Positions 1 to 64,000 of a stretch of 64,000 nt of DNA are shown here, one piece after another. This stretch comes from an uncultured bacterium. Its GTDB lineage: Bacteria > Verrucomicrobiota > Kiritimatiellia > PWTM01. Every line of letters starts with the position of its first letter. Within the stretch, counting starts at the first letter, position 1. The notes beneath the pieces were generated by a model. That model worked only from the letters and a program-made list of their open reading frames with translations. It was not told the DNA's origin and did not search any database. The position numbers and the translations under genes are program-made. Where the stretch lies: NCBI GenBank assembly GCA_938010045.1, contig CALLFZ010000003.1, positions 124,001 through 188,000 on the forward strand. Reading direction: 5' to 3'.

Positions 1-1
1 C

Positions 2-169
2 ACGCGGCGCGTCCGCGAGCCCGGCTTCCGTGCTCCGGTCTACGGCGAGGGGCCGTTCACGTTGCGGGTTGGCCGGGACCGGCCGGACCAGTGGGTTGCC
101 AAGGGACTGTCCGCCTCGCCGGCCAACGCGCGCCCCGCGCCGCTGTCCGTTCGGCTCCCTCCTCAATGA
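2..169 (+). CDS. 3' end of a CDS truncated by the window edge (…YGEGPFTLRVGRDRPDQWVAKGLSAS…RLPPQ*)
   Basis: Frame 2 is open from base 2 to TGA at 167-169 and encodes protein-like sequence; absent from the ORF track because it has no start in the window. Confidence 0.5.
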   Translation, partial: TRRVREPGFRAPVYGEGPFTLRVGRDRPDQWVAKGLSASPANARPAPLSVRLPPQ

Positions 170-936
170 GGTGCAACCTCGGCGGGTCGCTGAGTTTGCT
201 CCGCTGGGCGGCTCGGGACGAGGTGGCGGCCGCACCGCACGTTGGGTTTCCGTCGGCGTCCAGAAAAGATCCGCTCCGCCAACGTTGATCCTCCCGCGTG
301 CTTCCAGATCCCGACCGCGCTCTGCCGTATCTCGATCATCGAGTAGGGGCGAGTATCCGGACGGCCCCGCCTCTGCTACGTGCGCATAAATCCGAATCCG
401 GCCGAGGGGCGTCGCGACCGCCGGCGGGGACCCAATTTCGCACACACCCCGGCCTCGGCGATTCCCACCGCCGTCGAAGTGAGCAAACCGCCACGCCTTT
501 CCTGCCTCATCGCGATCGAAATGGCCGGTAACGGGATCGGCCGATACTGTGGTGGGGACGACATTCAGTTCAGCCTCCAGACTACATGGGACAGCCGGGC
601 GGTCGCGAAAGAGCACTCGCGGGCTGCCGTGGCCGATCCCTCCGCGCTCGTCGTCATCACCACCAGTTTCTGGGGCTGCCGCGCCTCGGGGACCATCCCA
701 CGCAGATGAGGCTCTTCCAGCTGCTCGCCGCTCGGCTCGCGCGCGTTCGGCGACTAGTGTTTTGCACCCTCAACCGTGCCGGCCTCGCGACGTGGCGGAC
801 GCGGAGCGCCGGCTGAAGCCGGCTGAACGAAATGATCGGCAACCGCCGCGCGGTACCGTTCGGCGACCTGCTCCCGCCCATCGAGGCGGCCGGCATCGAG
901 TGGGGATGAACGACGGCCACGGATCGGGCGCCTCGG

Positions 937-965
937 TTGCCCCTGTGGACGCGTCGCCCTACACT
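937..965 (+). promoter_or_regulatory. possible sigma70-like promoter TTGCCC-N17-TACACT upstream of the saccharopine dehydrogenase-like gene
   Basis: -35-like hexamer 937-942, -10-like hexamer 960-965, 17-nt spacer, about 38 nt before the start. Confidence 0.3.
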
Positions 966-1002
966 GGCGGCAGTCAAACTTCAACCGAAAAGGTCGTCGA
1001 AG

Positions 1003-2370
1003 ATGCCCGCACGCACTCCCCGTCGCCGGCACGCCGCCGCCGATCGCGGAACCCCGCCGCGGCATGTCGTCTTCATCGGAATGGGCGCCGTGGGCTCAGG
1101 CATGCTGATCTGCCTGAGCGAACTGGCCGACCGCGACTCCGTGCCGGTCCGTTTCACGGTCTTCACCCCCCATCCCGACCGCGCGCGGGACGCGCTCTTC
1201 AATGCCGAGCCGCTGTTTGACCGCATCGAGTTCGTCGAGGTGCCCGACTTCGAGCCGCTCTTCAAGATGGTGCCGCCATACGACCGGCTGTTGCGCGGCA
1301 CCGCGGTCATCATCAACGCCGCCCTGCCCGCCTTCAACGGTCCGATGATCGAGCTCGCGCTGAGGCTGGGCGCGCACACGGTGGATCTGGCCTCCGACAT
1401 GTACAACGAGGAGACCGAGCGCACGCTCGCGTTTCCGCAATACCGCCACGACGCGGCGCTGCGCGCGCGCGGCTGCGCCGCGTTCATCAACTTCGGGGTG
1501 GCGCCGGGCATGACGGATTTCCTGATCGGCGAGCGCATGCACGAACTGCTGGCGGGAAACCGCCAGGACCTCGAGGTTGAAAGCATCGATCTGTTTCTGC
1601 TCGAAGACATTGACTCCGATTCGGTGATCTTCTCGTGGTCGCCGGTCGTCGCGCTCGAGGAGCTGGCGCAACGGCCTCGTGTGATTCGCGACGGAGTGCT
1701 CGTTGCGCTCGAACCGTTCTCCTCGTCCCGCGAGTATTTGTTCCCGCACGAACCCGAGCCGACGCGGCAGTACCCCCTCTATCAGGAAGAGCTGTTGTCG
1801 CTGCACCGCGCATTTCCGCAGGTCGAGTCCATCAGTGTGTACACGGGCGGATCGGAAGTGGAACTCGTGAAGGCACTGTTCCAGTTGAACCTGCTCTCGA
1901 AGCGGACGCTGCCCGATCGGCCGGATCTGACAGTGGAGGCGCTGGTGCGATCGCTGCTGCCGGGCATGAAGAATCCGCGGCGCATCGAGGCGTACTTGCG
2001 CGATGGCACGATTCGAAGCGCCCATTTTGCGGCCGCTGCGGAGATCCGGGTGAGCGAGCGCATCCGCACCGAGCGGCGGACCGTGATCGAGACGATCGGC
2101 CTCAGTTATCAGCGATACCGCGGGCTGATCGGCTCGCCGTACGCCGGCGCGACCTACATCTCCTATCCGACGGCTGTCTGCGCGGCGATCCTGTTGTGGC
2201 ATACGCTCGAACACATGCGGGCGGGGCGTGGCGCGAAGCTGGTGGGGGTATTAACCGGCGAAGACCTGGCGAAGTTGTTGCCCCGTTCCCGCGCGCACGC
2301 GATCCGCCGCGACCTTGTGGCGTGGGACATTGACCTCTTCGGCGGCGTACGTGACGCATCGGAGAGCTGA
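1003..2370 (+). CDS. saccharopine dehydrogenase-like NAD(P)-binding protein
   Basis: ORF 937-2370; N-terminal Rossmann motif VVFIGMGAVGSGML and later IINAALPAFNGPMIELAL / GVAPGMTDFLIGE; start chosen at MPARTPRRR. Confidence 0.75.
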   Translation: MPARTPRRRHAAADRGTPPRHVVFIGMGAVGSGMLICLSELADRDSVPVRFTVFTPHPDRARDALFNAEPLFDRIEFVEVPDFEPLFKMVPPYDRLLRGTAVIINAALPAFNGPMIELALRLGAHTVDLASDMYNEETERTLAFPQYRHDAALRARGCAAFINFGVAPGMTDFLIGERMHELLAGNRQDLEVESIDLFLLEDIDSDSVIFSWSPVVALEELAQRPRVIRDGVLVALEPFSSSREYLFPHEPEPTRQYPLYQEELLSLHRAFPQVESISVYTGGSEVELVKALFQLNLLSKRTLPDRPDLTVEALVRSLLPGMKNPRRIEAYLRDGTIRSAHFAAAAEIRVSERIRTERRTVIETIGLSYQRYRGLIGSPYAGATYISYPTAVCAAILLWHTLEHMRAGRGAKLVGVLTGEDLAKLLPRSRAHAIRRDLVAWDIDLFGGVRDASES

Positions 2371-2389
2371 CCGGCTCCGGACGCGTACC

Positions 2390-2404
2390 GTCCAAGCCTT
2401 GGAC
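2390..2404. repeat. dispersed palindrome GTCCAA-GCC-TTGGAC
   Basis: Perfect 6-bp arms (7 with flanking C/G); related half-site ATCCTTGGACG at about 2428-2437. Confidence 0.7.
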
Positions 2405-2708
2405 GATCCGCGTGCTGTCTCTTCCCATCCTTGGACGTAGGGCGGGGGCTGCATCCCTTCGCTCGCCATTCACCTGCCGGCGAACGGGGATGGGGGACGG
2501 ATCTGCCGGGTTTCCGTCGCGGCGAGCGCCGCGCCAACCCACCTGGTCCACACGACCGGCAAAGGGAGATGCGAGCCCTGTGGGCGGGGCTTCGGCGCGT
2601 GGTTGCGAAACCACCAACCGTCGCGATGTCAAATGGGCGAGGGCGTACAGAACTCGGACGCGCATCGCTGGCTTTTCGAGGCGCGCGAACGTTGGATATC
2701 ATTCACAA

Positions 2709-4046
2709 ATGCTCTGGGCGCTGTATCAGGTCTTGTTGGCCATCGGATTCGTCGCGCTGGCGCCGGGCCACCTTGTGCGGATGATCCGGCGGGGCGGCTG
2801 GCGGGTCGGGTTTGGCGAGCGATTTGCCCGCTATGACCCGAACGTACAGCGGGAATTAACAGCGTCGCCGGGGCGCGTGTGGATGCATGCGGTGAGCGTC
2901 GGTGAAATGCACGTGGTGCTGAACGTGATGGCGGAATGGCGCCGACGGGAACCGGAACGGCGGTTTGTGATTTCGACGACGACGCCGACGGGTCGCGCGG
3001 TCGGAACGCGTCGGATGGCCGAAGGGGACTCGATCGTGTACAGCCCGCTCGATTTCCCGCTGGTGATCCGGCATGCGATGGACACAGCACGGCCGTCGGC
3101 GCTGGTTCTGTGCGAGTCGGAGTTGTGGCCAAACTGGATCCGCGCAGTGTCGTGGGCCGGCCGTCCGGTGGTCGTGATCAACGGGCGCCTATCGGACCGT
3201 TCGTTTCCGCGGTATCGGCGATGGGCGCGTCCGATGACGCGTCAGGTGTTGCCGATGTTGCGGCTGGTCTGCGCCCAGAGCGAAGAGGATCGGCGGCGGT
3301 TCGTGGAGCTGGGAATGCCGCCCGATCGCGTCCAGGTGGTGGGCAGCGCGAAATATGATGCCGCGCCGCCGGAGTTCGCTGCCGCTGAGGCGATTCGGCG
3401 TGATCTGGCGGCCGCCGGATTTCCCGGGGACGCGGTGTGGCTGGTCGGCGGTTCGACGTGGCCGGGGGAGGAAACGGCGCTGGTGCGGACATATCTGGCG
3501 TGTCGCACGCGTGAGCCGCGCTTGCGGTTGGCGCTTGTGCCGCGCCACGCTGAGCGGGGAACGGCACTGGCCGCCCAGATCGGTCGCATGGGGGTTCGGC
3601 TGTATCGGCGCAGCACGGCTGCGGGTGGCGGAAACGATCCCCACGTGGCGCTGTTCGATACCACGGGCGAGCTGAGCGCGGTGTACGGCCTGGCGGACAT
3701 CGTGTTCGTCGGGAAGAGCCTCACGGCGCGGGGCGGCCAGAACCCGATCGAACCGGCGCTCTGGGGGCGCCCCATCTTGTGCGGACCGCACATGGAGAAC
3801 TTCCGTGCCGTTGTGCAGGATTTCCGCGAGCGGGACGCGATCCGCGTCGTCGCTGACGCCGCGGAATTGACCCGTGCGGTGGACGAATGGCTCGCGGATT
3901 CGTCGGCGCGCGAAGCGGCGGGATGGCGCGCGCTGCAGGTCACGCGCGAGAAGGCGGGCGCCATCCGCCGCACGGTGGATGCGCTGCAGCGCATCGTCGC
4001 CGAGCCGCGCGCGATCGTATCTGAGGCCCCGGCATCCCCGACATGA
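2709..4046 (+). CDS. waaA: 3-deoxy-D-manno-octulosonic acid (Kdo) transferase
   Basis: MLWALYQVLLAIGFVALAPGHL…, WMHAVSVGEMHVVLNVM, LCESELWPNWI, GGQNPIEPALWGRPILCGPHMENF motifs of KdtA/WaaA. Confidence 0.93.
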   Translation: MLWALYQVLLAIGFVALAPGHLVRMIRRGGWRVGFGERFARYDPNVQRELTASPGRVWMHAVSVGEMHVVLNVMAEWRRREPERRFVISTTTPTGRAVGTRRMAEGDSIVYSPLDFPLVIRHAMDTARPSALVLCESELWPNWIRAVSWAGRPVVVINGRLSDRSFPRYRRWARPMTRQVLPMLRLVCAQSEEDRRRFVELGMPPDRVQVVGSAKYDAAPPEFAAAEAIRRDLAAAGFPGDAVWLVGGSTWPGEETALVRTYLACRTREPRLRLALVPRHAERGTALAAQIGRMGVRLYRRSTAAGGGNDPHVALFDTTGELSAVYGLADIVFVGKSLTARGGQNPIEPALWGRPILCGPHMENFRAVVQDFRERDAIRVVADAAELTRAVDEWLADSSAREAAGWRALQVTREKAGAIRRTVDALQRIVAEPRAIVSEAPASPT

Positions 4047-5746
4047 AGCGGGACCTGCGACGGTTGGCGGATGAGTCGTTCGACGTGCTGATCGTCGGCG
4101 GCGGCGTGTACGGGTTGGCGACGGCCTGGGCGTGTGCGCTGCGGGGGCTGCGCACGGCTCTCGTCGAACGAGGCGATTTCGGTGCCGCTACGTCGGCGGG
4201 CTCACTCAAGCTTGTGCACGGCGGGCTCCGCTATCTTCAGCACTTGGATATGGTGCGCATGCGGCTATCCATCCGCGAACGCCGGCACATGTTCCGCATC
4301 GCGCCGCACCTCGTGCATCCACTCGCGTTTCTGGTTCCCTGCTACGGCCATGCGATTCGCGGTCCCGAAGCGATGCGCGTGGCACTGGCGCTGAACGACC
4401 TGATCTCGGCGGACCGCAACCGCGGGATTGGTGATCCGGCGCGCTGGATTCCGCGGGGCCGCCTCCTCCGCCCGGACGAATGCCGTCGGCGTCTGCCCGG
4501 GCTTCGCGACGACGGACTGACCGGCGCGGCGCTCTTCTGGGACGGTCAGATGTACGATTCCGAGCGGCTGACACTGGCGTTTGCACTCTCCGCGGCGCGC
4601 GAGGGGGCGGCGCTCGCGAACTACGCAGAGGCGGTCGGCTTCGATCGCGGGCCCGATGGCACCATTCGCGCGGCGCGGGTGCGCGATGTGCGCAGTGGCG
4701 CTGAGTTCGCGGCGGGCGCGCGCCTCTTCATCAACATGACCGGGCCCTGGTCGGACATCACGCTCGCCCGACTGCACGGAGCAAAGAGCCGCCGCGAGGT
4801 GCGCCGGTCGAAGGGGATCCAGTTGATCGTTCGGCGGTTGCCGTGCGAGACCGCGTTCGGCGTAGAAAGTCTTCGCGAGCGGGACAAGACCGCGAAGATT
4901 CCGCGCGGCCGCCGCAGTTACTTCGCGACGCCGTGGCGGAATGTAACGATCATTGGCACGACCGACACGCTCTTTGTGGGCAACCCCGACGAGTATGGCG
5001 TGACCGAGGCGGACATTCAGGAGTTTTTGGCCGCCTTCAACGAGGCGTATCCGGGCGCGGGTCTGACGCGCGCAGAGGTGAAGTTCTGGTGTGGTGGGCT
5101 GCGACCGCTTGGCGATGTGGATGCGGATCCGGACCACGTTCAGGCCGCGAAGCGGCCGGAGGTGGTGGACCATGGCCGCGTGGGCGGTCCGGCGAACCTC
5201 CTGACGGTGGTCGGTGTGAAGTACACGGTCGTGCGCGCGCTGGCGGAGCGGGCAGCGCGCTGGGCGGCCGTGCGGTTGGGCCGCGACCCGGCAGGGGAGC
5301 CGACGAGCGGCCGGGTTCTCGCGGGCGGGGAGATCAGCGGACCCGTCGACGAGTTTGTTCGGCAGTTGTCGAGCGCGCACGGGTGGGCGCCCGCACTGGC
5401 GGAGCGGATCGGCCGAATGTATGGAACAGCGGCGGTGGCGCTCGCGGAGCTGGCGCGTCAGGAGCCGGCGCTTTCGGGCGAGCTTCCCGGCGCGCCGGGC
5501 GTGCTGAAGGCCGAAATTGCCTACGCGTGCCGGGAGGAAGCCGCGCAGACGCTCGCCGACATCGTGTTTCGTCGCACCGGCCTTGGCTCGGCCGGCCATC
5601 CGGGCGCGGAGGCGCTACGGGCGTGCGCGTACATCGCCGCCGCGGAACTGGGTTGGGACGAACCGCGCATGAAGGCGGAGCTGGACGCCGTCGAGCAGGC
5701 GTATCGTCCTGCGGCCGGCTCGGGTAGCGGAGGTGGACATCGATGA
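4043..5746 (+). CDS. glpD: FAD-dependent glycerol-3-phosphate dehydrogenase
   Basis: DVLIVGGGVYGLATAWACALRGLRTALVERGDFGAATSAGSLKLVHGGLRYL; 4-nt overlap with waaA. Confidence 0.92.
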   Translation: MKRDLRRLADESFDVLIVGGGVYGLATAWACALRGLRTALVERGDFGAATSAGSLKLVHGGLRYLQHLDMVRMRLSIRERRHMFRIAPHLVHPLAFLVPCYGHAIRGPEAMRVALALNDLISADRNRGIGDPARWIPRGRLLRPDECRRRLPGLRDDGLTGAALFWDGQMYDSERLTLAFALSAAREGAALANYAEAVGFDRGPDGTIRAARVRDVRSGAEFAAGARLFINMTGPWSDITLARLHGAKSRREVRRSKGIQLIVRRLPCETAFGVESLRERDKTAKIPRGRRSYFATPWRNVTIIGTTDTLFVGNPDEYGVTEADIQEFLAAFNEAYPGAGLTRAEVKFWCGGLRPLGDVDADPDHVQAAKRPEVVDHGRVGGPANLLTVVGVKYTVVRALAERAARWAAVRLGRDPAGEPTSGRVLAGGEISGPVDEFVRQLSSAHGWAPALAERIGRMYGTAAVALAELARQEPALSGELPGAPGVLKAEIAYACREEAAQTLADIVFRRTGLGSAGHPGAEALRACAYIAAAELGWDEPRMKAELDAVEQAYRPAAGSGSGGGHR

Positions 5747-6630
5747 AGATGGCGGTCACCGGTAGCCATGGTCTGATCGGTTCGGCGCTCTGCAGGGCCC
5801 TTGTGCGCGAGGGCATCGAGCCAGTGCGCATGGTGCGGGGCCGCGCCGGCGCGGGCGAGGTGCAGTGGAATCCGGACGGTCCCTGCGATCTACAGGAGCT
5901 GGCGGGCTTCGACGCGGTGGTTCACTTGGCGGGGGAAAACATCGCGGCGGGCCGCTGGACGGCGGCGCGAAAGGCGCGATTGCGTTCAAGCCGCGTGGAC
6001 ACCACCCGTCATCTCGCTGAGTCGCTGGCGCGGGTCAAGCCGCCGCCGCAGGCGCTCGTGTGTGCCTCGGCGATCGGCTGGTACGACACGGATCCGCAGG
6101 CGACGTATGACGAATCGGCTCCGTCGGCAGAGACCTTCCTCGGGCGGCTAGTGCGTGACTGGGAAGCGGCCGCCTCGCCGGCGGCAGAAGTGGGCATCCG
6201 GGTCGTGCACGTGCGGTTCGGCGCTGTGCTCTCGCCGGCCGGCGGAGCGCTCGCGCGGATGTTGCCCCTGTTTCGGCTGGGACTGGGTGGACCGATTGGC
6301 TCAGGGCGGCAATGGATGAGCTGGCTGTCCATTGAGGACGCCGTGGGTGCGATCCGGTTCGCGATCGGGCGCTCTGACCTTCGCGGGCCGGTGAACGGCA
6401 CGGCTCCGCAGCCGGTCACGCAGCGCGAATTTGCCTCCACGCTGGGCCGTGTGTTGCGCCGTCCCGCGGTCCTCCCCACGCCGGGCTGGGTGTTGAGGCT
6501 GGTGTTGGGCGAGATGGCTGACGCCGTGCTGCTGAGGGGCTCGAAGGTGCTGCCGAGGCGGCTGATCGAGTCGGGATTTCCATTCCGACATCCGTCGCTG
6601 GAGCTCGCCCTTCGCGCGCTGCTAACATGA
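5743..6630 (+). CDS. TIGR01777-type (SDR39U1/YfcH) NAD-dependent epimerase
   Basis: MAVTGSHGLIGSALCRALV… FDAVVHLAGENIAAGRWTAARKARLRSSRV; family-typical C-terminus. Confidence 0.9.
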   Translation: MKMAVTGSHGLIGSALCRALVREGIEPVRMVRGRAGAGEVQWNPDGPCDLQELAGFDAVVHLAGENIAAGRWTAARKARLRSSRVDTTRHLAESLARVKPPPQALVCASAIGWYDTDPQATYDESAPSAETFLGRLVRDWEAAASPAAEVGIRVVHVRFGAVLSPAGGALARMLPLFRLGLGGPIGSGRQWMSWLSIEDAVGAIRFAIGRSDLRGPVNGTAPQPVTQREFASTLGRVLRRPAVLPTPGWVLRLVLGEMADAVLLRGSKVLPRRLIESGFPFRHPSLELALRALLT

Positions 6631-7331
6631 CGTCCTCCGGTGAGCGCCTCCCGGTTCGGCGCCATCGCCGCGCGAGATGCGAGCGATGCACACTGCACCG
6701 CGAGCTCTGCGTATGCGATCAACTGCCGCGCGTCCACACGCCGTTCGAATGGATTCTCGTTCAACACGCATCGGACCGGCAGCGGCCGACCAACACGGGG
6801 CGGTTGGTGGCCGCGATGCTGGGGGGCGTCAAAACGATCGTGTATGCCGACCGCACCGTCGCGTTCGACGCGACCCCCTTGGACCGGCCGGATCGCGATT
6901 ACCGCCTGCTGTTCCCTGCCCCGGACGCCGAGGAGCTGACCCCTGCGATGGTGCGGGCCGCGAAGGCGGCGACGCTGACGCTGGTTCTGCTCGACGGCAC
7001 GTGGCGTCAGGCGTCGCGCATGCGCCGACGGATGCCTCGCTTGAGGACCATGGAGTGTGTTCGACTGCCCGCCGCGGCGCCGTCGAGCTGGGCGATCCGG
7101 CGGGCCAACCACCCGGAGCGGCTGTGCACGATCGAGGCAGTGATTCGTGTGCTTGCGTTGAGCGGCCAAGAGGATGAGGCGCGCCGCATGTGGGAGACCA
7201 TGAAATGGATCGAAGGGCGGCTGTTGTACATGCGCGGCCGTCGGCCCGCGCCGCCTTCGCTGGAGGAAATTCGCGCTGAACTTGCCGGCGTACCACCCCC
7301 GTGGCGGGAGCTGCTTGATGCGCAACGTTGA
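6627..7331 (+). CDS. DTW domain protein, tRNA-uridine aminocarboxypropyltransferase-like
   Basis: CERCTLHRELCVC, ILVQHASDRQRPTNTGRLVAAML, LLDGTWRQASRM, SSWAIRRANHPERLCTIEAV. Confidence 0.88.
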   Translation: MTSSGERLPVRRHRRARCERCTLHRELCVCDQLPRVHTPFEWILVQHASDRQRPTNTGRLVAAMLGGVKTIVYADRTVAFDATPLDRPDRDYRLLFPAPDAEELTPAMVRAAKAATLTLVLLDGTWRQASRMRRRMPRLRTMECVRLPAAAPSSWAIRRANHPERLCTIEAVIRVLALSGQEDEARRMWETMKWIEGRLLYMRGRRPAPPSLEEIRAELAGVPPPWRELLDAQR

Positions 7332-7345
7332 CGAGATCGCGGATG

Positions 7346-7419
7346 TACCCCGGGCGCGGATCGAACGCGCGACCTGCGGTTTAGGAAACCGCCGCTCTGT
7401 CCAACTGAGCTACCGGGGT
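7346..7419 (-). tRNA. tRNA-Arg (anticodon CCT)
   Basis: Reverse complement ACCCCGGTAGCTCAGTTGGACAGAGCGGCGGTTTCCTAAACCGCAGGTCGCGCGTTCGATCCGCGCCCGGGGTA folds as a cloverleaf; loop TTCCTAA. Confidence 0.95.
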
Positions 7420-7498
7420 GTCGCCCAGGCGAGCATACGCAGTTTGTAGACGGGAGGCGAGCGGTCCGGCCTCGCTGGCCCCTAGCCGGAACGCGGCG

Positions 7499-7684
7499 TC
7501 AGCCCTCCCGTAGCAGGAGAATCGTCACGATCGCTGCGCCGGCCAGCAACGCCATCAGCCAGACCAGCATTCGGCCCGACAAGCGGTCCGCGTCCACGGA
7601 GGACGGCCGATGAAGCCCAGGCCGCCGGCGGTAGATACTCGCGGACGGTCTTCCGCCCGTCTCATAAAAGTTTTTGTCCGACAT
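7499..7684 (-). CDS. 61-aa single-pass membrane protein of unknown function
   Basis: C-terminal hydrophobic segment MLVWLMALLAGAAIVTILLL; located between two minus-strand tRNA genes. Confidence 0.5.
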   Translation of the reverse strand: MSDKNFYETGGRPSASIYRRRPGLHRPSSVDADRLSGRMLVWLMALLAGAAIVTILLLREG

Positions 7685-7765
7685 CTTCCGCTTGGGGTCC
7701 TCCTCGTTCGACGCGAGGCCACGGTTTCCACTCTCTCGCGCGCCCGTCTCCCCCCTGCACCGCGG

Positions 7766-7838
7766 AGCCAGCTGTCGGGGTCGAACCGACGACCTGCTGA
7801 TTACAAATCAGCTGCTCTGCCGACTGAGCTAAGCTGGC
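7766..7838 (-). tRNA. tRNA-Thr (anticodon TGT)
   Basis: Reverse complement GCCAGCTTAGCTCAGTCGGCAGAGCAGCTGATTTGTAATCAGCAGGTCGTCGGTTCGACCCCGACAGCTGGCT; loop TTGTAAT. Confidence 0.96.
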
Positions 7839-7990
7839 GAGGTTCACATGTATAAATCGCCGCACATCGGCCGAAATGCAAGCGCAAACACGCCAAGAAC
7901 TGGAGGCGGATCTCCGAGCCGCTTGCCAATGCGGGGGGCGATCAGCCAGACTGGCGGGCGGACGTTGGGCGGCGTGCCGTTCGCGCGAAG

Positions 7991-8968
7991 ATGAGCGACG
8001 AGATATATATCCGCCGAGGTTCGCCGGGACCACGGCCCCGTTCGTTTTGGGCCGTGGGAGGGGTGGTGCTCGTGGGCGTCGTGGCCGGCCTGGGCATCTG
8101 GTGGGTCCGGCATCGGCACCCGGCCGCAGAAGCGTCGCCGCCGGAGTCCATAGGGCCGAACACGAACAGGCCCTCCGTGGTTGTGACGTCTGCCCCCGCC
8201 ACCGTGGCCGTGGCTCCGCCCCCGTCGGCGGCTCCGGTCGGGCCTCTGCCGGCCGCCGGTAGGGATCCTGCTGTTGACGCGGTGCAGGCGGCGCGGGCCC
8301 TGGTGCAGGCTCGGCAGTTCGCGGTAGCGCGCGAGCGCGCGTTCCAAGCCTTGGAGACGGCGCGCGACCCGGCCGTCCGGCGCGCCGCGGAGGAGGTCTT
8401 GGGCGAGATTCACATCGCCCTGGTGTTGTCGCCGGCGCCGATGCCGGAGAAAACGGACTATGTGATCCAGCCGGGCGATCGTCTGTCGGCGATTGCGCGG
8501 CGGTTCGGCTGCACGGTTGAACTCTTGATGAAGGGCAACGGGCTGAAGAGCGAGGTCATCCGCCCCGGCGACCGCCTTCGGGTGCTCACCGGCCGTTTTT
8601 CGGTTGAAGTGGACAAATCGGACAACGAGTTGGTTCTTCGTCTGAACGATCGCTTCTTCAAGCGCTACCGGGTCGGCACCGGCGAATATGACAAGACGCC
8701 GACGGGGGAGTTCACGATCACCGAGCGGATCGCCCAGCCGACGTGGTGGCGGCCGGACGGGCGCGCGGTGCCCTACGGCAGCAAGGAGAACGTTCTCGGA
8801 ACGCACTGGCTTTCGCTGAATGTGCCAGGGTATGGCATTCACGGCACTTGGGAGCCGGAGACGATCGGTCGCTCGGTGAGCGCCGGCTGCATACGGCTGT
8901 TGAACGAGGACATCGAGGAACTCTTCACGCTGCTGCCGGCCGGCACGCCGGTGGCGATTCGCGACTGA
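7991..8968 (+). CDS. LysM domain / L,D-transpeptidase (YkuD) protein
   Basis: Lys[30 protein letters not shown]; Yku[30 protein letters not shown]. Confidence 0.9.
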
Positions 8969-8977
8969 CCCGCGGAG

Positions 8978-10000
8978 GTGGCCGTGCCGTCCACGTACGT
9001 GTTGCCGTTCGAGAAGCCGATCGCCGAGCTTGAGCAGAAGCTGCGCGAGCTGCACCGGTTCAGCGAGGAGCAGGACATTGACGTTTCAGGCGAGATCCGG
9101 CGCATCGAGGAGAAAATCCGCGAGCTGCGCCGCAAGATCTATTCTGAGCTGACGCCCTGGCAGCAGGTGCAGGTGGCGCGGCATCCGCAGCGGCCGTACA
9201 CGCGCGACTACATCGGCGCGATGATGCGGGAGTTCGTCGAACTGCACGGCGACCGCCGTTTCGGCGACGACGCGGCGATGGTCGGGGGCTTCGCGACGAT
9301 CGGGTCGCACCGCGTGATGGTGATCGGCACGCAGAAAGGGCGGGACACCAAGAGCAATGTGCGCTGCCATTTCGGTTGCGCGCTACCGGAGGGGTACCGG
9401 AAGGCGCTGCGGCTCATGCGCCTGGCCGCGCGGTTCGGCCGGCCGATCGTCACGCTGATCGACACGCCGGGCGCGTATCCGGGGATCGAGTCGGAGGAGC
9501 GGCACATTGCCGAAGCCATCGCCGTGAACCTCCGGGAGATGTTCACATTGCCCGTGCCGATCGTTGTGGCGGTGATCGGCGAGGGCGGCAGCGGTGGCGC
9601 GCTGGGTATCGGCGTGGGCGACCGCATTCTGATTCTTGAACACGCCTATTACTCGGTGATCTCGCCCGAGGGATGCGCGGCGATCCTCTGGAAGGACCGC
9701 GCCTACGCCGACCGCGCCGCCGCGGTGTTGAAGCTCACCGCGGCGGATTTGCGACGGTTCGGGCTCGTGGATGAGGTCGTGCCGGAGCCGGAGGGCGGGG
9801 CGCACGCGGCGCCGGCGATGGCGGCGACGCTCTTGGCGGCGGCGATCACGCGCGCGCTCGACGACCTTGTGCGCGTGCCTTCGGCCGAACTGCTCGATGC
9901 GCGCTATCGGAAATTCCGTCAGATGGGAATCTGGATCGAGGGGGCGGCGGACGCCGTGCCACCGGGCCCACGCGACGCGGATCCGGCGGCCGGCGCTTGA
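8978..10000 (+). CDS. accA: acetyl-CoA carboxylase carboxyltransferase subunit alpha
   Basis: LPFEKPIAELEQKLREL, HPQRPYTRDYIGAMMREFVELHGDRRFGDD, GEGGSGGALGIGVGDRILILEHAYYSVISPEGCAAILWKD; GTG start. Confidence 0.95.
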   Translation: MAVPSTYVLPFEKPIAELEQKLRELHRFSEEQDIDVSGEIRRIEEKIRELRRKIYSELTPWQQVQVARHPQRPYTRDYIGAMMREFVELHGDRRFGDDAAMVGGFATIGSHRVMVIGTQKGRDTKSNVRCHFGCALPEGYRKALRLMRLAARFGRPIVTLIDTPGAYPGIESEERHIAEAIAVNLREMFTLPVPIVVAVIGEGGSGGALGIGVGDRILILEHAYYSVISPEGCAAILWKDRAYADRAAAVLKLTAADLRRFGLVDEVVPEPEGGAHAAPAMAATLLAAAITRALDDLVRVPSAELLDARYRKFRQMGIWIEGAADAVPPGPRDADPAAGA

Positions 10001-10015
10001 CGCGAGCGCCCCGCG

Positions 10016-10714
10016 TTATTCGAGAATGCTCATCGCCTGCTCCGCCGCGCGGCAGCGGCGGACCTGCGCCTCATATTCTGCGACGACGTTCGATGTAAGG
10101 TTTGAGAGGCGAGCCAGGCGCAGGGCCTCCTCCGCAGCGCGGCGTGCACTGGCATATTGGCCCGAAACGTAGTAGGCCGACGCCAGTGTGCTCCAGACGC
10201 GGTAGTCCGAGGGGGAGATCACGAGCGCGCGGCGGGCATACTCGACGGCGCGGCGGCCGTCGCGAAAGCGAATGTCCCGCGCCGTCGCGTGCAGCCAGGC
10301 CAGGTTGTTGATCGCGAAATAGTCACCCGGTTCGAGCTCGATCGAGCGCGCCAGCACGTTCGTCGCTTCGCCGTATTGCTCGGTGGCGATCAGTGACGTA
10401 CCCAACCCGAAGAGCGCACGGCGGTTCTCCGGATCGACCTCCAGCGCCTCGCGGAAGTAGGCGATCGCGCGGTCGTGGTTGCCGATGCGGGCGTGGAAGA
10501 AACCTTCCTCCGCGATGGTGTTCGCGCGGCGCTCGGCCTCGGTCTGTGGCGCCCTAGAAAATGGGGTGGTCACGGCCAGTATGGTGTTGGTGGTGGTGTC
10601 CGGAGCGGGTGGATCGGCCGCCGGCGCACGCGGCGTCAGTGCAAGAACCGCCGCCGCGATCACCCGCCATGCCGGTGGGCGGCCGCGAATCGTGCGCTGA
10701 ACGTTCGGTCTCAT
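10016..10714 (-). CDS. exported TPR protein
   Basis: Signal-peptide-like N-terminus followed by AIAYFREALEVDPENRRALFGLGTSLIATEQYGEA repeats. Confidence 0.7.
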   Translation of the reverse strand: MRPNVQRTIRGRPPAWRVIAAAVLALTPRAPAADPPAPDTTTNTILAVTTPFSRAPQTEAERRANTIAEEGFFHARIGNHDRAIAYFREALEVDPENRRALFGLGTSLIATEQYGEATNVLARSIELEPGDYFAINNLAWLHATARDIRFRDGRRAVEYARRALVISPSDYRVWSTLASAYYVSGQYASARRAAEEALRLARLSNLTSNVVAEYEAQVRRCRAAEQAMSILE

Positions 10715-11670
10715 GGTTTCACCCCTACCTGCGCGGACGGTGGATCGAGGCTCACCACCCGTACGCCCGCGGGCGGCAATACGAGAATGCGAGTTTCCAT
10801 GGTCCGGCCCATCGGCGACAGCACTGGCTCCACAAACGCACGGAGGTCGCCCGCGTCCATTCGCTCCAGTAGGCCGGCCGGCCCCTGTAAGGTAACGCGA
10901 ACTGTGGGTGGCTGCACCTCGACGCGGCAGCCGCGCCCGGGCGGGAGCAGCGCGAGAATGGGAACCGCGTCGAACGTCCGCTGCGCCGCGTGCTCGACCA
11001 TGACGACTTCAACGGTGACGCGCTCGGGCTCGAGCCGCGCCGAGGGGACGCCCGGCGGCGGCACGACGGACGCGCGGACCCGGAAGGACTGCATCCGCCC
11101 CTGCAGGTCCACCGGCGAGGTCCGGACCCACTCGATGTCCTCGAGGCGCGACAGTGGACCGCGCAACCGCACCGCGGCCGGGGTGCAGGTGACCGCGCCG
11201 ATCTCGTAGCCGTCCGGCGGTGCGTCCTGAAACTCCGCCCGGACTGGCACGGTTCGCTCGCCTTCGCGGTCCACGCTGAACGCGATGCGGGCGGGTTCAA
11301 TCCGAACCGGGCGTGCGCCGCCGGCCGAGCGCACGTGCAGCGGGCGGAGCTCCACCACCTGGCGGGCCTCCTCGGCGCGGCCAGCGGCGGACGCGGCCAC
11401 CTCGATGCGCACGTTCTGACGCTCGAGCTGGGCAAGGTCCGACTGCGCTCCCCGGAACCATACGTCCGCCTCCTCTGCCGACTGTTCCAGCACGGTCATG
11501 CCCTCGGCCGTGACAATGCGGATCGGCACGTCGCGCACGACCGTCTCGAAGCTGATCGCCTCGCGGATGGTGGTCCAGACGATCACCGCGAGCACGACCG
11601 ACAGCACCGCACTCCATCGGCGCAGGCGCCGCTCACGCGCGTCGAGCGGGTTGATCGCGCTGTCACTCAT
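10711..11670 (-). CDS. YbbR/CdaR-like domain protein
   Basis: One N-terminal TM helix plus repeated YbbR-like domains; directly downstream of cdaA. Confidence 0.75.
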   Translation of the reverse strand: MSDSAINPLDARERRLRRWSAVLSVVLAVIVWTTIREAISFETVVRDVPIRIVTAEGMTVLEQSAEEADVWFRGAQSDLAQLERQNVRIEVAASAAGRAEEARQVVELRPLHVRSAGGARPVRIEPARIAFSVDREGERTVPVRAEFQDAPPDGYEIGAVTCTPAAVRLRGPLSRLEDIEWVRTSPVDLQGRMQSFRVRASVVPPPGVPSARLEPERVTVEVVMVEHAAQRTFDAVPILALLPPGRGCRVEVQPPTVRVTLQGPAGLLERMDAGDLRAFVEPVLSPMGRTMETRILVLPPAGVRVVSLDPPSAQVGVKP

Positions 11671-12490
11671 CGAGGTTTCCTGCCGCCGCCGGCGCGATCT
11701 GCTGGGCAGCGAAGGTGCGGCGCCGTCGAGAACGGAGCAGCACCGAGGTCAGCACGCGTCGCAGGCGCTCTTCGTCGAAGCCACGGCTGAGGCGTCCGTT
11801 CAGCGCCACCGAGATTACGCCGGTTTCCTCCGAGACGACGACGACGATCGCATCGGTCTCCTCCGTGAGCCCAAGCGCGGCACGGTGGCGCGTGCCGAGC
11901 GTGCGAACGGCCTCGCTCTGCTGCGAGAGCGGGAACACACAGCCCGCCGCGACGACGCGCTGGCCCCGGATGATCACGCCGCCGTCGTGCAGGGGTGTGT
12001 GCGGATGGAAGATCGTCGCGAGCAGCTCCGGCGTGACGCGCGCATCGAGCGGTTTGCCCGTCTCCTGCACCGCGCGGGTGCCGATCTGGCGTTCGATCGC
12101 GATCAGTGCGCCGATCTTCCGCTCGGAGAGCAGCATCACTGCCTGCACGACGGCCTCAACGAGGCTGCGTTCGTCGGCGGTGATGCCGAACACGGGCGAT
12201 TTGCCCACCTCCGCCAACGCGCGGCGGATCTCGGGCTGGAAGATGATCACCAGCGCCACGGCCAGGTATACTGAAAACCGCTGCAGGAGCCAGAAGAGCA
12301 CTTCCATCCGTACGACCCGGGTCAACAAGGTGAGGAGTAAAACCACCACGACCAGGCCCGTCAGCACCTGTGCGCCGCGCGTGCCGCGGAAGAAACGGAT
12401 CGTGTAGTAGAACGCAAAGGAGAGGACCGCGATTTCCAACAAGCCCGACACGCCCGGGCGCGGCCATCGCTCAAACCAGGTCCAGTCCAT
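11663..12490 (-). CDS. cdaA: diadenylate cyclase (DAC domain)
   Basis: FQPEIRRALAEVG, IGALIAIERQIG, LLATIFHPHTPLHDGGVIIRGQRVVAAGCVFPLS, GTRHRAALGLTEETDAIVVVVSEETG. Confidence 0.95.
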   Translation of the reverse strand: MDWTWFERWPRPGVSGLLEIAVLSFAFYYTIRFFRGTRGAQVLTGLVVVVLLLTLLTRVVRMEVLFWLLQRFSVYLAVALVIIFQPEIRRALAEVGKSPVFGITADERSLVEAVVQAVMLLSERKIGALIAIERQIGTRAVQETGKPLDARVTPELLATIFHPHTPLHDGGVIIRGQRVVAAGCVFPLSQQSEAVRTLGTRHRAALGLTEETDAIVVVVSEETGVISVALNGRLSRGFDEERLRRVLTSVLLRSRRRRTFAAQQIAPAAAGNLDE

Positions 12491-13379
12491 GTCGCTGTGC
12501 CTCGGCGGCCATCGTATCCGCCACGCGAACCGCGTCGCAAGTTTCGCGCACGTCGTGCGCGCGGACGACGGCGGCGCCCCGGTACGCTGCGATCGCCGCC
12601 AGCGCGAGGCTCCCGGCGAGGCGCTCCGCGATGGGACGGCCCGTGATGTGCCCGACGATGCTCTTGCGCGAGACGCCGATCACCACGGGCCGCCCGATCG
12701 CTGCGAGACGCGGGATCGCGTGCAGCAGCGCGAGGTTGTGCGCCGCCGTCTTTCCAAAGCCGATACCCGGATCGGTCGCGAGCGTCGTGGGATCGAGGCC
12801 GGCCGCGACCGCGGCCTCTATCCGCCGCCGCAGAAACTCCGCGACCTCGGCCGTCACGTCGTCGTAGCGGGGATCCTGCTGCATCGTGGCCGGCTCGCCG
12901 CGCATGTGCATCAGCACCACCCCGGCCCCGAACTCCCGCGCCACGGCCGGCATCTCCGGATCCCCAAGCGCCGAAACGTCGTTGATCACCCGCGCGCCCG
13001 CCTCGAGCGCGGCGCGCGCCACCGCTGCATGCCGCGTATCCACCGAGATGACAATTCGCGGATCCTCGCCGAGCCGGCGGACGACGGGCAGCACCCTCCG
13101 CAACTCCTCTTCGACTGGCACCGGCATGGCGCCGGGGCGGGTGGATTCGCCGCCCACATCAATCAGATCCGCACCGTCGGCGACCATCTCCAGCCCGTGC
13201 GCGATGGCCCGATCCGGGTTCGTGTATCGGCCGCCGTCGGAAAACGAGTCTGGCGTGACGTTCAGGACCCCCATCACGAGCGTCCGGCGACCGTCAAAAA
13301 CCACGTCGCGACAGCGCCAGCGGGGACGCGGAACAGCCGGCGCGGGAATCCTGCTGCCGGATGGAACCGGCTCGCTCAC
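12471..13379 (-). CDS. folP: dihydropteroate synthase
   Basis: LVMGVLNVTPDSFSDGG, DLIDVGGESTRPGAMPV, INDVSAL, ATDPGIGFGKTAAHNLALL, GVSRKSIVG. Confidence 0.95.
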   Translation of the reverse strand: MSEPVPSGSRIPAPAVPRPRWRCRDVVFDGRRTLVMGVLNVTPDSFSDGGRYTNPDRAIAHGLEMVADGADLIDVGGESTRPGAMPVPVEEELRRVLPVVRRLGEDPRIVISVDTRHAAVARAALEAGARVINDVSALGDPEMPAVAREFGAGVVLMHMRGEPATMQQDPRYDDVTAEVAEFLRRRIEAAVAAGLDPTTLATDPGIGFGKTAAHNLALLHAIPRLAAIGRPVVIGVSRKSIVGHITGRPIAERLAGSLALAAIAAYRGAAVVRAHDVRETCDAVRVADTMAAEAQRHGLDLV

Positions 13380-15367
13380 CGAGGTTCAGAAGGCGGGGCT
13401 TCTGATCCGGCCGATGCAGCGGCCGGCGCGTCGGTCGGCGGGGCCGACGGCGACGGCGCCGCCCCCATTTCCGCGGCCCGCCGCTCGGCCTCGGTGAGGA
13501 TCCGCCCGTGCCGGACGATGTCCGCGACGTCCTGGCCGTCGAGCGTTTCGCGCACGAGCAGTTCGCGCGCAACCGTGTGCAGCGCGGCGTTGTGTTCGGT
13601 CAGGATCCGGCGTGCCTCGGCATAGCACTCGGTCAGGATCCGGTGGACCTCGTCATCAATGCGGCGGGCGGTCTCCTCGCTGTAGGTCTGCGTCCGCGAG
13701 ATCTCGCGCCCAAGGAACAGCAGCTCCTCGCGTTCCGAGTAGGTCTGGGGGCCGAGCGCCTCGCTCATGCCCCATTCGCAGACCATCATGCGCGCGATGT
13801 GCGTCGCCTGCCGGAAGTCCATCTGCGCGCCGGTCGTCACGTCGCCGAACACGACCTCCTCGGCGGCGCGGCCGGCCATGAGACCCTGAATCATCTTGAG
13901 CAGTTTCGAGCGGCTTTCGGTGTAGCGGTCGCGCTCGGGCAGTTGCATCGTTGCGCCGAGCGATTGACCGCGCGGGATGATCGTGACCTTGTGCAGCGGT
14001 TCCGCTCCGGCGACTTGCATCACGACCGCGTGCCCGGCCTCGTGGTACGCAGTCAGGCGGCGTTCGTTTTCGTCCGGCAAACGGCTGCGGCGCTCGCGGC
14101 CCCAGCGCACCTTGTCCCGCGCCTCCTCAAGGTCGCGGTGTTCGATCTGTTCGGCGCCGCGCCGCGCCGCCAGCAACGCCGCCTCGTTGATCAGATTCTC
14201 GAGGTCCGCGCCGGAGAAGCCTGGTGTGCCACGCGCAATCTTCCGTAGGTCGGCATCTGGCGCCAGCCGCAGCCGGCGCGCGTGAATCCGCAAAATCTTT
14301 TCACGCCCCTCGAGGTTCGGTAGGTCCACGAAAATCTGCCGGTCAAACCGGCCGGGACGTAAGAGCGCGGGGTCGAGCACGTCGGGGCGGTTCGTCGCGG
14401 CGATAATGATGACGCCCTCCTTCGTGTCGAAGCCGTCCATCTCCACCAGCAGCGCGTTGAGCGTCTGCTCGCGCTCGTCGTGCCCGCCGCCGATGCCGCT
14501 GAAACGGCTGCGGCCGACTGCGTCAATCTCGTCAATAAAAATGATACACGGCGCATGCCGCTTGCCCTGCTCGAACATATCGCGCACGCGCGAGGCGCCG
14601 ACCCCGACGAACATCTCGACAAAGTCCGAACCGCTGATGCTGAAGAATGGCACGTTCGCCTCGCCCGCGATGGCTTTTGCCAGCAGCGTCTTGCCGGTGC
14701 CCGGGGGGCCAACGAGCAGCACGCCTTTCGGGATCCGGCCGCCGAGGCGTTGAAACTTCTTCGGATTTTTCAGAAATTCGATAATTTCCTGAACTTCCTC
14801 CCGCGCCTCGTCGATGCCGGCCACGTCGTTGAAGGTGATGCGGTTCTTCATGCGCGCGAGCAGCTTCGCGCGGCTCTTGCCGAAGCTCATCGCGCCGCGG
14901 CCCACCATCCGCATCTGGCGGATGAAGAGGAAGTACAACAAGCTCATCAGCAGCAGGAACGGCAGCGCGCTGGTCAGCATCTGCCAGACGACCGGGTTCT
15001 GCGGTCTGAACCTGAACGGCACGTTGTTCTCCGCCAGCCACTGCGGAAGTGTGTCGGTGACGACGATGTCGGTGCGGAACCGCTGGCCGCGGCCGCCGGG
15101 CGTCTCCGACTTGATCCAGCCGTCAATGTATTGGACGCCGGACACCTCCAGCACGATCTCGCAGCGCTCGATCTGCTTGTTTTCGACCAGCCGCACGAAG
15201 TCTGGGTAGTAGGGGAGTCGCTGCGGCCGCTCGGCGGTCTGCGAGAAAAAGTGAAACAGGCTGAAAAACATCAACAGCAGCAGCAGCCACACGAGCATGC
15301 CGCGCAGGGGCATGCGCTGCCCGTTCGGGGATTCGTCTCGATCCGACTTGAATTCCGGTTCGTCCAC
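13376..15367 (-). CDS. ftsH: ATP-dependent zinc metalloprotease FtsH
   Basis: Walker [50 protein letters not shown]; zinc motif HEAGH. Confidence 0.97.
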
Positions 15368-15704
15368 AGCGTTCTCCGCAGTCCAAGGAGAGTATCACGG
15401 CATGGCCCCTCCCGCCAGCCACTGCCGCCGCACATCCGCGTGCGCGATTCCGTTCGACGCCTTGGCGGCCAGAGCCCATGCCGTGCCGAACTGGCTACAT
15501 GCTCGGCGATATTCGCGGGATCGTGTCGGTCGGGCCCCGGGGAGTCTTGCGCAGGTCAGCGGCCCGACGAGGCGCGCGGTGCCGGCCTGTGGCCGGCGCG
15601 GTGGCGATCGCGGCGGCCGGCTGGCGTGCGTGGAGGCAGGTGCGGTATAAGGCTGGTGGGCGGGCCGCGATGCGGCCTCCTGCGCAGCGGGGAGAGGAAG
15701 GACG

Positions 15705-17384
15705 ATGTCGAACGCGAACTATGTGGTGGGGCTCGACTACGGCACCAACTCAGTGCGCGCGTTGTTGGTCGACGTCTCCGATGGCCGGGAAGTGGCCGGT
15801 GCGGCGTGGACCTATGCCCATGGTGACGAGGGAGTGATCCTCTGCCGCGATCCCAACCTAGCCCGGCAGCATCCGCGCGACTACCTCGAGGGCGCGGAAC
15901 GAGTGATCCGGAGCGCGCTGGCAGCAGCGCGGCGGTCGGTGCGCGGATTCCGTCCGTCGCAGGTGGTGGGTGTGGGTGTGGACACGACCGGTAGCACGCC
16001 GATGCCGGTGGATGCCTCCGGCCGGCCCCTCGCGCTGCAGCGGCGGTGGGCCCAGAACCTGGCGGCCATGGCATGGCTTTGGAAAGATCACACCGCCACG
16101 GCCGAGGCAGCCGAGATCACTGCGCTCGCTCGGGAACTGCGGCCGCACTTCCTCGCCCAGTGCGGTGGCGCCTACTCAAGTGAGTGGTTCTTCAGCAAGG
16201 TCCTGTGCTGCCGCCGCACCGCGCCCGACGTGTTCGATGCCGCCCACCTCTGGGTGGAGTGCTCGGACTGGGTGCCCGCCCTGCTCACGGGCACCGAGGC
16301 GCCGGACCGCCTCACCGTCGGTGTCTGTGCGGCCGGACACAAAGCCATGTACAACGACGAGTGGGGCGGCTATCCCGACGCGGACTTTCTCGGTCGCCTC
16401 GATCCCGCGCTCGCCGCGCTGCGCGCGCGCATGCGGCCCAAGGCGACGACGATTGACCACCCCGCCGGTTGTCTCACGGATGAGTGGGCGCGCCGGACGG
16501 GACTGCCCGCGGGCATCCCCGTGGCGACGGGCGCGCTCGATGCGCATCTGGGCGCCGTCGGATCCGGCATTGCACCTGGGACGCTTGCGATCATCGTCGG
16601 CACGAGTGCTTGCCATATGATGGTGACGCCGCCCGAGGCTGCCGTGCCGGATATTCCGGGGCTGTGCGGCATCGTCCGCGGCAGCATTGTACCGGGACAC
16701 GTAGGGCTGGAGGCGGGCCAGTCGGCTTTCGGAGATATTTTCAATTGGTTTGTGAACCACGTTCGCCCGCTGGGTCGGGCCGGCAGCCACGAGGTTCTCA
16801 CCGAAGCGGCGGCGCGGCTGCGGCCGGGTGAGAGCGGGCTGCTGGCGCTCGACTGGAACAATGGCAACCGAACGGTGCTGGCCGATCCGCAGCTCAGCGG
16901 GCTGCTGGTGGGACAGACGCTCTACACGACGCCAGCGGAGATCTATCGGGCGTTGATTGAGGCGGCGGCGTTCGGCACCCTGCGGATCATCGAGCGCTTC
17001 GAGGAGTACGGCCAGCGCGTCGAACGGATCGTCGCATGCGGGGGCATTGCGGAGAAGAATCCGCTCGTGATGCAGATCCTGGCCGACGTGACGGGTCGTC
17101 CGATCCGCGTGGCGCGCTCGTCGCAGACCTGCGCGCTGGGGGCGGCGATGGCCGCGGCGGTGGTGGCGGGGGTATATCCGAACGTGCCGGCCGCGCAGGC
17201 TGCGATGGCGGGCCTACGGCCCGGCGCCTACCGACCGCGCGCCGCGGCGCATGCGGTGTACCGCGAGCTGTACGAGCTATATCGCATGCTGCACGACGCC
17301 TTCGGCACGCCCGAGGGCGACGGCCGGCTGTACCCGGTGATGAAACGTCTCATCGACATCCGAAACCGCACACGTCGCCGCTGA
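15705..17384 (+). CDS. araB: ribulokinase (FGGY family)
   Basis: YVVGLDYGTNSVRALLVDVSDG; GALDAHLGAVGSGIAPGTLAIIVGTSACHMM; GLEAGQSAFGDIFNWFV; IVACGGIAEKNPLVMQI. Confidence 0.92.
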   Translation: MSNANYVVGLDYGTNSVRALLVDVSDGREVAGAAWTYAHGDEGVILCRDPNLARQHPRDYLEGAERVIRSALAAARRSVRGFRPSQVVGVGVDTTGSTPMPVDASGRPLALQRRWAQNLAAMAWLWKDHTATAEAAEITALARELRPHFLAQCGGAYSSEWFFSKVLCCRRTAPDVFDAAHLWVECSDWVPALLTGTEAPDRLTVGVCAAGHKAMYNDEWGGYPDADFLGRLDPALAALRARMRPKATTIDHPAGCLTDEWARRTGLPAGIPVATGALDAHLGAVGSGIAPGTLAIIVGTSACHMMVTPPEAAVPDIPGLCGIVRGSIVPGHVGLEAGQSAFGDIFNWFVNHVRPLGRAGSHEVLTEAAARLRPGESGLLALDWNNGNRTVLADPQLSGLLVGQTLYTTPAEIYRALIEAAAFGTLRIIERFEEYGQRVERIVACGGIAEKNPLVMQILADVTGRPIRVARSSQTCALGAAMAAAVVAGVYPNVPAAQAAMAGLRPGAYRPRAAAHAVYRELYELYRMLHDAFGTPEGDGRLYPVMKRLIDIRNRTRRR

Positions 17385-17662
17385 GGGCTCGGCAACGTCG
17401 AGTTGAGTTGGCCCGGCGCCCAGCCCGACAGTCCGTTCGCGACCGAACACGGCACGCTCCGCTGTGTCTCCGCCGTCACCGGCCGCCGCCTTGGGCGTGC
17501 GGTGCCCAGCGCAGCGCGGGACCGCGTTCGCCCACCGCGCAGCAAGGAAACTCGACAAATGCCGCTACGGCTCCGGCAGTCTGTGCGGGAGCTATAGTTG
17601 TGGTGGGGCTGGCCGGGCTCTCCCACTCGCGGATGGTCGCACCAACACCGAGGTCCCGGCCC

Positions 17663-18394
17663 CTAGAACGTGTAGCGCGCGGAGACGCCCCAGCTCGTGC
17701 CCTTCACGAACTCTACTTGGAGGCCGATCAGAAAATTGTGCGACAAATTCACCTCGGCGCCGGCCACCACGCCCCATGTTCCGTCGCCTTCAAAGTCCTC
17801 GCTCAGGTTGCCCGCCTCATAGCGCCCATCGAGAGAGGAGAACAGCGGGCCGGTATACAGCCCGAGACTGAACGGCACTCGGTCGGTCGAAGCCGGCGAT
17901 TCCGCAAACAACTCATAGTGCAGATCCGCCGACACCGACCATATCTGCCAATACCCCGCGTCGCCATTGGACCGCCGGAACTCACCGCCGGCCCGTACCG
18001 ACCACTGGCCGGCCAAAAACTGCGGATCCTTGAGGTCGTACCGCCAGATGCGCGCATGAAGCCCCAGCGCCCACCCCAACCCCTCTTCGAGATCGTCCAT
18101 GCCGACTTCGGCGGTGGTTCGGCCAAGCGCGCCGTACATCATCAGCCACTCGATGGGCCGGAAACCGAGAAACCCGCCGTACCAGTCGCTCTCAAGCTCG
18201 TCGGGGAAACCCTCGAGGTCCACATCGCGACGGATCTGTAGGGCGTCCGCTCCGACCACCCAGTTGCGAATCTTCACGACCTCGATCATCGCGTCACGGC
18301 CGCCGCCGACGATCGGCGTCGCCGCGAAGGATGCCTCGGTCAGACAATTCACCACCCACGCGATCAGGACTGCGCATGCGAGGTTTTTCGTCAT
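17663..18394 (-). CDS. putative outer-membrane beta-barrel protein
   Basis: Signal peptide MTKNLACAVLIAWVVNCLTEASFA; alternating beta-strand pattern; C-terminal aromatic residue (…SARYTF). Confidence 0.6.
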   Translation of the reverse strand: MTKNLACAVLIAWVVNCLTEASFAATPIVGGGRDAMIEVVKIRNWVVGADALQIRRDVDLEGFPDELESDWYGGFLGFRPIEWLMMYGALGRTTAEVGMDDLEEGLGWALGLHARIWRYDLKDPQFLAGQWSVRAGGEFRRSNGDAGYWQIWSVSADLHYELFAESPASTDRVPFSLGLYTGPLFSSLDGRYEAGNLSEDFEGDGTWGVVAGAEVNLSHNFLIGLQVEFVKGTSWGVSARYTF

Positions 18395-18718
18395 GGTCGT
18401 CACTCCTGAGGTCAGCATGGCGCGGAACGGAGAGCCGTGTCAAACGCGAGCCGAGTACGACAGTGCGGCGGAAGAATCAGCTGGAAATCGAGGTGTCGGC
18501 GAAGGGAGGCGAACATCGTTTACCCCAACGGCCCCGCACCATTCGCCGCTGTCTCTCGCCCCTCGGGTGCCCCGTTACCAGAGGGGGCTGCGCTGACGGG
18601 TCTGCGGGGACGGGTCTGCGGGGACAGGCACGTCGTGTCGGCCGGGCACTCGGCGATCGTCGCCTCTCGTAAGCCGCCACGGGGTCGTCACGGGGGACAG
18701 CCCCACGCGCACCGCGCT

Positions 18719-18759
18719 GTAGCTCCGGCGCTCCGCCGCCGGAGCGATGCGCGCGAACT
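18719..18759 (+). repeat. hairpin module TGTAGCTCCGGCGCTCCGCCGCCGGAGCGATGCGCGCGAACT, copy 1
   Basis: Imperfect inverted repeat GCTCCGGCG…CGCCGGAGC; also at 19060 (+), 38685, 38792 and 39134 (reverse). Confidence 0.8.
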
Positions 18760-18956
18760 TGGGACATGGACCGCGGGCTAGGGACCGCGGGCTAGCCGTG
18801 GGGACATGGCCGTTGGGGACAGGCACACACTTCGTGGGGGCTTTCCAGGTGCCTGTCCCCCGTTTGGGGCCCGCGCGGACGGAGGGCAGGTGGGGAGGGC
18901 TGAGGGGGGCTGATGGGCCGCCCTTGGGGACAGGCACACACTTCGAGCAGGCCATT

Positions 18957-19100
18957 GGGGACAGGCACGAGCGCAAACGACGCAACAATCTCGCTTTCAA
19001 TCTACTGTGACTTCTTGACTGGTGCCTGTCCCCCGTTTGGGACCCACGCGCACCGCCGCTGTAGCTCCGGCGCTCCGCCGCCGGAGCGATGCGCGCGAAC
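18957..19100 (+). repeat. about 145-nt composite core shared with cluster 2 in inverted orientation
   Basis: GGGGACAGGCACGAGCGCAAACGACGCAACAATCTCGCTTT…CTTCTTGACTGGTGCCTGTCCCCCGTTTGGGACCCACGCGCACCGCCGCTGTAGCTCC… matches the reverse complement of 38779-38948 with small indels. Confidence 0.85.
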
Positions 19101-19449
19101 TGGGGGCCGGGACCGCGGGCTGGCCGTTGGCCGTTGGGGACAGGCACCTGGCAGGCTTGATGGATCGCTGTTGGGGACGGGTACGCCTGGGGCGCGGCAG
19201 CGCGGACGGAGGGCGGGTGGGGAGGGCTGAGGGGGGCTGAGGGGGGCTGGTGGGGACAGGCACGTCGTGTCGGCCGGGCACTCGGCGATTGGCGCCTCAC
19301 GTAAACCGCATACAAGCGCTGAGCCGAGCGTGACGGTCGGAGTCTGCTTTCGGCCCAGGCCTATCCCCGGTCTTTGATTGGGGATAGGCACAAGTGCATC
19401 GCGACCCCTCGTCCCAGGCCTCAAAACAATCTACAGCGCAATCGGCTCG

Positions 19450-21783
19450 TTAGACGCTGCGTGGCCGGCCCGCCACCCATGCCTGTCCAGCTGCGATCCC
19501 GCCGTCGTTGGGCGGAATGGCGCGGTTGACGAGAACGCGGAAGCCGTCCGCCTCCAGACGCTGTGTGGTTTCGTCGTGGAGAATCCGATTCATGAACACG
19601 CCGCCGGTGAGCGCAACGACTCCGCAGCCGGTGCGTTCGCGGCCGTACCGCGCCATCTCGGCGGCTGCCGAGGCCAGCGCCTCATGCACGGCGCGGGCCA
19701 TCGCGGCAGCATCTGCGACGCCGCGGCCGAGTTCGAAGAGGTCCGCGAAGAGTGGTGCCCAGTCCACCACGAGCCGGCCGTCCTTCTCCTCCGCGCGCCA
19801 CCACGCCCCGGCGGGCGTGGCGGAACGGGCGGCGCGTGCGGCCAGACCCTCAAGGCGGATCGCGGTTTGGCCCTCGTAGGTCACGCGGCGCGGCGCGACG
19901 CCCAGCGCCGCGGCGACTGAGTCGAACACGCGGCCGGCCGCATGCGTGAGCGGGGCGAGGGGTGTGCTGGCGGCCGACCGGCTCCAGATCTCGAGTTCGG
20001 CATCGGTCAGCTCCAGCGCGCGCCGCCACTGCTCGCCGGGCCGCAGCCCCATCGCGGCCCAGCGCGCGATAATCTGGCGGCGCGGATCAAGGACCGCAGC
20101 GTCGCCGCCGGGCAGTGGGGCGGGCGCGAATGTTGCAAGGCGTTCGAAGCGAGCCGCATCGGGCAGCCAGATCAGCTCGGCACCCCAAATCCGGCCGTCC
20201 GGCCCCAGCCCCGTACCATCCCACGCCAGCGCGAGCAACCGCTCCTCGCCGTGCTCCGCCATCACCGAGGCCGCGTGGGCATGATGGTGCTGCACCTCGA
20301 CGAGCTCGGCGCCGAGACGCACGGCCATCTCGCGGCCGAGCCGCGTTGAGTGGTAGTCCGGATGAAGATCCACCGCGACGGCAGCGGGCACGATGCCGAG
20401 GAAGCGGGGCAGGTGCTCGGCGACGAGCCGCAGATGTTCCACGGCGTCGGGGTCGTCCAGGTCGCCGATGTGCGGTGAGAGATGGAGCTCCTGGCCGTCC
20501 GCGACGGCGATCGCGTTCTTCAATTCTGCGCCCATCGCGAGCACGGCGCGCCGCAACGGTCGAGCCACCGCGAACGGCCGTGGCGCCAACCCGCGCGCGC
20601 GCCGCCAAAGCTGCGGACGGCCCGAGCGGATCGCGACCAGCGAATCGTCCGCTCGGAATCGGATTTCGCGATCATGCAGCAGGAACAGGTCCGCGACAGC
20701 GCCCAGTTCCCGGAGTGCCTCCTCGTTGCCGAGGCAGATGGGCGCTCCGCTGCGGTTGCCGCTGGTCATGATGAGCGCGTCGAACCGCGGCGCCGGATCG
20801 CCCGCGAGCGGCTCGGCCAGCAGCCATTGGAGTGGCGTCACGGGCAGCATTACGCCGAGGGTGTGCGCGTCGGGTGAAATCACGTCCACGGGCAATGGCG
20901 GATTGGGCTTTGGATCGAGGATTACGATCGGCGCCTCGGCGGAGCAGAGTAGTTCTTCGGCGGCGGGCGGTACTTCGCAGATCCGCCGCACGGTCTCGAT
21001 TGAGCGCGCCATTACCGCGAAGGGTTTCGAGGGCCGCCGTTTCCGCTCCCTGAGCCGAAGGATCGCCGCGCGGTTCGTCGCATCGGCGGCCAGCAGAAAG
21101 CCGCCTAAGCCCCGCAGCGCGACGATGCCGCCTGCCGCAAGGACCGCGCGCGCACGGCGAATTGGGTCGCCTTCGAGCGGCCGGCCCGCGGAATCCGTTG
21201 CCCAAAGCCGCGGGCCACAGCAGGGGCAGGCGATGCTTTCGGCGTGATAGCGGCGCGAGGCGGGGTCCTCATATTCGCGCCGGCAATCGTCGCAGAGCGG
21301 GAAGACGGCCATCGTCGTTCGCTCGCGGTCGTAGGGCGTGTCGAGGATGACGGTATAGCGCGGACCGCAATCGCAACAGGTGGTGAACGCGTAGCCGTAG
21401 CGCCGGTCGGCGGGGTCCATCACCTCGGCGCGGCAGGCCGGACACATGGCCAAATCCGGCGGCACCCGTGGACGCGCGACGGTCGCGCTCTCGCTCTCCT
21501 CGATCCGAAAATCGGCTGCCGCTTCCTCGGCACGAATCGGTTCGCGCCGGATTCGCACCACGCGCTCGATGCGCGCGCGGGGTGGCGCGTGTCGCTCGAG
21601 CGAGGCAATGAACTCCTCGACCCGCTCCGCCGGACCTTCCAGGACCAGCCGCACGGTTCCGCGCTGGTTGGCCACGCTCCCGCGCAGGCCCGCCGCGCGC
21701 GCGCAGCGGGCGATCGTGGGACGAAAGCCCACCCCCTGCACGGTGCCCGAGATGTCGAGAACTTCTCGCGTCCAGCCGTTCAT
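19450..21783 (-). CDS. hypF: carbamoyltransferase HypF
   Basis: Acylphosphatase domain (ISGTVQGVGFRPTIARCA), CPACRAEVMDP / CCDCGPRYT zinc fingers, YrdC-like and Kae1-like domains (VEVQHHHAHAASVMAEHG). Confidence 0.95.
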   Translation of the reverse strand: MNGWTREVLDISGTVQGVGFRPTIARCARAAGLRGSVANQRGTVRLVLEGPAERVEEFIASLERHAPPRARIERVVRIRREPIRAEEAAADFRIEESESATVARPRVPPDLAMCPACRAEVMDPADRRYGYAFTTCCDCGPRYTVILDTPYDRERTTMAVFPLCDDCRREYEDPASRRYHAESIACPCCGPRLWATDSAGRPLEGDPIRRARAVLAAGGIVALRGLGGFLLAADATNRAAILRLRERKRRPSKPFAVMARSIETVRRICEVPPAAEELLCSAEAPIVILDPKPNPPLPVDVISPDAHTLGVMLPVTPLQWLLAEPLAGDPAPRFDALIMTSGNRSGAPICLGNEEALRELGAVADLFLLHDREIRFRADDSLVAIRSGRPQLWRRARGLAPRPFAVARPLRRAVLAMGAELKNAIAVADGQELHLSPHIGDLDDPDAVEHLRLVAEHLPRFLGIVPAAVAVDLHPDYHSTRLGREMAVRLGAELVEVQHHHAHAASVMAEHGEERLLALAWDGTGLGPDGRIWGAELIWLPDAARFERLATFAPAPLPGGDAAVLDPRRQIIARWAAMGLRPGEQWRRALELTDAELEIWSRSAASTPLAPLTHAAGRVFDSVAAALGVAPRRVTYEGQTAIRLEGLAARAARSATPAGAWWRAEEKDGRLVVDWAPLFADLFELGRGVADAAAMARAVHEALASAAAEMARYGRERTGCGVVALTGGVFMNRILHDETTQRLEADGFRVLVNRAIPPNDGGIAAGQAWVAGRPRSV

Positions 21784-21850
21784 GCGGTCGAGAGAGCGAC
21801 GCGCGGCGGCCAGCCGGCGCGCAGCGGCGATCCGCGCCGGTCGGCCGTGT

Positions 21851-22258
21851 TCACGCCAGCCCCGGCGAGGGCGGCTGGCTGATCCGCTGCACCAGGAGCG
21901 GGAAGCGGATCTTGAGATCGCCGTCGAGCAGCACTTCTACCCAATGCGGCCCCTCAGTCTGGATCATTTTGTTCACGAAGACTTCGACGTTCGTGGCGGT
22001 GGCCTGGGGATTCGGCAGATGGAACGGGATTGGCTGGCCCTCCATCACGACGGTCGTCTGATCGGGGGCGAGGATCCGCGTCCGCTGATGAAACGCGCCC
22101 TCGCCGCTGCACCAGCGGGTGACGACAAACATGCGCGGGTACACGAACGGAAACGTCGCGGAACCGACGACATCGAACAATCCGATGAGGATGAATTTGC
22201 CGTTCCGTTCCTGCCGGACGTCGTCGCAGAGCAAACAGGCCTGCAGATCGGGCAGCAT
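21851..22258 (-). CDS. DUF6941-like conserved protein
   Basis: MLPDLQACLLCDDVRQERNGKFILIGLFDVVGSATFPFVYPRMFVVTRW; family name from memory. Confidence 0.6.
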   Translation of the reverse strand: MLPDLQACLLCDDVRQERNGKFILIGLFDVVGSATFPFVYPRMFVVTRWCSGEGAFHQRTRILAPDQTTVVMEGQPIPFHLPNPQATATNVEVFVNKMIQTEGPHWVEVLLDGDLKIRFPLLVQRISQPPSPGLA

Positions 22259-22301
22259 CGCATCGGGCTCCGGAGGTGCGCAGCCCCTCAGATGGCTCCT
22301 C

Positions 22302-23552
22302 TTAGCCGGCGTCTTTTCGCGCCGCCGCCTCGCCGTACTTGAGCACACCTTGCAAGGTCGTGGCCGCCGCGGAGATCTGGGGATCCTCCGCGGGGGAGGG
22401 GGCGGAGGCGGTTTCCCGCGCGAGCTGGCGGGGATTCCACGGAACGAGAATGTCGGGTTCAATGCCCAACTCGTGAATCATCCGGCGGTTCGGCGTGTAA
22501 TACCGCGCTGTGGTCAGCCGCAGCGCGGATCCATCCGTCAGCGGGAGCAGCGACTGGACCGACCCTTTGCCAAACGAGCGTTCGCCAATCAACACGGCAC
22601 GCCGGTGGTCCTGAAGACAGCCGGCGACCACCTCGGAGGCGCTCGCGCTGCCTTCATTAATGAGCACGGACATCGGCCACGTGTAGACTTTTGGAGCGGA
22701 CCGCGTGAGGAAGGTCTGGCGCTGCCGCTCATCCCGTCCCTGCGTGATCAGCACCATCCGGCCACGTGGCAGAAACCGGCTGCAGACGTCCACGGCGCTT
22801 TCGAGCAGCCCGCCGGGGTTGTTGCGCACGTCGAGAATCAGCGCGCGCGCGCCCTCGCGCTCGAGCCGCGAGAGCGCGCGGTCGAGCATCTGCGCAGTCC
22901 GCGCGTCGAACTGCGTGATCCGTACGTAGCCGATACCGCCTTCGAGGACGCGGGTCTGCTCCACGCTGTCCACTTCGATCACGGCGCGCTGGAGCACCAG
23001 CTCGATCGGATCGGTGCGTCCCGCCTTCAGCACCTTGATGCGCACAGTGGTGCCGGGCGGCCCGCGCATCAGCCGCACGGCTTCGGCCAGCGTCATATCC
23101 TCGGTACTTTGGCCGTTGATTTCGACGAGACGGTCACCGCCGCGTAGGCCGGCCTTCGCGCCGGGTGTGCCGTCAATCGGAGAAATCACCACGAGCGCCC
23201 CCTCGCGCAGGCCGACCACCAGCCCCACGCCGCCGAACTCGCCCTCCGTGTCCTCCTGCATCGCGCGGAATTCTTCGGGGGTCAAGAACTCGGAGTACTC
23301 GTCGAGCGACGACATCACGCCCCGCAGTGCGCCGCGAATGAGGTCGGCATAGGAGGTCCGCGCTCCGTCGACGTAGTGCCGGCGGACGTGCAGCAGCACT
23401 TCGGCGAGCCGCGCGATATTCGCGTAGGGATCATCCGGGGACGCGTTGGTCTCAGCCGGTCGGACCGAGACCGGCGCCGACCGCGCCCAAACCGCGGTGA
23501 GTGCCAGGGCCGTCGCGGCCAGTCGCATCCTCGATGGTCGGAACGTCCTCAT
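22302..23552 (-). CDS. S41 family C-terminal processing peptidase (CtpA-like)
   Basis: PDZ domain (GGVGLVVGLREGALVVISPIDGTPGAKAGLRGGDRLVEING); SASEVVAGCLQDHRRAVLIGERSFGKGSVQ catalytic Ser/Lys region. Confidence 0.93.
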   Translation of the reverse strand: MRTFRPSRMRLAATALALTAVWARSAPVSVRPAETNASPDDPYANIARLAEVLLHVRRHYVDGARTSYADLIRGALRGVMSSLDEYSEFLTPEEFRAMQEDTEGEFGGVGLVVGLREGALVVISPIDGTPGAKAGLRGGDRLVEINGQSTEDMTLAEAVRLMRGPPGTTVRIKVLKAGRTDPIELVLQRAVIEVDSVEQTRVLEGGIGYVRITQFDARTAQMLDRALSRLEREGARALILDVRNNPGGLLESAVDVCSRFLPRGRMVLITQGRDERQRQTFLTRSAPKVYTWPMSVLINEGSASASEVVAGCLQDHRRAVLIGERSFGKGSVQSLLPLTDGSALRLTTARYYTPNRRMIHELGIEPDILVPWNPRQLARETASAPSPAEDPQISAAATTLQGVLKYGEAAARKDAG

Positions 23553-25026
23553 CACCGAACAGTATCGCGCCGAACACGCCCGCCCGCAAACCTCCGGGCG
23601 CGCGCCTCCTGCGGCCTCGGCACGCCGGCCAGCGCCAGCCAGGCCTGCGAGGCCCACGAAATCTGTCGCGATTCGCCGCTCACAAATCGGCCAAGCCGCT
23701 CGTCCCGAAGCTCCCGCCGCGCCGCTGTGACCATGCGCTCGATCGCGAGGGGCAAAAACGGCACGTCGCGCTCGCGCCCGAGTCGCCGCGCCAGCTCAAG
23801 CGTTGCGCGCAACCCGTACAGGATCGTTCCCGGCCCCGCCGCTTGGCGGTCCAGCTTGCGATCCCAGTCCACGAAGAGCCACCAGTTGCCCGGATCGCGG
23901 AACAGGCCGTCCGGCCCGACCGGTTCGAGCGTGAATTCGAGCAGCCGCACCACCATTGGCCAGAGCTCCTCCGCCGTATCGCGGTCGCCGGAGGCCACGA
24001 GGTCGTCGAGCACCGTCGGCGCGAACAGCGCGGTGTAGTCGAGGATGTTGTGGCGACTGCGTACCGGCGCGGGCCGCTCGAAGAGGCACGTCGCCACGAG
24101 CCCCCGGTCGGTCGCGGTGCCCGCGTGCAGGTAGATGCAGGTAAAGGCAGCGCCGAACCCGATCGAAGTTTCGAAAGGTCGCGTAGTTCGCGAGCGCCTG
24201 CAAGCGCAGATCGCCCAGCCAGAGGCGGCAGTCGCGCTTCGGGCCGTCCTCGAACACCGTCGGCATACAGTTGCGGAGAGTGCGCCGCGCGATGTCGTCG
24301 AGACGCCGCTGCGGTTCGCTCAGTCCTGCCGGCGGCGGCGGCGCGCGCGTCTCGTCGGCCGCGGTCACCGCCTCGACGCGCGGCGCGCGAACGATCACGG
24401 GAGCATGCGGGCTGCTGGCCACCACCTCGACACGCACGTAGCGGAACGCATACCGCCGAGGAAACCGCACCTCGGCCGGCGTGTCATCGACGTGGATGAC
24501 TTCGTCCTGCAACCACGATCGCGCGAGCGTGCCCGGATAGGGATCGAACGGCTCTCCGAGCTCGGCGGGCGTCTCCGCGAAGACGGCGCGCAATCGGACG
24601 GGCGCGTCAATCGGATGCGCCGCTGGCATGATTGAGACGGCGAAGTAACCGACCCCATGCTCGCCGAAGTCAAGCGCGAATTCGTCGCCCGGCTGTACCG
24701 GCCGCCGATCGAGCTCGGTAAGGATCGCCCGTCCTCTCCACCCGCCAGCCCTGGAATGCGGCGGCATGCGCGACCGGCCTCACCAGCGCGCGTGGTTCGA
24801 CCAGACGGCGGCGCAGCTCCGGTTGCAGGGCCTCCGCGCGCTCGAGCCAGCGCGGCCGCGCCTCCAACACGCGCGCTTGCCACGGCGCGAATCACCTTGC
24901 GGGCTCCACACCGAGCTCCCTCAGCAAGGAGGGCCGTCCGTCCGGCGCCAGCGGCCCTGCGCCCGCTGCCCCCACGCCGACGAGCGCAACCAGCACACCG
25001 AGTGTGCAGACCTGTTGGCCCTGCAT
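23552..25026 (-). pseudogene. degraded six-hairpin glycosidase, GH78/alpha-L-rhamnosidase-like
   Basis: Protein-like sequence continues across an in-frame TGA near 24892 and two frame changes (near 24740 and 24140): MQGQQVCTLGVLVALVG… / LEARPRWLERAEALQ… / AILTELDRRPVQPGDEFALDFGEHGVGYF…KRDCRLWLGDLRLQALANYATFRNFD / …IYLHAGTATDRGLVATCLFERP…. Confidence 0.7.
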
Positions 25027-25028
25027 GT

Positions 25029-25973
25029 TCAATCTGCCCTGCGGCGCTGCTGCTCGAGGAACCGCAACAACCGTCCGAGCATCTCGACGCCGGCCATGAT
25101 CACGCCCCGCGCGCGCGCCGCCGCCGCGGGCCGCTCGTAGATCGCCTCGATTTCCATCGGCCGGCCGGCGTCGAAGTCCAGCTTCATGCTCGGCGCGTAG
25201 GGCACCATCTGATCGGTGAGCTCGAACATGTGATCGAGGAACGAGTCCGGGATTTCGCGCCCCCACGCGCGCGCGCCGGCCTGCAGTTCCCGCATCAGCG
25301 AACGGGCCAGCTCGCGCGTCGCCATCGTTTCGACCAGTGCGCGCGTGTTCGTGTCGAGCACGACGCAGAGGCCGCTGAAGGGTACGTTCCAGATCAGTTT
25401 TTTCCAGCGCGCCTCGAGCAAGTCCGGCGCCGCCTCGGTTTCGATGCCGGCGCCAGCCAGGTCCTCCGCTACCGCACGCACTGCCGCTGCGAGCTCCGGC
25501 GCCGATGCGCTCGCGGGGTGCCCCGCGATCGTCACCTTCCCGTAGTCCAGATGCCGGATGTGCGCCGGACCGACGCGCTGACTACACAAAAAGCAGAGGC
25601 CACCGAGCACCGGATGACCGGGCACCGCCGCCATCGCCTCCTCCTCCACGCCGAGGCCGTTCTGCATCATCAGCACCGCCGCGCCCGGCCGTTGAGACGC
25701 CGGCGGCAGCCACCGGGGCAGGTCGGCGTTTCCTGTCGTTTTGATCGCAACGGCAATGATATCGGCCGGCGGAAGATCCTCGGGTCGCTCGAACGCAGCC
25801 GGCGAGGGAATCCGCCAGACCTCACCGCGACGTTCCACGACCAGGCCGTGTTCTCGCCATGCCTGGGCGCCGCGGCGCAAAAGCCAGCGTACTGGATGAC
25901 CTGCGCGAGCGAGCGCGGCGCCGTAGTACCCCGCGACGCCGCCGCCCCCAATGAATGTCCAGGCACGCTTCAC
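25029..25973 (-). CDS. 2-dehydropantoate 2-reductase-like (ApbA/PanE family)
   Basis: TFIGGGGVAGYYGAALARAGHPVRWLLR; VLMMQNGLGVEE; ARWKKLIWNVPFSGLCVVL; GTG start overlaps the upstream gene by 4 nt. Confidence 0.85.
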   Translation of the reverse strand: MKRAWTFIGGGGVAGYYGAALARAGHPVRWLLRRGAQAWREHGLVVERRGEVWRIPSPAAFERPEDLPPADIIAVAIKTTGNADLPRWLPPASQRPGAAVLMMQNGLGVEEEAMAAVPGHPVLGGLCFLCSQRVGPAHIRHLDYGKVTIAGHPASASAPELAAAVRAVAEDLAGAGIETEAAPDLLEARWKKLIWNVPFSGLCVVLDTNTRALVETMATRELARSLMRELQAGARAWGREIPDSFLDHMFELTDQMVPYAPSMKLDFDAGRPMEIEAIYERPAAAARARGVIMAGVEMLGRLLRFLEQQRRRAD

Positions 25974-26884
25974 GACGATGAAGCGCGCCGCCGCATCCAC
26001 TCGTCCGCGCGGGCTCGCATCGCGCGAATGTGCGCGGGCGTCGTGCCGCAGCAGCCCCCAACGATCCCCGCGCCCGCCTCGACCAACCGCGGCAGCCAGG
26101 CGGCAAGCTCCTCCGGTCCGTCCGGCCAGGTCTGGCATCCCTGCACCAGCGTCGGCCGGCCGGCATTCGGCTGCACAAGGATGGGCACCGAGGGCTCCGC
26201 GGCGCGGATGGCCTGCACGATGGCCAGCGCCGCCTCTCCGCCCGCCACGCAGTTCGCGCCGACGATGTCCGCCCCCGCCTCGAGCGCCGCGCGGGCGGCC
26301 TCCGCGGGATCGTTCCCCATCATGGTGCGGTACTCGCCCACCGAGGCCGGCGAGAATGTGAACGTGCAGATGACCTCGCGCGCGCCGGCCGCCCGCGCCG
26401 CGCGCACCGCGATCGCGGCCTCGTCGGTCGCGCTCATCGTTTCGACGCAGATCGCGTCCGCCCCGCCCCGCAGCAGCGCGGCGGCCTGCTCCGCAAACGC
26501 ATCGAACAGCTCCGCCTCGCTCACATCCCCCATCATCAGTAATCGCCCGCTCGGTCCCACCGAACCGGCCACCCACCGGCCGTCCCCGGCCGCCTCGCGC
26601 GATATGCGAGCGGCCGCTTCGTTGAACTCGGGAGCGCGCGCTGCCAGTCCGTGATCGCCAAGCCGAATGCGGTTGCCGCCGAAACTGTTCGTCTCGATCA
26701 CGTCGGCGCCCGCCTCGATATACGCGCGAGCGACGCCGCCCACGAGCGCCGGCTGCTCGAGGCACCAGCGCTCGGGGCACTCACCCGGTGGCAATCCGAG
26801 CGCCTGAAGCTGAGTGCCCCACGCGCCGTCGCCCACCAGAATCCGGCCGGTGGCGACCACCTCGCTCAATTTCGCCCGTGTCAT
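25970..26884 (-). CDS. homocysteine S-methyltransferase family protein
   Basis: ILVGDGAWGTQLQALGLPPGECPERW; VIETNSFGGNRIRLGDHGL; GANCVAGGEAAL; GIVGGCCGTTPAHIRAM. Confidence 0.9.
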   Translation of the reverse strand: MTRAKLSEVVATGRILVGDGAWGTQLQALGLPPGECPERWCLEQPALVGGVARAYIEAGADVIETNSFGGNRIRLGDHGLAARAPEFNEAAARISREAAGDGRWVAGSVGPSGRLLMMGDVSEAELFDAFAEQAAALLRGGADAICVETMSATDEAAIAVRAARAAGAREVICTFTFSPASVGEYRTMMGNDPAEAARAALEAGADIVGANCVAGGEAALAIVQAIRAAEPSVPILVQPNAGRPTLVQGCQTWPDGPEELAAWLPRLVEAGAGIVGGCCGTTPAHIRAMRARADEWMRRRASSS

Positions 26885-27034
26885 GTGCGGCCTCCGGCTG
26901 ACCCCCGCATTCCGCTCACCACAATAGCGAACCGTCCACGAGGCGGGCAAACCATTGCGCTTCGGCTCCGTTGCACCGGGCCAGCGGCGCCAACCAGCGA
27001 GCCCGCGAGCGAGTGCCTCCGCCAGGCAAGAGTC

Positions 27035-27049
27035 GTCCAAACCTTGGAC
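27035..27049. repeat. dispersed palindrome GTCCAA-ACC-TTGGAC
   Basis: Perfect palindrome in the divergent intergenic region; second near-copy GTCCAA-AGA-TTGGAG at 27067-27081. Confidence 0.7.
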
Positions 27050-27181
27050 GTTCCCCGGCCAGTGTCGTCCAAAGATTGGAGGGGCGTGCAGGGGCCGGCT
27101 CGCGCACGGGCTCGCCGTGACCATCGTCGCGCTGATCCCCGCACTGCGCCGGCTTGACAGCCTTCCGAGCGCGCGCCCATC

Positions 27182-28510
27182 GTGACTGCGATGAGCCCTG
27201 ACGACGTCCTTATCCGCAACGCGCGGGTGTGGCCCGCCTGGGACGCTCCCCTGATCCATGATGGTTCGATCCTGATTTCGGGCGAGCGCATCGAGCGGGT
27301 GGGGCGGTTCACCGCCCGTGCCCGCACCGTGATCGACGCCGGCGGCGCGCTCGTAATGCCCGGCTTGATCCACGCCCACGTGCACCTCTGCCAGACGCTC
27401 TTTCGCGGTGCTGCAGAGGACCGCCCCCTGCTCACTTGGCTGCGCGAACGCATCTGGCCCCTGGAGGCGGCGCACGACGCGTTCACGCTGGAGGTCTCCG
27501 CCCAGCTCGGCGCGGCCGAGATGATCCGCGGTGGCACGACGGGATTCGCCTCGATGGAAACCGTGCGCGGCACCGAGGTCGTGCTCGATACGGTCGCGCG
27601 CATCGGCCTGCCGGGGATCGTCGGGCACTGTCTCATGGACGAGACCGGCGGCTACGCGCCGCTCGCGGTGCCGATCGACGACGCCCTCGCCGCCTGTGAC
27701 GCGCTACTCTCTCTGAGCCAGAGTCACCGCTGGGTGCGGCCCGGGGTCGCGCCGCGATTTGCGCTCTCGTGTTCCGAGCGGAATTTGATCGAAGCAGCCG
27801 CCTTCGCGCGCGATCGTGGGCTACGGCTGCACACGCACGCCTCCGAACAGGTTCCCGAGATCGAGTGGGTCCGCGAACGCACGGGGCGCGACAACGTGGC
27901 GTATCTGCGGGATTGCGGCGTGGCCGGCCCGGACGTGTTGCTGGCGCACTGCGTGCACGTGGACTCGGTGGAGCGCGCGATTCTGGCGGACACCGGCAGT
28001 CATGTGGTGCATTGTCCCTCGGCCAACTGGAAACTCGGCTCGGGCATCGCGCCGGTGCCGGAGATGCTTGCGGAGGGCATTTCCGTGGCCCTCGGGGCGG
28101 ACGGTGCCTCCTGCAACAATCGTCTCGACATGTTCGCCGAGATGCGGCTGGCGGGCCTGGCCCAGTCGCTTCGACGCGGACCGGGTGGGCTCCCGGCACG
28201 GGAGATCGTGCGACTCGCCACCGAGGGCGGCGCGGCGGCGCTCGGCTGGGGCGGCCACGTCGGGCGGCTCGAGCCCGGCTGGCGGGCGGATGTGATCCTG
28301 ATCGAGCTCGACGATCTCTCCGTGACACCGGCCGAGGATCCCGCCACCGCGGTGGTCTACTCGGCGCATCCGGGGTGCGTATCGCTGACGATGGCCGCCG
28401 GCCGCATCTTGTATGAAAACGGCGAGTTCACGACTCTCGATGCCGACCGCCTTCGCGCGGACGTTCGCGAGGCGCGCCGGCGTCTTCTGAGCCGGGCGGG
28501 CCTGGCCTGA
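27182..28510 (+). CDS. amidohydrolase, 5-methylthioadenosine/S-adenosylhomocysteine deaminase-like
   Basis: VMPGLIHAHVHLCQTLFRGAAEDRPLLTWLRERIWPLEA; LHTHASE; LLAHCVHVDSVE; VALGADGASCNNRLDMFAEMRLA. Confidence 0.88.
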   Translation: MTAMSPDDVLIRNARVWPAWDAPLIHDGSILISGERIERVGRFTARARTVIDAGGALVMPGLIHAHVHLCQTLFRGAAEDRPLLTWLRERIWPLEAAHDAFTLEVSAQLGAAEMIRGGTTGFASMETVRGTEVVLDTVARIGLPGIVGHCLMDETGGYAPLAVPIDDALAACDALLSLSQSHRWVRPGVAPRFALSCSERNLIEAAAFARDRGLRLHTHASEQVPEIEWVRERTGRDNVAYLRDCGVAGPDVLLAHCVHVDSVERAILADTGSHVVHCPSANWKLGSGIAPVPEMLAEGISVALGADGASCNNRLDMFAEMRLAGLAQSLRRGPGGLPAREIVRLATEGGAAALGWGGHVGRLEPGWRADVILIELDDLSVTPAEDPATAVVYSAHPGCVSLTMAAGRILYENGEFTTLDADRLRADVREARRRLLSRAGLA

Positions 28511-28658
28511 ACGCCGTGCGCCGTTGTCGCCGCCGCCGGTGTGTTCCCCGTAGTCCCACGCATGTGGAGTGACCGTCGGGGCCCGCCGCCGGCGGCGGCA
28601 ACCGCCGGGTTCTCGCCGCGGTCGAGCCCCCCGGTTGTGGAAGGTGAGGCGTCCGTGT

Positions 28659-29582
28659 TCAGCGGCCGGCGGGGGTGGGCCGCGCCGGTTCGGTCGGCGG
28701 GTTCGTGCCGGCGGGGCGCACACTCATCCAGGCGCGGCGGAAGGCTTCGGCGCGCATTTCGGCGACCTCTCGGGCAGCGCGTTCACGCTGCAGTTCGTCC
28801 CGAAGTGTTGGCTCGCGTTCGGCGGTTCCCGCCGGGAGCGCGGCGGCGCGGGCGGCGTCGCGCGCGCGCAGCCGCTGTTCCAGCTCATCGAGCCTCGACC
28901 GCGTTTGGCGCAATTCCTCACGTAGGCGGTCGCGCTCGGTTTCTGCGCCCACGCGGTGCTCTTCCGAAAGCTCGTATAGCGACTGCCATGTCTTCTTTTC
29001 GGCGGCGAACATTTCGTGGAGCCGGCGGATCTCCTCGGGTTGCGCGGCGGCGGTGGGTGGCGGCGGGGCGCGGGGCGACGCCTCGCGGGCGGCGGCCTCC
29101 AGCTCGGCGACCTTCCGGCGCAGCTCAGCCAGCTCGCGGGTGCGCTCTTCGAGGAGCGCCCGTACTTCGCGCATGCCGCCCACTCCTTCGGCGGGCGGCG
29201 CGGCGGCGAGCCGGGCCTCGAGTGCCCGAATGCGCGCCGCATCCTCACGGGCCTGGCGCACAAGCCCTTCGCGCTCGGCTTCGGCGGCCGCCGCGACGCG
29301 GGAGACCGCCGCGAGACGCGCGTTGGCCTCGTCGAGGCGGCGGCGCAGCGATTCGTTTTCGGAGCGCCGGCGCTCGAGCTCTTCGGACAACTCGCGGGCT
29401 CGGTGGCGCAGCGCCGCGGCCGACTGCTCGGCGGCGGCGAGCCGATCGGCCAGCCGCGCGGCGCCGGGATCGGGCTCAACCGGTTCGTTGGCCCGCGAGA
29501 GCAGCGCGAGCGCGAGTAGGCTAGCGAGGATCGTCGCGGCGGCGGGGCTGCTATTGCGCGAGGCGCTGCTCGAGCTGCGCAT
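28659..29582 (-). CDS. exported coiled-coil protein (third of three)
   Basis: Signal peptide followed by about 200 aa of Ala/Glu/Arg heptads; overlaps the preceding gene. Confidence 0.6.
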   Translation of the reverse strand: MRSSSSASRNSSPAAATILASLLALALLSRANEPVEPDPGAARLADRLAAAEQSAAALRHRARELSEELERRRSENESLRRRLDEANARLAAVSRVAAAAEAEREGLVRQAREDAARIRALEARLAAAPPAEGVGGMREVRALLEERTRELAELRRKVAELEAAAREASPRAPPPPTAAAQPEEIRRLHEMFAAEKKTWQSLYELSEEHRVGAETERDRLREELRQTRSRLDELEQRLRARDAARAAALPAGTAEREPTLRDELQRERAAREVAEMRAEAFRRAWMSVRPAGTNPPTEPARPTPAGR

Positions 29583-31665
29583 CGGGGGGTTCTCCAAGCT
29601 CGAGGGCGCGGCGATAGAGCGCGCGGACCTCCTCAATCGGGGGATTGCGTTGCATCACCAGCAACGCGGCGAGGTTGAAGTGGGCCTTGCCGTCGGTCGG
29701 GTCGAGTCGGATGACCTCGCGGTATTCGGCGATCGCGTCATCGAGGCGGTTAAGCTTGTAGCAGGCGATCGCGAAATCGCGGTGATAGGTCGCATCGGTG
29801 GGGTCGAGCGCGACGGCTTTCGCCAACGCGCGGCCCGCGCTGCGGAGATTGTTGTCGCGGGCCTCGACGAGACCGCGGAGGTGGTGGCCGCCGGCGAGAT
29901 GGGGATGCCGCGAGGTGAGCCGTTCGGCGGCGGCTCGGGCGGGACGGAGCTGACCGAGGGCGAGCGCGGCGCGGCCGTAGCCGAGCAGCGCCTCAGGGTG
30001 GTCCGGCGCGACGGTAAGGAGGCGGTCATAAATGCGGATGGCGTCGGCCGGCTGGTTCGAGCTCAGCAGCGTCGCGGCCTCTGCCAATTGCTGCTGCAGT
30101 TCGGGAGGCAGCTCGAGCGCGGCCGGCGCGGGCGCTTCGATGGCCGGCTCCGGAGCTTGTACGGCCGGCGCCGGTACGGGCGCAGCGGAGAGGGGGTCGG
30201 GCCGCGACAGCGCGCCGCGGACGACCTTTTCCTGAAGTCGGTCGCGTTCGGCGCGGACGCGGTCAAGCTCGGCGCGCAGGGCGTCGCGCTCGCGTTCGGC
30301 CTCGCGTGCCTCGCGGTCGCGCAGATCGAGTTTCGCGGCCAGCGCCTGCAGGCGGGCTTCGGCGCGGCGGAGGTGTTCGCGGGTCTCGGCCAGCGCGGTC
30401 TCAGTGGCGGTATCGGAGGTGGCGGAGCGCCGGGCGGTTTCGAACTCATGGAGCCGGAGCTGTAGCGCGGCGGCCTGTTCGCGCGCGGCGTCGCGCTCCG
30501 CGATCGCCTGGTCGAGCCGCGCGCGGAGTTCCTGTGTGGCGCCGGCGGCGGGCTCGGCGGCGCTTTTGAGGGCGCGTCCGAGTTCGCGAATCCGCTCGCG
30601 GTCGTCGCGGCTGGCGGCCTCGAGGCGTTCGAGCTCGCCCCGCAGTTTCTCCACTTCGGCCGCGGCGGCGGCGCGTTCGGCGGCGACGCGTTTGAGTTCC
30701 CGCTCGAGCGCGACGATCCGCTCGGTGGCCTCGTCGGCGGCGGGCCGTTCGGCGGCCTTCAGCTCGCGGATTTGTTCGCGGGCGGCGTGCAGTTGGGCGG
30801 CGAGGGATTCCGCGCGCGCCGCTGCGGCTGCGGCCTCGCGGCGGGCCTCGCGTACCTGCGTATCCCGTGCGGCGATTTCGTGAGGGGCGGCGGCCGTAGC
30901 GGCTTCCAGTTCGCGCACTCGCGCCTGGAGCGAGGCGATCTGTTCGCGATGCTGCGCGGCCTGCTGTTCCGCGGCTTCGGCGCGGCGGCGAAGGTCATCG
31001 CGTTCAGTTTCGGCGGCGCGGAGCGCAGCGAGGGCTTCGCGATGTTGGGCGGCAGAGACGCTCTCGCGCGCTGCGGCGAGGGCGCGCTCCAGGGCGCTGG
31101 CGCGCTCGATCGCAGCGTCGAGATCGCTCCGGAGGTTGCGGGCCCTCTCGTCGGCAGCGTCTGCGCGCGCCGTTGCGCGGCGGAGGTCTTCCCGGAGCGA
31201 GGCGAGCTCCGCCCGGGCGGTCTCGCGTTCCGTCTGCAACTGATCGAGCGCGGCTTCGAGTTCGCGAAGCCGCTCGGTGGGGGCGGCGGCGGGGGCCGGC
31301 CCCGAAGCCGTGGTCGCGCGCGCGCCGGGCTGAGCGAGGAGCGCCGCGATACGTTGGCGGCAGTAGTCCATGCGGTAGTCGAGGGCGGCCGGCTTGTAGT
31401 CCGGCCGTTCGCGGCGCAGCTGTTCGAAGAGCGTGAGCGCGTGTTGATAGCCGGCCAGGGCGCGGGCCAAGTCGCCGGACTCAAGGGCGCGATCGGCGGC
31501 GAGCATCTCTTGATAGGCGGGCTTTTCCGGCAGATCGCCGGAGGCGGCGACGGCGAACGACGGCAGCAACGCCGCGAGCACGATCGCCGCGCTTCGGCGA
31601 CATCGGCTGCGGCGCGCTCTAGGGCGCGGTGTCGGGTTCTCGCAAACGTTGTTCGATCCGTTCAT
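29551..31665 (-). CDS. exported coiled-coil protein with C-terminal TPRs (second of three)
   Basis: Signal peptide AAIVLAALLPSFAVA, long coiled coil, C-terminal TPRs (AIRIYDRLLTVAPDHPEALLGYGRAALALGQ). Confidence 0.75.
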   Translation of the reverse strand: MNGSNNVCENPTPRPRARRSRCRRSAAIVLAALLPSFAVAASGDLPEKPAYQEMLAADRALESGDLARALAGYQHALTLFEQLRRERPDYKPAALDYRMDYCRQRIAALLAQPGARATTASGPAPAAAPTERLRELEAALDQLQTERETARAELASLREDLRRATARADAADERARNLRSDLDAAIERASALERALAAARESVSAAQHREALAALRAAETERDDLRRRAEAAEQQAAQHREQIASLQARVRELEAATAAAPHEIAARDTQVREARREAAAAAARAESLAAQLHAAREQIRELKAAERPAADEATERIVALERELKRVAAERAAAAAEVEKLRGELERLEAASRDDRERIRELGRALKSAAEPAAGATQELRARLDQAIAERDAAREQAAALQLRLHEFETARRSATSDTATETALAETREHLRRAEARLQALAAKLDLRDREAREAERERDALRAELDRVRAERDRLQEKVVRGALSRPDPLSAAPVPAPAVQAPEPAIEAPAPAALELPPELQQQLAEAATLLSSNQPADAIRIYDRLLTVAPDHPEALLGYGRAALALGQLRPARAAAERLTSRHPHLAGGHHLRGLVEARDNNLRSAGRALAKAVALDPTDATYHRDFAIACYKLNRLDDAIAEYREVIRLDPTDGKAHFNLAALLVMQRNPPIEEVRALYRRALELGEPPDAQLEQRLAQ

Positions 31666-33085
31666 CGTTCGGCTCTCCCAGCTCGATCGCGCGACGGTAG
31701 CAGTCGGCCGCTCGGCGGCGGTTGGGCGGCGTGGTTTTGAGCAAACAGACGGCGGCGTTGAACCACGATAGGCCGTCGTCGGGATCGAGGCCGGCGGCGG
31801 CGATGAAGGTGACGGCGGCCTCGTCGAATCGGCCGGCGTCATGGAACGCGGCGCCGAGCTCGCGGGCGATGTCGGCGCGCAGCGGCGCGCGCTCGCGAGC
31901 TTGGCGCAGCTGGCGCAGCGCCTCGTCGGCGCGGCCGAGGCGCGCGGCGATGCGTCCGGCGAGCAGCAGGCGGTCGGGGTGATCGGGCGCCGCCGCAAGC
32001 AGGTCGCGGGCGAGCCGGTCGGCGGCGGTCAGTTCGCCAGCCTCGAGCAGTGTCTCGGCAAGCCCCGTGGCGGCCACGGCGTCGCCGGGGCGGAGGTTGA
32101 GCGCTTGCGCGTAGAGCGCGCGGGCATCCGCCCAGCGGCCCTCCTCACGCGCAGCGGCGGCGAGCACGAGCAGGCGGGTCAGCTCGGCCTCGTCCACCTC
32201 GTCGGCGGGCACGAGGGTCATCGGGGACGCCGCAACAGCGGCGGGCGGCGGCGCCGCGGTGGAGGAAAGGATCGGCGTGGGCACGGGCGGCGGGGAGGCG
32301 CCGCCGGCGGCCGCGAGGGCGGCGGGCTCGGGCGGTACCGGGACGGCGGCGACCGTGGCGGCCGGCAGTTCGGGGACGGGACGCGGCACGACGGTGATCG
32401 GGGCGGGGGCGGAGGTGACTGAGCCGTCGGGCTCGGGCGGCGGACGAGACTCCGGCATGCGGTCCACCGGCGTCTCGTCGAGCTCGGTTGTCGGCGACTC
32501 CGGCTCAGTGGCGCTGCGAAGCCGCCGCTCCAGGTCGCGCACCGCCGCGCGCAGGCGGAGCCGTTCGGTGTCGGCCTCGTCGGCGCGCGAACGCTCGCGC
32601 TGGAGTGAGGCGACCAGCTCGTCGCGCTCCTGCGTCAGCCGGCGCAGGTCCCGGTGCGCCGCCTGGAGGCGGTCGTCGAGCTCACGCAGTTCGGCGGCGG
32701 TGCGTTCGGCGCGACGGCGAGCGTCGTCGAGATCGGTTTCGAGCCGACCGACGCGCGTCTGCAGCGCGAGGTTCTCCGATTCCAAGTCCTGCACTCGGGT
32801 CTCGAGCTCGCGGCGTCGGGTCTCGGCGGCTTGCTGCGCCGCTCGTGCCCGGCGGAGCTGGCGGTCCTTCTCGTCCATACGGAGCCGAAGCTGCTCATAG
32901 CTGGTGCGAATGCGCGCGACGGCGCTCTCGATCTCGGCCATCGGGTCACCGTCGGGCAAAGCGGAGGTGGCGTCCGATGCGGACGGCTCCTTCTCGGCGG
33001 CCCGTAGGAGACTGCATGCGCATCCAAACGCCGTCGCAAACATGGCGGCTCGAGCGGCCCGGGCGCTGGCATGGCGGCGAGACAT
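31619..33085 (-). CDS. exported coiled-coil protein with C-terminal TPRs (first of three)
   Basis: Same layout; C-terminus CYRRAIELGEPNDERIEQRL resembles LYRRALELGEPPDAQLEQRL of the second gene. Confidence 0.75.
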   Translation of the reverse strand: MSRRHASARAARAAMFATAFGCACSLLRAAEKEPSASDATSALPDGDPMAEIESAVARIRTSYEQLRLRMDEKDRQLRRARAAQQAAETRRRELETRVQDLESENLALQTRVGRLETDLDDARRRAERTAAELRELDDRLQAAHRDLRRLTQERDELVASLQRERSRADEADTERLRLRAAVRDLERRLRSATEPESPTTELDETPVDRMPESRPPPEPDGSVTSAPAPITVVPRPVPELPAATVAAVPVPPEPAALAAAGGASPPPVPTPILSSTAAPPPAAVAASPMTLVPADEVDEAELTRLLVLAAAAREEGRWADARALYAQALNLRPGDAVAATGLAETLLEAGELTAADRLARDLLAAAPDHPDRLLLAGRIAARLGRADEALRQLRQARERAPLRADIARELGAAFHDAGRFDEAAVTFIAAAGLDPDDGLSWFNAAVCLLKTTPPNRRRAADCYRRAIELGEPNDERIEQRLREPDTAP

Positions 33086-33128
33086 CGGTTCTTTTGTGTG
33101 GTCCGCGGAGATGCTATAGGAAGCAGCC

Positions 33129-33950
33129 GTGAAACTTCAATGCGGACGGGGCGATCGCCCAACCGAGTGGCTGTACGGGCGGCAGGTGTTGCTCGAGGTC
33201 CTGCGGGCGGGGCGCCGCCGCTGCCACGCGTTGTGGGTCGCCGAAGGAGTGCGACCGGGGCCGACGGTGTCGGCGCTGAGGGACTGGGCGCGTCGGCGCG
33301 GTGTGCCAGTGAGGATCTGTGCAAAGTCCGAGCTCGACCGCCGCACCGCAAGCGCGAACCATCAAGGGGCGGTGCTGGAGGCGGATCCGTTTCCGGAGAC
33401 CGGATTCGATGAGCTGGTGGACTCGGCGCTTCGCGGGCCGGAGCCTCCGTTCCTTTTGATGCTGGACCACCTGCAGGACCCGCAGAATGTCGGTTCGATC
33501 ATGCGGTCCGCCGAGGCGGCCGGAGTGGGAGGCGTGGTGCTTGCGCGGGACCGCGCGTGCGGGGTCACGCCGGCGGTGGTGCGCGCGTCGTCGGGGGCGG
33601 TGGAGCACCTGCCGGTGGCGCGGGTGGCGAACATCGCGGCGGCGGTGACCGAGCTTGAGCGGCGTGGCGTTCGCGTGTGGGCGCTCGACGCGGTCGAAGA
33701 GGCGCGGCCGATCCACGAACAGGATTTGCGCGGCGCGCTGGCGTTGGTGGTCGGCGCGGAGGGTCAGGGGGTACAGAAACGCGTGCGGGCGGCCTGCGCG
33801 GGGTGTCTGCGCATTCCGATGTGGGGGCGGGTGGCGTCGTTCAACGCGGCCGTCGCGGCGGCGATGGCGATGTACGAGGTGCGCCGGCAGCGAATCACCG
33901 TGGCGGGCGGGGAGACGGGCGACCATGTCACTGCGGCACCGCGCAGTTGA
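33129..33950 (+). CDS. rlmB: TrmH/SpoU family 23S rRNA methyltransferase (RlmB-like)
   Basis: WLYGRQVLLEVLRAGRR; NHQGAVLEADPF; LLMLDHLQDPQNVGSIMRSAEAAGVGGVVLARDRACGVTPAVVRASSGAVEHLPVARV; ALVVGAEGQGVQKRVRAAC. Confidence 0.92.
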   Translation: MKLQCGRGDRPTEWLYGRQVLLEVLRAGRRRCHALWVAEGVRPGPTVSALRDWARRRGVPVRICAKSELDRRTASANHQGAVLEADPFPETGFDELVDSALRGPEPPFLLMLDHLQDPQNVGSIMRSAEAAGVGGVVLARDRACGVTPAVVRASSGAVEHLPVARVANIAAAVTELERRGVRVWALDAVEEARPIHEQDLRGALALVVGAEGQGVQKRVRAACAGCLRIPMWGRVASFNAAVAAAMAMYEVRRQRITVAGGETGDHVTAAPRS

Positions 33951-34329
33951 GGAATTCGAGCTGCGGCTGCACGAGCTGTTCGGGCGGATCGACCGCGAGC
34001 TCGAGACTCAGTACGGCGGCGAGATTCCGCGCGATCCGCGCCGCCCGCCCGTCGGCTCGACCGCGGATCACACCGCGGAGGGAGTATTTCGTCTCGGCGC
34101 GTCGTTCAGCGCGGGTTACGGCTCGGAGTACGGCCCCGGCTATGTGGTGGCGATTGACGTGCGGGCCGCGCGGCCGCCACCGCCGGAGTTGTCCGCCCGG
34201 ATCGAGCGGCGCGCAATCGAACGGCTGCGCCAGGAGCTGGCGGCGGAGTTTCCCGACCGCGCGCTCGAGGTGGTGCGGGACGGACCAGTCTGGAAAATCA
34301 TCGGAGACCTCTCGCTCGGCCAGGCCTGA
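33925..34329 (+). CDS. 134-aa conserved-looking hypothetical protein
   Basis: MSLRHRAVEEFELRLHELFGRIDRELETQYGG…; ATG in phase to TGA, overlapping rlmB by 26 nt. Confidence 0.6.
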   Translation: MSLRHRAVEEFELRLHELFGRIDRELETQYGGEIPRDPRRPPVGSTADHTAEGVFRLGASFSAGYGSEYGPGYVVAIDVRAARPPPPELSARIERRAIERLRQELAAEFPDRALEVVRDGPVWKIIGDLSLGQA

Positions 34330-34397
34330 ACGAGCCGTTTGGAGCCACACGGGGAGTGGTCGGCCGTGCCATGGTTGGAACGGAGCGCGGGGGGGGC

Positions 34398-34412
34398 GTC
34401 CAAGGCTTGGAC
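34398..34412. repeat. dispersed palindrome GTCCAA-GGC-TTGGAC
   Basis: Perfect palindrome between two convergent gene ends. Confidence 0.7.
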
Positions 34413-34442
34413 GGGCGAGGGGTGCGGATGCGAGACGGCGGT

Positions 34443-37308
<2,866 letters not shown>

Positions 37309-37362
37309 CGGGCAGCCCGCGGCGGCGTCGGACCGACGGCGCGGACAACGACCGGAAATCGG

Positions 37363-37566
37363 TTACTTCGCGCTGGCGGCGGCGGCCGCGCGGCTCCGCG
37401 CACGCGCGGCCTTGCGGCGGCGCTGCTCGGACGGCTTTTCGTAATGGCGGCGAGCGCGCAACTCGCGCAGCACACCCTCGCGGTCGAGCTTCTTCTTGAG
37501 CCGCCGGATCGCCTTGTCAATCGTTTCGCCTTTGCGAACCTTGACTTCGGTCACGTTGTTCTTCAC
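37363..37566 (-). CDS. rpsU: 30S ribosomal protein bS21
   Basis: [55 protein letters not shown]; probable GTG start. Confidence 0.92.
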
Positions 37567-38444
37567 CCCTTTCCCGTCGCGCTTCCCGCGCACGAGACCA
37601 TCCTCAAAAGACGAATCATAGGGCAGATTCGTCGGGACGTCAAACCGGCCGCGATGCTGAGACCGCGCATGGGACCTCCAGCCGGCACGAGGAGAGCAGG
37701 CCTTCGTTCGGTGCTGTGGCTGCCGATCGCCCATATTCTGCGACTCGCGACGGGGAGCCGATGCGGACGCGGAAAAAAGAAGTCACGGAAACCGAGGCGT
37801 TCGCGTGCCCAAAATGTTCGAGAACGCCTGAGATCGCGGTATCGGTACGGCGAATTGAGCGCGGCGATGGAGCGGGTCAGAGTCGAACCCCTCGTGTAGG
37901 CGTGGTGGTGCTGCGTTTCGGCGCCTCCGCGACTGGGCCTGTGTTCGCCGGCCACATGCAGCCTCCATGAGACCATGCGACCAATGAGACCATGGCCCCG
38001 ACTGACAGGGGCGGTGTATCGAGAAATGTCGGTCGGCGCCGGCGTGATGGCCGTCCTCGGGATGGGGCATTGGCTGGCGCGGCGCCGGCAGGGCTGGACG
38101 TGGCCAAACTCAAAGAGCGGGCTGACGACTTTGACCTGTGCGGCAGGCGGGGTCGCGTCGGGCGGGGGCCTCATCTAAAAATTTCGGACGAAGGTGGCCC
38201 CCGGATCGGATGCCGGCATGAGCCGACCATCACGAGAGTGGCTGCACCCGGCGTTTTTTCCTGCCCTGCTTGGTGGTTGCCCGGGTTGATCCCCGCCGAA
38301 TTTTGCAGCCGAATTTTGCACTTGGGCCTGTCCCCAATCGAACACACTAGGCGTGCCCGTCCTCGGCATCGGCAGCCGGGCCATCCTTCCTTGACGTGCC
38401 TGTTCCCAGTGGTCCCCCAACCGCCGGCCCGAGTGCCTGTTGTC

Positions 38445-39322
38445 GGGGACAGGCACCACAACCGGCACCACAACCAAACAAGTGGGGACAGGAACCACAA
38501 CCAAAAGAGTGAGAGGGAGAGATTCGTGCGTAGCTCGCGCATGTGCCTGTCCCCAGTTACGGAGTGGGGACTTACGGAGTGGGGACAGGCACTCCCTCCT
38601 CGCCCCAGGGCAGGCCCGACCGCCAGACGCCACTCCTCGCCCTACATGCCCGGGCCCAATGGGGACAGGCACCAGGAAACCCTCGCTCCGGCGGCGGAGC
38701 GCCGGAGCTACAGCGGCTGGAAGTGCGTGCCGGAAGTGCGTGCCTGTCCCCAAGGGCGGCTCGGGGTCCCTGTCCCCAGTTCGCGCGCATGGCTCCGGCG
38801 GCGGAGCGCCGGAGCTACAGGGGCGGCGCGCGTGGGCTCCAAACGGGGGACAGGCACCGGTCAAGAAGTCAAGAAGTTACAGTAGAAGATGTAAAGCGAG
38901 ATTGTTGCGTCGTTTGCGCTCGTGCCTGTTGCGCTCGTGCCTGTCCCCAATGCCTGTCCCCAATGGCAGTCCACAATGCCTGTTGCGCTCGTGCCTGTCC
39001 CCAATGGCAGTCCACAATGGCATAGGGGGCAGCAAAGGGGACAGCAAAGAGGACGGCCCAAGGGGGCCCAAGGGGACAGGCACCTGGAAACCCAAGGGGA
39101 CAGGCACCAGGAAACCGGCACCAGGAAACCCTCGCTCCGGCGGCGGAGCGCCGGAGCTACAGCGGCGGTGCGCGTGTGCCTGTCCCCATGACGACTCCAT
39201 GGCGGCTGGCGCGAGGCGACGATCGCCAAGTACTCTCTGCGCCCACCCAGACTGCCTGTCCCCGGCAGACCGACCATCCGCCCCCGAGCTCTGTTCCCAA
39301 GGGCCGCGAGGTGCCTGTCCCC
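38445..39322. repeat. composite repeat cluster 2, inverted relative to cluster 1
   Basis: GGGGACAGGCAC or its complement at 38445, 38543(-), 38581, 38661, 38740(-), 38846, 38937(-), 38991(-), 39072, 39096, 39176(-), 39311(-); hairpin module at 38685, 38792 and 39134. Confidence 0.85.
38779..38948 (-). repeat. inverted copy of the 18957-19100 core
   Basis: Reverse complement GGGGACAGGCACGAGCGCAACAGGCACGAGCGCAAACGACGCAACAATCTCGCTTTACATCTTCTACTGTAACTTCTTGACTTCTTGACCGGTGCCTGTCCCCCGTTTGGAGCCCACGCGCGCCGCCCCTGTAGCTCC…. Confidence 0.85.
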
Positions 39323-40134
39323 AGCGACCACCCCGAACGCCACGCTCGACTCGGCGTTTGGTGGCTAGCGCCGCGCCGCTCCCCATGTTCTCGTCTTCCC
39401 CCACAGAACACGTTCAGCCCTTCCTCAACACGCTCACAGGAGCTTCTTGGCCCGCAAGGTCTGGAAGACGCGTCGGATGGCTTCAAGATCGGAAGAGTCG
39501 TCGAGGCGATCCCAACCGAAGAGCGAGGGGGTGTCGCGAAATTCACGTGGGCTTGATCCACCGCACCTTCGACCCGGGTCCAGGCCTGAATGGCCGAACC
39601 CCTTGTGTGGTTTGGGCAGCGGCGAGAATCGCCGGCAAATGGCGCTGGGGTGTTGGGGCCAACGAGGCCAACGATGTTCGTTTCCCTTCACCGACGCCCG
39701 TATTGGTCGCTCATTCGGCCGCGCGCGTGGAGTTCCTTCGGCTACTACTACACGTGGACGGACACCGGCTCGAAGTGCTTGCCCTCGGAATCGATCAAGG
39801 TCGGACTCTGGATGGATGCGTACTGAGTCGAACGCGGTTGCGGGAACCGGTGTCGTTCGACCTGAACCAGTGCTCATCCCGGACGCCGGTGAGGTGGGGT
39901 CAACGGCATTCGCCCCCGGTTCGATCAGGAGGATGGGCTGGGCGGCATCGCGGGGGGCCTTATCACCATCAACACCAACAGGGCCTCCTACGTCGGGTGC
40001 ACAATCACCGCGGATGACTTCCATGGCGAGCCCAGCCTAGGACACGTTTCCGAGCATGGGCCGGGGCAACTCCTGTGCGGTGCCAAAATCCCGTTGGCCC
40101 ACCCCCGCAGGCCGCACGACCAACGCGGAGATGA

Positions 40135-41622
<1,488 letters not shown>

Positions 41623-41709
41623 GACTGCCACCCCGACGGCAGCGGGATGCCGGCCGCGCCTCGGCATCCCGCGCCGTGTTTCCTGGGGTGGCGAGGAGAG
41701 ACGAGGAGC

Positions 41710-42969
41710 ATGAACAAACTGACGGTTCGCGATGTGGATGTCCGCGGGCGGCGGGTGCTCTCGCGGGTGGATTTTAACGTGCCGATCCAAAACGGCCGCG
41801 TGGCCGACGACACGCGCATCCGCGGTGCATTGCCGACGATTCAGTACATCCTCGAGCACGGTGCTTCGCTCGTGCTCATGAGCCATCTCGGCCGGCCCAA
41901 GGGCAAGGGATTCGAGCCGGCGTTCTCGCTGCGGCCGGTGGCCGATCGCCTCGCGGAACTGCTGGGGCGGCCGGTGAAGTTCGGTCCGGACTGCGTGTCC
42001 GAAGAGACCGTCGCGATGGCCCGCGCGCTGAACCCCGGCGAGGTCATGCTGGTGGAAAACACGCGCTTTTATCCGGACGAGGGCAAGGTCAAGCTGCCCG
42101 AGACGGCGACGGAGGAAGAAACGAAGGCCGCGAAGGCCGCCGTGAAAACGGCGCAGGCCGAGCTGGCGGAGAAGCTCGCGAAGCTCGGCGACGGCGAGGT
42201 GTTCGTGAACGACGCATTCGGCTCCGCGCACCGCGCGCACGCCTCGACCGCGCTGGTCTGTAAGTACTACCGCTACAACGTCGCCGGCTTCTTAATGGAG
42301 AAGGAGATTGAGTACCTGAGCCGCGCGCTCACGAGCCCCGAGCGGCCGTTTGTTGCGATCCTCGGCGGCGCAAAGGTCAGCGACAAGGTCAACGTGATTC
42401 AGAACCTGCTCACGAAGGTGGACGCCCTGCTCATTGGCGGCGCGATGGCCTACACCTTCTACCGGGCCCGCGGCCTGCCCACCGGTGACTCGCTCGTCGA
42501 GACGGACAAGGCCGACCTGGCGCGCGAACTGATCGAGCGCGCCGCGGCCGCGAACGTGAAGCTGCTGCTGCCGGTGGACCATGTGATCGCCGACGCGTTC
42601 GATGCATCTGCCCGCACGGAGGTCGTCGGCGAGAGCGGCATCCGCGACGGTTGGCGCGCGCTCGACATCGGACCGGAAACGATCCGGCGCTTCTCCGAGG
42701 TCATTCGCGGCGCGAAGACGGTCGTCTGGAACGGCCCGATGGGGTGTTTCGAAATGGAGCCATTCGCGACGGGCACCTTTGCGATCGCGCGGGCGATCGC
42801 GGAAACGAAGTGTCTGAGCATCATCGGCGGCGGCGACAGCGTGAGCGCCGTGAATCGCAGCGGCCTGGCCGACAAAATGAGCCATATCAGCACCGGCGGT
42901 GGCGCAAGCCTCGAGTTTCTGGAAGGCAAGGAACTGCCCGGGGTTGCGGCGCTGACCAACCGCTCTTGA
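41710..42969 (+). CDS. pgk: phosphoglycerate kinase
   Basis: [85 protein letters not shown]. Confidence 0.98.
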
Positions 42970-42979
42970 GAGCTCGGAC

Positions 42980-43501
42980 GTGAAGCCGTTGCGTTGGATG
43001 GGGGTCACGGCGGCTTGGCTGGCGGCGAGCGCGACGTTCGCGTCATCGCCGGCCGAGGGCACTCTCGAGGTCAGCGCGATCATCCGGGGCGATTCGACCG
43101 GTTTCGGTCCGCGGCATGTCGTGGCGGTATGGGTCGAGGATGCAAACGGACGGTTCGTCCGCACCTTGGCGGTGGAGGGCCGAAAGCAGTGGCGGCGCCT
43201 TGAGGCGTGGCGCGCGGCGGCGGGGCGGGCGGCCGGACCGGATGCGGTGACCGGGGCCACTCGCACCGACTGGGGACGGTTCTCGGCCAGCTGGGACGGT
43301 ACGATCGAGGGGGGCCGGACCGCGCCCGACGGCGAGTATCGGGTACGCATCGAGACCACATGGTGGAATGGCGCGGGGCCCCGCGTGGATGACCTGAAGT
43401 TCACGAAAGGGCCCACGCCGCAGCAGGCCACTCGACCGGACGTCGGACCCTTCCGCGAAATCCGCCTCGATTGGACACCCGCCTCCCGCGCCGGGCGATA
43501 G
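42980..43501 (+). CDS. exported DUF2271-like protein
   Basis: Signal peptide; HVVAVWVEDANGRFVRTLAVEGRKQWRRLEAWRAAAG…DAVTGATR pattern. Confidence 0.7.
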   Translation: MKPLRWMGVTAAWLAASATFASSPAEGTLEVSAIIRGDSTGFGPRHVVAVWVEDANGRFVRTLAVEGRKQWRRLEAWRAAAGRAAGPDAVTGATRTDWGRFSASWDGTIEGGRTAPDGEYRVRIETTWWNGAGPRVDDLKFTKGPTPQQATRPDVGPFREIRLDWTPASRAGR

Positions 43502-43869
43502 TCCGGCATCGCCGGCTGCCGGCGCGGGCGGCACCGCTTCATCGCCGCTGTCTGGTGGAAACGGTGGGGACGAGAAACTTCATGCGTTGAAGTGGGGCTC
43601 GCGCCGCGGCGGGGTGCGAACTTGCGGGATTGGGAGCGTCGCTTCGGGCATTCTATGTCCGAGAACGTCGCTGAGGTCGAGATCCCAAGGGCGCCGAGCG
43701 CGCGGGGTAGGGTGAACGATCTGGAGCTTCCACCGTTCAACCGGCACGTGGTGTCTGCACCCACTTGTGAAGGGCGGTCATCGCCCGCGTCGGCGCCGCA
43801 GGTGCACAGCTGCCCATGCGCGTTCGTGTGGGCAAGATGGGGAAGCGATGTGCCCTTGGCCGAAGCGCT

Positions 43870-44493
43870 CTATTTAATGACCTCGAATTGGGAGGCGAAA
43901 TCAACGGTCGAGGCGCCTTCGGCGCGCGGAACGATCGCGACCTGGATGAAGCCCTTCGGCAGTTTGGCGAGCTGCGGGACCTGCCAATTCGACACGAGCA
44001 TGATCTTCGGGCGCGGATTCGGCAGGGCCGCGAGATCCGCGGCGGTGAGCGCCGGGGGCGGCACGAACAGGATCAGGAGTTTTGCGGAGGCGTGCCGACG
44101 GATCAGTTCTACAAAATCGGATTTCCGCACGGCTTCCCCGGTGCGCTCGATCTCGGGGTTGATGGGCAATCGTTCCTCGGCGCGCAACAACAAGCCGCGG
44201 GTGGTCAGCGCGGCACGAACGCCGGCGAGCGCCCGCGCCGAAAACGGGTCGGCCATTTCCGGCGTACGTTCGACATCGACGAGAACAATCTCCCCTCCGG
44301 CCCCCGCCAAGGCAAGGCCCTCATCGAGTGCAGCCGCGGTCAATGCGTCCGCGGCCTGCGTCAACTCGGCCGGAGGGGTGGGTGTTCGGCGGCACGCGGG
44401 CGCCAGCACGAGCGCCGCGGCCAGCGCGGCGACGCCCATGCCCGTCACGCGGCTCGGCGGCATGGAACGATGGTTCATCGGGCATCTCCGCAA
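43870..44493 (-). CDS. putative lipoprotein of unknown function
   Basis: Lipobox-like ALVLAPAC near the N-terminus; continuous 207-codon ORF. Confidence 0.55.
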   Translation of the reverse strand: MRRCPMNHRSMPPSRVTGMGVAALAAALVLAPACRRTPTPPAELTQAADALTAAALDEGLALAGAGGEIVLVDVERTPEMADPFSARALAGVRAALTTRGLLLRAEERLPINPEIERTGEAVRKSDFVELIRRHASAKLLILFVPPPALTAADLAALPNPRPKIMLVSNWQVPQLAKLPKGFIQVAIVPRAEGASTVDFASQFEVIK

Positions 44494-44499
44494 CCGGAA

Positions 44500-45285
44500 C
44501 TACCAGTACAGTTCCACTGGCGCATAGTAGGAATACGTTAGATACAACGATTCCGGCGGTTTGTTCATCACGCCGCCACCGCCGGTGCACACCTTGCAGA
44601 CCTGAGGGCGGGCCGGGCCAGCGTGGGGAAAGGAAAGCCAGAATTTCACGTTCCGCCCCTCCTGTGGCGAGGGCCGCGGCGCGGAGCAAATATCGGCCAG
44701 CAACACCATGCTCTCGTTGAGATCGGCGCTGCTCTGAGGGTAGGCTGTCTTGTATTTTTGAACGGCACCCTCCGGAGCTCCGTTGTAGGCGTAGCCGATG
44801 CGAAACTCGTTGAAGGTCGCCTGGCTCGTGTTCGGGTTCATCCAGTTGGCCGGGCCACGGTTGACTGGATCCTGCCGCATCAGGGAAGGACAGTACCAAA
44901 TCAGCGGCGGCAGACCTTGGCGGGTCATGTACGCGGTGATGATTTCATTCTCGCCCAGATGGAACGTTGCAGGGTTGTCCGCGTTGGCGGGCGGCAGGCG
45001 GCCTGCGTTGTCGGCCGCGTATTGCATCACGACCTTGTAACATTGGGTGAGATGGTTGCTGCAGGCGGCTTGGCGTGCTCGTTCCAGCGCGGGGCCCAGC
45101 GTCGGAACGATCAGCATCATCAAGATCGCGATGATGCCAATGATGACGAGCATTTCCATGAGCGTCACCCCACGGCAGCGCGCGCGCGGGTCCGTTGGGC
45201 GGGTCTGAGTCATCGTCTGCATCACCAACATCATGATCGTACCATCACACCGCCAACCTGTCACCCTGTCCCCATGCCTCGCCAC
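44500..45285 (-). CDS. type II secretion-like pseudopilin (prepilin N-terminal methylation site)
   Basis: RCRGVTLMEMLVIIGIIAILMMLIVPTLGPALERARQAACSNHLTQCYKVVMQYAADNAGRLPP. Confidence 0.85.
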   Translation of the reverse strand: MARHGDRVTGWRCDGTIMMLVMQTMTQTRPTDPRARCRGVTLMEMLVIIGIIAILMMLIVPTLGPALERARQAACSNHLTQCYKVVMQYAADNAGRLPPANADNPATFHLGENEIITAYMTRQGLPPLIWYCPSLMRQDPVNRGPANWMNPNTSQATFNEFRIGYAYNGAPEGAVQKYKTAYPQSSADLNESMVLLADICSAPRPSPQEGRNVKFWLSFPHAGPARPQVCKVCTGGGGVMNKPPESLYLTYSYYAPVELYW

Positions 45286-45564
45286 CGTCGGCGGCTCGAG
45301 GCCGCCCGGCGATCCTACGTGCGAAGGTCCGTATGCGAGACACGGGATGGGCCGTCGGCACGATGCGGGCAGGCCCGCTGGGAATCGGGACTTCCTTCCT
45401 CATCCATACCCGGCGCCGACGACTGGGAGGGCTTGATCCGCGATCCTGAGGTGATGTTTGGAATTTGATGCGACCCCGATGATGCGATGTGGGTGGGGTT
45501 CAGGTCGCGCCGAGGAGGCGGGCACGGCATACTGACGGGCTCTGGCTTCGGCCAGTAGGAGCCT

Positions 45565-46926
45565 GTGCGGATGACGAACGCCGGAGTACCCAACCGTGAG
45601 AACGCCGCGGCGCGAGCCGAGGAGCCCGCGCGGCAAGCGATGCGCCTACACCCATTTTACCGCGGCAAGATTGAGACAGGAATCAAGTGTGCGGTCCGCC
45701 GCATGGAGGACTTCGCGATCTGGTATTCGCCCGGCGTCGCCGCGCCGTGCCGCGCCATCGCGCAGAATCCGGCCGCCGCCGACGAGCACACGAACCGAGC
45801 CAACACCGTTGCCGTGATCAGCGACGGCAGCCGCGTGCTTGGCCTCGGCGACATCGGCCCGCTGGCTGGACTCCCCGTGATGGAGGGAAAGGCTCTCTTG
45901 TTCAAATACCTCGGCGGGGTGGACGCCGTGCCGTTAGTGGTGGACCTGCATGACGCCGACAGCCTCGTCCAGTTCGCGCTTGCGGTGCAGCCCTCGTTCG
46001 GCGGCATCAACCTCGAGGACATCGCCCAGCCGAAATGCTTCGAGATCCTGGACCGGCTGCGCGCAGAAGCCTCGATTCCAGTGTGGCACGACGATCAGCA
46101 GGGTACCGCAACGGTCATTCTCGCCGGCCTACTCAACGCGCTGAAGGTCGTGGGCAAGCGCATCGGCGATGTTGGCATCGCGTTCATCGGCGCGGGCGCC
46201 TCGAACACCGCCGCTGCGCGGCTGGCGTTCGCGGCGGGCGCGGACCCCGCGCGATGCCGTGTCGTGGACCGCGGCGGCATCCTCGGACGCCACCGGACGG
46301 ACATCGAACGACAGCGCGGCGAATTCGCGGCGAAATGGCGGCTGTGCGAAATCACGAACACGGAGGGCCGCATCGGCGGGCCGGCCGAGGCGATCGAAGG
46401 GATGGACGTCGTGATCGCGTGTTCGACGCCGGGTCCCGGTACGATCCGCCCGGAGTGGCTGCGGCACATGCGCGATGGCGCGATCGTCTTCGCGTGTGCC
46501 AACCCTGTTCCGGAGATCTGGCCCTGGGAGGCGGCAGAGGCGGGCGTTGCCGTGTTCGCGACCGGCCGCTCCGACTTCCCCAACCAGGTGAATAATTCGC
46601 TCTGCTTCCCTGGCCTCTTTCGCGGTGTGCTCGATGTGCGCGCTTCCACCATCACCGACGGCATGTGTCTGGCGGCCGCGCGGTCGCTGGCCGCTTCGGC
46701 CGGACCGGCGCCGACCGCGGATCGGATCCTGCCCACGATGGAGGAATGGGAGGTGTTCCCGCGCGAAGCGGCGGATGTGGCCGTTCAGGCACAGGCCGAG
46801 GGTGTCGCGCGGCGAACGCTGAGCTGGGCTGAGGCTCACGCAGCGGCCGAGGCGGTGATCCGGCGCGCGCGCGCAATCGTGGCCGACGCGATGCAGCTCG
46901 GCCACGTGGCGCCGCCGCCGACCTGA
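45565..46926 (+). CDS. NAD(P)-dependent malic enzyme
   Basis: YSPGVAAPCRAIA, VISDGSRVLGLGDIGPLAGLPVMEGKALLFKYLGGVDAVPLV, INLEDIAQPKCFEIL, VWHDDQQGTATVILAGLLNAL. Confidence 0.95.
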   Translation: MRMTNAGVPNRENAAARAEEPARQAMRLHPFYRGKIETGIKCAVRRMEDFAIWYSPGVAAPCRAIAQNPAAADEHTNRANTVAVISDGSRVLGLGDIGPLAGLPVMEGKALLFKYLGGVDAVPLVVDLHDADSLVQFALAVQPSFGGINLEDIAQPKCFEILDRLRAEASIPVWHDDQQGTATVILAGLLNALKVVGKRIGDVGIAFIGAGASNTAAARLAFAAGADPARCRVVDRGGILGRHRTDIERQRGEFAAKWRLCEITNTEGRIGGPAEAIEGMDVVIACSTPGPGTIRPEWLRHMRDGAIVFACANPVPEIWPWEAAEAGVAVFATGRSDFPNQVNNSLCFPGLFRGVLDVRASTITDGMCLAAARSLAASAGPAPTADRILPTMEEWEVFPREAADVAVQAQAEGVARRTLSWAEAHAAAEAVIRRARAIVADAMQLGHVAPPPT

Positions 46927-46954
46927 GACGCGCTCAGCCGGCGCGGCAGATGGT

Positions 46955-46983
46955 TTGACAGCGTTGCGCGCGCCGTCTATTCG
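46955..46983 (+). promoter_or_regulatory. sigma70-like promoter TTGACA-N17-TATTCG immediately upstream of aroB
   Basis: Consensus -35 at 46955-46960 and -10-like hexamer at 46978-46983; aroB ATG at 46990. Confidence 0.5.
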
Positions 46984-46989
46984 GGGCAC

Positions 46990-48084
46990 ATGGCATCGGT
47001 CGTTTACGTGGAACTCCGCGAACGCCGCTATCCCATTGCGGTGGGCCGTGGCCAGATCGAACAGCTCGGCGAGTGGTGGCGCCAGACGGAGCTGGGGCGG
47101 CGGGCGCTGGTCGTGACCGATACGAATGTCGGCCCGCTGTACGGCCCCACGGTGCGCGCCCAGCTCGAGGCGATCGGCGTGGCCACCACGGTCGCCACGG
47201 TGCCGGCCGGCGAGGCGTCGAAGACCATCGAGCGGTGGGCCCAGCTCCAGTATGCGGCGGTGGAGGCGGGGCTCGACCGCTCGTCCGTGATGTTGGCCCT
47301 CGGCGGCGGCGTCGTGGGCGATCTGGCCGGCTTTGCCGCCGCAACCTTCTTGCGCGGCATCCGTATGGTGCAGGTGCCGACCACATTGCTGGCGATGGTG
47401 GATAGTTCCGTCGGCGGCAAAACCGGCGTGGACCTCCGGTGCGGCAAGAATCTCGTCGGAGCGTTTCATCAGCCGTCACTCGTCGTGGCGGATCCCGACG
47501 TGTTGCGCACGCTGCCCGCCCGCGAGTACCGCGCGGGCATGGCGGAGGTCATTAAGTACGGGGTGATCCTCGACGCGGCGCTTTTCGAGACGTTGGAGGC
47601 GGGCGCGGCGCGGCTCACGGATCCCAGCTGGGCGGTCCTGGACGAGCTCATCGCGAACTGTTGCCGCTTGAAGGCGGAGGTGGTGGCGGCCGACGAGCGC
47701 GAAGGGGGTCTGCGCGCGATTCTGAATTTTGGCCACACGCTCGGCCACGCGCTCGAGGCGGCCACCGGCTACGAAGGGTTCCTTCACGGCGAGGCCGTCG
47801 CCATCGGGATGGCGTACGCCGCCGAACTCTCGGTGCGGATGGCCGGTCTTTCGCCTGTCGAGCGTGACCGACTGCTCAACGTGCTCCGGGCGGCGGGGCT
47901 GCCGATCCGGGCGTCGGGGCTCGGCGTCGAGTGGGCGCACGTGATCGCGGCGATGTCGCTCGACAAGAAGGCGGCGGACCGCGTACCGCGGTTTGTGCTC
48001 GCCGAAGCGATCGGCCGGGTCCGGCATGGCGTTGAGATTCCGCCGGACGTGCTGAAGGAGGTCTGGGATGCCATCGCTGAGTGA
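46990..48084 (+). CDS. aroB: 3-dehydroquinate synthase
   Basis: VMLALGGGVVGDLAGFAAATFLRGIRMVQVPTTLLAMVDSSVGGKTGVDLRCGKNLVGAFHQPSLVVAD; ILNFGHTLGHALEA. Confidence 0.96.
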   Translation: MASVVYVELRERRYPIAVGRGQIEQLGEWWRQTELGRRALVVTDTNVGPLYGPTVRAQLEAIGVATTVATVPAGEASKTIERWAQLQYAAVEAGLDRSSVMLALGGGVVGDLAGFAAATFLRGIRMVQVPTTLLAMVDSSVGGKTGVDLRCGKNLVGAFHQPSLVVADPDVLRTLPAREYRAGMAEVIKYGVILDAALFETLEAGAARLTDPSWAVLDELIANCCRLKAEVVAADEREGGLRAILNFGHTLGHALEAATGYEGFLHGEAVAIGMAYAAELSVRMAGLSPVERDRLLNVLRAAGLPIRASGLGVEWAHVIAAMSLDKKAADRVPRFVLAEAIGRVRHGVEIPPDVLKEVWDAIAE

Positions 48085-48715
48085 GACCGTGGTGCGCGAT
48101 TGGCTCGAGCACCTGGGCTTCCTTGTCGCTCAGCCCCGCAAGTACCAGGTGGTGGCCCGGGCAAAACGTCCGGAGGAGGAGCCGGATTTGTTGGGTTGGA
48201 ATCCGCTGGCCGCTGGGCCGGCGCCGGAACCGGGCGTCTGGAACGGAGTAGCGATGCGCCGGGTGAGAGCCGTGGCGGTCGGCGTCAAAGGCTGGTTCAC
48301 CGAGCGTTTTGGCCCCTCCGCGTTCCAGGACTCCTCCGAGCTATTGCGGCTCGGCGCGCCGGAGGTGCGGCGCGCGGCGGCACGCCGGCTCGGGACGGAG
48401 GACGTCGTGGCGGTGATGTGCCTGCCCGCGCTGCCGGCCTCTTCCGAGCTGCGGCGTCAAACATTAGAGATTCTGGGCCGACACGGCATATCCGGTGTGG
48501 TGCTCTTCCGAACGGTACTCCTCGAGTTGGCGGCGGTCGCGGCGCGCCGGCTCGATTACGACCGATCCGACGCGCTTCAACTGCTGCGCATGGTGCGCGC
48601 GTCGGGCTTGCTGCGCGATGCGCAGCCGGAACTGTTCGCCTCGCGCGGCGCGCGGCGGCGGTCTGGCGGGCGCGCCCACCGCACCCCGCCTGGCACGGAG
48701 CAGGGCGGGCCGTGA
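48068..48715 (+). CDS. 215-aa hypothetical protein between aroB and dprA
   Basis: MPSLSETVVRDWLEHLGFLVAQPRKYQVVARAKRPEEEPDLLGWNP…; overlaps aroB and dprA ends. Confidence 0.6.
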   Translation: MPSLSETVVRDWLEHLGFLVAQPRKYQVVARAKRPEEEPDLLGWNPLAAGPAPEPGVWNGVAMRRVRAVAVGVKGWFTERFGPSAFQDSSELLRLGAPEVRRAAARRLGTEDVVAVMCLPALPASSELRRQTLEILGRHGISGVVLFRTVLLELAAVAARRLDYDRSDALQLLRMVRASGLLRDAQPELFASRGARRRSGGRAHRTPPGTEQGGP

Positions 48716-49848
48716 CCGAACGCGAAGCGTACATCGCACTGAATCTCATCGGCCAGATCGGGCCGGTGCGCGCGCGCGCCCTCGCGGCCCGCCTCGGCTC
48801 GCTGGCGGCCATCTTCGAGGCGCCCGAACGGGATCTGTGTGCGGCCGACGGCATCGGGCCCGAGCTGGCCGCCCACGTCGCGCGCCGCCGCAGCGAGGTG
48901 GACCCCGCGGGCGAGGAGGACAAGGCCCGGCGGCTCGGCGCGCGGGTGGTGACTCCGGCCGATCCGGACTATCCCGAACCGCTGCGCACGATCCACGATC
49001 CGCCGCTCGCGCTCTATATCGTGGGCGATTGGACCCGCGCTGACCGGCACGCCATCGCGGTCGTCGGGTCGCGCCGGTGCACGCACTATGGCCGCGCAAC
49101 GGCCGACCGGATCGCTGCGCAACTGGCTGGAGCCGGCGTCACGGTCGTCAGCGGGCTCGCGCGCGGCATTGACATGGCGGCCCACGAGGGCGCCCTGCGC
49201 GCGGACGGGCGCACGATCGCGGTGCTCGGCGGCGCGGTGGACCGCCTCTATCCCGCCGAGGCGCGGCCGCTCGCCGACCGCATCGCGGCGCAGGGCGCGG
49301 TGATCTCGGAGTACGCGCTCGGCCGCGAGCCGGACCGCACGACCTTCCCTTACCGCAACCGGGTGATCAGTGGCCTCTCGATGGGTGTCGTGATCGTCGA
49401 GGCCGACCGTCAGAGCGGCGCGATGATCACCGCCGCGCAGGCCCTCGAGCAAGGGCGGCTCGTCTTTGCGGTACCCGGCCGCGTGGACCAGCCAATGTCG
49501 CGCGGGCCGCACTCGTTGATCCGACAGGGCGCCCGGCTCGTCGAGGACGCGCGCGACGTGCTCGAAGAGTTCGAGTACCTGTTCCCGCGCGGCGCGACCG
49601 CCGCTCCCGCGCCCGCCGGCGACGGCGCCCCGGCCGCGTTTTCATTCAGCGACGACGAGGCGCGCATCGTCGCGGCGCTGAGCGAGGGCGAGCTCGACGC
49701 CGACACGCTCGCCCGTCGCGCAGGCCTTCCGCCGGCGAAGCTCGGCGCGCTGCTGGTCGGATTGGAAATCAAACGCGTCGTGCGTATGCTGCCCGGCCGT
49801 CTTGTCGCGCTGACGATCCAACCCCACCGGGACGAACTGGCCAAATGA
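48712..49848 (+). CDS. dprA: DNA processing protein DprA
   Basis: AIAVVGSRRCTHYGRATADRIAAQLAGAGVTVVSGLARGIDMAAHEGAL; FPYRNRVISGLSMGVVIVEADRQSGAMITAAQALEQGRLVFAVPGRVD; GTG start. Confidence 0.95.
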   Translation: MTEREAYIALNLIGQIGPVRARALAARLGSLAAIFEAPERDLCAADGIGPELAAHVARRRSEVDPAGEEDKARRLGARVVTPADPDYPEPLRTIHDPPLALYIVGDWTRADRHAIAVVGSRRCTHYGRATADRIAAQLAGAGVTVVSGLARGIDMAAHEGALRADGRTIAVLGGAVDRLYPAEARPLADRIAAQGAVISEYALGREPDRTTFPYRNRVISGLSMGVVIVEADRQSGAMITAAQALEQGRLVFAVPGRVDQPMSRGPHSLIRQGARLVEDARDVLEEFEYLFPRGATAAPAPAGDGAPAAFSFSDDEARIVAALSEGELDADTLARRAGLPPAKLGALLVGLEIKRVVRMLPGRLVALTIQPHRDELAK

Positions 49849-52409
49849 ATCAAACTCTTCTCATCGTCGAGTCGCCCGCAAAGGCGCGGACGCTCTCGCG
49901 GTTGCTTGGCCGCGGGGTGACTGTGCGCGCCTCGATGGGGCACGTCCGGGATCTGCCCAAAACGGAATTCGGTGTGGACATCGAGGGCGGCTTCCGGCCG
50001 AAGTATGTGGTGATTCCCTCCCGCGCGAAGATCGTGCGCGAACTCAAGGCCGCCGCGAAATCGGCCTCGACAGTCGTGCTCGCGCCCGATCCCGACCGCG
50101 AAGGCGAAGCGATCGCCTGGCACTTGCGCGAGGTGCTCGGCTCCGGCTCGAAGGGACCGGAGTTCGTTCGCGTCAGCTACCACGAGATCACCGAGCGCGC
50201 GATCCGGCAGGCGCTCGCGGCGCCGCGCGACATTGACATGGCGATGGTCAACGCCCAGCAGGCCCGCCGCATTCTCGACCGCATCGTCGGGTACCGCGTG
50301 AGCCCCTTTCTGCGCCGTCGAATCGCGGGGGCCGCCAGCGCGGGTCGCGTACAGACTGCGGCGCTGCGTCTCGTCTGCGACCGCGAGAAAGAAATCCTGA
50401 ACTTTCGCCCGGAGGAGTTCTGGGTCATCGGCGTTCGCGCCGCGAAACAGGTCGAGCCCCGCGCGCTGTTCGTGGCGCGGCTCGCGAAGATCGCCGGCAA
50501 AACGCCGAACCTCCGCACCGCCGAGGAGGCCGAGGCGGTGCGGCGCGAGCTCGACGATCGCCCGCTGCGCGTCGCGAAGATCGAGCGTAAGACGGTCGAG
50601 CGCCGCGCGCCTCCCCCCTTTGTGACCAGCACGCTGCAGCAGGCCGCCAGCCGCGAGCTGGGGTTCTCGCCCTCCCGCACGATGCGAATCGCGCAGACGC
50701 TCTATGAGGGGGTGGACCTCGGCGACGGCCCCGTCGGCCTGATCACGTACATGCGGACCGACTCGGTCGCGATCGCGGCCGAGGCGCGCGACGCCTGCCG
50801 CCGTTTCATCGCCGAACGCTACGGCGCCGAGTACGTACCCGCAACGCCGAATGTGTTCCGGAGCAAGGCGCACGCGCAGGAGGCCCACGAGGCGATCCGC
50901 CCGACAGATGTCACTCGCACGCCCGAGTCGGTCGCGTCGCATCTAAAACCCGACGAGCGCCGGCTGTACGAGCTGATCTGGCGCCGCTTCGTTGCCTGCC
51001 AGATGGCGCCGGCACGGCTGGCGCAGGTACAGGTGGAGATCGAGGCCGTGCCGCCGGCCGCCGGCCGCTCCATCATCTTCCGGGCGTCGTCGTCGTCGGT
51101 CGAGTTTCCGGGCTATTTAGCCGCCGCGGGAACGGAGGCCGTAGCGGCGCCGACGCCCGCCGCGGAGGGCGAGGAGGAGGGCGAGGAGGCGCAGTCGTTG
51201 CCGCCGCTCGAGGAGGGCGAGCCGCTGGACCGCGTCGGGGACTGGCTGGCCGAACAGAAGTTCACGAAGCCGCCGCGGCGCTATTCGGATGCGACGCTCG
51301 TGCGCGCCATGGAGGAGCGTGGCATCGGCCGGCCCAGCACCTACGCCTCGACTGTCCAATTGCTCTACGACCGACGTTACGTGCGGCGCGAGAAGCGCTC
51401 GATCGCGCCGACCGAGCTCGGCATGGCGGTCAACGACTATCTCGCCGAGCGGCTGCCCGAACTATTTGATATTGGATTCACCGCGGCGATGGAGGAGCGG
51501 CTCGACGAGGTCGAGGAAGGCCGCGTGGACTGGCGGGATATGCTCGGGCGTTTCCACGAGCGATTTCAGACATGGCTCAGCGCCGCACGGGGTGCCGACC
51601 CACATCCCGACGCGACACGCCGGGTGCTGGATCTGCTCGGCCGCGTGAAGGAGTGGATTCCGCCGCGCCAGCCGGGCCGCCGCGCGTTTGATGAACGCAA
51701 GTTTGTCGCATCGCTGCGCCGCCACCTCGACGAGGGGGGTACGCTCACCGAGCGCCAGGCCAGCGTCCTGCGACGCATCGCGTGGACCTACGCAGACCAG
51801 GTACCCGAGCTGGCCGCGTTGCTCAACGAGCTTGGCTGGCCCTCGCCCGCCGCCGAGCCCGCGCCCGCCAGCTCGGCCGATCAAGAGCGCGCCCGGCAGA
51901 TCTTCGCCGCGCTCGAGAAGGTCACCTACGAGCCGGCGCGCCGCGTTCGCGGTCGTTCGTACGACGATGCGAAATTCGTCACCTCGTTGAAACGCCAGGT
52001 CGAACGCGGGCGGCCGCTGAGCGCCCGCCAGCTCCAGGCGCTCGCGCAGGTCGCCCGCCGCTATGGGGTGGTCGCTGCCGACCACGCGCCCCCGACGGCC
52101 GCTCCCGACGACGCGCGCGCCGAAGCACCCCCAACGGCCGAGGAACGCGCGAAACTACTCGCTCTGCTCGAGGCCGGACGCACGATCCGCGATTGGAAGG
52201 CGCCCGTCGAGCGTCGCGGCCGCACCTGGGATGACCGCGCGTTTTTCGAGTCGCTCGACCGTCAGTTCCGGGAGAAGCAGAGGCTCACCCCGCGCCAGCT
52301 GGCCGCGCTGCGCAAACTGCTCGCACGCTACGGGCGGCAGCCGCATGGCGAGGCCGCCGATGCGCCGCCGCCCGGAGAGCCGAAGGAGCGGCCGGCGCGC
52401 GATGATTGA
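49845..52409 (+). CDS. topA: DNA topoisomerase I
   Basis: LLIVESPAKARTLSRLLG; MGHVRDLPKTEFGVDIE; APDPDREGEAIAWHL; QQARRILDRIVGYRVSPFL; ITYMRTDSVAIA; IGRPSTYASTVQLL. Confidence 0.97.
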   Translation: MNQTLLIVESPAKARTLSRLLGRGVTVRASMGHVRDLPKTEFGVDIEGGFRPKYVVIPSRAKIVRELKAAAKSASTVVLAPDPDREGEAIAWHLREVLGSGSKGPEFVRVSYHEITERAIRQALAAPRDIDMAMVNAQQARRILDRIVGYRVSPFLRRRIAGAASAGRVQTAALRLVCDREKEILNFRPEEFWVIGVRAAKQVEPRALFVARLAKIAGKTPNLRTAEEAEAVRRELDDRPLRVAKIERKTVERRAPPPFVTSTLQQAASRELGFSPSRTMRIAQTLYEGVDLGDGPVGLITYMRTDSVAIAAEARDACRRFIAERYGAEYVPATPNVFRSKAHAQEAHEAIRPTDVTRTPESVASHLKPDERRLYELIWRRFVACQMAPARLAQVQVEIEAVPPAAGRSIIFRASSSSVEFPGYLAAAGTEAVAAPTPAAEGEEEGEEAQSLPPLEEGEPLDRVGDWLAEQKFTKPPRRYSDATLVRAMEERGIGRPSTYASTVQLLYDRRYVRREKRSIAPTELGMAVNDYLAERLPELFDIGFTAAMEERLDEVEEGRVDWRDMLGRFHERFQTWLSAARGADPHPDATRRVLDLLGRVKEWIPPRQPGRRAFDERKFVASLRRHLDEGGTLTERQASVLRRIAWTYADQVPELAALLNELGWPSPAAEPAPASSADQERARQIFAALEKVTYEPARRVRGRSYDDAKFVTSLKRQVERGRPLSARQLQALAQVARRYGVVAADHAPPTAAPDDARAEAPPTAEERAKLLALLEAGRTIRDWKAPVERRGRTWDDRAFFESLDRQFREKQRLTPRQLAALRKLLARYGRQPHGEAADAPPPGEPKERPARDD

Positions 52410-53265
52410 CCTGCACGTTCATTCGACGTTCTCCGACGGGCAGCATGCGCCGGAGGAGCTCGTCGCCGCCGCCGCTGCCGCAGGTCTCCGCGCAATCGCG
52501 CTGACCGACCACGACACGATTGCGGGATGGCCCAGCTTCGAAGCGGCAGCGGCCGTCGGCGCGCGCGTGCGGGCCGTCCGCGGTGTGGAGGTGAGCGCCG
52601 CCCACTCCGACGGGCCACTCCACCTGCTCGGCTATCTCTTCGACGGCGCCCACGACGAATTGTGCGCGATGCTCGAGCGGCTCCAGCGCGGCCGCGAGGA
52701 TCGCAATCGGCGCATCGCGGAGCGCCTCGCCGCCGTCGGCGCACCCGTGAGCCTCGATGACGTGCGCGCCCTCCACGGCGAGGGCGGTCAAATCGGCCGC
52801 GTGCACTTCGCGCGCGCACTCGTCGCGGCCGGTCGCGTCGCCACGCCGCAAGAAGCGTTCGACCGCTGGCTCGCCCGCGGACGCCCGGCCTACTGCGAGC
52901 GGTTCCGCTTCTCGGCCGCCCAGGTGATTCGGACGGTTCACAACGCCGGCGGACTCGTTGTGCTGGCGCACCCGGGGCTCCTCCGTGTCCCCGAGCGACG
53001 GCTCGAGCGCATCGTGCGCGATCTGGTGACCTGCGGCCTAGACGGCATCGAGGCCATTCACACCCGTCATACGGCCGAGCAGATCGCGCGATTCGTGCAG
53101 CTCGCCGCGCGGTACGGTCTGGTGGCGACGGGCGGCTCGGACTACCACGGGCCGGACGGCAGCAGCGCGCCGCTCGGGGGTACGCTGGGCGGGGTGCAGG
53201 TGCCCGACGAGGTGCTCACCGCGCTCGATGCGCGGCGCGCGCGGCTCAGCGCCCGGTCACCGTAG
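52402..53265 (+). CDS. PHP domain metal-dependent phosphoesterase
   Basis: MIDLHVHSTFSDGQHAPEELVAAAAAAGLRAIALTDHDTIAGW; GGLVVLAHPGLL; GSDYHGPD. Confidence 0.93.
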   Translation: MIDLHVHSTFSDGQHAPEELVAAAAAAGLRAIALTDHDTIAGWPSFEAAAAVGARVRAVRGVEVSAAHSDGPLHLLGYLFDGAHDELCAMLERLQRGREDRNRRIAERLAAVGAPVSLDDVRALHGEGGQIGRVHFARALVAAGRVATPQEAFDRWLARGRPAYCERFRFSAAQVIRTVHNAGGLVVLAHPGLLRVPERRLERIVRDLVTCGLDGIEAIHTRHTAEQIARFVQLAARYGLVATGGSDYHGPDGSSAPLGGTLGGVQVPDEVLTALDARRARLSARSP

Positions 53266-54202
53266 ACGGTGCCGCTCCGGCGGCGAGGTTGGTTGCCATC
53301 GGCCCGATGTACTGCGTCGCGACGACGACGTCATCGAACCAGACCGTCTGCCGCTCGGGCCAGTGCGCGCGCGTCGGGTCGGAGTCGTCCATACCGTAGT
53401 GTTGCAGCCAAAGGCAATTGATCTTCAACTCCGGCGAGAGGCGCCAGCGAAGTCCCTTGAACTCCGCGATGCGGCGTCCCTCCAGCCACATGGCCTGTCG
53501 GCCGTCCGCGCGGTCGGGCGCGGAATTGGCCTCGATCATGAACTCCCAGCACTGCCAGCGATCCAGCGCCGGCACGACGCGGTTCGGGCTCGCTGCCGTC
53601 CCACGCCCGGGGCCCGGCGGAAAAAACAGGTTGCCATAGTAGCGGCCGGTCTTCTGGTCGAGCTCCATGTCGAGAAAGTACGTGTACATGGCCAGCTCGC
53701 CCGGCGGCGGATTCCGCCCCCACGCGAACCAAGGCTCCATGCCCGAGCAGAACCACGTTCCGTCGGGGCGTTGACCCGCCTTGCCGAAGGCGGACCACCG
53801 GTTGGCCGGTGAGTTCGCGAGCAGCGTGACGAAATGGTGCAGATAGCGGTACTCGGGCGAGAACCGCACATAGAACCGGACGAACACTCGGTCGGCACCG
53901 CGGAACCACTTTTTCGCGTCTTGGCCGGTGGTACGGCCGCGAATCATCGTCATTTCGGCGCAGCGGCGCCCGCTGTGGGGGCGAACGTCCGTGATGTTGA
54001 TTTGGCCGCGCACATGGTCCCAACGCTCGAGCGTGCCGGTTTCGAAGTCCTCCACGAAGATCACCGCGGGATGGTTTCGAAGGCCGTCATCGCCCGGATA
54101 ACGCGCGGCCATGCCCGTGGTCGGTTCGGTGGCGATCACGGTGGCCGCAAGCACGCTGGTGCCGGCGACGGTGCCGGCCGCCCATGCTGGGAAGAATGTC
54201 AC
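53246..54202 (-). CDS. exported polysaccharide lyase/concanavalin-like fold protein
   Basis: AVIFVEDFETGTLERWDHVRGQINITDVRPHSGRRCAEM; RVFVRFYVRFSPEYRYLHHFVTL; WQCWEFMIEANS; VWFDDVVVATQYIGP. Confidence 0.6.
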   Translation of the reverse strand: MTFFPAWAAGTVAGTSVLAATVIATEPTTGMAARYPGDDGLRNHPAVIFVEDFETGTLERWDHVRGQINITDVRPHSGRRCAEMTMIRGRTTGQDAKKWFRGADRVFVRFYVRFSPEYRYLHHFVTLLANSPANRWSAFGKAGQRPDGTWFCSGMEPWFAWGRNPPPGELAMYTYFLDMELDQKTGRYYGNLFFPPGPGRGTAASPNRVVPALDRWQCWEFMIEANSAPDRADGRQAMWLEGRRIAEFKGLRWRLSPELKINCLWLQHYGMDDSDPTRAHWPERQTVWFDDVVVATQYIGPMATNLAAGAAPSTVTGR

Positions 54203-54210
54203 AGCAGGGT

Positions 54211-54225
54211 GTCCAATCCTTGGAC
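54211..54225. repeat. dispersed palindrome GTCCAA-TCC-TTGGAC
   Basis: Perfect 6-bp arms between two minus-strand genes. Confidence 0.7.
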
Positions 54226-54248
54226 GGCGGCCCCGCGAGAACGCGTCT

Positions 54249-54995
54249 TCACGGCGCCGCGTCGCGCCGCGCAGCCCAGAGGATCGCCCGCCCGACGAGC
54301 GCCCGGAAAGCGGGATGAGAGTACGCCGTCTCACCATGACCGAGCTGGATGTAGACGACACGCCCGCGGTCCTCCTCGCGCACCCACGCGATCTGCGGGC
54401 TCGCGTTCGGGTGGGTGGTGGTGAGGAGCACGCGCACATCCGGCGCCACCCAGAGGCCGCCGTAGGTCTCGTCGTGAATTACGAAGTCCTCTAGCCCGCG
54501 GGTAATCGGGTGCTCGCGGTCGGCGATGTGGACCGGCACCTGCTCGCCGTGCGAAAAGGTGGATCGGGGGACGTCGCGGCCATCGATCGCCTCGGCTTTG
54601 AGCAGATACTTGCCGCCGATCAGCCGCGCATAGTCCGGGACGTCGGGGTGGGCGGCGATGGAGTGGTGAAGGGCGACGAGTCCAACGCCGCCCGCGATCA
54701 GATCGCGAAACGCGCGCACCTGTTCCGCGGTGCCCGCGCGGGCCATGTCGTAGCGTACAATCACATCGAACTCGCGATGGAGGCCGGGCTTGAGGCGTTC
54801 GAGGGCCTCAGGCAGGCGGGCGATCTCGAGCTGAATGCCCGGCAGCGTGCGCATCGTCTCGAAGAACGCATTGGTTCGAAAACCGTGTCCGCCGTACAGC
54901 AGCAGCGCCCGGACCGGCTCCGCGCCGTCCGCCGGCAACGCCGCCAGCAGCATTCCCGCCACCACGCTCCCGACGCCAACTCCTCGTCGCTTCAT
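54249..54995 (-). CDS. exported ThuA-like domain protein
   Basis: VRALLLYGGHGFRTNAFFETMRTLPG; DLIAGGVGLVALHHSIAAHPDVPDYARLIGGKYL; GRVVYIQLGHGETAYSHPAFRALVGRAILWAA. Confidence 0.88.
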   Translation of the reverse strand: MKRRGVGVGSVVAGMLLAALPADGAEPVRALLLYGGHGFRTNAFFETMRTLPGIQLEIARLPEALERLKPGLHREFDVIVRYDMARAGTAEQVRAFRDLIAGGVGLVALHHSIAAHPDVPDYARLIGGKYLLKAEAIDGRDVPRSTFSHGEQVPVHIADREHPITRGLEDFVIHDETYGGLWVAPDVRVLLTTTHPNASPQIAWVREEDRGRVVYIQLGHGETAYSHPAFRALVGRAILWAARRDAAP

Positions 54996-55213
54996 CGGCG
55001 ACCTCCGATAAGGGATGCCCGCGGAGATATTGCGACGCGGTGCCAGGTTGTTCAACTCAACTTGTCAACCCCTCCTCGGAACGTCGGGTCATCGGATCCG
55101 CGAAATGCGCGGCGTTCACTGGCGGATCGCCGGCATGGTTGCGGACGTGGGCCGCCCCGTGCGCCGCCGCGGATCGCGGACGGAGGGATGGGGCGGTATA
55201 GTGCCGGCGGGAG

Positions 55214-55627
55214 ATGAGCGGAATGAGCGGAAGAGCGGCAAAGGTCGAACCAGCGGTTCAGATCTCGGTGTTTGTTGAGAATCGACCGGGCGAATTGGCG
55301 GCGATCGCCGCCGAACTGGGCGCGCGGGGTATCAACATCCTCGCGCTCTGTCTCGCCGAGGGTATCGAGCACGGCTATGTGCGGCTGGTGGTGGATCGTC
55401 CGGAGGAGGCCGTCGCGGTGCTTACGGAGCGGCGGCACATGTTCTTCACGCGGGAAGTTGGCCTTGTGGAGCTTGAGCACCAGCCCGGCCGCCTTGGCGA
55501 ACGGCTCGGCGAATGGGGCCGGCAGGGTCGGAACGTGGAATACGCGTACACCGGCGTGACGGCGGAGGGGCGACCCTTCGTGGTTGTAAAGCTCGAGTCG
55601 CCGACTGAAGGTGCTGCGGCTCGCTGA
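55214..55627 (+). CDS. ACT domain protein
   Basis: QISVFVENRPGELAAIAAELGARGINILALCLAEGIEHGYVRLVVDRPEEAVAVL. Confidence 0.85.
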   Translation: MSGMSGRAAKVEPAVQISVFVENRPGELAAIAAELGARGINILALCLAEGIEHGYVRLVVDRPEEAVAVLTERRHMFFTREVGLVELEHQPGRLGERLGEWGRQGRNVEYAYTGVTAEGRPFVVVKLESPTEGAAAR

Positions 55628-55640
55628 GGGGGGCGGACGG

Positions 55641-56576
55641 GTGCGGATCGTGTTTTTCGGTTCGGGGCAGTTCGCGTGCCCGATTCTCGCCGCGCTGCTC
55701 GAGTCCGCCCCGCACGAGGTGGTGGGAGTGGTCACACGGCCGGCGCGCCCTGCCGGACGCGGGCGGCGGCCGACCCCATGCCCGGTGAGCGCGATGCTCG
55801 GGCCACGGAATGTGCCGATGCGCACGCCGGAGCGCGTGAACGCGCCGGAGGAGGTGGCCGCGATCGCGGAGTGGCGGCCGGACCTCTTCGTCGTAGCGGA
55901 CTACGGCGCGCTCCTGAAGCCCGCGCTGCTCGCGGTGCCGCGCCTCGGAGCGACCAACGTTCACCCATCACTGTTGCCGAAGTACCGTGGCGCGGCCCCG
56001 ATCGCGTGGGCGATCGCGAACGGAGAAACCGAAACGGGTGTGACGATCCAGTTCATGTCCGAGCGGACGGACGCGGGCGACATCATTCTGGCCGAGCGTG
56101 AACCGATCACACCGGAGGATACGGCCGCGACGCTGGAGCCGCGGCTTGCCGCCCTCGGCGCTCAGCTGATGCGCCGGGTGCTCGCGTATTTCGAGCGGCC
56201 GCCCGTGCCTCGGACGCCGCAGGATGAGGCCGCCGCGACGTATGCACCGAGGCTGAGCAAGGAGGATGGACGCCTGGACTGGGCCCGGCCGGCTGAGGAG
56301 TTGCGGAACCGCGTGCGGGGGTTTTACCCGTGGCCGCGCGCGTTCACGTGGCTGCCGGGCTCCCCACCGCGGCGGCTGCAGGTGTTGGCGGCGGCGGTCG
56401 AAGCGGGCGCGGGCGAGCCGGGCGTCGTGCTGGAGGTCGGAGGCACCGGGCTTCTGGTGGCGACGGGCAACGGCGCGTTGCGGTTGCTGCGCGTTCAGCC
56501 GGAGGGGCGCGGTGAGATGAGCGGAGGAGAATTCGCGCGAGGATGCCGGATGTCGGCGGGCGCGAAGCTCGGATAA
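55641..56576 (+). CDS. fmt: methionyl-tRNA formyltransferase
   Basis: VRIVFFGSGQFACPILAALLES; VVADYGALLKPALLAVPRLGATNVHPSLLPKYRGAAPIAWAIANGETETGVTIQFMSERTDAGDIILAE; GTG start. Confidence 0.96.
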   Translation: MRIVFFGSGQFACPILAALLESAPHEVVGVVTRPARPAGRGRRPTPCPVSAMLGPRNVPMRTPERVNAPEEVAAIAEWRPDLFVVADYGALLKPALLAVPRLGATNVHPSLLPKYRGAAPIAWAIANGETETGVTIQFMSERTDAGDIILAEREPITPEDTAATLEPRLAALGAQLMRRVLAYFERPPVPRTPQDEAAATYAPRLSKEDGRLDWARPAEELRNRVRGFYPWPRAFTWLPGSPPRRLQVLAAAVEAGAGEPGVVLEVGGTGLLVATGNGALRLLRVQPEGRGEMSGGEFARGCRMSAGAKLG

Positions 56577-59017
56577 CTGGCTGCGCCGGGACTGGGCATC
56601 TCGAGCGGTTCGGCGTTGTCCTCCTCGGGTTCCTCCTCGGCTTCGGAAAACGGCGGGGCGGCCAGGGGGGTGAGCCGTCGCAGCTCCCGCTCGCGCCGCC
56701 GTTCGATATCTTCGGCTTGCCGCCGCAGCGGAACGAGGTCCACGCCGCGCTGTTCGAGTTTGGCGCGGATCGTGTCGTTCGTGGACTCGAGCACCCACGC
56801 GCGTGACCAGTAGCCGATGGCCTCCGCCTCGCGGCCGAGTCGCGCGGCGACGTCGCCGAGGTGGTCGAGCACGGTCGGGTCCTCCTCGGGCAGCGCGGCG
56901 AGGGCGCGCCGCAGTTCCGTTTCCGCCTCGGCGTAGCGGCCCTGCTGGTAATAGATCCAGCCGAGGGTGTCGAGGAAGGCGCCGTTGTTGGGCTGGCGCC
57001 GGAGCGCCTCTCGTACGTAGTGCAGGGCGGTATCCAACCGTTCGCCGCGTTCGGCCCACATATAGGCGAGGTAATTCCACGCCTCGGCGAGGTCGGGGTT
57101 CATTCGCAATGCCGTTTCGATCCGTTCTTCCGCCTCGGCGCGCCGCCCCATGCGTTCGAGCGCGTTGCCATAGGAGAAGTGGAACTGCTCGGTGAGCAGA
57201 TCGGCGCCGTTCTCGATCTGCAGCGCACGGGCCTCGGCTTGGGCAAACATCTCGACGGCGCGCTCGAAGCGTTCGGTCATCAGCGCGTGCACAGCGTGGT
57301 ACATGGGCACCAGTGGATCGTCCGGCCACAGCCGGGCGAGTTCGGTGAACGTCGCCTCTGTGGGTTCGTGGTCGCGCAGACGACGCCCGATGTCGTAGGC
57401 GAGACGCACAAACAGATCGACCGCGGTCGGCGGTGGGTCCCAGATTTCGGCGAGGCGGCGCGCGGCGAGGGCGGCGCGGTCCTGATACTGCAGCGCCAGC
57501 GCCTGCTCAATTTTCACGAGCAGCCGGCCGCGTACGTCTTCGGCGGGAAGGCGCGATTCGATCTCCTCATAGGTGCGGAGCGCCTCGGCGAAACGACGGT
57601 CGAGCATCAACAGCGTTGCGCGGGCGCGCAGGAGAGCGGGGTGATCAGGCAAGCGTTGGAGCCCTTCCTCGAGCCTCCGGTGCGCAGTCTCGGCGCGCCC
57701 CTCCTCCCAGTCCAGCGCAGCGAGCCGCACATACGGAGCTGCGTCTGCCGGACCTTCGGCACCCACCAACGCCTCCAGTTCCGTGCGCCCAGCCTCGGTC
57801 TGGCCCATCGCGAGTCGGAGTTCGGCGAGCACATGACGCACGAGACGGCCGACGGCGGGATCCGAGCGCAGGGATTCGAGGCGGCGGATCACATCGTTGG
57901 TGTTGCCGTGGGCGACGAGGCGTTGCGCGAGCCGCGCGCGGACGGCCATGTCATCTTGCGGCAGCCGTCCGAGGGTCCGCACCGCCTCCTCCACATCTCC
58001 GAGCAGGAGCAGGGCGCGCCCGAGGGTGGCGATCCCGCGCCATGGCGGCGGGTTCTGTTCGGCGAGCGGGCGCAGCAAGGCGGCAGCGCGTTCCTGATCT
58101 CGTTTCGCCGCGGCCGGATCCGCCGCCCGTTCCGCCCTTTGGAGCAAAGCCTCCGCGTGCGATACGGTCCAGCGAGGGTCGCCCTGTGCGCTCATAGTCT
58201 CGAGCACGGCGATGGCCGCATCGGTCTCGTTGCGGGCGAGACGAAGCCGGACCAGTCGGGTCGCGATGTCGGGTTGGCCGGGGTCCCGTCGCCAGAGCGT
58301 GTCGAGGATACGCAGCGCCGCGTCGGGATCCCCCAGCGCCACATACACGTCGGCGGCCATGCGCATCGCCTCCGGTGAGTTGGTGGCGAGGCCGACGATC
58401 GAATCGAGCATCGCGCGGGAATCGTGCGCGAGGGGCGAATTCGTCTCGGCCGTGCGGTATCTCGAGGCGAGGCGACCGGCCGCACGGATCAGCTCCGGCG
58501 GCGGCGGTGCGGCGGCCGCGGTGCGGCGCAACACCGCGAACGCCTCACGAGGCTGATTCTGGTCCGCCCGCAGTTCGGCCAGCAGCGCCGCGAGCTCGGC
58601 ATCGGCGGGACGGCGAGCCAATCCGGTTTCGAGCACGCGGGCGCCGTCGTCGTATCGGCCCTGGGTCGCATAGATCACGGCCAGCAGCGTGACGATGTCT
58701 CGATGACCCGGATGCCGGCGCTGGAATTGCTCAAGCGTCGCGAGCGCGGCCGGTACGTCGCGGCGACTCCACTGTAACCGCGCGAGATCCCGGACCGGCG
58801 CCGCCGCCGAGGGGTCAAGTTCAATTGCGCGCCGCAGCCGTTGCTCCGCTTCGATGGGCGCCTCGTTGCCCAGCGCGAGCACGGCTGAACCGTAGGCCGC
58901 CAACGCCGCCGGATCGGGCTGGCGGAGACCGCTCGGTGGGGAGGCGCACCCGGCGATCCATACAGTCGCCGTCGTCGCGATCGCGCAGATCCACGGCCCC
59001 GTGGGAATGGAGCTCAT
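56495..59017 (-). CDS. large TPR lipoprotein
   Basis: Lipobox VWIAGCASPPS; many TPR units across about 840 aa. Confidence 0.82.
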   Translation of the reverse strand: MSSIPTGPWICAIATTATVWIAGCASPPSGLRQPDPAALAAYGSAVLALGNEAPIEAEQRLRRAIELDPSAAAPVRDLARLQWSRRDVPAALATLEQFQRRHPGHRDIVTLLAVIYATQGRYDDGARVLETGLARRPADAELAALLAELRADQNQPREAFAVLRRTAAAAPPPPELIRAAGRLASRYRTAETNSPLAHDSRAMLDSIVGLATNSPEAMRMAADVYVALGDPDAALRILDTLWRRDPGQPDIATRLVRLRLARNETDAAIAVLETMSAQGDPRWTVSHAEALLQRAERAADPAAAKRDQERAAALLRPLAEQNPPPWRGIATLGRALLLLGDVEEAVRTLGRLPQDDMAVRARLAQRLVAHGNTNDVIRRLESLRSDPAVGRLVRHVLAELRLAMGQTEAGRTELEALVGAEGPADAAPYVRLAALDWEEGRAETAHRRLEEGLQRLPDHPALLRARATLLMLDRRFAEALRTYEEIESRLPAEDVRGRLLVKIEQALALQYQDRAALAARRLAEIWDPPPTAVDLFVRLAYDIGRRLRDHEPTEATFTELARLWPDDPLVPMYHAVHALMTERFERAVEMFAQAEARALQIENGADLLTEQFHFSYGNALERMGRRAEAEERIETALRMNPDLAEAWNYLAYMWAERGERLDTALHYVREALRRQPNNGAFLDTLGWIYYQQGRYAEAETELRRALAALPEEDPTVLDHLGDVAARLGREAEAIGYWSRAWVLESTNDTIRAKLEQRGVDLVPLRRQAEDIERRRERELRRLTPLAAPPFSEAEEEPEEDNAEPLEMPSPGAASYPSFAPADIRHPRANSPPLISPRPSG

Positions 59018-59043
59018 CGCCGGCCGGCGGAGCCCAGGCGCGG

Positions 59044-59133
59044 TCAGTTCTTTTTGTGGCGCATGAGACGGCGGCGCTTGCGCTGCTTGTGCTTGTTCAT
59101 TTTCTTGCGCCGCTTCTTTTTGATGCTGCCCAT
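59044..59133 (-). CDS. AURKAIP1/COX24-like 29-aa basic protein
   Basis: MGSIKKKRRKKMNKHKQRKRRRLMRHKKN, matching the known bacterial COX24-type peptide pattern. Confidence 0.82.
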   Translation of the reverse strand: MGSIKKKRRKKMNKHKQRKRRRLMRHKKN

Positions 59134-59171
59134 GGATTCCTCGTTGCACTCCGGTTCACGCGGATCGCGCC

Positions 59172-60065
59172 TCACGGCACGATCTTGTTCAACCCGATCT
59201 CGATAATACCCTCGGCCCCTGCGGCCTTCAATGCGGGCACCAACTCGCGGACGTCTCGCTCCTCGACGACCGTTTCGACCGAACGCCACTGTTCGTCGCT
59301 GAGGCGGCTTACGGTGGGAGCGTGCAGAGCGGGGAGCCGGCTCAACACCGCATCCAGGCGGTCGGCGGGCACGTTGAGCTTCAGCAGCACGCGGCCCTGG
59401 GCGCGGAGCACGCCTTGCAACAGCATCGCGATCTGCTCGATTTTTCGCCGCTTCCACGGATCGCCCCACGCCGCGCGGTTCGCGATCATCCGCGTGGTGG
59501 ACTCCAGCACGGTGTCCACGATCCGCAGACGGTTCGCGCGCAGCGAAGAGCCGCTTTCGGTGAGCTCGACGATGGCATCCACGAGTTCCGGCGCCTTAAC
59601 CTCCGTGGCGCCCCAGGAGAACTCGACGTTGGCGTGCACACCGTGGCGTTCGAGATACCGACGAGTGAGGCCGACCGCTTCGGTCGCGATGCGCCGACCC
59701 TCCAGATCGCGAACGGAGCGGATCGGCGAATCCTCGGGCACGGCCAGCACCCATCGGACCGAGCGGAACCCGCGTTTGGCGTAGCATAGTTCGCACACTT
59801 CGATCACGTCGGAGCCGTTCTCCTGGATCCAGTCGTATCCCGTGATGCCGGCATCCAGATGCCCATGTTCAACGTAGCGGCTAATTTCCTGCGCGCGGAT
59901 CAGGCGGGCGCTGATTTCATCGTCATCGACATGAGGAATGTAGGAGCGCTCCGTCGCGCGGATCGGGAAACCGGCCTTTTCGAACAGCGCGAACGTGGCC
60001 TCCTGGAGGCTGCCTTTCGGCAGCCCGAGCTTCAGCACTCGTCGGGGTTCGTGTTGCTGATTCAT
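59172..60065 (-). CDS. hisG: ATP phosphoribosyltransferase (long form)
   Basis: [58 protein letters not shown]-terminal ACT-like domain. Confidence 0.94.
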
Positions 60066-60131
60066 CGTTGTCTCCCGGCCGTCCCCAGGGGCGCGACCGG
60101 CCGCGCAGAGTGCGCCGCCGTTTCCGGATTG

Positions 60132-60740
60132 TCAAACTCGCCGCACCCGCCGTCCCTCGATCCGTAGCCGTCCGCGGGCGAGAAGGTCGAGCGCCTCCGG
60201 GTAGGCGATATGCTCCTGCTCTTGAATGCGTGCGTGCAGAGTGTCCGGAGTGTCGTCATCCAGCACGGGCACCGTGCGCTGTACGATAATGGGGCCGGTG
60301 TCCATGCCCTCGTCCACAAAGTGCACCGTGCACCCGGTCACGCGCACGCCGTACTCGAGGGCCTGTTGCCACGCCCGCAGACCCGGGAAGGCGGGCAGCA
60401 GGGACGGGTGGATGTTCACAATGCGCCCGGGATAGGCGGAGATGAGGCCGCGCTTGAGCATTCGCATGAAGCCCGCCAGCGCGATCGTGTCGGCGCCGTG
60501 CGCGCGCAAGCGCTCCAGCAATCGTTGCTCCGCCTCGCCCTCCACCTTTGTGCGCCACGGGCCGCAGTCCACGAACTCGGCCGGAAGGCCGGCGCGCCGG
60601 GCGCGTTCGAGGATGAATGCCTCGGGCACGTCCGAAATCACGCAGACAATCCGCGCCGCGAGACGCCCCTCCTCGATGGCTTCAAAAATCGACTGAAAAT
60701 TGCTTCCCTTGCCGGAACCCAGTACAGCCAACGAAAGCAT
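60132..60740 (-). CDS. purN: phosphoribosylglycinamide formyltransferase
   Basis: LAVLGSGKGSNFQSIFEAIEEG; IALAGFMRMLKRGLISAYPGRIVNIHPSLLPAFPGLRAWQQALEYGVRVTGCTVHFVDEGMDTGPII. Confidence 0.96.
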   Translation of the reverse strand: MLSLAVLGSGKGSNFQSIFEAIEEGRLAARIVCVISDVPEAFILERARRAGLPAEFVDCGPWRTKVEGEAEQRLLERLRAHGADTIALAGFMRMLKRGLISAYPGRIVNIHPSLLPAFPGLRAWQQALEYGVRVTGCTVHFVDEGMDTGPIIVQRTVPVLDDDTPDTLHARIQEQEHIAYPEALDLLARGRLRIEGRRVRRV

Positions 60741-60758
60741 CAGCGTCCTCCTCTGCTT

Positions 60759-61514
60759 TCACGGCGGTTCATCGTCGTTGGGAGCCGCGACACTGTCGGC
60801 ACCGTCGCGAAACAGGTCGGCGGCGTCGGGGCGGGGGCCGGGGAACAACTCCGCGAGCGCCTCGGAGGGCGAGCGCCCGAACAGCTGCTCCACTTGTTCG
60901 AATGCGGCGCGAGAATAGCGCAGGACGCCCTCCAGCCGCCCCGTCGTGGTGTCTTCCACGACGAAATCCACATCCGTGGGGCTGCCATCCGCCGGCGGGC
61001 CGGCAAACCTCAGGCGGTGGCGAGCCGGATCGAGGCGTTTCGGATTGCGAGACAACACCATGTATTTCACGTATTCAACGAGTCGCTCATCCAAGCCGGC
61101 CTCGGCCACAAAGATGCGCTCCACGAACTCGCGGCGGTCGAAGGCCAGCAACAGTCGTAGCGGAATGCCGCCAGCGTGCTGCTCAATGTGCGATTCGAGG
61201 AGCTTGAACTCCGCATGAACGCGCTCAGGTTCACGCGCACCCTCCGGCGCCCACCACACCGCAAACCCCCGACCGGGATCGAGATAGAGGACGGGCTTGT
61301 CCACGCGAAACGAGAGCTCGCACGTCGGGCACTGCACAACGTTGAGCCGGTTACCCATCACCTCGTCGCGCGCCAAGGGCCGGTCGGCGACGTTGACCGA
61401 GTCCCAGAGCTCGACGTCGAACTCGTCGGAGCAGCGGGGGCAGCGGATCCTATGTGTTCGGCTGGCTGACACAATCCTCAATTCTCGTTCATCGCCGTCC
61501 GCCGGCCAAGCCAC
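60759..61514 (-). CDS. CpXC domain protein
   Basis: IRCPRCSDEFDVELWDSVNVADRPLARDEVMGNRLNVVQCPTCELSFRVDKPVLYLD; true start may be downstream. Confidence 0.82.
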   Translation of the reverse strand: MAWPADGDERELRIVSASRTHRIRCPRCSDEFDVELWDSVNVADRPLARDEVMGNRLNVVQCPTCELSFRVDKPVLYLDPGRGFAVWWAPEGAREPERVHAEFKLLESHIEQHAGGIPLRLLLAFDRREFVERIFVAEAGLDERLVEYVKYMVLSRNPKRLDPARHRLRFAGPPADGSPTDVDFVVEDTTTGRLEGVLRYSRAAFEQVEQLFGRSPSEALAELFPGPRPDAADLFRDGADSVAAPNDDEPP

Positions 61515-62247
61515 TGGGCAGCGGAGACAAGCTACCCTGGGGAGGGACGCCCCACGAGCCGTTTTGGAGAAAACGGATGGTTCGTCGAATCACCTCTTCA
61601 TCAAACATGATCCACGTGTGCGAGCAAGGAACCGCGACAAATCCCTTCATGCCGGGCACCACGGTCCGCGCGACAGCGACCTTGCCGTCGTCGGGGCCGG
61701 GGATCCACGTCGAAAACCATGGATTCAGGCTCGAACGCCCCGCGATCACGCCCAGCTCGAAACCAACCGGGCCGAGACGGCGCACGATTGAGTCATCCGA
61801 AGTGCCAAGGGCGCCGCCGGCAGGGCCCAGAATACGGCGACCGAAGGCCGAGCTGGCGAGTCGGTCGGCGAGTTCAGAGCCCGCGCTGGGCGGCGCGAGC
61901 ATCACGACGCGTCCGATTCGGGCCTCCGGATGGCGCTCGACATAGATGCGCAGCACCACGCCGCCCATCGAGTGTGTGACCGCGTGGACCGGTGAACCAC
62001 CCGCGGCGGCGGCGCGGATGACGGGATCGAGCCGCTCGGCAAGGCGCTCCAAGGTCTCCTCGCGCGACGGATATTCGAAGCATATTGTGCGAAAGCCGGA
62101 TTCTTCGAGCCGCCGCGCGAACCATCTCATGGAATTGGAGGTGCGGCCGAGCCCGTGGATGAGCACAACGGGCTCGCGCTCCGCCGCCGGCGATGGCGCC
62201 GCCCAGAGGAGGGCCGCCACCACCATCCACCGGTTGGCGCGCTTCAT
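61489..62247 (-). CDS. alpha/beta hydrolase (lipase/esterase)
   Basis: PVVLIHGLGRTSNSMRWFARRLEESGFR; VHAVTHSMGGVVLRIYVERH (GxSxG-type nucleophile elbow). Confidence 0.88.
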   Translation of the reverse strand: MKRANRWMVVAALLWAAPSPAAEREPVVLIHGLGRTSNSMRWFARRLEESGFRTICFEYPSREETLERLAERLDPVIRAAAAGGSPVHAVTHSMGGVVLRIYVERHPEARIGRVVMLAPPSAGSELADRLASSAFGRRILGPAGGALGTSDDSIVRRLGPVGFELGVIAGRSSLNPWFSTWIPGPDDGKVAVARTVVPGMKGFVAVPCSHTWIMFDEEVIRRTIRFLQNGSWGVPPQGSLSPLPSGLAGGRR

Positions 62248-62693
62248 GTTGCCTTAGTCACTGGCCAAGCAACCCCGCCAGATTGTACACAACTTCGGCG
62301 CCGCCCGCGCGAGCGTTTTGGGATCAAGCTCCCGCGCAACATTGAGCTCCTTGTTCTCGCCAATAGGGGGCGGAGCGCGGATGTGGGCGGATTCGGATGC
62401 TCGTGAGGAATCGAACGGATCAAACGGGTGAGCGGCCACCCATCTGTCGGGTGGCCACCTGTGGGTGGACAACCGTTGGCGAGATTTATGATGTTCACGG
62501 CCTCGGGCTGAATGCCGAAGTTCGCGAGGCTCAGGGGCGATCCCTCTGAGGACACTGCGGCGCGAGCAGATCCGATTCCGTCGGGGTTGCAAACGCCTCG
62601 AGAATGAGGGAGGCTACTCTGCGAGACTCGTGGCATGGGTGACGGCGGCCGTTTGGGAGTTGAGGTGCGAATCGCACCACGAGGGTCCGATCG

Positions 62694-64000
62694 ATGAAGC
62701 GACGAGCGTTCGCCGAGGTGGGGCTGACTGTGTTCGCGTGGGTGTCGGTCGGGTTGGCCCAGACGACGTACAACTGGGTTTCGCTGAGCGGTGGAACGTA
62801 TTCGTGGACCGACACCGCCAACTGGGACCTTGGGGCCTATCCGAACGGAGCGGGCGACGTCGCGCGGTTCGTCGGCGATTACGTCGTCGCCAACATGACC
62901 GTCACGATGCCCCCGTACGCGGATGTGCCAGGGTTCACCCTGCACGGCCTGGTGTTCAGCGATACGGTCGCGTCGCACGATCTGGTGCTCTCGACGGCGG
63001 CTCAGAACCTGAGTTTTGCCGCTTTGGGCGGCAACAATCCTTACATCTCGAACACCAATCGCTCCTTGACCATCTGGCCAACTGTGACCGTGAATGGCGT
63101 GACCGCGAATCTGATTCCGCGCGGCTCACAGCTCATGTTTCGCGGGCCCGTCGTCGGGAACGGGACCTTGATCTCGATGGGGACGGCGGGAGTGGAGCTC
63201 TTCGGGGCGGCGAACTCGAACTTTACGGGCACGATCATCGTCTCCAACGCAGCCGGCGTGGATGCGCGCGGAGGTGCGCCACAATCGTACTGGCTGCTCG
63301 GCGACACCAACGGCGCTACCGAAGTGTACGGGACGGGCTACGTCCGTCTGCTCCGGGATGCGTTCGGCTCGACCGCAATGGCGACGAACGCGGAGCCGGT
63401 GCACGTTTACGGTGTCCATGCGAACGGCTCGGTCCGGTTCTACGCGAACAGCAACGCGTTGTATCTGGGCGCGATCACGCTGCACACCAACGGCGTTATC
63501 AACTACAGCTCATGGTTTTCGAACGCGGACGCGCCCGTGGGCGCGATCCGGCATTTCTACTTCAATGGCGCGATCGTGCAGGATGACATCGGCTACGATC
63601 GCAATCTGCACATTCTGAGGAGCGACGCCACCGCCGCGTCGGGGACCGGCACGTTGACGCGTCTGAGCCACTTCGTGCTGCTGTCGCAGGTCTCCCACGA
63701 GGGCTACACCCATATTGCCAACGACCGTGACACCGCGCAGACCGGGAGCGACGTCCTGCAGTTCGCCTCGTGGTTGCGGCTGACCAACGGCAACGACCGG
63801 CTGCCGACGGGAACGACCGTCTATCTAGGCGGCCGTTTGAACGCCGGGACGCCCAGCAGCCCGGTGTGGGTCGGCGGTACTGGTTCGGTCGGCATCCTGC
63901 TGCTGGCCGGAGTGAGCCAGGAGCTGGCGGGACTAATGGCTCATGGCACGGGCACTTTGAACCGCGTCATCAACTACCATCCGACCGACAGCAGCACGCT
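62694..64000 (+). CDS. autotransporter-associated beta-strand repeat-like exported protein (partial, runs off the right edge)
   Basis: ATG at 62694 opens a frame with no stop to the window end: MKRRAFAEVGLTVFAWVSVGLAQTTYNWVSLSGGTYSWTDTANWDLGAYPNGAGDVARF…; missing from the ORF track. Confidence 0.75.
   Translation, partial: MKRRAFAEVGLTVFAWVSVGLAQTTYNWVSLSGGTYSWTDTANWDLGAYPNGAGDVARFVGDYVVANMTVTMPPYADVPGFTLHGLVFSDTVASHDLVLSTAAQNLSFAALGGNNPYISNTNRSLTIWPTVTVNGVTANLIPRGSQLMFRGPVVGNGTLISMGTAGVELFGAANSNFTGTIIVSNAAGVDARGGAPQSYWLLGDTNGATEVYGTGYVRLLRDAFGSTAMATNAEPVHVYGVHANGSVRFYANSNALYLGAITLHTNGVINYSSWFSNADAPVGAIRHFYFNGAIVQDDIGYDRNLHILRSDATAASGTGTLTRLSHFVLLSQVSHEGYTHIANDRDTAQTGSDVLQFASWLRLTNGNDRLPTGTTVYLGGRLNAGTPSSPVWVGGTGSVGILLLAGVSQELAGLMAHGTGTLNRVINYHPTDSST

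Follow-up and report, generated by a model that had tools for sequence, protein, structure and literature searches.

At position 18957 of the window (the whole 64,000-nt stretch of DNA analysed, from an uncultured bacterium of the Kiritimatiellia) begins a 77-nt unit bounded by inverted 12-mers, for which an earlier note had proposed two roles, i.e., a transposition substrate or a structured RNA; which of the two it is, and what would have multiplied it, is the question that this locus raises. Read from the sequence, the unit (18957-19033) has the form GGGGACAGGCAC-53 nt-GTGCCTGTCCCC, with an exact left terminal inverted repeat GGGGACAGGCAC at 18957-18968 (plus strand), an interior at 18969-19021 (plus) and the exact reverse complement of GGGGACAGGCAC as the right terminal inverted repeat at 19022-19033 (minus), as previously described. 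The profile match for this family, herein family A, covers 18952-19041 on the plus strand (nhmmer, E=3.9e-28), with similarity extending a few bases past the 12-mers (..CGATT on the left, ATTTGGAGC on the right). The original extent of 18957-19100 holds for the unit itself, up to 19033; the remainder, to 19100, is mainly a separate repeat, a GTAG-type REP hairpin at 19061-19086. This hairpin, GTAGCTCCGGCGCTCCGCCGCCGGAG, recurs among the 12-mer units elsewhere in the window (18719-18744, 38686-38711, 38793-38818, and 39135-39160) and has 97 copies in the genome within 2 mismatches; in the own-genome DNA examined, itself chosen around 12-mers, 31 of 31 hairpins matching the strict pattern lie ≤300 nt from a 12-mer.

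The window holds further copies of the unit. The core is indeed preserved in both 12-mer clusters, with an inverted copy at 38846-38948 that is 86% identical over the aligned part (feature at 38839-38948, minus strand; nhmmer 38929-38839, E=1.4e-19; 12-mers at 38846 [plus] and 38937 [minus]) and carries the small local duplications reported for it, i.e., doubled AGGCACGAGCGCAAC and CTTCTTGA, plus an extra TCT. A third, degenerate copy (38480-38558, minus strand; E=3.2e-9) had escaped the first reading. A shorter inverted 12-mer pair of 46 nt (18815-18860), the right end of which is 96% identical to that of the core, is probably a derivative of family A by internal deletion or recombination, judging from this likeness. 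Altogether, 28 sites for the 12-mer (≤1 mismatch) were counted in the window versus 0.43 expected by chance, with the clusters located in the spacers between genes.

Far from being unique and non-repetitive, as had been supposed, the core has 24 long matches (80-100% identity) in a genome-wide search, and hence is present at further loci. The genome contains 460 exact copies of GGGGACAGGCAC and 0 of the reversed control; some copies stand alone, while others form dimers or groups. Through a profile search of ~221 kb of own-genome DNA, which contains 252 of these 460 12-mers and thus about half of the repeat-bearing DNA of the genome, 39 full-length, non-overlapping family A copies were recovered (consensus: ATTGGGGACAGGCACATGCGCAGACGACGCAACAATCTCGCTTTCAATCTACTGTGACTTCTTGTCGGGTGCCTGTCCCCATTTGGAGC), most of the intact ones having an interior of exactly 53 nt and thus a length of 77 nt. 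Averaged over the alignment columns of these 39 copies, conservation falls from 95% in the ends to 80% in the interior and ~60% in the 12 nt flanking the unit; moreover, a second family of 19 units in the same ~221 kb has the same ends around another interior (CACCTCTCTGGGCGCAGTGGGCGC...). As the ends are more conserved and the interiors exchangeable, the conserved and recognised part of the unit is the end, which displaces the interior from its suggested position as the functional heart of the element. Given that family A copies differ from one another by up to 20% or more, present-day activity is not established by this family.

These same copies bear on the proposal of a structured non-coding RNA or riboregulator, closed by the 12-mers as a stem. 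The 12-bp ends of the unit are able to pair, giving ~-30 kcal/mol for all 77 nt; the interior (-4.7 kcal/mol) is less stable than its shuffles (-7.5). RNAalifold analysis of 38 distinct copies recovered part of the terminal pairing for one strand and no structure for the opposite strand, which does not surpass column-shuffled controls, and the 38-sequence family A alignment shows no covariation. Rfam returned no match to the unit, the only matches in the window being two tRNAs. With single-sequence folds, Rfam, and column-shuffle-controlled consensus folding of 38 copies all negative, and with interiors that are exchangeable between units, a structured RNA was rejected and is in our view highly improbable. 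The case is a caution against taking conserved intergenic blocks of this sort for regulatory RNAs.

Comparison with related genomes places the amplification within a single species. Only 2 of 145 sampled genomes of the phylum carry >3 copies of the 12-mer, namely the window genome (460) and a congener, G002 (30), while the other 143 contain 0-3 copies each; across three congeners, the counts are 30, 0, and 1. The abundance of the 12-mer is thus a patchy, lineage-specific expansion. In another congener, G001, the two genes flanking the first cluster are adjacent, separated by a spacer of ~65 bp, such that the ~1-kb interval of repeat units at 18450-19450 in the window is missing from the orthologous position. 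For the second cluster, an empty site could not be sought in G001, as synteny is broken there; likewise, neither an empty site for a single element nor a target duplication was resolved, because the intergenic DNA of the congener is too diverged. The ends found in G002 enclose other interiors and so give no source for the interior of family A. Were the 12-mer instead a host protein-binding or chromosome-organisation site accumulated by selection, the intergenic location of the window clusters would be accounted for, yet the steep drop from 460 copies to 30, 0, and 1 in congeners and to near zero in the phylum would not; equally dense, orthologously placed sites are absent from the congeners, and the recurrence of a fixed 53-nt interior in 39 copies implies that a unit was duplicated, not that a site was selected. 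We thus give this reading almost no weight.

What the ends belong to is indicated by other genomes. Across ~85,000 species genomes, a search for inverted 12-mer pairs revealed (among the matches listed, hence as a lower bound) pairs with unrelated interiors in Caulobacter, Collinsella, Lachnospiraceae, Planctomycetota, Acidobacteriota, Omnitrophota, Bacillales, and others. A Y1_Tnp (HUH) gene is present in 23 of 24 genomes bearing such pairs; as such genes are common, with 28 of the window genome's 38 relatives having them, this co-occurrence is weak evidence by itself, with position being the stronger. The exact 12-mer, in convergent orientation, flanks a Y1 gene on either side in 4 genomes, a number that rises to 6 if one mismatch is tolerated; the corresponding values are a mean of 0.005 loci for permuted 12-mers and ~1.2% for random positions in unit-bearing loci. 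Of the 64 Y1 loci examined, most lack this exact frame and have variant ends (e.g., GGGGACAGGTAA, GGGGACAGGCTA, GGGGACACAAAC, and GGGGACAGACCC) or none. Proteins framed by the 12-mer keep the HUH (NHxH) and Y---N motifs, and C-terminal helix-turn-helix similarity is found in some of them and not in others. In several loci from Lachnospiraceae, Collinsella, and Firmicutes (L042, L044, L061, L084, and L057), the 12-mer often sits in a hairpin loop with variable complementary stems, far above base-shuffled controls; this architecture is absent from the window genome, where hairpin-loop presentation of the 12-mer is at chance level.

When inverted repeats flanking Y1 genes were sought in the class of this organism without recourse to the motif, ends such as TTGGGGTCAGCCC and GGGGTCGCATC emerged. 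Loci from genomes of the same class or family (L014-L020) have Y1 genes with inverted ends of 16-21 nt starting with GGGGTCAG or GGGGTCGC and are apparently intact TIRtrons. Y1 genes with such ends in the same class mean that the same kind of system circulates in this lineage. One genome of the class (G036, 4.8 Mb) has unusually many Y1_Tnp matches (86 scored, 232 candidates).

Family A, with its inverted ends, many copies, and short constant length, would also suit a conventional MITE, i.e., what is left of a DDE insertion sequence with 12-bp ends after internal deletion, with a target duplication. We consider this unlikely, as these ends frame Y1 genes across several phyla and GGGGACAG fits the published TIRYT/TIRtron consensus GGGGWSAS, while the aligned family A flanks show no conspicuous direct repeat that could be a target duplication. 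In favour of the earlier idea of a transposition substrate are (i) the dispersal of a unit of fixed length, multiplied in one species, (ii) its conserved inverted ends, (iii) its absence at the orthologous site of a congener, and (iv) the match of its ends to those framing HUH genes elsewhere and to TIRYT ends. The 77-nt unit is very probably a MITE- or REPIN-like element that is non-autonomous and depends on a TIRYT-type Y1 (HUH) transposase acting in trans.

A resident enzyme of this type is represented by relics. In the 98%-complete assembly, a Pfam search detected no Y1_Tnp match over the cut-off, and a profile built from the framed proteins retrieved from this genome only truncated or stop-containing remnants. 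One of these, an N-terminal Y1 fragment that has lost the HUH motif (C4:93316-93540; L218 1781-2062, G000:C4), gives way directly to a 12-mer cluster, as though cut off by it; another (C1:3588-4027) is a Y1 copy with a broken frame. As some 12-mers are no more than a few dozen bases away from a contig end, an intact Y1 gene may sit in an assembly gap. With remnants in place of an intact transposase, we infer a cognate enzyme that acted here earlier, its gene then being lost, decayed, or left unassembled; the gene may have disappeared once amplification had taken place, or a transient enzyme may have done the mobilising.

Such an element would work as follows. The inverted 12-mers on either side of 53 nt of non-coding filler would serve as the recognition sequence of a transposase, and a TIRYT-type Y1 enzyme, its gene framed by GGGGWSAS inverted repeats, would mobilise this unit in trans. 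The enzyme would nick the ends, probably on single-stranded DNA in which the two 12-mers pair, and paste the unit near existing copies, thereby building clusters. The duplicated blocks inside certain copies resemble products of ordinary replication or recombination slippage between short repeats.

A wider proposition, which we raise tentatively and hold to be possible rather than probable, is that the sharing of one end, GGGGACAGGCAC, by Y1-framed elements of many phyla, together with its hundreds of copies here without a resident Y1 gene, reflects broad horizontal spread or a recognition constraint. If so, interiors and proteins would differ widely while a 12-base end stays essentially unchanged across phyla, pointing either to interchangeable enzyme/end pairs that spread horizontally very widely, their units being mobilised in trans by transient transposases, or to a strong recognition constraint fixing the end. 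Little work has been done on TIRYT repeats, a branch of the HUH/REP world; this genome offers a large and well-defined family, its unit constant in length and its end sequence clear, and the loci from other phyla provide candidate enzymes with matching ends, making the idea that TIRYTs move these repeats directly testable.

Among known systems, classical MITEs are likewise short, non-coding, multicopy, and bounded by terminal inverted repeats; they differ in that the enzymes associated elsewhere with the present ends are HUH/Y1 and not DDE, and in that a target duplication was not seen here. In REPINs/BIMEs with their RAYT transposases (Bertels & Rainey 2011, PMC3116915), what is dispersed is likewise an inverted pair of a short recognition repeat, and a Y1 enzyme moves it in trans. 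The GT[AG]G foot on a hairpin REP was not found for the present 12-mer, which lacks a GTAG and forms no hairpin of its own, the GTAG hairpin family being separate from, and interleaved with, the 12-mer units. TIRYTs have been described as proteins with GGGGWSAS ends and dispersed families of such ends (Di Nocera et al. 2013, PMC3733652), and were later equated mostly with TnpA-Y1 subclass 2.1, for which no REP hairpins were reported (Quentin et al. 2018, PMC6006769); a literature search for the exact 12-mer returned a single, unrelated paper. The present units share with TIRtrons/TIRYTs their GGGGWSAS-fitting ends, the single, dimeric, and grouped occurrence of the repeats, the framing of Y1 genes by the same ends elsewhere, and framed Y1 genes in relatives of the organism. 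Unlike them, 460 exact end copies are present here, versus families termed "moderately abundant" by their authors (PMC3733652), and no intact resident transposase accompanies the fixed 77-nt inverted dimers with their common interior. Likeness in working, i.e., to a REPIN or MITE moved in trans by an HUH enzyme, is thus better supported than strict TIRYT/TIRtron membership, because the resident enzyme, the one defining feature of the latter that was looked for and not found, is missing. What is new is an unusually abundant family within the already known TIRYT/TIRtron kind.
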